Virus record (IMG/VR): IMGVR_UViG_3300017613_000426
Span: 1-25,248 of that record
Length of the DNA stretch: 25,248 nucleotides
Direction: 5' to 3' (one strand)
Source of the DNA: a virus
A model generated the notes under the pieces. That model searched no databases, was not told the DNA's origin, and saw only the letters and a list, made by a program, of their open reading frames with translations. Shown in pieces: positions 1 through 25,248 of this stretch; position 1 is the first letter of the stretch; every line of letters starts with the position of its first letter. The translations under genes were made by a program, and so were the position numbers.

Positions 1-81
1 AATCCTCGCGGCAACCCGTGGGAATTTGAGAGCGCATATCAGGCCATTATCCGGCGACTGATGCGGAGTAGTTACCCATGA
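1..81 (+). CDS. C-terminal end of a head-tail connector-region protein (partial)
   Basis: The window opens inside a coding frame that ends at the TGA at 79-81. Only the last 26 residues are visible, reading NPRGNPWEFESAYQAIIRR and then LMRSSYP. The stop overlaps the next start in an ATGA arrangement, which is the style used throughout this cluster. By position, just before a head-tail adaptor, it could be a head-completion protein of the gp6/gp15 connector type, but this fragment is too short to show that. The family assignment is inference from gene order only. Confidence 0.55.
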   Translation, partial: NPRGNPWEFESAYQAIIRRLMRSSYP

Positions 82-428
82 CGACTCGCGCACCGGCACG
101 GATAACACTGGGCGACTTTCGGGATGTGATCAACATTTACAAAGACGCCAGCGACCCGACAGATGAGCAGCAATCGTTTACTGGTCTGCCGTTTTTGGCT
201 GACGTACCGGCGAAGATTGACCACGTTGGAGGACATGAGAAAGAGCAAACGACGTTTGTGAAGTACGAGGTGACTTGTCATTACTTCGACGATATTACAG
301 AGTCAATGCAAATCAGCGTGACAGAGGGACCGTTTGCGGATGACACGCTGAACATAGGCGAAGTTCAAACGGTGCGAGTTCACGGGCGGCCCAGGTATTT
401 AATCCTCCACTGTATCAAGGTGAGCTAG
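78..428 (+). CDS. Head-tail adaptor (head-closure protein, phage_H_T_join type)
   Basis: This 116-residue protein probably forms the ring that closes the filled capsid and receives the tail. The sequence has the layout of the PF05521-like family: an N-terminal strand ending RITLGDFRDVINIYK, a reference to the compared partner in DPTDEQQSF, a central beta segment (FLADVPAKIDHVGGHEKEQ) and a C-terminal GRPRYLILHCIKVS, which resembles the family's closing strand about known variables. Length is typical (100-120 residues). The start overlaps the upstream stop, and its own stop (TAG at 426-428) overlaps the GTG start of the next gene, so the genes are translationally coupled. The family call is from motif memory and gene order, not from a search. 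Confidence 0.75.
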   Translation: MTTRAPARITLGDFRDVINIYKDASDPTDEQQSFTGLPFLADVPAKIDHVGGHEKEQTTFVKYEVTCHYFDDITESMQISVTEGPFADDTLNIGEVQTVRVHGRPRYLILHCIKVS

Positions 429-895
429 TGGGAACCACGGTCACGCTAAAAGGTGCCGATGAGGCACAACGAAAACTTGAGCGATTGCCGATCGAGTTGC
501 GTGGCAAGACGCTAATGTCGGGGTTGCGTTCCGCTGGTCGTGCGGTGGTCAAAGAGGCAAAGTCGATTGTCCCTATCAGCGATGACGAGGACGGAAAGCA
601 CCTCCGAGACGCACTGGTGGTCAAGGTTTTCGAGGGGCGGGTTGGTCCTATTGCTATTGTCGGTGGTACGTGGGCGCATGGCCGGCATGCGTGGCTCGTC
701 GAGGGCCAGTCCGACAAGACGCCTGGCGGGTTTTCAATTCGGCATACGAGCAACTGGTCCGGCAAACCGATTAAAACGGGAGCCAAGGTAAAGAAGCAAC
801 CGTTCCTCGGGCCTGCTGCACAATACACATTGAACGCACAGGCGACCGCAATAACCACGGCGATAGATCGCGCAATTAAGCGAGTGATGGGATAG
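428..895 (+). CDS. HK97 gp10-like tail component / neck protein
   Basis: The 155-residue product starts with GTG at 428, sharing the last base of the previous stop (TAGTG). The N-terminus VTLKGADEAQRKLERLP followed by a long helix and LRSAGRAVVKEAKSIVP is the recognisable pattern of the HK97 gp10 family (PF04883), small proteins that act between head-closure ring and tail terminator during tail joining. The later HAWLVEGQSDKTPGG and KKQPFLGPAAQYT segments also fit: members usually have a 'P-F-L-R-PA' stretch near the C-terminus. Position between the adaptor and the tail terminator agrees. A long reverse-strand open frame across the same bases has no supporting start context and is not considered a gene. 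Confidence 0.75.
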   Translation: MGTTVTLKGADEAQRKLERLPIELRGKTLMSGLRSAGRAVVKEAKSIVPISDDEDGKHLRDALVVKVFEGRVGPIAIVGGTWAHGRHAWLVEGQSDKTPGGFSIRHTSNWSGKPIKTGAKVKKQPFLGPAAQYTLNAQATAITTAIDRAIKRVMG

Positions 896-1330
896 ATGGA
901 TTTCAACGCGGATTTCAAAACCCGACTGAAAGCGGTGTCGGACATAACCGACATCGTTGGTGCTGGTACTCTCGCGAGAATCTATCCCGACGTGCCTAAG
1001 CACAAGATGTCATTGCCGGCGATCGTGTACGGCGAGACGGGCGGCGGTGATAGTTACGAGCACCTCGGAGGTGCGTTGGGGGTGGCTGAAACTGTGATGC
1101 TAGTTGACTCGTATGCGGCGACCCGTGCCGCGGCTAACAGCTTGGCGGAAACGATACGCGTGAACCTGCAAGGCCCCGTCAATACGACCTGGGGTGATAG
1201 TTATGTGAGCAGCGTAACGGTGAGTCAGCACCGCGAAACAGACGTAAAATGGACGGCGGATAAGCAATCCATTCTGTGGTGGATTACGCGACGAATATAC
1301 AGAGTCTTTCACGAGGAATCTATCGCCTAA
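896..1330 (+). CDS. Tail terminator / tail completion protein (DUF3168-like)
   Basis: This 144-residue protein starts directly after the gp10-like gene. FKTRLKAVSDITDIVGAG, then RIYPDVPKHKMSLPAIVYG, is the N-terminal signature of the DUF3168 tail-completion family: a first helix, then 'I-Y-P...-P-A-I-V'. The middle VMLVDSYAATRAAANSLA is the strand-helix part in which family members pack into a hexameric ring at the head-proximal end of the tail tube. It probably stops tube polymerisation and docks to the head-closure ring. The order adaptor, gp10-like, DUF3168, tube is the usual siphovirus order and supports the call. Confidence 0.75.
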   Translation: MDFNADFKTRLKAVSDITDIVGAGTLARIYPDVPKHKMSLPAIVYGETGGGDSYEHLGGALGVAETVMLVDSYAATRAAANSLAETIRVNLQGPVNTTWGDSYVSSVTVSQHRETDVKWTADKQSILWWITRRIYRVFHEESIA

Positions 1331-1345
1331 AACGGAGCGAATCAA

Positions 1346-1759
1346 ATGGCGGATCTAACTGTAACGGCCGCAAATGTGTTGCTTGTCAGCGGAACGGCTC
1401 GCAACGGAACTGCTGGCGAAACGATAACGGCGGGACAATCGATCTATCTCAAATCAGCGGATTCAGAATTGTATCGCGCTGATTGCGACAACACGGCCGC
1501 AACATCTTCCGCTGTCGGGATCGCGTTGAACGGTGCCAGCAACGGGCAACCGTTGTCCTACGCTGGCAACGGTTGCGTTGTGAACATGGGTGCTACGGTC
1601 ACTATTGGCGGCCGGTATTTCGTCAGCGGAACTGAGGGAGGCGTTGCGCCATCGACCGACTTGGCTACAGACGACTATGTGGTGCAACTGGGCATCGGAA
1701 TCACTGCCGCAAATCTCAAGGTACAGATCATTAACAGCGGTGTGCAAGTGCCCGCATAA
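1346..1759 (+). CDS. Capsid decoration / head-fibre-like protein (DUF2190-like)
   Basis: The 137-residue product begins MADLTVTAANVLLVSGTARN and is rich in Gly, Ala, Thr and Ser with short beta strands. Segments such as GIALNGASNGQPLSYAGNG and MGATVTIGGRYFVSG resemble the DUF2190 group of small decoration or capsid-cement proteins, in which residues like 'G-A-L-x-x-A-A-A-G-q' form a jelly-roll or beta-tulip. A ribosome binding site is weak (GGAGCGAATCAA before the ATG). Its place between the tail terminator and the tail tube is unusual for a capsid protein, so a tail-tube accessory role is also possible. Function is inferred from composition and a remembered motif. Confidence 0.55.
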   Translation: MADLTVTAANVLLVSGTARNGTAGETITAGQSIYLKSADSELYRADCDNTAATSSAVGIALNGASNGQPLSYAGNGCVVNMGATVTIGGRYFVSGTEGGVAPSTDLATDDYVVQLGIGITAANLKVQIINSGVQVPA

Positions 1760-1770
1760 GGAGTATCGAT

Positions 1771-2199
1771 ATGGCTGACAACGGCGACACAGGCGCAGGC
1801 GTAACGATTGCATTTTCCGGCGGTACAAATTCGGGGTTCTCAGGGAATTTCACCGAGATAAGTGGCACCACGGAATCCCGCGCATCGATTCCAGACCATC
1901 ACCTGGAATCGACAGCGATGACGAAGATGCCGGGTGATCTTCCGGATTACGGATCGTTTACGGGCAATTTCTATTGGGACCAAAGTTTTTCGACGTTCCC
2001 AACCACCAATACCACACCCGACACGGTCACGGTGACATTTCCGCTCAAGTCTGGCGAGTCGAGCAACGGCACGCTGGCCGGAACCGCAAACGTGGTTAGC
2101 GTTGAGGGTCCGTCGTCTAGTGTCGGCACCATCATGGCCGGAACGATGACAATCGAATGGGACGCGAAAACAGGACCGACGTACACGGCGGGATCATGA
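1771..2199 (+). CDS. Major tail tube protein
   Basis: This 142-residue protein is beta-rich and has the features of small siphovirus tube proteins: GAGVTIAFSGGTNSGFSGN at the N-terminus, then EISGTTESRASIPDHHLES (tube proteins commonly have a 'dvTs..s...r..i.G' strand), a polar interior, and a C-terminal MAGTMTIEWDAKTGPTYTA that resembles the last two strands. Position, directly before chaperones and the tape measure, agrees with the tail tube role. The ATG is preceded by AAGGAGTATCGAT, a clear ribosome binding site, consistent with high expression. The stop overlaps the next ATG (ATGA at 2196-2199). Confidence 0.75.
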   Translation: MADNGDTGAGVTIAFSGGTNSGFSGNFTEISGTTESRASIPDHHLESTAMTKMPGDLPDYGSFTGNFYWDQSFSTFPTTNTTPDTVTVTFPLKSGESSNGTLAGTANVVSVEGPSSSVGTIMAGTMTIEWDAKTGPTYTAGS

Positions 2200-2498
2200 A
2201 TATCACGTTTCGCAATCATCCGGCGCAGGCTCGCCATCCACATACCAAGCAGCCGTTATTCACCGAAACTGGCGAGCCTGTGCCGTTGTTTCCTGATCAG
2301 AGAGGCATCTACCTGGACGGCTATTTGATCGGGTACTGCTCGGCGGTTCCAGATCAGCCAGTGTGCTTGATAGTGCATCTGCCGGTTGAGCAGTTAGACA
2401 TAATCGGGGCCAAGGTTTCGGAAACGTTTGGACAACCGGACAGCGTCAACATGCCCCCGCTGATGCCAGAGAATCCATTGGAGGAAGACGATGAGTGA
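2196..2498 (+). CDS. Unknown tail-module protein, 100 residues
   Basis: The start is the ATG at 2196 overlapping the tail tube stop. The product begins MNITFRNHPAQARHPHTKQP, contains two aromatic-rich strands (DQRGIYLDGYLIGYCSAVP and VCLIVHLPVEQLDIIG), and has an acidic C-terminus PLEEDDE. No known family is recognised. It lies exactly where siphoviruses often have a small accessory gene between tube protein and chaperones. Its last eight bases overlap the next gene, so it is likely to be translated from the same message and in step with it. Confidence 0.6.
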   Translation: MNITFRNHPAQARHPHTKQPLFTETGEPVPLFPDQRGIYLDGYLIGYCSAVPDQPVCLIVHLPVEQLDIIGAKVSETFGQPDSVNMPPLMPENPLEEDDE

Positions 2499-2898
2499 GG
2501 GTAATGGCAACGGCTTTGCAGGCCGTGGCGATCTGTTCAAGCCGTACGTGCGAGAATTTGAGGCTAAGGAGATCGCACACGTTGGGTGTTGTCGTTTCCG
2601 CTCGTGGACCGAGGGCGATCGTCGGAAATGGGAACAGCGAGCGGTAAACAAAAAGGGCGAGACAATCCCCGCTCGACAAGCAGAGCAACGGCTGGCCATG
2701 ATTGCCTATTCGATGTGCGACGGCGACGGCAACCTTGTCCTGTCAGAAGACGACATACGTAGCGGTGTGATGCTCGACATACCAAGCAAGGCAATTGCAC
2801 AGATGGCCGAATGCGTGATGACTCTTACGGGGCTGTTCGAGGACGACGTTGAAGATGGGGACGCAGTAAAAAACTCCGAAGCGACCCACACCGATTGA
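2491..2898 (+). CDS. Tail assembly chaperone, upstream frame (lambda G-like)
   Basis: The 135-residue protein is mostly helical and acidic at its end (LFEDDVEDGDAVKNSEA). It holds RQAEQRLAMIAYSMCDGDG followed by EDDIRSGVMLDIPSKA, the general form of phage tail assembly chaperones that coat the tape measure before tube assembly: a short alpha/beta start, a two-helix middle and 'D-x-D-G-x-x-L' before a helix that packs with a partner. Its last codons contain the perfect slippery heptamer A-AAA-AAC (2868-2874), which would create a longer G-T type fusion. The tape measure follows immediately after the downstream frame, as expected for this pair. Confidence 0.75.
   Translation: MSEGNGNGFAGRGDLFKPYVREFEAKEIAHVGCCRFRSWTEGDRRKWEQRAVNKKGETIPARQAEQRLAMIAYSMCDGDGNLVLSEDDIRSGVMLDIPSKAIAQMAECVMTLTGLFEDDVEDGDAVKNSEATHTD
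2868..2874 (+). promoter_or_regulatory. Programmed -1 ribosomal frameshift site A_AAA_AAC
   Basis: In the frame of the chaperone gene the codons read GTA AAA AAC, so the heptamer A-AAA-AAC sits in the exact X-XXY-YYZ phase for -1 slippage. After slippage the next codons (CTC CGA AGC GAC CCA CAC CGA TTG) are open and join the downstream frame up to the stop at 3105-3107. The fused product would be about 205 residues: 128 from the first frame and 77 from the second. Such a site in the overlapping chaperone pair before a tape measure gene is a conserved feature of long-tailed phages. Confidence 0.85.
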
Positions 2899-3107
2899 TC
2901 GCTGTGCGGTTGGCGAAAGCGTACGGGTTTAGGACAGCCGACGAGTTTCTTTCGTGCGTATCACCTCGGGAGTTTTCGGAGTTGGTGGCGGCTCAAATTC
3001 ACGAGGACTTGTTGTTGCGGCCGGATTTGGAACAGGCGTCAGAGGAACCGGATACGACGTTAAGCGTCGAGGCGATGGAAGCGAAAGCTAAAGCACGATA
3101 CGGATAA
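2895..3107 (+). CDS. Tail assembly chaperone, downstream frame (T-like extension)
   Basis: This frame would give about 70 residues if it began at the TTG at 2895, but its N-terminal context lacks a convincing ribosome binding site. It is more likely to be made mainly as the C-terminal part of a frameshifted fusion entering at 2874. The sequence VRLAKAYGFRTADEFLSCVS with SPREFSELVAAQIHEDLLL resembles the 'T' segment of such chaperones, which contacts the tail tube subunits. Its stop (TAA at 3105-3107) overlaps the ATG of the tape measure gene (TAATG). Lambda GT and related proteins are the model for this arrangement. Confidence 0.75.
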   Translation: MIAVRLAKAYGFRTADEFLSCVSPREFSELVAAQIHEDLLLRPDLEQASEEPDTTLSVEAMEAKAKARYG

Positions 3108-4606
3108 TGGCGACTAGCATCTCATCCCTGACGTACAAAATCATCGCTGATACCACCGATTTCACTAAGGGTATCGGTGCGACTAAACGAGAGATCGGAG
3201 CGGCGAAGAAAGTAATTGAGCAGACGGCGGCACCGATTGACAAGATGAATCAATCAATAGCAGGCATGGATAGGTTGCTTGGGCAGGGGTTGCTTACCAC
3301 TAAGCAACACGCCGCTGGTGTAAAAAAGATAAAAGAGGAAACACTTGGCGCTAACAAAGCCACTTCAGACTTCGGTGAGATGATAAAAGGCTATCTTGGT
3401 GCGCAGGGTGTCATGATGCTCTTCAGCAAGGCGACTCAGACCGTTGGGGATGCTTTCCGGTATGTGAATGAGGAAACAAATAAGGCCATTGAATCGACTA
3501 AAGCAATGCAACCGGCAACGCAAAGGTTGAGACAGGTTGCACGCGCGGGCGATGGCCTCACGAAGGCCCAAGACCTTGACAAGATGCTACGGACTCGCGA
3601 TCAGATGGCAATGCAGTTTGGAATAAGTCGCGATGATGCGTCAAATATCATGTTTTCTGCGCGGTCTGAAGGTTTTGAAGGTGCAATGCCAGCGGTGGCA
3701 AAATTCGCCAGAACCTTCGGATCTGCCGAGACTGCAATAACTGCCGCCGGGCAGTTTCCGGGGTTGTTTCCTGGTGCGGATATAACTCCTCGGCAGTCAT
3801 TGAATATGTCGTTAGTAGCGTCGGGCCGATCTCGCGCAACATTTGAAAAACTCGTACAGGCAATGCCGATTGCGGCTTCTGGATTATCACAGGCTGGATC
3901 TACACCAGCGGAAACTCTGGCGTTGGGAAGTGTATTAGCGTCATCGTTTGCTACGCCCAAAATGGCTGGCGAACGGTTGAAAACGTTCGGTTCTAAAGTG
4001 TCGCAAGACGAAAAATTGTCAGGTTTGGGGGGAGCAGTCGCGGCGGCAGAGGCTCTTCAGGGAATGCCTAAAAAGGAGAGAGATGAGTTCCTTAAAGAGA
4101 GCATAGAATTGCGTGATGCTTACAAACGAATTACGCAGAATTTGCCAGAAATAAAAAGAAGACGTGCATTGGTGACAAGGGAACAAAGTCTAACCGGAAC
4201 TCCTGAAGCTGCGATGTCTCAACTGTACATGGCAGCATCCGATCCGACGACAAAGGCAGGTCGTGAGTTCCTTTCAATAAACGATCTGAATCGAGCGGCG
4301 GTTAGAAGAGAGATCGCCAACGAAGATCAGTTTTTCCTTGGAGGTGCAGCCAGAAAAACCGCATTAGATAACGCAATGGCGAGCTTTAAGGAAAGTGACG
4401 CGAGCGGGTTCGTTCAATACGTGGCGGAAACTGCCGGATGGGCGGCACAGGGAGTGCAAGTGCCAGCACAACAGGTGAAGCAGGCTACTGTGGTTAGTGG
4501 ATCTATAGCGGATCAAAATATGTTCTACCTCAAGCAAATGACTGAATATCTTGAATCGATAGCAGGTAAGGAAGAGCCTCCAGTCATTGAACAGGACATC
4601 CAATAA
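3107..4606 (+). CDS. Tail tape measure protein
   Basis: The 499-residue protein is largely helical. It opens with a short beta start (ISSLTYKIIADTTDFTKGI) that is typical of tape measures, where a 'l-x-i-x-a-D-x-s-x-f' stretch precedes a coiled coil. Helical segments follow, such as TKREIGAAKKVIEQTAAPI and LDKMLRTRDQMAMQFGI, and a weakly hydrophobic part around residues 220-300. No muralytic or zinc peptidase domain is visible. At about 0.15 nm per residue (known scaling for long-tailed phages) a tail of roughly 75 nm is expected. It follows the chaperone pair and overlaps the next gene by one base (TAATG), in line with the usual tail operon. Confidence 0.8.
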   Translation: MATSISSLTYKIIADTTDFTKGIGATKREIGAAKKVIEQTAAPIDKMNQSIAGMDRLLGQGLLTTKQHAAGVKKIKEETLGANKATSDFGEMIKGYLGAQGVMMLFSKATQTVGDAFRYVNEETNKAIESTKAMQPATQRLRQVARAGDGLTKAQDLDKMLRTRDQMAMQFGISRDDASNIMFSARSEGFEGAMPAVAKFARTFGSAETAITAAGQFPGLFPGADITPRQSLNMSLVASGRSRATFEKLVQAMPIAASGLSQAGSTPAETLALGSVLASSFATPKMAGERLKTFGSKVSQDEKLSGLGGAVAAAEALQGMPKKERDEFLKESIELRDAYKRITQNLPEIKRRRALVTREQSLTGTPEAAMSQLYMAASDPTTKAGREFLSINDLNRAAVRREIANEDQFFLGGAARKTALDNAMASFKESDASGFVQYVAETAGWAAQGVQVPAQQVKQATVVSGSIADQNMFYLKQMTEYLESIAGKEEPPVIEQDIQ

Positions 4607-5535
4607 TGGCCGTCACTGACGTAGAGGCGCTATCGGCATCAGCATCGTTCCCAGCAGGGGGCGGGCGTCAGTATTCCGTTGAGTATCAAGTCAAAACAGA
4701 CTCACGCAATGATGGGCCGCGCACTGTCGCGAATGACTCGCGATTACCAAGCAACACATCGACTTATGAATTTGGTGACGAGTCGGATGACGGGGCTGTG
4801 CGTATCGGGATGCCGACAGTCAAGCCGAAATCGGTTGATGGATCGCTAAAGGTTTGGGGTGTGTCGGTTCAGTTTGCAACGGTTTCAAGTAGCATCAGTG
4901 GAGTAAAGCTGCCGCAGGTGGACATCGAGCAGGAAACTTACCCGTGGGACATCCCCGCTAAGATCAGCGGCGATTTCATCCCAGAGGAGATTGATTATTG
5001 GCGTGACACTCAATTGCAGGTGGTAGAAAACAGCGCAGGCAATCTGCTAGAGCCATTCTTGAAGCGCGAGATATACCACCCGACGTTGGTTATTGAACGT
5101 GCCTATTCTAGTGCGCAGTTTTCACTTCAGGTTTTGCTCGACTTTGTAAACTCACGGAACGAAAAACCGTTCTGGGGAATGTTACCAGGTGTGTGGCTGT
5201 TACGTCGCGCGCCGTGGCAGGAATTGTATTTTACGCCATCGGTTAACTATTATTCTGTGGCGTATGAATTCCAGGCCGACGAGACTTCCAAGTGGACGGT
5301 GTCGCCCGTTGACCAGGGATACCGCGACCAGAATGGCGCGTTTCCAACAGACGACACAGATACCATCGTTTTACATGGCAAGATGGAATACCTCGACGGT
5401 GCCGGTGAGTTTCTAGATCCTACCGCGTTCGCAACCGATCCGCCCGTGTATCTCGATGGGTCCAGTGGTCGCCCGGGTCCGTTTTATCCGTACAAAGACA
5501 GAGACTACGCTTTGTTGGGCGTTCCGACAGCATAA
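4606..5535 (+). CDS. Distal tail structural protein, unknown family
   Basis: The 309-residue product follows the tape measure, where siphoviruses place the distal tail or baseplate hub protein. It is predicted to be beta-rich, with aromatic and proline-containing strands such as EQETYPWDIPAKISGDFIP and GMLPGVWLLRRAPWQELYF. The middle (LQVLLDFVNSRNEKPFWGM) holds a helix plus a 'V-N-x-x-x-F-W-G' turn, which resembles a recurrent element of unclassified tail proteins. The C-terminus is rich in Pro, Gly and Asp. No catalytic motif is visible. A distal tail or hub role is inference from gene order. Confidence 0.6.
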   Translation: MAVTDVEALSASASFPAGGGRQYSVEYQVKTDSRNDGPRTVANDSRLPSNTSTYEFGDESDDGAVRIGMPTVKPKSVDGSLKVWGVSVQFATVSSSISGVKLPQVDIEQETYPWDIPAKISGDFIPEEIDYWRDTQLQVVENSAGNLLEPFLKREIYHPTLVIERAYSSAQFSLQVLLDFVNSRNEKPFWGMLPGVWLLRRAPWQELYFTPSVNYYSVAYEFQADETSKWTVSPVDQGYRDQNGAFPTDDTDTIVLHGKMEYLDGAGEFLDPTAFATDPPVYLDGSSGRPGPFYPYKDRDYALLGVPTA

Positions 5536-5547
5536 GAGGACGATGAG

Positions 5548-6657
5548 ATGACAACGCTTTTACTTCCGCTTGACGTGTTGATCCAGGGTGACTTGACCGT
5601 AGCCGGCAGCTTGCCAACCGTGCAGCGTACCGACATTGAGCAAACGTCAAACGCTCATTACATGATCCCGTTTGAGTCGTGGCGCAAATGGAATGACGTA
5701 GCGTCCCCGCTCGACACGAACGCAAACGTAGCTGGTGTCGGGATCACTGGCGCTGCTGAATCGTTCGCGACCAGTATCGAACATCATGGATCAATCGTGA
5801 AAACCACGATCCTGATTGACTTGACCGGGCTCAACAGTGGCGGAACGGCTGATGATATTATCGGTGATGACGGGACCGGAAAGGCGTACCTTGGACAAAT
5901 CACCGCAGCAGTCAATGGTACGATTCTTGGCGGAAAACTGACATGCTTGGAAACGCCCGCGACGGGTGACGATGACATAGATATACACTCTGCAACGGAG
6001 GACACGGGCGTTGAGGATACCGCAATCGCCGATCTGACAGAAACCAAGCTATGCAACTCGGGTGACCTGACTGTCGGTAGTGAGGTGATGGTGACGGCAC
6101 CGGCTGCTAATCAGTATCTTTACCTGACTGGTGGAACTGGCGGCGATGCAACCTACACGGCCGGGCGGTTGATGCTCGAATTCTGGGGTACGTCGGCGCG
6201 TGACGATCTTGGCATAGCGGGCAACACGTTTGCGACTGGCGTGCCGACGATTGAAACTCGCGACGTTAAAGGCGAGGGCGCGGTTACGTTGTACGGTCGG
6301 GCTCAACGCCAACTGCCACCAGAATACGAATCAGCGCAGACAGTGACGTTACGAGCGAATGCTGGGATGGTCACCACGGTGGCCGACAACAGCGCTACTA
6401 TTGATTTTTCTGTTTATGAGTCAGACAAGGCCGCAGCGGCTGGCGGCAGTCCTACGGATCTATGCGAAACGGATGCAATCAATATCAACGGCGACACGAC
6501 GCTCAGCAATTGCGATTTCACCATCACAGCAACGAGTCTGACTGCTGGTGACTGGCTAGATATACGCATGGCGCTTGCAGTCAATGACGCGGCAACTGCA
6601 ACCGTCGTAAAGGCGAGAGTCGGTTACGTCGCGATCTTGGCCGATATTCGTGGGTGA
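5548..6657 (+). CDS. Virion surface / tail appendage protein, beta-rich
   Basis: The 369-residue protein has Gly, Ala, Thr and Asp-rich strands, few lysines and several acidic repeats such as ATGDDDIDIHSATEDTGVE, as in exposed tail appendage proteins of aquatic phages. Its N-terminus (LPLDVLIQGDLTVAGSLPT) resembles the short 'l-x-v-d-G-x-l-t-v-x-G' beta-solenoid turn of tail fibres. The start at 5548 has GAGGACGATGAG in front. No enzyme motif is visible. It lies between the putative distal tail protein and two cysteine-rich proteins, which suggests part of the adsorption apparatus. The specific partner is unknown. Confidence 0.5.
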   Translation: MTTLLLPLDVLIQGDLTVAGSLPTVQRTDIEQTSNAHYMIPFESWRKWNDVASPLDTNANVAGVGITGAAESFATSIEHHGSIVKTTILIDLTGLNSGGTADDIIGDDGTGKAYLGQITAAVNGTILGGKLTCLETPATGDDDIDIHSATEDTGVEDTAIADLTETKLCNSGDLTVGSEVMVTAPAANQYLYLTGGTGGDATYTAGRLMLEFWGTSARDDLGIAGNTFATGVPTIETRDVKGEGAVTLYGRAQRQLPPEYESAQTVTLRANAGMVTTVADNSATIDFSVYESDKAAAAGGSPTDLCETDAININGDTTLSNCDFTITATSLTAGDWLDIRMALAVNDAATATVVKARVGYVAILADIRG

Positions 6658-6660
6658 TAC

Positions 6661-7032
6661 ATGCTCCGCCAGTTCTCAGAACACTCCGCAAGCCGAATTG
6701 CTAGGGCTGTTCGCTGGGCAGAAAAGCACTATGGGGATAGGCTACTCGGCCAGCGACAACAGCCCACGGCAGTCTATCGTTTTCTCATCGGCAAAACTGA
6801 TGGCAGTGGGATTACCGCTCGCTCGGGTAGTACGGTGGGGACGGGGACAGTCACCCTGTACTACATTGACCCCGACACGGATGCATTAACCGTCAAGCAA
6901 GACCGCAACGGCGACGACGTAACCGTTACCGTCAAAAACATGTCAACGACGGCGGTAGCCGCGAGTGCTTACGTCCAGATCGGGCAAGAGCATATGAAGG
7001 GGACATATCTTGCGGTCTGGGAGGATTGCTAA
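6661..7032 (+). CDS. Small tail-module structural protein
   Basis: The 123-residue product begins MLRQFSEHSASRIARAVRW, a basic amphipathic helix. It continues with GKTDGSGITARSGSTVGTG, then strands with the short linking motif TLYYIDPDTDALTVKQD and a C-terminal QIGQEHMKGTYLAVWEDC. The pattern of a short helix followed by a repeated Gly/Thr-rich domain recurs in tail modules of phages of Planctomycetota, from memory and without a search. The stop overlaps the next ATG (TAATG at 7030-7034), so the two are translated together. Confidence 0.5.
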   Translation: MLRQFSEHSASRIARAVRWAEKHYGDRLLGQRQQPTAVYRFLIGKTDGSGITARSGSTVGTGTVTLYYIDPDTDALTVKQDRNGDDVTVTVKNMSTTAVAASAYVQIGQEHMKGTYLAVWEDC

Positions 7033-8774
7033 TGCCTCCCAAGCATAAAGCGGGCGGGTGTAACTGTTGTGAAGTTGATCCTCCACATCCACAACTATGC
7101 ACGATTCTGGATGACGATTTTGATCGACCAGACTCGACTGATATTGGCAGTGACTGGAGCGAGGTCGATGGTGACTGGGAAATATCAAATGAGACGTTAA
7201 CTGTTCCGTCAACAAATGCGCTAGTCACCCCGACCACGTCGAACTCAGGGGCAAATAATGTAGTCCATGTGCATGTACAAGGTAATGACGGGGACATTGC
7301 CCGCGTTTACGCAACCTACAATGGAGTAAGCGACGTATACGCTGAAGTAGAATTTGGCACGGAGTGTGGATTTCTACGTCTGTTCAAGGGTGGTGTTCAG
7401 CAACACGTTGACCAAATTCTTTTGGGTGCAAAGCCTGGGAATTGGGTTGCTGTATCTGCATGTCACAGGACTGGGTATTCAGGTAGGACTGATAGAATCT
7501 TTGCGCAGGCGGAATCACACGGGACGGAGCCGGCTGCGTTTGCAAAAATTGAAATAGATGCTGCTGGTGTGACCGGTAAAGACGCTGCTCTGGCAACGGG
7601 GGGCACTGCTGTTAATGTGTCCTTTGATGCGTTTACGTGGAACTCCTACACGGATGATGCTCTTTACTGCGAATCGTGCGAAACCTGTTTATGGTATTTA
7701 CTGCACCCTCGTTACTCGGGAGCTGTATCCGGCAATTGTGAATGGAATGTAACGGATGGCGCGCCACAGTGGGTATCAAACCCAACCACGGGGATAGAGT
7801 TGCCTGTTGGCACGTGTGAGGTATTTCAGAAAACGGAAAACCTGAGTGATGGTAGACCACATCAGGTTGAAATCAAGGTTTGGGGACTTTCTTTGAACTC
7901 CGATTTTTATCTACTGCTTGATTATGAAGACCCCGACAATTACCACTACGCTAGAATTACAGCCGGAACGCCATATTTTGGCATTCCGCGAGTGTGGCTT
8001 TACCTCGGGAGCGCGGGAGATGGAGATTTGATATCGGTCCAAGTCGTTTGGGGGTCTTCATTCACGCTTACTGCCTGTGTTAATGAACTTGGGATCTCGG
8101 CCCGTTACGATCACCCAGGACTTGGCAATGCTCGTGCAGAGATAGGCACTCCGACAACACCAGTTGGGGGTAATAAGATTGGGTTTTCCGCAGATGTTGA
8201 AGAAGGCGCTGCACCAGTTGTAACAGGCATGAAAGCGAGCGTCGCGCTCACTGCTGCGTCATGGGCAGATGCGACCACCACGACCGATGAAGAGGTTGGC
8301 TGTACGCATTGTCCACAAGAGTGCTTGCCTTGTTGGCCTGGCACATCTAATTTGGAAAATGTTACCATTGAAATTGATCTTTTGGCAAATAAAAACTGCA
8401 CCTGTACGCCGTTTAATGGTAGCTGGGTATGTGATCGGCAGAATGCGATAAATAACGTCTTGCGACCATGCACGTACATCAGCAGCACGCAAATTGAGAC
8501 TTGTAACGGAAATCTACGTGGCAAGGTCACCGTGTTTATGGGGAACGATGGTGATATTGATGTACCTTCCGGCGTCGAGGGCAGGGTATATATTAAGATG
8601 GAAATTCGGGATAGTTTTTTTAGCGAAACTGCGTTATGGGAGATAGATCCCTGGTCTAATGCAACCTTCTGGAATTGCCAAAACATTGTTGATGAGGTTG
8701 CAACCTTAATTTCCATGCCTAGCGGTTTTACTGCCTGTGACTGGTCGTCCGTGACATGCAAGCTCAGCGCATAA
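7032..8774 (+). CDS. Large cysteine-rich tail protein with lectin-like domains (candidate receptor-binding protein)
   Basis: The start is taken as the ATG at 7032, which overlaps the previous stop; it gives 580 residues. Two regions resemble concanavalin-like beta sandwiches of the kind found in glucan-binding or LamG/DUF1080 domains: DDDFDRPDSTDIGSDWSEV with GDWEISNETLTV near residues 28-56, and a second with LLLDYEDPDNYHYARITAG near 295-315. Cysteine clusters separate the parts: GCNCCEV at the N-terminus, CESCETCLW in the middle and GCTHCPQECLPCWPGT after the second domain, continuing with KNCTCTPF. They may bind metals or form disulfides outside the cell. This is the largest protein of the tail module and the best candidate for host recognition, which is inference. 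Confidence 0.55.
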   Translation: MPPKHKAGGCNCCEVDPPHPQLCTILDDDFDRPDSTDIGSDWSEVDGDWEISNETLTVPSTNALVTPTTSNSGANNVVHVHVQGNDGDIARVYATYNGVSDVYAEVEFGTECGFLRLFKGGVQQHVDQILLGAKPGNWVAVSACHRTGYSGRTDRIFAQAESHGTEPAAFAKIEIDAAGVTGKDAALATGGTAVNVSFDAFTWNSYTDDALYCESCETCLWYLLHPRYSGAVSGNCEWNVTDGAPQWVSNPTTGIELPVGTCEVFQKTENLSDGRPHQVEIKVWGLSLNSDFYLLLDYEDPDNYHYARITAGTPYFGIPRVWLYLGSAGDGDLISVQVVWGSSFTLTACVNELGISARYDHPGLGNARAEIGTPTTPVGGNKIGFSADVEEGAAPVVTGMKASVALTAASWADATTTTDEEVGCTHCPQECLPCWPGTSNLENVTIEIDLLANKNCTCTPFNGSWVCDRQNAINNVLRPCTYISSTQIETCNGNLRGKVTVFMGNDGDIDVPSGVEGRVYIKMEIRDSFFSETALWEIDPWSNATFWNCQNIVDEVATLISMPSGFTACDWSSVTCKLSA

Positions 8775-9103
8775 TCAAGCAGCAATGGGTATGCCATGCT
8801 TGTGGCGTTACCTGCCTATTGCATATCCTTGCTGGCCCAGTCAGATGCAAATGCGGGTACACTGATCGTACGCCATCTGGCCCTGACGTTGAAATAGATG
8901 TTCCCGCACCTGAACAGCCAGACATAAAAGCTCACCGCAATAACATGCGGTGGGTGCGTCGCATCACATCTATATGCAAACCATGCAACCGTCACCCATG
9001 CGCGGGCAACAGATGCTCGCACCAAGACGCGCTAATCAGACGAGATACAACCGTGTGGGGTGATCCGCCAGAATGCCCCATTGGTTTGTGGCTGGAGGTG
9101 TGA
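8756..9103 (+). CDS. Small cysteine-rich protein, two metal-binding-like motifs
   Basis: The 115-residue product starts at the ATG at 8756, inside the end of the large tail gene (19-base overlap in another frame). The N-terminal half has WVCHACGVTCLLHILAGP and CKCGY, a four-cysteine zinc-ribbon-like knuckle. The C-terminal half has CKPCNRHPCAGNRCSHQD and ends PPECPIGLWLEV. The arrangement resembles short cysteine-rich proteins at the end of tail modules in related phages, where a similar 'C-P-I-G-x-W' ending occurs. The cysteines could bind zinc or crosslink the tail tip. Function is unknown. Confidence 0.6.
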   Translation: MQAQRIIKQQWVCHACGVTCLLHILAGPVRCKCGYTDRTPSGPDVEIDVPAPEQPDIKAHRNNMRWVRRITSICKPCNRHPCAGNRCSHQDALIRRDTTVWGDPPECPIGLWLEV

Positions 9104-9104
9104 T

Positions 9105-9167
9105 TTACAGCACACCGGCGGCACCGGTGACGATGCCAACAACTAAGCCGAGCAAGAAACTCATCAT
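9105..9167 (-). CDS. Very small hydrophobic membrane peptide, minus strand
   Basis: On the minus strand a 20-residue peptide, MMSFLLGLVVGIVTGAAGVL, reads from 9167 to the TAA at 9105-9107. It is almost wholly hydrophobic with Gly and Ala spacing of the glycine-zipper type, so it could span a membrane. The sequence GGAGGA lies on that strand at 9176-9181, at good spacing from either ATG (9167 or 9164). It is the only minus-strand gene proposed here and lies back to back with the plus-strand gene at 9215. The SD match and composition support it, but at this length chance cannot be excluded. Confidence 0.45.
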   Translation of the reverse strand: MMSFLLGLVVGIVTGAAGVL

Positions 9168-9214
9168 TGCTTTTGTCCTCCAGATTGTTATTCTACGATC
9201 GGAGGTACATTATT

Positions 9215-9421
9215 GTGAGTAATCTATCGGACGAGTACCGGATCGCGGCGGATCTGTGCGAATCTAAAGGGCTCAAATACGCGGCGATATCGTTGCGGGC
9301 CCAGGCGAGCTTAGCTGATGGTGGCCACCCGTTGCAACGTAGCAGCGAACCGACTGCCGCCGAGATGCTCCACGGGATCGGCGGAATGGATGAACTCGCT
9401 GAGCGGCGGGGCGACTGCTGA
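9215..9421 (+). CDS. Small unknown protein, 68 residues
   Basis: The start is chosen at the GTG at 9215 because GGAGGT lies about eight bases before it; the open frame could be extended upstream but then lacks a ribosome binding site and would overlap the minus-strand peptide. The product begins with VSNLSDEYRIAADLCESKG and has a helix KYAAISLRAQASLADGG followed by a helix around AAEMLHGIGGMDELAERRG. No family is recognised. It stands alone, followed by the 200-base regulatory interval that contains the next promoter, so it may end the late transcript. Confidence 0.55.
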   Translation: MSNLSDEYRIAADLCESKGLKYAAISLRAQASLADGGHPLQRSSEPTAAEMLHGIGGMDELAERRGDC

Positions 9422-9538
9422 CGCTACTATATCCGTCCCTTCTAGTCGCGTCACGCGATCATATCACGTCATACTGACACCTCCCAGGTTTTCCCTGGAA
9501 TACTTTCTCGCCCTAACTCCTATCCCTATATAGGTTTC

Positions 9539-9608
9539 TGTTGTCGCCCGCAAATACTTTCCGTATTCTGCTTGCCTGCACCTGTTTTAATGTTGACAGC
9601 CGACAACA
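9539..9608. repeat. Inverted repeat TGTTGTCG / CGACAACA around a promoter
   Basis: The octamer TGTTGTCG (9539-9546) is repeated in inverted form as CGACAACA (9601-9608). The second arm lies between the -35 and -10 elements of the promoter at 9593-9620, and the first is about 50 bases upstream of the -35. Spaced half-sites of this kind are compatible with repressor binding and looping, perhaps by one of the small helix-turn-helix proteins encoded just downstream. The repeat is visible; the operator function is inference. Confidence 0.4.
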
Positions 9609-9620
9609 AATAGCGATAAT
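9593..9620 (+). promoter_or_regulatory. Sigma70-like promoter for the regulatory region
   Basis: A perfect TTGACA at 9593-9598 is followed after 16 bases by GATAAT (9615-9620), five of six matches to the -10 consensus. Transcription would begin near 9627. An ATG begins exactly at 9627, so a leaderless start is possible in addition to the ATG at 9669. The preceding interval from 9422 holds no gene; it is pyrimidine-rich and has a short CCAGG/CCTGG hairpin near 9484-9498. This is the strongest promoter match in the window and likely drives the rightward small genes. Confidence 0.75.
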
Positions 9621-9668
9621 GTAGATATGACGAGCACACAAAACAACACGAGCAAAGGGAAAGAAACG

Positions 9669-9914
9669 ATGAACGAAAACATCAACAGCATACTGACTAG
9701 CTGGACACGACGCGGAGCCGAATGGTTGGCCGAGGAATTCGACCGGGTCGGAATCGTAGCGGACAAAAGCGAATATTACATGGACACGAATCTGACTAGC
9801 TCGCAGAGACGGCAGGGATTGCGGACGCTCGAAAAACACCTGCGAGCGAATGCCTCACCGAGTCAGGTCCGCGAGATTGCGATGTTTGCGGACGACGACA
9901 TCGACGAGAACTGA
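9669..9914 (+). CDS. Unknown small protein downstream of the main promoter
   Basis: The open frame begins with ATG at 9627, but the ATG at 9669 is preferred because a purine-rich stretch (AAAGGGAAAGAAACG) precedes it. That gives 81 residues starting MNENINSILTSWTRRGAEW. The protein has an N-terminal helix, LAEEFDRVGIVADKSEYYM, then SSQRRQGLRTLEKHLRANA and an acidic tail DDDIDEN. If the mRNA really starts near 9627, the longer 95-residue leaderless version would also be possible. No family is recognised. As first gene under the strongest promoter it is probably expressed early. Confidence 0.55.
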   Translation: MNENINSILTSWTRRGAEWLAEEFDRVGIVADKSEYYMDTNLTSSQRRQGLRTLEKHLRANASPSQVREIAMFADDDIDEN

Positions 9915-9944
9915 ACCAACAACACGAACCACGGGAGCAAAGCC

Positions 9945-10139
9945 ATGACGAGCGAACGAAGGCACGTAAAAGTAACTGTCACGGAAGATGATGACGTCCA
10001 GACGGTCGAATCAGATTCCTTTGCGATGGCTCAAATCATTTGCCTTGGTCGTCTGGAATGGAACCCGGACGATGTTCATGAAATGCTGTTGTCCGGGGAT
10101 AAGATCGAATGCCTGAAGCGAACATTCCAGATTGCATGA
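9945..10139 (+). CDS. Unknown small acidic protein, 64 residues
   Basis: The ATG at 9945 follows CGGGAGCAAAGCC, an acceptable ribosome binding site. The product starts MTSERRHVKVTVTEDDDVQ and has a short beta start, an amphipathic helix (SDSFAMAQIICLGRLEW) and ends in ECLKRTFQIA. The bases before its start resemble those before the previous gene (AACAACACGA in both), which suggests that the leader sequence was duplicated with or between the small genes. No domain is recognised. Confidence 0.5.
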   Translation: MTSERRHVKVTVTEDDDVQTVESDSFAMAQIICLGRLEWNPDDVHEMLLSGDKIECLKRTFQIA

Positions 10140-10187
10140 ATGTGCCCTACCACCTTCACAACGGAGTTTGAGACAGCGAGACGAATC

Positions 10188-10391
10188 ATGCTAACCGTAT
10201 CACAAGCCGCGAAACGCCTGCTCAATCGACGCACGGGCCGCCGAGGCGTAACACGCCAGCGGGTCGTCGCGATGATTGACAGCGGCATCCTCGCGGCTGA
10301 GAAAGACCCTCACGGGTATTACCTAATCGACCCGCGCGAAGTAACGCGGGTCAACCGAATCGAACGCAAAACGGGACGACCGGGGAAATGA
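10188..10391 (+). CDS. Small helix-turn-helix DNA-binding protein (HTH_17/excisionase-like)
   Basis: The start at 10188 is chosen because the conserved part begins there (MLTVSQAAKRLLNRRTG); an upstream ATG at 10140 has no ribosome binding site. The 67-residue protein has the form of MerR-type or excisionase-type winged helices: 'L-T-V-x-x-A-A' first helix, then VTRQRVVAMIDSGILAAEK as recognition region, then HGYYLIDPREVTRVNR as the wing and following strand. The tail KTGRPGK carries a Gly-Arg-Pro AT-hook-like core. It could be a transcription regulator or a recombination directionality factor. The stop overlaps the next start (ATGA). Confidence 0.65.
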   Translation: MLTVSQAAKRLLNRRTGRRGVTRQRVVAMIDSGILAAEKDPHGYYLIDPREVTRVNRIERKTGRPGK

Positions 10392-10561
10392 CACTTAGCG
10401 AACCTGTCAAATACCAGATCGAAAAATGGGCTCAGGCGTATGAGGCATTGCGAGAGGTCCACCCCGAGATATCAGCAGATGTCGTTGCGGATATCGCGGC
10501 CCGGCTAACCGTCGATATTGACGAACCTATTGAGTCACCGCGAAGGTACGGGCGAGCGTAA
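10388..10561 (+). CDS. Unknown small acidic protein, 57 residues
   Basis: The ATG at 10388 overlaps the stop of the helix-turn-helix gene and is preceded by CCGGGGAA, so the two are translated in step. The product begins MTLSEPVKYQIEKWAQAYE and has a helix ALREVHPEISADVVADIAAR followed by a polar tail ending RRYGRA. It is wholly or mostly helical. No family is recognised; small acidic proteins beside phage regulators are often partners or antagonists of the regulator, but nothing in the sequence proves this. Confidence 0.55.
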   Translation: MTLSEPVKYQIEKWAQAYEALREVHPEISADVVADIAARLTVDIDEPIESPRRYGRA

Positions 10562-10636
10562 CCAGAACACATCATACTGACCGGCCCCCATGCAGGCTGG
10601 ACAGATCACGTCCAACCTGGAAAAATCTAGCTCCGT

Positions 10637-10648
10637 TACCCTAGGGTA
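10637..10648. promoter_or_regulatory. 12-base perfect palindrome TACCCTAGGGTA, candidate operator
   Basis: TACCCTAGGGTA is a perfect palindrome 17 bases upstream of the -35 element of the next promoter, in a 139-base gap between genes. This location suits a dimeric regulator. The gene at 10701 or the one at 10188, both small helix-turn-helix proteins, are natural candidates. The CTAG core is under-represented in many bacterial genomes, which makes chance less likely. Function is inference. Confidence 0.45.
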
Positions 10649-10665
10649 CGGCGAGCAAATTCTGG

Positions 10666-10694
10666 TTGATTTAACTTGGCGATGCCACTACAAT
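10666..10694 (+). promoter_or_regulatory. Sigma70-like promoter with predicted leaderless start
   Basis: TTGATT (10666-10671) and TACAAT (10689-10694) are separated by 17 bases. The expected transcription start, about seven bases downstream, falls on 10701, which is the A of the ATG of the following gene. No ribosome binding site exists before that ATG. Promoter quality and the missing SD support leaderless translation of the helix-turn-helix protein. Confidence 0.65.
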
Positions 10695-10700
10695 CCTCAC

Positions 10701-10898
10701 ATGGCGACAGTAATCAACAACGAGCGGTGGTTGACGGTGGCCGAGGCCGCAGAACGGATCGGTGTATCTGAATCGTGCTTGCGTCGGTATTGTTCTCGTG
10801 GAAACATCGGGCAACGGATTGGGCGTAATTACGCCATTCCGTTGTCGCAGGTGAAGCGATTCACACGGCGCCCAGTTGGCCGGCCAAAATCTGCGTAA
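10701..10898 (+). CDS. Small helix-turn-helix DNA-binding protein (excisionase/MerR-like)
   Basis: The start at 10701 fits the conserved domain and the promoter; longer versions of the frame would run across the promoter. The 65-residue protein reads MATVINNERWLTVAEAAER, then IGVSESCLRRYCSRGNIG, then RIGRNYAIPLSQVKRFTRR, which is the classical HTH_17 order: 'w-L-T-v-x-E-A-A', recognition helix with 'L-R-R-Y-c', and the wing 'G-R-x-y-x-I-p-x-x-x-v'. The tail RRPVGRPKSA contains an AT-hook-like GRP. The protein is a good candidate for an autoregulator using the nearby palindrome. It may be a second member of the same family as the gene at 10188. Confidence 0.75.
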   Translation: MATVINNERWLTVAEAAERIGVSESCLRRYCSRGNIGQRIGRNYAIPLSQVKRFTRRPVGRPKSA

Positions 10899-10929
10899 AT
10901 TCCAGAGTAAAATTTTTTTGGGATTGCAC

Positions 10930-10959
10930 TTGCTTTATGTATCGCTATCGACTAATAAT
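10930..10959 (+). promoter_or_regulatory. Sigma70-like promoter for the 11042 gene cluster
   Basis: TTGCTT (10930-10935) and TAATAAT (10953-10959) lie 17-18 bases apart in an AT-rich island within the 143-base gap after the helix-turn-helix gene. A run of seven T at 10913-10919 just upstream may be a leftover of a terminator, though no strong stem precedes it. Transcription would begin near 10966, leaving a leader of about 75 bases with the ribosome binding site AGGAGG at 11030-11035. Confidence 0.55.
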
Positions 10960-11041
10960 GTGTTTCACAACGAAATTGAACCACAGTCACTATTCAAGGA
11001 CCACGGATTCAAACGCGACTAGTTAGGACAGGAGGGTGAAC

Positions 11042-11380
11042 ATGGCATTACTTGCTGGGAAAATGTACGCGGCAAAATGTGGTGAGCACATCAACGAGAC
11101 GCCGAAAACGCTGGACGAACTGATCTCCCAGTGCCAGGAATGGGACGGGCAAGTCGTAAAGGTGGTCCCGTATTTCCGGTCATTCGATGTGCAGCCCGGC
11201 GAGTATCGCGCCGACCGGCTCGATTACGTGTCGATTTCGATTCTGCCCACTGACGAGAAGGAGGGCGAATATGAAATTGACTGGCGGCTGTCGAGCACCG
11301 GATGGGTGCTCGCTGGTGACGGTGCTGGCGATCCCTGCACGAATGGCGGAAGCGTTCTCACAGGAAGGGACTTGGGATGA
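11042..11380 (+). CDS. Unknown protein, 112 residues
   Basis: AGGAGG at 11030-11035 sits six bases before the ATG at 11042, so this start is preferred over the in-frame GTG at 11036. The protein begins MALLAGKMYAAKCGEHINE and has an alternating helix/strand pattern: TLDELISQCQEWDGQVVKV, then VPYFRSFDVQPGEYRADRL and VSISILPTDEKEGEYEIDW. No family is recognised. The end overlaps the next gene (ATGA at 11377-11380). A frame inside its second half (ATG at 11271 with GGAGGG before it) could encode a 72-residue product, but this is judged incidental. Confidence 0.6.
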   Translation: MALLAGKMYAAKCGEHINETPKTLDELISQCQEWDGQVVKVVPYFRSFDVQPGEYRADRLDYVSISILPTDEKEGEYEIDWRLSSTGWVLAGDGAGDPCTNGGSVLTGRDLG

Positions 11381-11526
11381 TGACAGACGCGCAATTCAAA
11401 TTGATGGACAACCTAGACCTTGGCCGCGACATCATAGAACTGACATGGGGGGGGAGCGAAGGTGGATTCCTGCACGAGATGTGCAATGAAACTTCGTCCC
11501 CTTTGAACTGCCGACCTGCCCTGTAG
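11377..11526 (+). CDS. Unknown small protein, 49 residues
   Basis: The ATG at 11377 overlaps the upstream TGA and has AGGAAGGGA at good spacing, so translation is likely coupled. A second ATG follows at once. The product begins MMTDAQFKLMDNLDLGRDI and ends NETSSPLNCRPAL. It is short, slightly acidic and has no recognised domain. Its stop at 11524-11526 lies just before a stretch of hairpins that end in a terminator, so it is probably the last gene of the transcript that starts near 10966. Confidence 0.5.
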   Translation: MMTDAQFKLMDNLDLGRDIIELTWGGSEGGFLHEMCNETSSPLNCRPAL

Positions 11527-11658
11527 GAGATGCGGCATGGATCGCACAAGGATTGCGAGGTCGGCTGTTTTTTATCGAACTGGGATCGCAAGACCAGCGG
11601 CGTAGCTGGTCGGGTGTTCTGCCTCGGTGGTGGCTTGCTGCGCTGCCGAGGTTTTTTT
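11527..11658 (+). ncRNA. Candidate small RNA with GGA hairpin loops (possible CsrA ligand)
   Basis: Between the small gene and csrA lies an interval of hairpins. Two alternative stems place GGA in a loop: TGCG (11531-11534) with CGCA (11543-11546), loop GCATGGAT; and CGCA (11543-11546) with TGCG (11554-11557), loop CAAGGAT. Both loops contain the ANGGA pattern recognised by CsrA/RsmA. Further GGA triplets occur at 11526-11528 and 11583-11585, and GGATCGCA is repeated (11539-11546 and 11583-11590). A perfect GACCAGC/GCTGGTC hairpin follows at 11592-11611, then the terminator. The structures are visible; existence as a free RNA and CsrA binding are inference. Confidence 0.4.
11622..11658 (+). 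terminator. Intrinsic terminator before csrA
   Basis: CCTCGG at 11622-11627 pairs with CCGAGG at 11646-11651, extendable by a few wobble pairs, and is followed directly by TTTTTTT (11652-11658). A second perfect seven-base stem (11592-11611) stands just before it. It would end transcripts from the 10930 promoter or liberate the 3' end of the candidate small RNA. csrA begins 117 bases later and would then need read-through or its own promoter. Confidence 0.8.
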
Positions 11659-11774
11659 CTACGGCGGGGTGCTGGTCGTTCCAGCGTGCGGTGGTTCGGC
11701 ATCGTGAATCCAAAGGAAACCGAGCGACAGATGACGGACTGCCGCGCCCCGTCTTTCAAACAGGGAGGTGCATT

Positions 11775-11945
11775 TTGTTGGTAATCACACGGAAGATTGG
11801 CGAGGAGGTTCAAGTCGGTGATGCAACTATAGTTGTTTTGCGAGCGGGACCGCGCGACGTACGACTCGGCATCACTGCACCTCACACTACAAAAATCGTG
11901 CGTGACGATGCGAAGAAGGACCGTGATGGCAAAGCTGTTAGATAA
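11775..11945 (+). CDS. csrA: CsrA-family translational regulator
   Basis: The 56-residue product starts with TTG at 11775, preceded by the strong ribosome binding site GGGAGGTG. It reads MLVITRKIGEEVQVGDATI, then VVLRAGPRDVRLGITAP and KIVRDDAKK, aligning along its length with CsrA/RsmA. The RNA-contact residues are kept: L2, T5-R6 on the first strand, and R43 in IVRDDA, equivalent to R44 of E. coli CsrA, where the usual 'V-H-R-E-E-I' is replaced. CsrA dimers bind GGA in mRNA leaders and alter translation or stability. The SD itself contains AGGGA, so autoregulation is possible. The last 20 bases overlap the next gene. Confidence 0.92.
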   Translation: MLVITRKIGEEVQVGDATIVVLRAGPRDVRLGITAPHTTKIVRDDAKKDRDGKAVR

Positions 11946-12081
11946 TGCTGAACTGATCGAGCTTGGACGGCGAGTTGCGGAAGAGTCACGAGACTTTGAA
12001 ATCGACGGAAGACCTCTAACGAACGTCGAAATGTTCGCAGCTATTCAATACCAGCATTCTCTCGAAAGGGGCCCAAAGTGA
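11926..12081 (+). CDS. Unknown small protein overlapping csrA
   Basis: The ATG at 11926 lies inside the end of csrA and follows GAAGAAGGACCGTG, a good ribosome binding site, so this gene is probably coupled to csrA. The 51-residue product begins MAKLLDNAELIELGRRVAE and ends QYQHSLERGPK. It is mostly helical. The last codons (SLERG) come from the first copy of a 16-base repeat that recurs 290 bases downstream, in the same reading phase relative to the gene end. No family is recognised. Confidence 0.55.
   Translation: MAKLLDNAELIELGRRVAEESRDFEIDGRPLTNVEMFAAIQYQHSLERGPK
12056..12071. repeat. Direct repeat copy 1, ATTCTCTCGAAAGGGG
   Basis: This 16-base sequence is identical to 12346-12361. The copy lies at the end of the gene at 11926 and its AAAGGGG serves as ribosome binding site for the GTG start at 12078. 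Together the copies bracket a gene of different base composition, which suggests that the gene was inserted by recombination between repeats. Confidence 0.8.
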
Positions 12082-12437
12082 ACGACGCCCGGACGCTCGC
12101 CCGCCTGATTCTCAAGACCGCCCAACGAGGCCGGACGCTCACAATCGACGCGCCCGGACAACACGCCCACGACCTACGGCTCCACCTCGAGTATTTCGAG
12201 CCGACGCTCGGCCGGATCATCCGCGCCGAGCGAGCCGTCGCCGCGCACACCATCGACGCCGCCATGGTCCCCGACGGCATCCTCGCCAACGCCCTCGCCA
12301 ACATGGGCGAGGAGATCGACGACTACATCGAAACCCAAAACCACAATTCTCTCGAAAGGGGAACCGATGGAGATTCTGAAAGGGAAACAGGAGAAGCCGC
12401 GACGGACAATGATGTACGGTCCGCACGGGAACGGTAA
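12078..12437 (+). CDS. Unknown GC-rich protein bracketed by direct repeats
   Basis: The GTG at 12078 overlaps the previous stop and follows AAAGGGGCCCAA. The product has 119 residues, but the last 30 or so, after the second repeat copy, overlap the next gene in another frame. The body is helical: ARTLARLILKTAQRGRTLT, then HDLRLHLEYFEPTLGRIIR and AMVPDGILANALANMGEEI. From about 12080 to 12340 the sequence is clearly richer in C and G than its neighbours and uses C-ending codons, unlike the rest of the window. This suggests transfer from a source of higher GC. No family is recognised. Confidence 0.55.
   Translation: MNDARTLARLILKTAQRGRTLTIDAPGQHAHDLRLHLEYFEPTLGRIIRAERAVAAHTIDAAMVPDGILANALANMGEEIDDYIETQNHNSLERGTDGDSERETGEAATDNDVRSARER
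12346..12361. repeat. Direct repeat copy 2, ATTCTCTCGAAAGGGG
   Basis: Second identical copy of the 16-base repeat at 12056-12071. It stands directly before the ATG of the ATPase gene at 12367 and supplies its ribosome binding site (AAAGGGG). In the upstream frame it encodes NSLERG, matching HSLERG at the first copy, so both copies are read in the same phase. Confidence 0.8.
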
Positions 12438-13161
12438 AAGCACATGGGGGGCCTCGTGGCCAGGCGTGCTGATGTTGCCGACAGAAGACGGGCTAAATGA
12501 CATTGATTGCAACCGAACGCCGTTGATCAACACATACGGTAAGTTTCAGGAGGCGATGTCGTTTTTGTGTCGTGAGGATCACGAGTTTAACGCGGCTTGC
12601 ATCGACACGCTCGATTGGCTCGAGCCGTTGCTGTGGGCGCATGTTTGCACCCAACACGGCAAGGCGTCGATCGAAGAGTTTGGTTATGGCAAGGGCTACA
12701 CGTTCGCGCTCGCGGAATGGGATCGGGTGATCAAGGCTCTTGACTTTCTGCGTGAGCACAAATCGATGTCAATTATCCTGCTCGCCCATGCTAAGGTCGT
12801 GAAATTTATGGACCCAGAAAGCGACGGGTTCGATCGCTACGAACCGGATCTCCACAAGTCGGTTGCGTCTCGGCTGATGGAGTGGTGCGACGAGGTGTTT
12901 TTCGCTGGTTACCGGGTCGCGACAAAGAAAGTGGAAGAGGGATTTAACCAGACCAGGATGCGAGGTGTCAGCAGTGAGCGGGTGGTGTATACCTGCGAGA
13001 TGCCAAGTCATCTGGCGAAGCGTCGAGTCGCGTTGCCTGATGTTCTGCCGCTGAATTACGATGCCTACGCGGCGGCGATGAACGGCGGCAATATCGCGGG
13101 AGTGGTGGTGGATGGGAGTAGCAAGAGAAAACCAGTAAAGAAAGGGGAACCGACGAAATGA
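12367..13161 (+). CDS. Sak4-like RecA-fold ATPase (AAA_24 type)
   Basis: The 264-residue protein has a Walker A motif GPHGNGKST at residues 18-26, the hydrophobic strand ending CIDTLDW (residues 78-84) as Walker B, and SIILLAHAKVVKF as the following sensor strand. This order and length are typical of phage AAA_24 (PF13479) or Sak4-type ATPases, single-domain RecA relatives that promote annealing or strand exchange with a phage ssDNA-binding protein. Position directly before a DUF669-like gene strengthens the call, because the two are commonly neighbours. It starts at 12367, with AAGGGG at five bases. The last four bases overlap the next gene (ATGA). Confidence 0.85.
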   Translation: MEILKGKQEKPRRTMMYGPHGNGKSTWGASWPGVLMLPTEDGLNDIDCNRTPLINTYGKFQEAMSFLCREDHEFNAACIDTLDWLEPLLWAHVCTQHGKASIEEFGYGKGYTFALAEWDRVIKALDFLREHKSMSIILLAHAKVVKFMDPESDGFDRYEPDLHKSVASRLMEWCDEVFFAGYRVATKKVEEGFNQTRMRGVSSERVVYTCEMPSHLAKRRVALPDVLPLNYDAYAAAMNGGNIAGVVVDGSSKRKPVKKGEPTK

Positions 13162-13619
13162 CCAGTTTGCACGGATTCAACGCGGATGAGGTGGAACCAA
13201 CCAGCGCCCTCGAGCCGCTGCCACCGGATGTCTATGAGGTGGTGATCACCGAATCGGAGATGAAGCCGACGAAGAAAGGCAACGGCGAATATCTTGAGTT
13301 GCGTCTGGAGGTGCAGCACGGTCCGTTTGCGAACCGCGTGCTGTGGGATCGACTGAACTTGCGCAACCCCAGCGAGGAGGCCGTGAAGATAGCAAAGGGG
13401 ACGCTCTCGGCCATTTGTCGGGCGGTCGGGGTGATGACTCCGAAGGACTCAGAGGATCTGCACGCCAAGCCCCTGCTTGCGGTCGTCAAGCAGAAGGAGT
13501 TTGAAGGGCAGATGTCCAATGAGGTGAAGGGCTACAAGCCATCGCCGCTAACCGTCATGGAACGGGCAAAGACGGACGCGGTTGAGAATCCAAAGACCGG
13601 CGACGAAATTCCATTTTAA
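13158..13619 (+). CDS. DUF669-like single-stranded DNA-binding protein
   Basis: This 153-residue protein fits the DUF669 family: PLPPDVYEVVITESEMKPT near residue 22, then KKGNGEYLELRLEVQHGP and NRVLWDRLNLRNPSEEA. Members form an OB-like fold and are thought to bind ssDNA in phage recombination modules. The C-terminus is GDEIPF. It closely resembles the DDIPF tip of bacterial SSB, the tail that recruits partner proteins. Coupling to the ATPase gene is by ATGA overlap. The tip is visible in the sequence; its partner binding here is an inference from SSB biology. Confidence 0.8.
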   Translation: MTSLHGFNADEVEPTSALEPLPPDVYEVVITESEMKPTKKGNGEYLELRLEVQHGPFANRVLWDRLNLRNPSEEAVKIAKGTLSAICRAVGVMTPKDSEDLHAKPLLAVVKQKEFEGQMSNEVKGYKPSPLTVMERAKTDAVENPKTGDEIPF

Positions 13620-13640
13620 GGTTTCCCCTTTCTCGCTGGG

Positions 13641-13680
13641 CTCGCCGCGCGTCGGAGTGATTCGGATAAGTCGCGGCGAG
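13641..13680. repeat. Nine-base inverted repeat CTCGCCGCG / CGCGGCGAG in the gap before the initiator
   Basis: A perfect nine-base stem (13641-13649 with 13672-13680) encloses a 22-base loop. It lies in the 112-base gap after the ssDNA-binding gene. There is no T run after it, so it is unlikely to be an intrinsic terminator. Location next to a putative replication initiator makes an origin hairpin or a regulator of the initiator mRNA possible; neither is proved. Confidence 0.5.
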
Positions 13681-13731
13681 TGCTGGCGGGAAAAACTAGG
13701 CAATCTGATAGCACATTGCGAGGGATCACGG

Positions 13732-14430
13732 ATGGCTGGCGATTGGATCAAGATGCGTGAAGACCTGCACGAAGACCCGTCGGTTCTCTGGATCGCTCAG
13801 CAATTGGACGTTAGACCCGAGACAGTGGTCGGAATGTGTCACAGATTTTGGGGACTTGTGTCCCGACAAACTGGGGACGGATGTCTCAAAGGTCCGACCC
13901 TTTTGTCCCTCGGTTGCGTGTTAGGGTTGCCGGGTTTTCCAGAACTGCTCGTCCAAGTCGGCTGGCTCGAATATGACGAATCAGACCCATTATACCCCAT
14001 AACTACTATTCCTAAGTTTCAGCGCCATTTGTCGGAAAGTGCCAAGAACAGGGCACTTGCGGCTGAAAAGAAGCGGTTACAACGTGCAAGTTTGTCCCCT
14101 GAAACCGGGGACAAATGTCCATCGGAAACAGGGACTAGAGGAGAGAAGAGAAGAGTAAGAAGAAAGAAACATACAAAGAAAGAATGTGCGTTTGTTCCTC
14201 CGTCATTATCTGACATTGAAGAGTATGCCACCCAGACTAACTACCCGATGAACGCGAAGGCGTTTATTGCCTTCTACACCCAGAAGGGGTGGAAGGTCGG
14301 AACAGCCAACATGACCGACTGGCGAGCGGCAGTGGATCACTGGAAAGAGAACGGGTGGGGGGTTAGTGAAGACGGCAACGGCGAGAAGGTGTTAACGCCA
14401 GACGAATTCTCCAAGGTGTACGGCAAATGA
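13732..14430 (+). CDS. Replication initiator / primosomal-type protein with winged-helix-like start
   Basis: The ATG at 13732 follows GAGGGATCACGG and begins where homology is expected: MAGDWIKMREDLHEDPSVL. The product is 232 residues. 'D-W-I-K-M-R-x-D-L-x-x-D-P-x-V' with IAQQLDVRPETVVGMCHRF and WGLVSRQTGDG is a well-known start of phage replication proteins with a winged-helix domain, in which GFPELLVQVGWLEYDES is a later part of the domain. The middle is very basic (RGEKRRVRRKKHTKKE) and probably flexible. The C-terminal block (MNAKAFIAFYTQKGWKVGT to HWKENGWG) resembles the DnaD/DnaT-type domain of primosome proteins. It probably loads the helicase encoded by the next two frames. Confidence 0.75.
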   Translation: MAGDWIKMREDLHEDPSVLWIAQQLDVRPETVVGMCHRFWGLVSRQTGDGCLKGPTLLSLGCVLGLPGFPELLVQVGWLEYDESDPLYPITTIPKFQRHLSESAKNRALAAEKKRLQRASLSPETGDKCPSETGTRGEKRRVRRKKHTKKECAFVPPSLSDIEEYATQTNYPMNAKAFIAFYTQKGWKVGTANMTDWRAAVDHWKENGWGVSEDGNGEKVLTPDEFSKVYGK

Positions 14431-14888
14431 TCCCGGTTGATATCGAAACCGAACGGCTGCTGCTTTCTGCCCTGCTGATCATGCGGACCCCGGAACGTGC
14501 CCGGGCTATCAGTACCGTCCACCAAGACTGGTTCGTCGATGAGTGGCATCAGTGGCTGTTCACGACCATGAAGATGGCCCGCGACTGCGATGACGAACGT
14601 CTCCTCGGAACGCTATCAGAGGGAAGATGGGGGTATTTCTGGCCCTGGATGAAGCGGTTGATTGAATGTGACGCCGGCAAGGTCAAAGTATGGCGGGTCT
14701 ACGCGGCCCGTTTACAGGAATTTGCCGGCCAACGGAAGAAGATCAAGCATCACCTCGATGAACTGGAAAGGCTATCCGATGACGCGGCTGCCGTTCGTTT
14801 CCATCCAATCCGCCATGAAATCTTACATGGTGGATCTACAGGAAGCAGACCCCATCCTTTATCGGACGGGGCTCTGGCCAGTCGATGA
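14427..14888 (+). CDS. DnaB-type replicative helicase, N-terminal part (separate frame)
   Basis: The 153-residue frame starts at ATG 14427, overlapping the initiator stop. IETERLLLSALLIMRTPER, then TVHQDWFVDEWHQWLFTTM, corresponds to the N-terminal domain of DnaB-like helicases ('E-x-x-l-L-g-x-l-l', then 'f-x-x-x-x-h-x-x-i-f'). The last sensible part is RKKIKHHLDELERLSDDAA; the residues beyond it (HPIRHEILHGG onward) do not look like helicase. The C-terminal domain continues in the +1 frame from about 14779. Either the two are separate proteins with a coupled start, or a frameshift joins them to about 409 residues, which is the normal length. Confidence 0.75.
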   Translation: MIPVDIETERLLLSALLIMRTPERARAISTVHQDWFVDEWHQWLFTTMKMARDCDDERLLGTLSEGRWGYFWPWMKRLIECDAGKVKVWRVYAARLQEFAGQRKKIKHHLDELERLSDDAAAVRFHPIRHEILHGGSTGSRPHPLSDGALASR

Positions 14889-15657
14889 CGCCATAGGCGG
14901 GGTGGCACCTGGCGAGCTATGCGTGGTAGGTGCCCGGCCGTCACATGGCAAGACATTGTTTGGTTTGCAATGGATGTTCCATATTGCAACCCAAGGCACC
15001 TCGTGCCTGATTGTCAGTGAGGAGATGACGGCCAGAGCGCTGGCAAAGCGTGCTATCCAGAATGCAACGTCGATTAGCGAACGGGTCTGGCGGGAACGTT
15101 GGGATGCGGTGTTTGACGATGTGGTGGAATTCAGCGATGCCCGCCGGCCAATCCTGATTACCGAAGGCTGCCATTCGGTCACGGTCGCCCAGGACGCGAT
15201 AAACCAAGCGGTTGTCCATCACGGGGTCAAATTTGCGGTAGTTGATTACGTGCAACTGCTAACGGCCCGCGGTCAGAGCCGCTATGAGCAAGTCAGTGAG
15301 GTTTCGCGTGTCCTGAAGCAAACGGCCGTTGAGAACGACATCGCCATCATTGCCTTGGCCCAACTAAACCGCGCTGTGGAAACCGAGAAGGGATGCGCCC
15401 CGCAACTGCATCATCTTCGGGACTCTGGCCAGATTGAACAGGACGCCGATGTGGTTCTGTTCCTTCAGTGGCCGTACCAAAACGACAATAAATACGAGGA
15501 CGAGGCAGAGTATCGAGTGATTTGTGCAAAGAACCGGAACCGTGGAATCATGGGCTCGCGTGTGCGGTTTGTTCAGATCGATGCGGGCCGGCAGATGTTG
15601 ACGGCGGGTGGGCCAGACCCGAATTCGGTTCTGGAAGAGTGGAACTTGGAGGGCTAA
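14779..15657 (+). CDS. DnaB-type replicative helicase, C-terminal RecA-like ATPase part
   Basis: From the ATG at 14779 the product has 292 residues, with a linker helix (SIQSAMKSYMVDLQEADPI) and the full ATPase core. Walker A is GARPSHGKT (residues 51-59), Walker B KFAVVDYVQLL (151-161), sensor ALAQLNR (192-198), and near the end DSGQIEQDADVVLFL and KNRNRG, the arginine-finger region. AAAGG lies about seven bases before the start. The frame differs by +1 from the N-terminal part, with an overlap of 110 bases. All catalytic motifs are intact, so the ATPase is likely functional. The homohexamer would unwind DNA at the phage fork. Confidence 0.88.
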   Translation: MTRLPFVSIQSAMKSYMVDLQEADPILYRTGLWPVDDAIGGVAPGELCVVGARPSHGKTLFGLQWMFHIATQGTSCLIVSEEMTARALAKRAIQNATSISERVWRERWDAVFDDVVEFSDARRPILITEGCHSVTVAQDAINQAVVHHGVKFAVVDYVQLLTARGQSRYEQVSEVSRVLKQTAVENDIAIIALAQLNRAVETEKGCAPQLHHLRDSGQIEQDADVVLFLQWPYQNDNKYEDEAEYRVICAKNRNRGIMGSRVRFVQIDAGRQMLTAGGPDPNSVLEEWNLEG

Positions 15658-15659
15658 CC

Positions 15660-16046
15660 ATGCCAGGCGGCTCAGCACCAAAGCGTAAGGGATATCGTCA
15701 CGAACGGCGAATTACCGACATGGCAACAGACAGCGGTCTCGACGCCAAGCGGGCTTGGGGTAGCAATGGGCTGGCAATGGATTGGCATCCCGAGGTGGAC
15801 GTGATGGTAGATGGGGTAAAGATCCAAGCCAAGGCACGCAAGAGCATTGCCGCCTATACGATACCTACCGAGAACGTCGATGCGGTCGCGATCCATGCCG
15901 ACTTTGGCGAAGACCTGCTGGTGGTCCGATATTCGGACTGGCTTGACATGCGACGGCAGATTCTGGAACTCAAACAGAGGGCCGAGCAACGTAACACGCC
16001 AGACGTTGAGATGGTGGCAAGGGCAATACGAAAGGGATCTACATAA
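15660..16046 (+). CDS. PDDEXK-family nuclease, Hjc-like (Holliday junction resolvase-like)
   Basis: The start at 15660 has GGAGGG at six bases. The 128-residue protein has KRKGYRHERRITDMATDSG with E15, then a RAWGSNG stretch (residues 31-37), D47 in HPEVDVMV, and KIQAKARKS with Q56 and K58. That is the E...GS..D...(E/Q)xK order of archaeal Hjc-type and phage resolvase-type PDDEXK nucleases. It would resolve branched recombination intermediates formed by the ATPase and ssDNA-binding protein upstream. Q in place of the usual E in 'E-x-K' is found in some family members. The C-terminal helix (RRQILELKQRAEQRN) is outside the core. The stop overlaps the next ATG (TAATG). Confidence 0.7.
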   Translation: MPGGSAPKRKGYRHERRITDMATDSGLDAKRAWGSNGLAMDWHPEVDVMVDGVKIQAKARKSIAAYTIPTENVDAVAIHADFGEDLLVVRYSDWLDMRRQILELKQRAEQRNTPDVEMVARAIRKGST

Positions 16047-16246
16047 TGAAACGTAAGAAGCGGGGCCCGCTCCCCGGCGATTGGTTGGCGATGCCAGAGG
16101 ATGAGCAAGCGGCCGACGATCACATTGCGGCTGCGAGCGAGCAGATTCGATTGCGGTGGTCGGCCACAGAACGAAGGCGGCGAAATAAGCGACCGAACCC
16201 AGAACCGGAACTCATGCAATATTGGTTTTCTGATATTCGGAAGTAA
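16046..16246 (+). CDS. Unknown small basic protein, 66 residues
   Basis: The start overlaps the nuclease stop by one base, and AAAGGG lies in front. The product begins MKRKKRGPLPGDWLAMPED and has a helix DDHIAAASEQIRLRWSATE followed by a basic tail RRRRNKRPNPEPE and MQYWFSDIRK. The high arginine and lysine content suggests nucleic acid contact. No family is recognised. It begins the dense string of small genes that reaches to 20481. Confidence 0.55.
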   Translation: MKRKKRGPLPGDWLAMPEDEQAADDHIAAASEQIRLRWSATERRRRNKRPNPEPELMQYWFSDIRK

Positions 16247-16257
16247 GGGGCGCAAGG

Positions 16258-16518
16258 ATGACAGGCGGCGACAACGAAGCGTTGCGTGATGGCACGATCA
16301 ACACGATCCCGGTTCGGCCAGTAGAGAGGGAAACGATCGACCCAGACCCGCCCAGAAACGTCGATAAAAGTGACGATTGCGACTGTCGCAGATGCAGAGA
16401 GTTGGAGGCGACCCAGGAGGTCATTCATTGTCACCATGTGCGGCTGGACGATCTCACGCAGCGGATAGTGATTTTGGAACAACGTATTAAATATATGCGG
16501 GGCGAGTCCGATGACTAA
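16258..16518 (+). CDS. Unknown protein, 86 residues, cysteine/histidine cluster
   Basis: The ATG at 16258 follows AAGGGGCGCAAGG. The product has an extended, proline-containing first half (TINTIPVRPVERETIDPDP) and a second half with CDCRRCRELEATQEVIHCH plus a leucine-rich helix DDLTQRIVILEQRIKYM. The run C-x-C-x-x-C ... C-x-H could bind zinc. The helix at the end could form a coiled coil. The last eight bases overlap the next gene. No family is recognised. Confidence 0.5.
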   Translation: MTGGDNEALRDGTINTIPVRPVERETIDPDPPRNVDKSDDCDCRRCRELEATQEVIHCHHVRLDDLTQRIVILEQRIKYMRGESDD

Positions 16519-16753
16519 CCGGTTAGGCAGTGGCGATGTGAACGTGTTAGTGCTGGTCAAGACTGCCACACCTAGAGAGCAGTATGTCTGGTTATTCACG
16601 GACGAAAATCGAGCGGAGGTACTGCGTTCCCTTGGCCGCACTGCCAGTGATCCGTCGTTGTCGTTCACGTGGTATGACGCGGCGCTGATGAGCCAAGACA
16701 TTCGGAGGAGATCAACTTCGTACTATTCGTGCTACTATTCACACTGTTTTTGA
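16511..16753 (+). CDS. Small protein with WYDAAL-type module, copy 1
   Basis: The ATG at 16511 overlaps the preceding gene. The 80-residue product begins MTNRLGSGDVNVLVLVKTA and contains ASDPSLSFTWYDAALMSQ near residues 47-64. The same module is present in the gene at 17089, in frame, with about 73 per cent nucleotide identity over 78 bases by hand count. The last 12 residues (RSTSYYSCYYSHCF) look unlike coding sequence: a TGA that would be expected after RR is replaced by TCA (16712-16714), so the frame runs on over a lost downstream gene. Function is unknown. Confidence 0.5.
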   Translation: MTNRLGSGDVNVLVLVKTATPREQYVWLFTDENRAEVLRSLGRTASDPSLSFTWYDAALMSQDIRRRSTSYYSCYYSHCF

Positions 16754-16788
16754 TCACGGGCAACGCGGCGTGGTTGGCGGAAGAGTGA
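16711..16788 (+). pseudogene. Probable relic of a small membrane peptide gene with lost start codon
   Basis: In the frame ending with TGA at 16786-16788, 25 residues read INFVLFVLLFTLFLITGNA and then AWLAEE: a clean transmembrane segment with a polar end. At the position where a start is expected, after GGAGGAG, there is ATC instead of ATG. Everywhere else in this cluster the genes join by ATGA overlap, and here the string is ATCA. One G-to-C change would remove both the stop of the upstream gene and the start of this one. That reading is inference; initiation at the rare ATC cannot be excluded. Confidence 0.35.
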
Positions 16789-16811
16789 CTATATAGGCGA
16801 TGGAGAATCGA

Positions 16812-17087
16812 ATGACCGAATACGAACCCGGAACGGATGTGTGGGTGGATGGCTTTCAGGGGCCACGATGCGCGGTGTTTCAACGTGGGTGGCCCGACAA
16901 GAACAAAGTGCTCGTGGAGTTTCACGGCTCACCTGAGATCGTGTCTGGAGATAACGTGTTCGCGGACAAATCGGCGTGCTACACCTTTGCGGCACAGCGG
17001 CTTGCCGACGAGGCAATGGGCAAACTCAGGGCGTCCACTGAGTACCACGCGGTTGCGGCGGGGAACGACCATATCGGAGCGGAATGA
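16812..17087 (+). CDS. Unknown protein, 91 residues
   Basis: The start at ATG 16812 is preferred to 16800 because GGAG lies six bases before it. The product begins MTEYEPGTDVWVDGFQGPR and has beta strands around WPDKNKVLVEFHGSPEIVS, resembling a small Tudor/SH3-like barrel ('G-t-x-V-x-V-x-g-f-x-G-p-r...v...'). The remainder (VFADKSACYTFAAQRLADE) is helical. No definite family is recognised. It precedes the zinc-knuckle protein at 17089 by one base. Confidence 0.5.
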   Translation: MTEYEPGTDVWVDGFQGPRCAVFQRGWPDKNKVLVEFHGSPEIVSGDNVFADKSACYTFAAQRLADEAMGKLRASTEYHAVAAGNDHIGAE

Positions 17088-17088
17088 C

Positions 17089-17349
17089 ATGAGCGATGAC
17101 AATGGCGATTGGCCTGGGACCACGAAGTGCCCGCGTTGCGGCGGAATCGCATGGCCAGTGGAGCCAGCGGGTTGGCTGTGCGTATCGTGCAACGAGAGGA
17201 TTGAGAAGCGAACGCAACCACGCAGGCCACTCGATCGACTGATTGACGAGGCGTGCCGGTCGTTTGGCCGATTCGCGAGTGATCCCGAATTGTCGTTCAG
17301 TTGGTATGACGCGGCGTTATTGAGCCAGCGAGTGCGGAGGGGAAAATGA
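17089..17349 (+). CDS. Zinc-ribbon protein with WYDAAL-type module, copy 2
   Basis: The 86-residue protein begins MSDDNGDWPGTTKCPRCGG, followed by WPVEPAGWLCVSCNERIEK. CPRC and CVSC form a four-cysteine zinc ribbon with a usual spacing. The C-terminal half contains SFGRFASDPELSFSWYDAA and LLSQRVRRGK, the same module as in the gene at 16511. Here it is intact and ends with TGA overlapping the next ATG. The zinc ribbon suggests binding of DNA, RNA or protein. The combination looks like a fusion of a ribbon to a phage-specific module. Confidence 0.55.
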   Translation: MSDDNGDWPGTTKCPRCGGIAWPVEPAGWLCVSCNERIEKRTQPRRPLDRLIDEACRSFGRFASDPELSFSWYDAALLSQRVRRGK

Positions 17350-17483
17350 AAACGATGGGAAAACGCGAATCCAAACGAATACACAAGGCCCTGCGTGAAC
17401 TGTGGACCGACACGGGTGAACAGTTCTGTACCGAAGCAACCATCACTGAATCCACCGGCTGGCGATATGCGTGGTGGAGTTAG
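17346..17483 (+). CDS. Unknown small protein, 45 residues
   Basis: The ATG at 17346 overlaps the previous stop, with GGAGG at five bases. The product reads MKTMGKRESKRIHKALREL, then WTDTGEQFCTEATITESTG and WRYAWWS. It is basic at the start and tryptophan-rich at the end. No family is recognised. It is too short for confident prediction but the coupled start and the ribosome binding site support it. Confidence 0.5.
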   Translation: MKTMGKRESKRIHKALRELWTDTGEQFCTEATITESTGWRYAWWS

Positions 17484-17501
17484 TAGTAATAGGACGGATC
17501 A

Positions 17502-17681
17502 ATGATCGTGATCCACAGCGGGACATGCGAGTTGTATCTCCAGCCAGAAACAGACCGGGATCAAGCGATGCTGGCCAGCCTGGAGGAGGGAGGATTGCTA
17601 CTCGGTATGGGCCGCGACCCTAATGACCTGGAGAAGTACATTCACGCCCGTGTGGCGCTGTCGCCAGGGCGATCAGTCTGA
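17502..17681 (+). CDS. Unknown small protein, 59 residues
   Basis: The ATG at 17502 has AGGACGGATCA in front. The product begins MIVIHSGTCELYLQPETDR and has a helix DQAMLASLEEGGLLLGMGR followed by DPNDLEKYIHARVALSPGR. A short strand, helix, helix arrangement is likely. No family is recognised. It is followed after a few bases by the gene at 17691, whose ribosome binding site AGGGGGAG lies directly after this stop. Confidence 0.5.
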   Translation: MIVIHSGTCELYLQPETDRDQAMLASLEEGGLLLGMGRDPNDLEKYIHARVALSPGRSV

Positions 17682-17690
17682 GGGGGAGTG

Positions 17691-17894
17691 ATGACAGAGC
17701 CAGAAATCAGCTTTCGCTTTATCGAATTCAATTCGCGCCGCCATGCCCGTGGTGCTGAAGCGGCGCGGATGTATGTCCTCGAAGACGGTGTGGTTATTGA
17801 TTGGTTATGGATGTCGCAGAAGGACATTCGGAAAAACATCAAAGAGTTTGGAACGTCTGACGAGTTGCGCAAGGCACTTGCAGCGTACGGGTAA
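17691..17894 (+). CDS. Unknown small protein, 67 residues
   Basis: The ATG at 17691 is preferred to the GTG at 17688 because of the AGGGGG at 17681-17686. The product begins MTEPEISFRFIEFNSRRHA, then ARMYVLEDGVVIDWLWMSQ and KDIRKNIKEFGTSDELRKA. A beta start, a strand with 'E-D-G-x-V-I-D-W-L-W-M-S', and a C-terminal helix are likely. Several small phage proteins share the 'W-M-S-x-x-D-I-x-x-N-I' pattern, from memory, without a known function. It is the last gene before the methyltransferase. Confidence 0.55.
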   Translation: MTEPEISFRFIEFNSRRHARGAEAARMYVLEDGVVIDWLWMSQKDIRKNIKEFGTSDELRKALAAYG

Positions 17895-17939
17895 TCAGAA
17901 CAGGACACACTGACATGGCTAGGAAATGGAGACAGTAGC

Positions 17940-18962
17940 GTGATAGGTGGTTCGTTATTTGCGGGGATCGGTGGATTCGACGAGGCGTGTCGTCGCGTTG
18001 GAATCACACCAGTATGGGCCGCAGAGTGCGACCAGAAATGTAACAGCGTGAGGCGGAGACATTTCCCAAATGAACGAACAGTCGAATGTGTTACCGCTGT
18101 TTGCGGGCCTGGATACCGAGCCGACATCCTCACCGCAGGATGGCCCTGTCAGGGAAACAGTGTGGCTGGACGGCGTGCTGGAATGGCTGACGAACGAAGC
18201 GGACTCTGGGGGGAAGTCGTCCGCGTTCTTGCCGAGCAGTGTCCCCGTTGGTTTCTCGGGGAGAACGTCCCTGGAATTCTGTCAGTCAACGGAGGAAGGG
18301 ATTGGCTTACCGTGCTCAGGGACTTGGCGGAACTCGGGTATGGGACCGCCTACCGCGTTCTCGACGCTCAATACTGCGGAGTTCCACAGCGCCGCCGGCG
18401 TGTGTTCGTTGTCGGATGTCTTGGAGACTGGAAACGTGCCGCAGAAGTATTATTTGAGCGCAAAGGCTTGCCGTGGGATTCTCCGCCGAGCAGAGAAACG
18501 GGGGAGGGAGTTGCCCCCATCCTTGAAGTTGGCGCTAGAACAGGTGGCAGGCCAGGTGAAATGCAACGAGACGGAATAGGGGTGGGAAATAATGGCGACC
18601 CGATGTTTACATTGCAGGCTGGGAAACAACACGGCATCGCGGCGAGACTGGTGGCATTCCGCATGAATTATGATGGTGGGCAGGAGGTGGAACGCGCATC
18701 ATCCCTAGATAGGGAAGGGTTGCATCCGCATCAGAATCAAGAAACGATGATTATCAAGGAATCTATGGCAGTCCGCCGCCTAACCCCCAAAGAATGCGAA
18801 CGACTACAGGGATTCCCCGACGACTGGACCCGCTACGGCGAAGACGGCAAGGAAATAGCAGACGGACCACGCTATCGAATGCTGGGAAACGCTGTGGCCG
18901 TTCCGTGCGTAGAGTGGATAGTCAGGCGGATTGTTGAACGCGACTATAATGGAGCGGACTGA
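17940..18962 (+). CDS. dcm: C5-cytosine DNA methyltransferase
   Basis: The 340-residue enzyme begins with GTG at 17940 after GGAGACAGTAGC. All signature motifs are present: SLFAGIGGFDEAC (motif I, residues 5-17), GWPCQGNSVAGRRAG (motif IV, catalytic C70), ENV at 108-110 (motif VI), PQRRRRVFVVG (motif VIII, 149-159), then RRLTPKECERLQGFPDDWT (279-297) and RYRMLGNAVAVP (311-322, motif X). It transfers a methyl group from S-adenosylmethionine to cytosine. No restriction enzyme gene lies beside it, so it probably protects phage DNA or marks it. The target-recognition region (about residues 165-275) determines the site and cannot be read here. A second long frame lies within it at 18070-18579. Confidence 0.95.
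   Translation: MIGGSLFAGIGGFDEACRRVGITPVWAAECDQKCNSVRRRHFPNERTVECVTAVCGPGYRADILTAGWPCQGNSVAGRRAGMADERSGLWGEVVRVLAEQCPRWFLGENVPGILSVNGGRDWLTVLRDLAELGYGTAYRVLDAQYCGVPQRRRRVFVVGCLGDWKRAAEVLFERKGLPWDSPPSRETGEGVAPILEVGARTGGRPGEMQRDGIGVGNNGDPMFTLQAGKQHGIAARLVAFRMNYDGGQEVERASSLDREGLHPHQNQETMIIKESMAVRRLTPKECERLQGFPDDWTRYGEDGKEIADGPRYRMLGNAVAVPCVEWIVRRIVERDYNGAD
18070..18579 (+). CDS. Overprinted protein inside the methyltransferase gene
   Basis: An ATG-started frame of 169 codons lies entirely within the methyltransferase gene, in the +1 frame. The C-terminal part reads VCSLSDVLETGNVPQKYYL, then SAKACRGILRRAEKRGREL and PPSLKLALEQVAG, which I recognise as the ending of a recurrent uncharacterised phage protein, from memory and not from a search. 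It is the +1 reading of the bases that encode the motif VIII region (GVPQRRRRVFVVG to GEGVAP). A weak GGAG lies 11 bases before the ATG. It could be a real gene, or a conserved shadow caused by the enzyme's own conservation. Confidence 0.45.
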   Translation: MNEQSNVLPLFAGLDTEPTSSPQDGPVRETVWLDGVLEWLTNEADSGGKSSAFLPSSVPVGFSGRTSLEFCQSTEEGIGLPCSGTWRNSGMGPPTAFSTLNTAEFHSAAGVCSLSDVLETGNVPQKYYLSAKACRGILRRAEKRGRELPPSLKLALEQVAGQVKCNETE

Positions 18963-19066
18963 TGTGCCAGGTACGGCAATGGTGTGACGACTGTGACGCA
19001 TGGCGGTTCTTTGTCCAGCGATCCGATGGGACGTGGGAATGCAGCACATGCGGCGGAACTGTATAG
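18962..19066 (+). CDS. Tiny zinc-ribbon protein, 34 residues
   Basis: The ATG at 18962 overlaps the methyltransferase stop (TGATG). The product is MCQVRQWCDDCDAWRFFVQ followed by RSDGTWECSTCGGTV. CDDC and CSTC, 16 residues apart, form a minimal zinc ribbon that makes up nearly the entire protein. Stand-alone ribbons of this size are common in phage genomes and may bind DNA, RNA polymerase or host regulators. Overlap with the methyltransferase suggests joint expression. Confidence 0.6.
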   Translation: MCQVRQWCDDCDAWRFFVQRSDGTWECSTCGGTV

Positions 19067-19076
19067 GAACATACGA

Positions 19077-19244
19077 ATGATGGACCTATTGAAACGAATC
19101 GAGGAGCGGATTAAGCGCGAGACTGACCAGTGGGGACAGATCCGACTCGGTACTGGAGACTCCCTGCTATCGCTGCTGATCGAGGCTCGCGACGAGATCG
19201 TCGCGCTTGAAAAGCAAGAGCAGGAATCGTGGAGACGACACTAG
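19077..19244 (+). CDS. Unknown helical protein, 55 residues
   Basis: AGGAA at 19065-19069 precedes the twin ATG at 19077/19080. The product begins MMDLLKRIEERIKRETDQW, then GQIRLGTGDSLLSLLIEAR and DEIVALEKQEQESWRRH. Two charged amphipathic helices around a Gly-rich turn are expected, a form suited to dimerisation. No family is recognised. A longer in-frame version starting upstream would overlap the zinc-ribbon gene and lacks its own ribosome binding site. Confidence 0.5.
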   Translation: MMDLLKRIEERIKRETDQWGQIRLGTGDSLLSLLIEARDEIVALEKQEQESWRRH

Positions 19245-19246
19245 AC

Positions 19247-19357
19247 ATGAGCACGACTGACAGAGTATTCCGCTGGGGGTCGTTGGCGATTGTGATCGCG
19301 TTCGCGTTGAGCGTGATAATCCGGGCGTTGGTGGAGATCGGATCAGGAGCGAAGTGA
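19247..19357 (+). CDS. Small single-pass membrane peptide, 36 residues
   Basis: The ATG at 19247 follows the previous stop by two bases, without a strong ribosome binding site. The product reads MSTTDRVFRWGSLAIVIAF, then ALSVIIRALVEIGSGAK. It has a polar start and a hydrophobic segment of about 17 residues (LAIVIAFALSVIIRALV), so it is likely a membrane peptide. In phages such peptides may be holin-like or superinfection-exclusion factors, but the sequence does not decide. Its stop overlaps the next ATG (TGATG). Confidence 0.5.
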   Translation: MSTTDRVFRWGSLAIVIAFALSVIIRALVEIGSGAK

Positions 19358-19422
19358 TGACATTAGCGCAAATGGACGAAACCAATGCGAAACTAACGGC
19401 GTTGAGACTCGCGACTGTTTGA
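19357..19422 (+). CDS. Possible 21-residue peptide
   Basis: The ATG at 19357 overlaps the previous stop and has AGGAGCGAAGTG in front. The product is MTLAQMDETNAKLTALRLA and TV. The ribosome binding site and the TGATG join suggest translation, but at this length chance remains likely. It may be the remnant of a longer gene, since no family or domain can be assigned. Confidence 0.25.
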   Translation: MTLAQMDETNAKLTALRLATV

Positions 19423-19451
19423 CCAGTTGAACCCAGGATAGCGAGGGCGAA

Positions 19452-19667
19452 ATGACACTAGACGACCTTATCCGCCGCTTGAACAGTTTGCGAGAAGCGC
19501 ATGGGCACGGTGACCTGGACTTCTGCATCAGAGTGGCGGAAACACCAGACGGAAGCGCAGCGCTATACGAGTTGGCCAGTGTCGAATTGCAGGCAGCAAC
19601 CCTAGTCGAAGACCGCTACGTCAGCACCCCGACAGAAAACACGGGGCAAATTGTCGTGGCGTACTAG
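19452..19667 (+). CDS. Unknown protein, 71 residues
   Basis: GAGGGCGAA precedes the ATG at 19452. The product begins MTLDDLIRRLNSLREAHGH, then GDLDFCIRVAETPDGSAAL and continues with mixed beta strands to TENTGQIVVAY. 'Helix with L-x-x-L then G-d-l-x-f' is a pattern common in small phage proteins that fold as helix plus sheet, from memory. The first residues resemble those of the short peptide just before it (MTLAQ...), so that peptide may be a decayed duplicate. Confidence 0.55.
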   Translation: MTLDDLIRRLNSLREAHGHGDLDFCIRVAETPDGSAALYELASVELQAATLVEDRYVSTPTENTGQIVVAY

Positions 19668-19689
19668 ATGAATTCAGAGTAAATTTCGC

Positions 19690-19713
19690 CAGAGTTCCGA
19701 TCCGGTCTCTGGG
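19690..19713. promoter_or_regulatory. Hairpin CCAGAG/CTCTGG upstream of the MazG-like gene
   Basis: CCAGAG (19690-19695) and CTCTGG (19708-19713) form a six-base stem, and CCG/CGG inside add a short second helix. It lies in the 74-base gap ahead of the MazG-like gene, with no T run after it. A role in mRNA processing or stability is possible. Evidence is limited to the symmetry. Confidence 0.3.
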
Positions 19714-19741
19714 GACATCAGTATAGATAGGAGCAGTAGCA

Positions 19742-20170
19742 ATGCCAGAACCACGGTATGGCGAATGCGTGCACGGGAACACCCTGGCGAACTGCGAGCT
19801 GTGCCATCTGGCACCGGCGGTCGAGATTCCGCACCCAGCGACCAAGACAGTTATGGTTCTGGATGAGTTGGCGGCGGAAATCCGCTCCATCAACCGCGCC
19901 AACGGCTGGAACGTGACGACCGCTGGGGACTGGAATGGAAACCCTTATAAGGTGCCCGCCGTCCTAGCGTTGATTCATTCCGAGGTTTCTGAGGCTTTGG
20001 AGGCATATCGAAAAAACGACCATGAAAACTTCATGGAAGAAATGGCGGACGTGTTGATTCGGGTGCTCGATTGCGTCGGCGGATTTCAAAGCGGTTTCGA
20101 TGCGGTGGTCGAAGCCAAGCTAGAAAAAAATCGACACCGTGGGTATCGGCACGGCGGCAAGAGGGTGTAA
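19742..20170 (+). CDS. MazG-like nucleotide pyrophosphohydrolase with N-terminal Cys/His knuckle
   Basis: AGGAG precedes the ATG at 19742. The 142-residue protein carries the EXXE...EXXD metal-binding signature of the all-alpha NTP pyrophosphohydrolases: IHSEVSEALEAYRKND with E81 and E84, then MEEMADVLIRVLD with E100 and D103. Upstream of the domain is VLDELAAEIRSINRANGW, the usual first helix. Such enzymes remove non-canonical nucleotides or alter (p)ppGpp-linked pools. The first 32 residues have ECVHGNTLANCELCH, a small cysteine/histidine knuckle not usual for MazG and probably an added zinc-binding element. Confidence 0.8.
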   Translation: MPEPRYGECVHGNTLANCELCHLAPAVEIPHPATKTVMVLDELAAEIRSINRANGWNVTTAGDWNGNPYKVPAVLALIHSEVSEALEAYRKNDHENFMEEMADVLIRVLDCVGGFQSGFDAVVEAKLEKNRHRGYRHGGKRV

Positions 20171-20193
20171 CCAGTAATAGATATACCGACAGA

Positions 20194-20254
20194 GCCCCTG
20201 AAAGGCCAATGCTATCGGTGACGATAGCAGTCGGTTCGACTCCGACCGGGGGCA
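20194..20254 (+). ncRNA. tRNA-like element lacking a D arm
   Basis: GCCCCTG (20194-20200) pairs with CGGGGGC (20247-20253) as a seven-base acceptor-like stem with one G-T pair. GTCGG-TTCGACT-CCGAC (20230-20246) is a perfect T arm with the canonical TTCGA loop. GCTATC-GGTGAC-GATAGC (20212-20229) is a six-base stem with a six-base loop in the anticodon position. Only ten bases, not a D arm, lie between acceptor and this stem; the loop has no U33-anticodon order, and CCA is not encoded. It may be a degenerate tRNA, a mimic, or the remnant of a tRNA-type attachment site. Confidence 0.45.
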
Positions 20255-20270
20255 ATCAGTCAGAGGTGAT

Positions 20271-20297
20271 ATGACATGGATCATTTATCCTGATTGA
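20271..20297 (+). CDS. Possible eight-residue leader peptide MTWIIYPD
   Basis: CAGAGGTGAT directly precedes an ATG at 20271 that opens an eight-codon frame ending with TGA at 20295-20297. The ATG of the next gene follows at 20299. The strong ribosome binding site lies before the short frame and none before the longer gene, so translation of the leader may deliver ribosomes to the latter. Such a short frame cannot be proved from sequence. Confidence 0.3.
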   Translation: MTWIIYPD

Positions 20298-20298
20298 A

Positions 20299-20481
20299 AT
20301 GAGCGAAGAACGGAAGCGTAAAATCTGGCTCAGGAAGGGCAGTCTGACCCGTTTGGGGCGGCACTGGGTGCGGGTTATTTCCGGCGAATGCCGCATTGAG
20401 ACGTGGCGGGAGGCATCCGGCAAAGCGAATGAGTCTGGACTTGTCAAGAGGAAAACGAGTAGAATAGACGACGACAACTAG
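20299..20481 (+). CDS. Unknown small basic protein, 60 residues
   Basis: The ATG at 20299 follows the stop of a short leader frame by one base and has no good ribosome binding site of its own. The product begins MSEERKRKIWLRKGSLTRL, then GRHWVRVISGECRIETWRE and ends in KRKTSRIDDDN. It is strongly basic with a beta-like core, so nucleic acid binding is possible. No family is recognised. The transcript ends soon after in the terminator at 20511-20546. Confidence 0.45.
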   Translation: MSEERKRKIWLRKGSLTRLGRHWVRVISGECRIETWREASGKANESGLVKRKTSRIDDDN

Positions 20482-20510
20482 ATAGGCCCTAGCCGTATTC
20501 GATGTACACA

Positions 20511-20546
20511 GGCCACGCGCTCCTCCGGGGGTTCGTGGCCTTTTTT
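20511..20546 (+). terminator. Strong intrinsic terminator
   Basis: GGCCACG (20511-20517) and CGTGGCC (20534-20540) form a perfect seven-base stem with a 16-base loop that contains CTCC and GGGG (additional pairing possible), followed by TTTTTT (20541-20546). It closes the small-gene transcript that starts upstream and separates it from the secreted-protein cassette. Confidence 0.9.
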
Positions 20547-20586
20547 CGTTTCTTGAACCGAGTGGATCTGATGGAGGACGGGACGA

Positions 20587-21222
20587 ATGAACAGGAGAAT
20601 TCTACTGGCGGTGCTAGCCGCTATGGCGTGGGCATCCTGCGCCTCGGCACAAACTAAAACCGTTGTCGATGTATCGGGTATTCAGGATGGCCAATACCTG
20701 CTCGTGATCTCGGGGGGTACGGTTTCGGTTTCCCCTATCGTGATTCTGGTTCCGGGGGATGTTCCCGACCCACCGGACCCGCCAGGCCCCGACGACCTGA
20801 CGGAATTTGGCAAGCAGATCAAAGCGGTCAGCGATGCGATTCCCAACCAGATGGAGGCAAAGGGAAGTCTCGCCTCGGTTTATCAAATGATCGCGGACCA
20901 AGTAACCGATGGCAAAATCACGAGCCAAGCGGCGGTCGAGGTATCGGTGAAGTACATGAGCCGACATGCGCTGTCGAACAAAGAGCAAGCCGCGCTAAAG
21001 CCACTCAAGGAAGCTCTCGACGCTCAGTGGGCAAAGTTGCTTCAGCAAGGCGCTTCGGTTGGCGACTTCGGAAGCTCTTTAACCGAGGCCGCTGACGGAA
21101 TCAACTCGACGTTGCCCGCTGACATGCAGCAAGTCAACTGGGAGCGATTGCTAGAGATTTTGATGTGGTTCATTGAAAATATCCTCCCGTTGTTTCTGTC
21201 AGCAGGTGTGACCCTGCCATGA
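20587..21222 (+). CDS. Secreted protein with signal peptide, unknown function
   Basis: The 211-residue protein begins MNRRILLAVLAAMAWASCA and SAQT: a positively charged start, a hydrophobic core and cleavage after ASA (residue 21). C18 also allows a lipoprotein-like reading but the lipobox is poor. A proline-rich spacer (VPDPPDPPGPDDL) follows, then helices such as FGKQIKAVSDAIPNQMEAK and SNKEQAALKPLKEALDAQW. The last 27 residues (WERLLEILMWFIENILPLF to VTLP) are hydrophobic and could contact membrane. GGAGG lies nine bases before the start. The stop overlaps the protease gene. Holin-like or envelope functions are possible. Confidence 0.6.
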   Translation: MNRRILLAVLAAMAWASCASAQTKTVVDVSGIQDGQYLLVISGGTVSVSPIVILVPGDVPDPPDPPGPDDLTEFGKQIKAVSDAIPNQMEAKGSLASVYQMIADQVTDGKITSQAAVEVSVKYMSRHALSNKEQAALKPLKEALDAQWAKLLQQGASVGDFGSSLTEAADGINSTLPADMQQVNWERLLEILMWFIENILPLFLSAGVTLP

Positions 21223-22505
21223 ATCAAGTTCTCGCCAACCTGATTCCAGACGATAACGTAGCCGACATGCGGCTGTTCGGTGATGTGGGGAACGGCGGCG
21301 GCAACATCATGGCGGATGTCGTCTACTCGCCGTCATCCAATTTCATCGGCACATTTATCGACGATGACGAATCTCCATCATGGGCGAGAATCTCTGCTCG
21401 CTATCTGGACGATGAGTTCTTGCACGATACGCCAGGTCGGATCAAGTATTTCGGTGACGTGTTGCCTCAATTGGAAAACGACGGGGCCGGTGAGTGTTGG
21501 CCCGTGTTCGCAGCAGGGTTTGCAGCGTGGGAGCGTGCCAACCAACCTTGCCCACCCCCGTATGCAAGGGATCAGGATCGTGGTTCGTGTGTGGCCATGT
21601 CTGCCGCGGAACACATGGCAGCTTTGCTTGGCTGGCGAATCATCCACGGCGGATTTGATGAGGTCTACAAGTTCGATCCCAGTTGCCTGTGGTATGCGGG
21701 CAGGGGCTACTGTTCAGACGGGTGGAACGGCGGCGGCTGTGCCTCAATAGCTCTCAGAACTGGGGCAGTTTTCCGAACCATCTACGGCAGCGGTAGCAAC
21801 TCGGTTGACCTACGGGATGAGGACGGGGACGAACAGGTTGCGGCTCGCACTTGGTGTCGGACTGGCATCAAGAGTTGGCTGTCCGACATTTCATCGAAGG
21901 CCCATCCATTTGAAGATGGTGCGATCACTCGCTGGCAAGGTGGCATGAAAGAGTTGCGGGCGTTGTTCGCGGCTGGGGGTGTGATCCATACCAGCGGACG
22001 CAGGACAAGCGGCGGAAGCAAGCCCTTCACGATTGGCAGCGTCGGGCCGCACATGCAATCCGGCGTTGGCTGCGATGATTCGGACGACTTCCGGCGGTTC
22101 TGCCAGGACGTGATCGGTGTTCAACCACGGGACGATGATTTCCCGGTCGTGATGAATCAGACGTGGAGCACCGAGCTAGGCCAGTGGCGTGGCGAATGTG
22201 CTCCGCAATACTGGCCAGAGTGGTGGGGGCGTCAACCGGCTGGTGCCTGGGTGTGGTGGGCGTCCGATGTGTTATCCCGTCTTTCCTGCGATTACGCATG
22301 GCTGCCACGAGTCAAGGGGTTTTTGTCTGACAGCCCGCTGCCACCAACACCGACTCCGAATCTTACTGGGGAGATGTACGCTGAACAGGTCGGCGACATC
22401 ATCGCAATCCGGGGCGTCACGTCCTTAGACGAACACCGATGGATCGCAATCCCGAAACCGGGAGTCCCTGGCGTGTACGTTTGGCGACCGTATCCAGATA
22501 CATAG
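21219..22505 (+). CDS. Papain-like (C1-type) cysteine peptidase
   Basis: The 428-residue protein has RDQDRGSCVAMSAAEHMAA with Q119 and C124, SVGPHMQSGVGCDDSDDF with H278, and VVMNQTWSTELGQW with N313. Gln-Cys-His-Asn in that order is the catalytic layout of C1-type peptidases, with oxyanion Gln before the nucleophile Cys. Between them lie several further cysteines (CLWY, CSDG, CASIA, CRTG), possibly disulfides. No secretion signal is visible, so export would need another route, such as a holin. It overlaps the secreted protein gene (ATGA). It may act on host wall proteins during lysis, or cleave virion proteins. Function is inference; the catalytic pattern is visible. Confidence 0.7.
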   Translation: MNQVLANLIPDDNVADMRLFGDVGNGGGNIMADVVYSPSSNFIGTFIDDDESPSWARISARYLDDEFLHDTPGRIKYFGDVLPQLENDGAGECWPVFAAGFAAWERANQPCPPPYARDQDRGSCVAMSAAEHMAALLGWRIIHGGFDEVYKFDPSCLWYAGRGYCSDGWNGGGCASIALRTGAVFRTIYGSGSNSVDLRDEDGDEQVAARTWCRTGIKSWLSDISSKAHPFEDGAITRWQGGMKELRALFAAGGVIHTSGRRTSGGSKPFTIGSVGPHMQSGVGCDDSDDFRRFCQDVIGVQPRDDDFPVVMNQTWSTELGQWRGECAPQYWPEWWGRQPAGAWVWWASDVLSRLSCDYAWLPRVKGFLSDSPLPPTPTPNLTGEMYAEQVGDIIAIRGVTSLDEHRWIAIPKPGVPGVYVWRPYPDT

Positions 22506-22513
22506 AGGCAATC

Positions 22514-22615
22514 ATGGGCGTCATCGTTTTCCTCCTAACCCTAGTTCCGGCTGGGGACCACTCGGTGACGGTGACGCCCACCAAACAGCAGATTGTGGCA
22601 GCGTGCGGAACGTGA
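22514..22615 (+). CDS. Small hydrophobic-start peptide, 33 residues
   Basis: GAGGCAATC precedes the ATG at 22514. The product is MGVIVFLLTLVPAGDHSVT and VTPTKQQIVAACGT. A short hydrophobic start is followed by a polar tail, possibly a signal-anchor peptide. The frame closes at 22613-22615 and overlaps a GTG (GTGA at 22612-22615), which opens a longer frame that mainly overlaps the next gene. From 22616 to 22726 no convincing gene is seen. Confidence 0.4.
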   Translation: MGVIVFLLTLVPAGDHSVTVTPTKQQIVAACGT

Positions 22616-22726
22616 GGGGTTCAATCGGTTCGGCAGTTGCCGAGAAAGCGTGCGGTCAGGCAGAGGCCGCTTCGACGGTTCTTCCAGAGATTCCGCAGAC
22701 GGCGGTAGAGCATAGCGGGCAGTTGA

Positions 22727-23248
22727 ATGGCCGACAACGTGAATGGCAAAACCGTAGAAAACGCTTGGCAGTTCTTGATAAAGATCGGCGATCGTCATGG
22801 ATTCAATGCTCTCATGCTTTTGCTCGCGTGCGCGGCACTGTGGTTTCTCGTTGGCGCTCCGATGCGGGCACAGCAGGCACAAGACCTGAAGGACCGAGCG
22901 TTGTTGATGGAGTTGCTGACGGACAGCACAGAGCGAGGCACAGCGGCACAAGAAAAGATGGCGATGGCCGTTGATACGCTTCAAGCGAGTCAGTTGGCAC
23001 TCGTTAGCGCGGTCCAGCAAAACGGGACGAAGATTGATCAAACAACGCATCTCATGGAACAGTCATTCGTTTTGATGGAAGATGTGCCTGAGTTGCGACA
23101 ACAGGAACTAGCCACACTCAAGGGGATTGAACAGAACATCATCGGTCAAGAGGTTCGCGACCACCTAAAGCAGTTCACTGAGAATGTACAGAACACGCAC
23201 GAACAACAAGTCGAAGACCACAAGACGATTATTGAAAAACTGCCATGA
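22727..23248 (+). CDS. Membrane-anchored coiled-coil protein
   Basis: The 173-residue product has one transmembrane segment at about residues 26-43 (FNALMLLLACAALWFLVG). The rest is a long charged helix with heptad-like spacing, e.g. AQQAQDLKDRALLMELLTD, MAVDTLQASQLALVSAVQQ, ELRQQELATLKGIEQNIIG and VQNTHEQQVEDHKTIIEKL. One anchor plus a coiled coil resembles the inner-membrane spanin layout, but no outer-membrane partner with a lipobox was found nearby. It could also act with the LEPR-motif protein, whose start overlaps its end (ATGA at 23245). The ribosome binding site is weak. Confidence 0.55.
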   Translation: MADNVNGKTVENAWQFLIKIGDRHGFNALMLLLACAALWFLVGAPMRAQQAQDLKDRALLMELLTDSTERGTAAQEKMAMAVDTLQASQLALVSAVQQNGTKIDQTTHLMEQSFVLMEDVPELRQQELATLKGIEQNIIGQEVRDHLKQFTENVQNTHEQQVEDHKTIIEKLP

Positions 23249-24687
23249 CCCGTCCCCTCCAACTCGAACGGCTCGAACCACGGCACATGCTGAGCGGTTT
23301 AGCCGATTGGGCTGCGCAGTACCCAGACGAAGCTATCGTCGCGAAGAAGCCAGGGGGCATGAGGTGCCCCGGTTCCGGTGCGTATGTTCGCAATGTGGAC
23401 AACGCTGGCGGTCGCGACCGATTCATCATGACGTTGGCTGAAGACGAGAACGGGAGACGGGCCGATTACTGGTGTGCGGACTACAGCGGCCACCAATTCC
23501 TAACGCTCGTCTATGCTGATGCGGACGACACCGAGGACAATGTTGCTGGTCGATGCCGGGTGCGAAATGGCTACAACACTGTCCACTGGATCTACCTGCC
23601 CGACAAAAACGGAAACGTCGCTGAACTACTCGGTACACGACACGCCATCCAGGGGAGTAATTCCAGCACGATACGACAATGGGATGACCCGGTAACGAAA
23701 ACGCCCATCTACGCAAAATCCTATTTCCACGCAAACGTCTGGGAGTACGACTTCCGCAGCGACCTCGTGACGTTCAAACAACTGCGTGGCAACTACGATT
23801 CGGATACCGTCGTAACCGAAACGATTCCCCACAAGCCGCCTATCGCCTCGCGTGTGAACTGGGATTCAATCGTGTTGCCCGAAACAGATCCGCAGCCGCA
23901 ATCGACTCCGTACCATGAGACGTTCGACTCGTTCCCCACGTACGCGAGCTACGACGTGGGTGATTTCGGGCGTGTGCAGGTAGTAGACGGTAAGCTGCGT
24001 CTCGACAGCATCGTACGCGGAACCTACGCCACGACCTCGGTAACGATTACGCTCGAGGGTGTCCCTGAGAACTCCTACGTCCTCGGTCAATTTGCATCGT
24101 TGTCTGACGAGTCGCATTCCGAGGATGGCGTCTGGATAAACGGGGTTCGGCGTGTGCCCAGGCCTGGACTGTGGTCGGTAGACGTGCCATCTGGTGACGT
24201 GGTAATCACGTTGCAGCAACGGGACAATTACCCGGCCCCGATTGATGGCCACGAATGGGACTGGATCAAAGTCGAGGCTGTGTCCCCACCAGCACCGCAA
24301 CACGGGACCATGACCGAGGTCTATCACCAGACGTTTGACACGGCACTGACTCGTGAGGACGGTTGGGAGTTCGACGGCAACGTGGCATTCGTTGGCGGTG
24401 CCTTGCAACTGGCGAACGCCACGAGTGGGAGCTACCAGACCAACAGCGCTACGCTCTCCCTCGCGTTTGAGCCACGCACGCTGATCATGAAAACGCGGAA
24501 CCTCAACGACGAACGGCACGCACAGGACGCCATTTTCGCGTACACGGATCAATGGGTGCGGGTCGGCGATTGGGACGACTTGATTATCGATCTGCCCACC
24601 GGCACGAGCAGAATCAGATTCGATCAGCACGACAACTACGACGCGAATTATGACGGGCGGCAGCTTTTGGGACTGTACCTACTATAA
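23245..24687 (+). CDS. LEPR-motif (Planctomycete extracellular-type) protein with two beta-sandwich-like repeats
   Basis: The 480-residue protein begins MTRPLQLERLEPRHMLSGL. 'L-E-x-L-E-x-R-x-x-L-S' is the Planctomycete extracellular motif (PF07595-type), found at the N-terminus of exported proteins of that phylum. Residues 30-200 form a first region with several aromatic and cysteine residues. Two related repeats follow: about 223-344 (YHETFDSFPTYASYDVGDF to WDWIKVE) and 360-480 (YHQTFDTALTREDGWEFDG to LLGLYLL). Shared features are 'YH-(E/Q)-T-F-D', a Gly/Asn-rich turn with DES-H or DER-H, and 'Q-x-D-N-Y'. They look like carbohydrate-binding beta sandwiches. The protein is likely exported by the host route and placed on the surface or in the virion. 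Confidence 0.75.
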   Translation: MTRPLQLERLEPRHMLSGLADWAAQYPDEAIVAKKPGGMRCPGSGAYVRNVDNAGGRDRFIMTLAEDENGRRADYWCADYSGHQFLTLVYADADDTEDNVAGRCRVRNGYNTVHWIYLPDKNGNVAELLGTRHAIQGSNSSTIRQWDDPVTKTPIYAKSYFHANVWEYDFRSDLVTFKQLRGNYDSDTVVTETIPHKPPIASRVNWDSIVLPETDPQPQSTPYHETFDSFPTYASYDVGDFGRVQVVDGKLRLDSIVRGTYATTSVTITLEGVPENSYVLGQFASLSDESHSEDGVWINGVRRVPRPGLWSVDVPSGDVVITLQQRDNYPAPIDGHEWDWIKVEAVSPPAPQHGTMTEVYHQTFDTALTREDGWEFDGNVAFVGGALQLANATSGSYQTNSATLSLAFEPRTLIMKTRNLNDERHAQDAIFAYTDQWVRVGDWDDLIIDLPTGTSRIRFDQHDNYDANYDGRQLLGLYLL

Positions 24688-24702
24688 CTCGGACAACTAA
24701 CC

Positions 24703-24942
24703 ATGTGCAAAGAAAACGCCTCTGAATTCAACGGAACGAGCGACTATATCGAAGTCGGGCCTGTGAAATGCGATATTCACGACCACGCACTCACGCCCGA
24801 GGAAGTGAAGCAAGAGTACGACTACTCCGGGTACGGCAATCATGGTACGTGGTGTGGATCAACACCCAGAGAAAAACGGATAGTGAGTCACCCGAGGATG
24901 CTCGGGTTTGCGGGTAAGTTCAATTCTGCGGACGACGATTGA
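24703..24942 (+). CDS. LamG-like fragment, probably frameshifted
   Basis: The 79-residue frame reads MCKENASEFNGTSDYIEVG, then IHDHALTPEEVKQEYDYSG and YGNHGTWCGS, ending MLGFAGKFNSADDD. 'F-N-G-T-S-D-Y-I-E-V', 'I-x-D-x-A-L-T-x-E-E-V-x-x-x-Y' and 'Y-G-N-H-G-T' are known pieces of LamG/concanavalin domains, but in shortened and rearranged order: the second piece normally comes last. Around 24935-24942 the coding signal seems to pass to the +1 frame (IDLEAIVRKPTTALGRVNI, then SGGGGGCS), whose stop at 25019-25021 overlaps the ATG of the next gene. The locus is therefore likely a decayed or frameshifted gene. Confidence 0.45.
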   Translation: MCKENASEFNGTSDYIEVGPVKCDIHDHALTPEEVKQEYDYSGYGNHGTWCGSTPREKRIVSHPRMLGFAGKFNSADDD

Positions 24943-25020
24943 CCTAGAGGCGATAGTCCGTAAGCCGACCACAGCACTGGGACGGGTAAATATCAGTGGG
25001 GGTGGAGGCGGTTGCTCGTG

Positions 25021-25146
25021 ATGATATGGCGGGACGAAGGACACCTATTCGGCCCGTTTGACAAACGCAAAGAAGCGGAGGAATGTGTCATCGTCCTAGC
25101 TGGGCGTGACAACGTATCCGAAGCACAGATAGAGGAGAGTGACTGA
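25021..25146 (+). CDS. Unknown small protein, 41 residues
   Basis: The product begins MIWRDEGHLFGPFDKRKEA and ends EAQIEESD. GGAGG occurs about 12 bases before the ATG, and about nine before the in-frame GTG at 25018, so either start may be used. An aromatic start, a helix around DKRKEAEECVIVLAGRDN and an acidic tail are seen. No family is recognised. The TGA overlaps the next ATG (TGATG), which supports it as a gene. Confidence 0.5.
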   Translation: MIWRDEGHLFGPFDKRKEAEECVIVLAGRDNVSEAQIEESD

Positions 25147-25248
25147 TGGCAGACTATGTAGACTTGCGGCCGCTGTTCACGAACGACGACCTTCGCGGCC
25201 TTATCGAGGTTGCGGTAGCAGTGGCAGCACAAAAGATCCAAGTGGAAG
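25146..25248 (+). CDS. Partial gene running off the window
   Basis: The ATG at 25146 overlaps the previous stop, with GAGGAGAGTG in front, and the frame stays open to the window end, giving 34 residues: MADYVDLRPLFTNDDLRGL, IEVAVAVAAQKIQVE. It appears helical with an acidic start. It probably begins the next phage module, but the fragment is too short for identification. Confidence 0.5.
   Translation, partial: MADYVDLRPLFTNDDLRGLIEVAVAVAAQKIQVE

Follow-up and report, generated by a model that had tools for sequence, protein, structure and literature searches.

The window, by which we mean the whole stretch of DNA analysed here, corresponds to an entire virus record of IMG/VR, 25,248 bases long. 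Tail genes are among the marked genes in its left part, a replication block recognised with Pfam and PHROG extends from 12.4 to 15.7 kb, and a C5 methyltransferase gene lies at 17.9 kb. A csrA gene (11775-11945) stands ahead of the replication block; this gene, those that follow it and the leader and terminator elements described below are all on the + strand. Downstream of csrA in the same gene run are a Sak4-like AAA_24 recombinase (12367-13161; PF13479, E=4e-41), a DUF669 single-strand-binding-like protein (13158-13619; Pfam, PHROG 6015), a replication protein beginning MAGDWIK (13732-14430), and a DnaB-like helicase (14662-15657; PF03796, E=6e-50). An excisionase-family DNA-binding domain at 10590-10898 (TIGR01764, E 2e-6, slightly below the cut-off) may suggest a temperate phage. 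Most of the best Sak4 relatives among bacterial genomes are on Planctomycetota contigs, and the ORF at 23245-24687, for which an NCBIfam search gave no match, starts MTRPLQLERLEPRHMLSG, a LEPR-type motif that we take to be typical of Planctomycetes surface proteins. Because the Sak4 relatives and this motif point in the same direction, the host of the virus is probably a member of the Planctomycetota.

The csrA product is 56 aa long, is read from a TTG start (MLVITRKIGEEVQVGDATIVVLRAGPRDVRLGITAPHTTKIVRDDAKKDRDGKAVR), and matches the Pfam CsrA family PF02599 with E=1.7e-12 and 47.5 bits, above the gathering cut-off of 27, as well as CsrA-like families in PHROG. Its sequence relatives in the PDB are RsmE (2jpp) and E. 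coli CsrA (1y00). An AlphaFold model based on an alignment of 21 phage sequences has a pLDDT of 86, and Foldseek with this model retrieved CsrA/RsmE structures at probability 1.00 (2jpp, 1vpz, 5z38, and 2bti); as modeled, the product has the CsrA fold. In the 21-member phage CsrA alignment M1, L2, R6, P36, and R43 are invariant, R43 occupying the position of E. coli R44, and the MLxxTR N terminus and the R44 RNA-binding residue conserved in the CsrA/RsmA family are both present. A sequence-only reading of this DNA had described a complete CsrA homologue of 56 residues with R6 and the R44 equivalent kept, and the family match and the invariant residues bear that description out. The score against the NCBIfam csrA equivalog TIGR00202 was 40.2 bits, below its cut-off of 70.1, and the protein is short and has no normal C-terminal helix sequence. 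We regard it as a divergent, short member of the CsrA/RsmA family and do not assign it as an ortholog of cellular csrA. On sequence and model together, csrA at 11775-11945 is a real gene, and its product an ordinary member of the CsrA family, predicted to bind RNA.

Phage csrA matched at least 329 IMG/VR stretches. A tblastn search with the csrA of the window against 50,697 phage records gave no match, scans of viral contigs with Sak4, csrA, or DnaB as single queries found no relatives, and a search with the replication protein found no relative nearer than the locus L164. This closest relative has the same order of csrA, Sak4, replication protein, and DnaB, and the replication proteins are 73% identical over a matched 143-residue stretch. 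The csrA gene also precedes Sak4 homologues in L029, L132, L138, L140, L259, and L260, and the order csrA, Sak4, SSB recurs in all of these six except L259. A 51-aa ORF (11926-12081; MAKLLDNAEL...RPLTNVEM...) overlaps the csrA stop. It had no Pfam, PHROG, or NCBIfam match, and among the phage loci compared a similar ORF was seen only in L164, where a small protein encoded 3′ of csrA (1982-2182) has the motif RPLTN(V/I)EM in common with it. The product of the 51-aa ORF, which we considered as a CsrA antagonist, is a possible partner of csrA.

Two terminator-like structures in tandem precede csrA. The nearer, T2 (11621-11658), was found by a terminator scan, has a 12-bp stem (11621-11652), an 8-nt loop, and a T7 run, and is the intrinsic terminator that had already been placed before csrA. 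The farther, T1 (11510-11573), had been missed; its 8-bp outer stem pairs GCCGACCT (11510-11517) with AGGTCGGC (11558-11565), is followed by a T6 run (TTTTTT; tract TGTTTTTT), and overlaps the 3′ end of an upstream 48-aa ORF (11380-11526). The hairpins with ATGGA and AAGGA loops that had been noticed upstream of csrA are both present, and T1 encloses both: hairpin a, TGCGG-catgga-TCGCA (11531-11546), and hairpin b, TCGCA-caaggat-TGCGA (11542-11558), in which the core ACAAGGAT matches ACARGGAU. Because they share the arm 11542-11546 only one of them can form, as had been recognised, and in the minimum-energy fold of T1 part of the AAGGA site is paired. An ORF at 11530-11784 crosses the T1 tail and T2 and is unlikely to be a gene.

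Under strict scoring, no more than four strong terminator-like sites are found on the + strand of the window, at 2221-2285, 11506-11569 (T1), 11621-11652 (T2), and 20510-20541; with a wide setting there are five real sites compared with ∼0.8 per shuffled sequence, which is above chance, and T1 and T2 both consist of the GC-rich stem and T run of intrinsic terminators. The site at 2221-2285 is a very strong inverted repeat of ∼16 bp (CAGGCTCGCCA/TGGCGAGCCTG) and then a T-rich stretch, directly 3′ of a tail protein ORF and within ORF 2157-2498. Since strong sites are so few, T1 and T2 probably mark a boundary between the upstream genes and a csrA-led replication operon, a transcription unit that would end near 20.5 kb. 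A sigma-70 scan, the consensus of which may not suit this host, recognised no csrA promoter and none between T1 and T2. In L029, L060 (a tandem pair), L164, L171, and L259, which have Sak4 or replication genes in common with the window, csrA likewise follows terminator-like hairpins, and gene boundaries comparable to the T1/T2 region are found in L060, L029, and L164. Phage csrA genes overall showed no enrichment of upstream terminators, whether large loops (8/52 vs. 41/405, p 0.18) or compact loops (3/44 vs. 13/319, not significant) were allowed.

SELEX with CsrA gave the consensus RUACARGGAUGU, in which ACA and GGA do not vary and AC pairs with GU to close a hexaloop, and one CsrA dimer bridges sites 10-63 nt apart (PMC7652899). 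The best match to this consensus among 817 GGA-centered 12-mers on both strands of the window is the csrA Shine-Dalgarno sequence AAACAGGGAGGT (11758-11769), a candidate CsrA site that agrees at 10 of 12 positions and has the layout AC-AGGGAG-GU; the AGGGA earlier noted in the csrA ribosome-binding site is found within it at 11762. Its AC/GU stem is just 2 bp long, and in long folds the Shine-Dalgarno sequence is paired elsewhere. A second candidate, ACACGGA (11787-11793), lies in the loop of a 5-bp hairpin, TAATC-acacggaa-GATTG (11782-11799), spanning csrA codons 3-9, and its GGA has an unpaired probability of 0.94-1.0. As sequence matches, ACAGGGA at 11760 overlaps the csrA Shine-Dalgarno sequence, and the GGA of ACACGGA falls 27 nt downstream of the Shine-Dalgarno GGA, within the distance that a dimer bridges. 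Upstream of both, a long GC-rich leader hairpin (GGCGGGGTGC...GCGCCCCGTC; 11663-11753) carries AAGGA (11713) near its apex and ACGGA (11734) in its stem; the fold of 11660-11830 has an energy of -59.7 kcal/mol and a z-score of only -1.0. From -100 to +30 the csrA leader contains four ANGGA and two ACANGGA motifs, the most of the 41 window genes (mean 0.78), and it is the only 82-nt + strand stretch with four ANGGA.

The csrA Shine-Dalgarno sequence was also compared across phages, with csrA loci retrieved by pattern (MLVLTR-like), control starts called mechanically from other genes of the same loci, and several of the motif tests chosen post hoc. The Shine-Dalgarno sites of ∼48 nonredundant phage csrA genes match the CsrA consensus better than those of 2935 controls (p 4.9e-9). 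An A at -2 of the Shine-Dalgarno GGAG is present in 27 of 35 phage csrA genes and 431 of 1143 controls (p 3e-6); when AGGAG is fixed the counts become 17/22 and 244/476 (p 0.013), and the CsrA-like character of these sites partly reflects Shine-Dalgarno strength. A closing stem of score ≥4 around ANGGA was found in 20% of phage csrA genes compared with 6.5% of controls (rank test, p 2.6e-4). Just upstream of csrA in L008, L171, and L260, the Shine-Dalgarno sequence sits in the loop of a hairpin of 6-7 bp (L008, AAACTTC-aaggag-GAAGTTT; L260, TTCAGT-aaggag-ACTGAG), and the nearest relative, L164, has AAC-acggag-GTT at this position. Nearly all of 20 cellular csrA genes of Planctomycetota, surveyed with no control set, have ANGGA at or near the ribosome-binding site.

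The sequence-only reading had offered two options, a regulator paired with a decoy and a csrA under its own control. The second is supported by the csrA Shine-Dalgarno sequence and the codon 3-9 hairpin, both outside the 11527-11658 element that had been stressed, and by the enrichment of CsrA-like Shine-Dalgarno sites in phage csrA genes as a class; the first, a decoy of the CsrB/RsmY type, is not supported. A decoy would require that a short RNA of 11527-11658, transcribed either from a promoter of its own or by polymerase reading through T1, act as a sponge titrating phage or host CsrA, which we consider very improbable. In post hoc tests, ANGGA sites closed by a stem are clustered within 11527-11800 beyond uniform expectation (3/8, p 7e-5; 2/7, p 0.002, with the shared-arm pair counted once), as are ACANGGA sites (3/11, p 2e-4, also post hoc), and the T1-T2 arrangement is similar to the dual terminators of E. 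coli rrn, tandem terminators with GGA hairpins nearby and the CsrA-binding sRNAs RrA/B/F in between (PMC8144298). In the window, however, the GGA sites are inside T1 and upstream of its T tract, so that transcription initiated between T1 and T2, where the scan recognised no promoter, would yield an RNA lacking them; there are only two, on one shared arm, compared with five in RrB (PMC8144298), and they were not seen to be conserved. The CsrB/CsrC and RsmX/Y/Z decoys likewise have ANGGA in hairpin loops and an end terminator, but decoys of this type offer multiple independent GGA hairpins, and the window element does not. Rfam searches of the element and the window gave no match at gathering and, on the + strand, nothing at E up to 5; in the related csrA loci they returned only a tRNA. 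The terminators of relatives, which are too distant for covariation, have a GGA loop in L171 and no ANGGA in L164, where the hairpin is long-stemmed, or in L259; none was seen between the two L060 terminators. Across the whole sequence ANGGA is not enriched (190 observed vs. 207 expected), and at least two ANGGA occur in 15% of 132-nt + strand stretches, so two in 11527-11658 are unremarkable. Because of this background frequency, the lack of an Rfam family, and the L164 terminator hairpin without ANGGA, the decoy is unsupported. The element has the appearance of two conventional signals for ending transcription, and its GGA hairpins would be no more than secondary binding sites for CsrA, located at the 3′ end of the transcript from upstream. 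Of all ANGGA in the window, the one at 10058, inside ORF 9945-10139, is closed by the strongest stem (score 7.8) and is a possible further candidate CsrA target.

The explanation that we favor, and think reasonably probable, is a phage csrA that regulates itself and is preceded by tandem terminators. Since the csrA ribosome-binding site is the best CsrA-site match of the viral sequence, the gene probably holds down its own expression. T1 and T2 would insulate an operon for replication and recombination, of which csrA would be the first gene, from the upstream transcription unit. A CsrA dimer, made by the phage or by a host that has a CsrA of its own, would bind AC-AGGGAG-GU (11758) and the ACACGGA loop at codons 5-7 (11787), 27 nt apart, and would block ribosome entry on csrA once the CsrA level is sufficient. 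Binding, repression, insulation, and any effect on infection are what we infer from these features. A plainer explanation would be a strong Shine-Dalgarno sequence and tandem terminators with GGA motifs present by chance, the CsrA acting only on host mRNAs. A Shine-Dalgarno sequence contains GGA by nature, ANGGA has no genome-wide excess, and the motif was chosen post hoc, but the first rank of the csrA site among 817 12-mers and the difference between phage csrA Shine-Dalgarno sites as a class and those of other genes make this explanation unlikely in our estimate. It is improbable, too, that T1 is a CsrA-responsive terminator, branched and with an inner hairpin as the CsrA site, at which binding alters how much transcription passes into csrA and the replication operon. 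Like T1, the L171 terminator (-100 to -29 from csrA) is indeed branched and has an inner ANGGA hairpin (caaggat in the window, CCGCT-gcatggaa-AGCGG in L171), and the long-stem terminators just upstream of csrA in L164 and L259 also enclose inner hairpins; the GGA loop, however, is present in only two of these four, T2 after T1 would stop read-through in the window anyway, and the numbers are small and the comparison post hoc. We are just as doubtful of a wider version, in which csrA genes of this group would have branched terminators with an inner CsrA site and CsrA would sense its own level through both termination and translation, a protein-controlled early-operon attenuator.

Phage csrA genes and csrA autoregulation are both already known. 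E. coli CsrA represses its own translation via four leader sites, one of which is on the Shine-Dalgarno sequence (Yakhnin 2011, reviewed in PMC7652899). The phage leader is similar in having predicted CsrA sites, one over the Shine-Dalgarno sequence, but differs in that it belongs to a phage gene, that the second strong candidate site is inside the coding start, and that no sigma-S promoter circuit was seen. CsrA homologues in tailed phages are likewise on record: 30 of 2517 phages carry csrA (Sobrero and Valverde 2020, PMC7366521), and plaques of coliphage PTXU04 were smaller when its csrA homologue was knocked down (PMC11879866). The csrA of phage JC1 sits between portal and capsid genes (PMC9144972), whereas that of the window leads a run of Sak4, SSB, and replication genes. 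PF02599 csrA is present in every one of the 20 Planctomycetota genomes searched (G001-G020, behind loci L244-L283), in 1-12 copies, and Rhodopirellula/Pirellulaceae-type genomes have 4-12; we found no earlier report of this expansion in the literature searched. Because the probable hosts often have several CsrA genes, phage and host CsrA may share targets. Phage csrA is common, and the model offered here for its control is that phage CsrA would repress its own translation at the Shine-Dalgarno sequence, a trait that, judging from the sites compared, appears to be common to many phage csrA genes.
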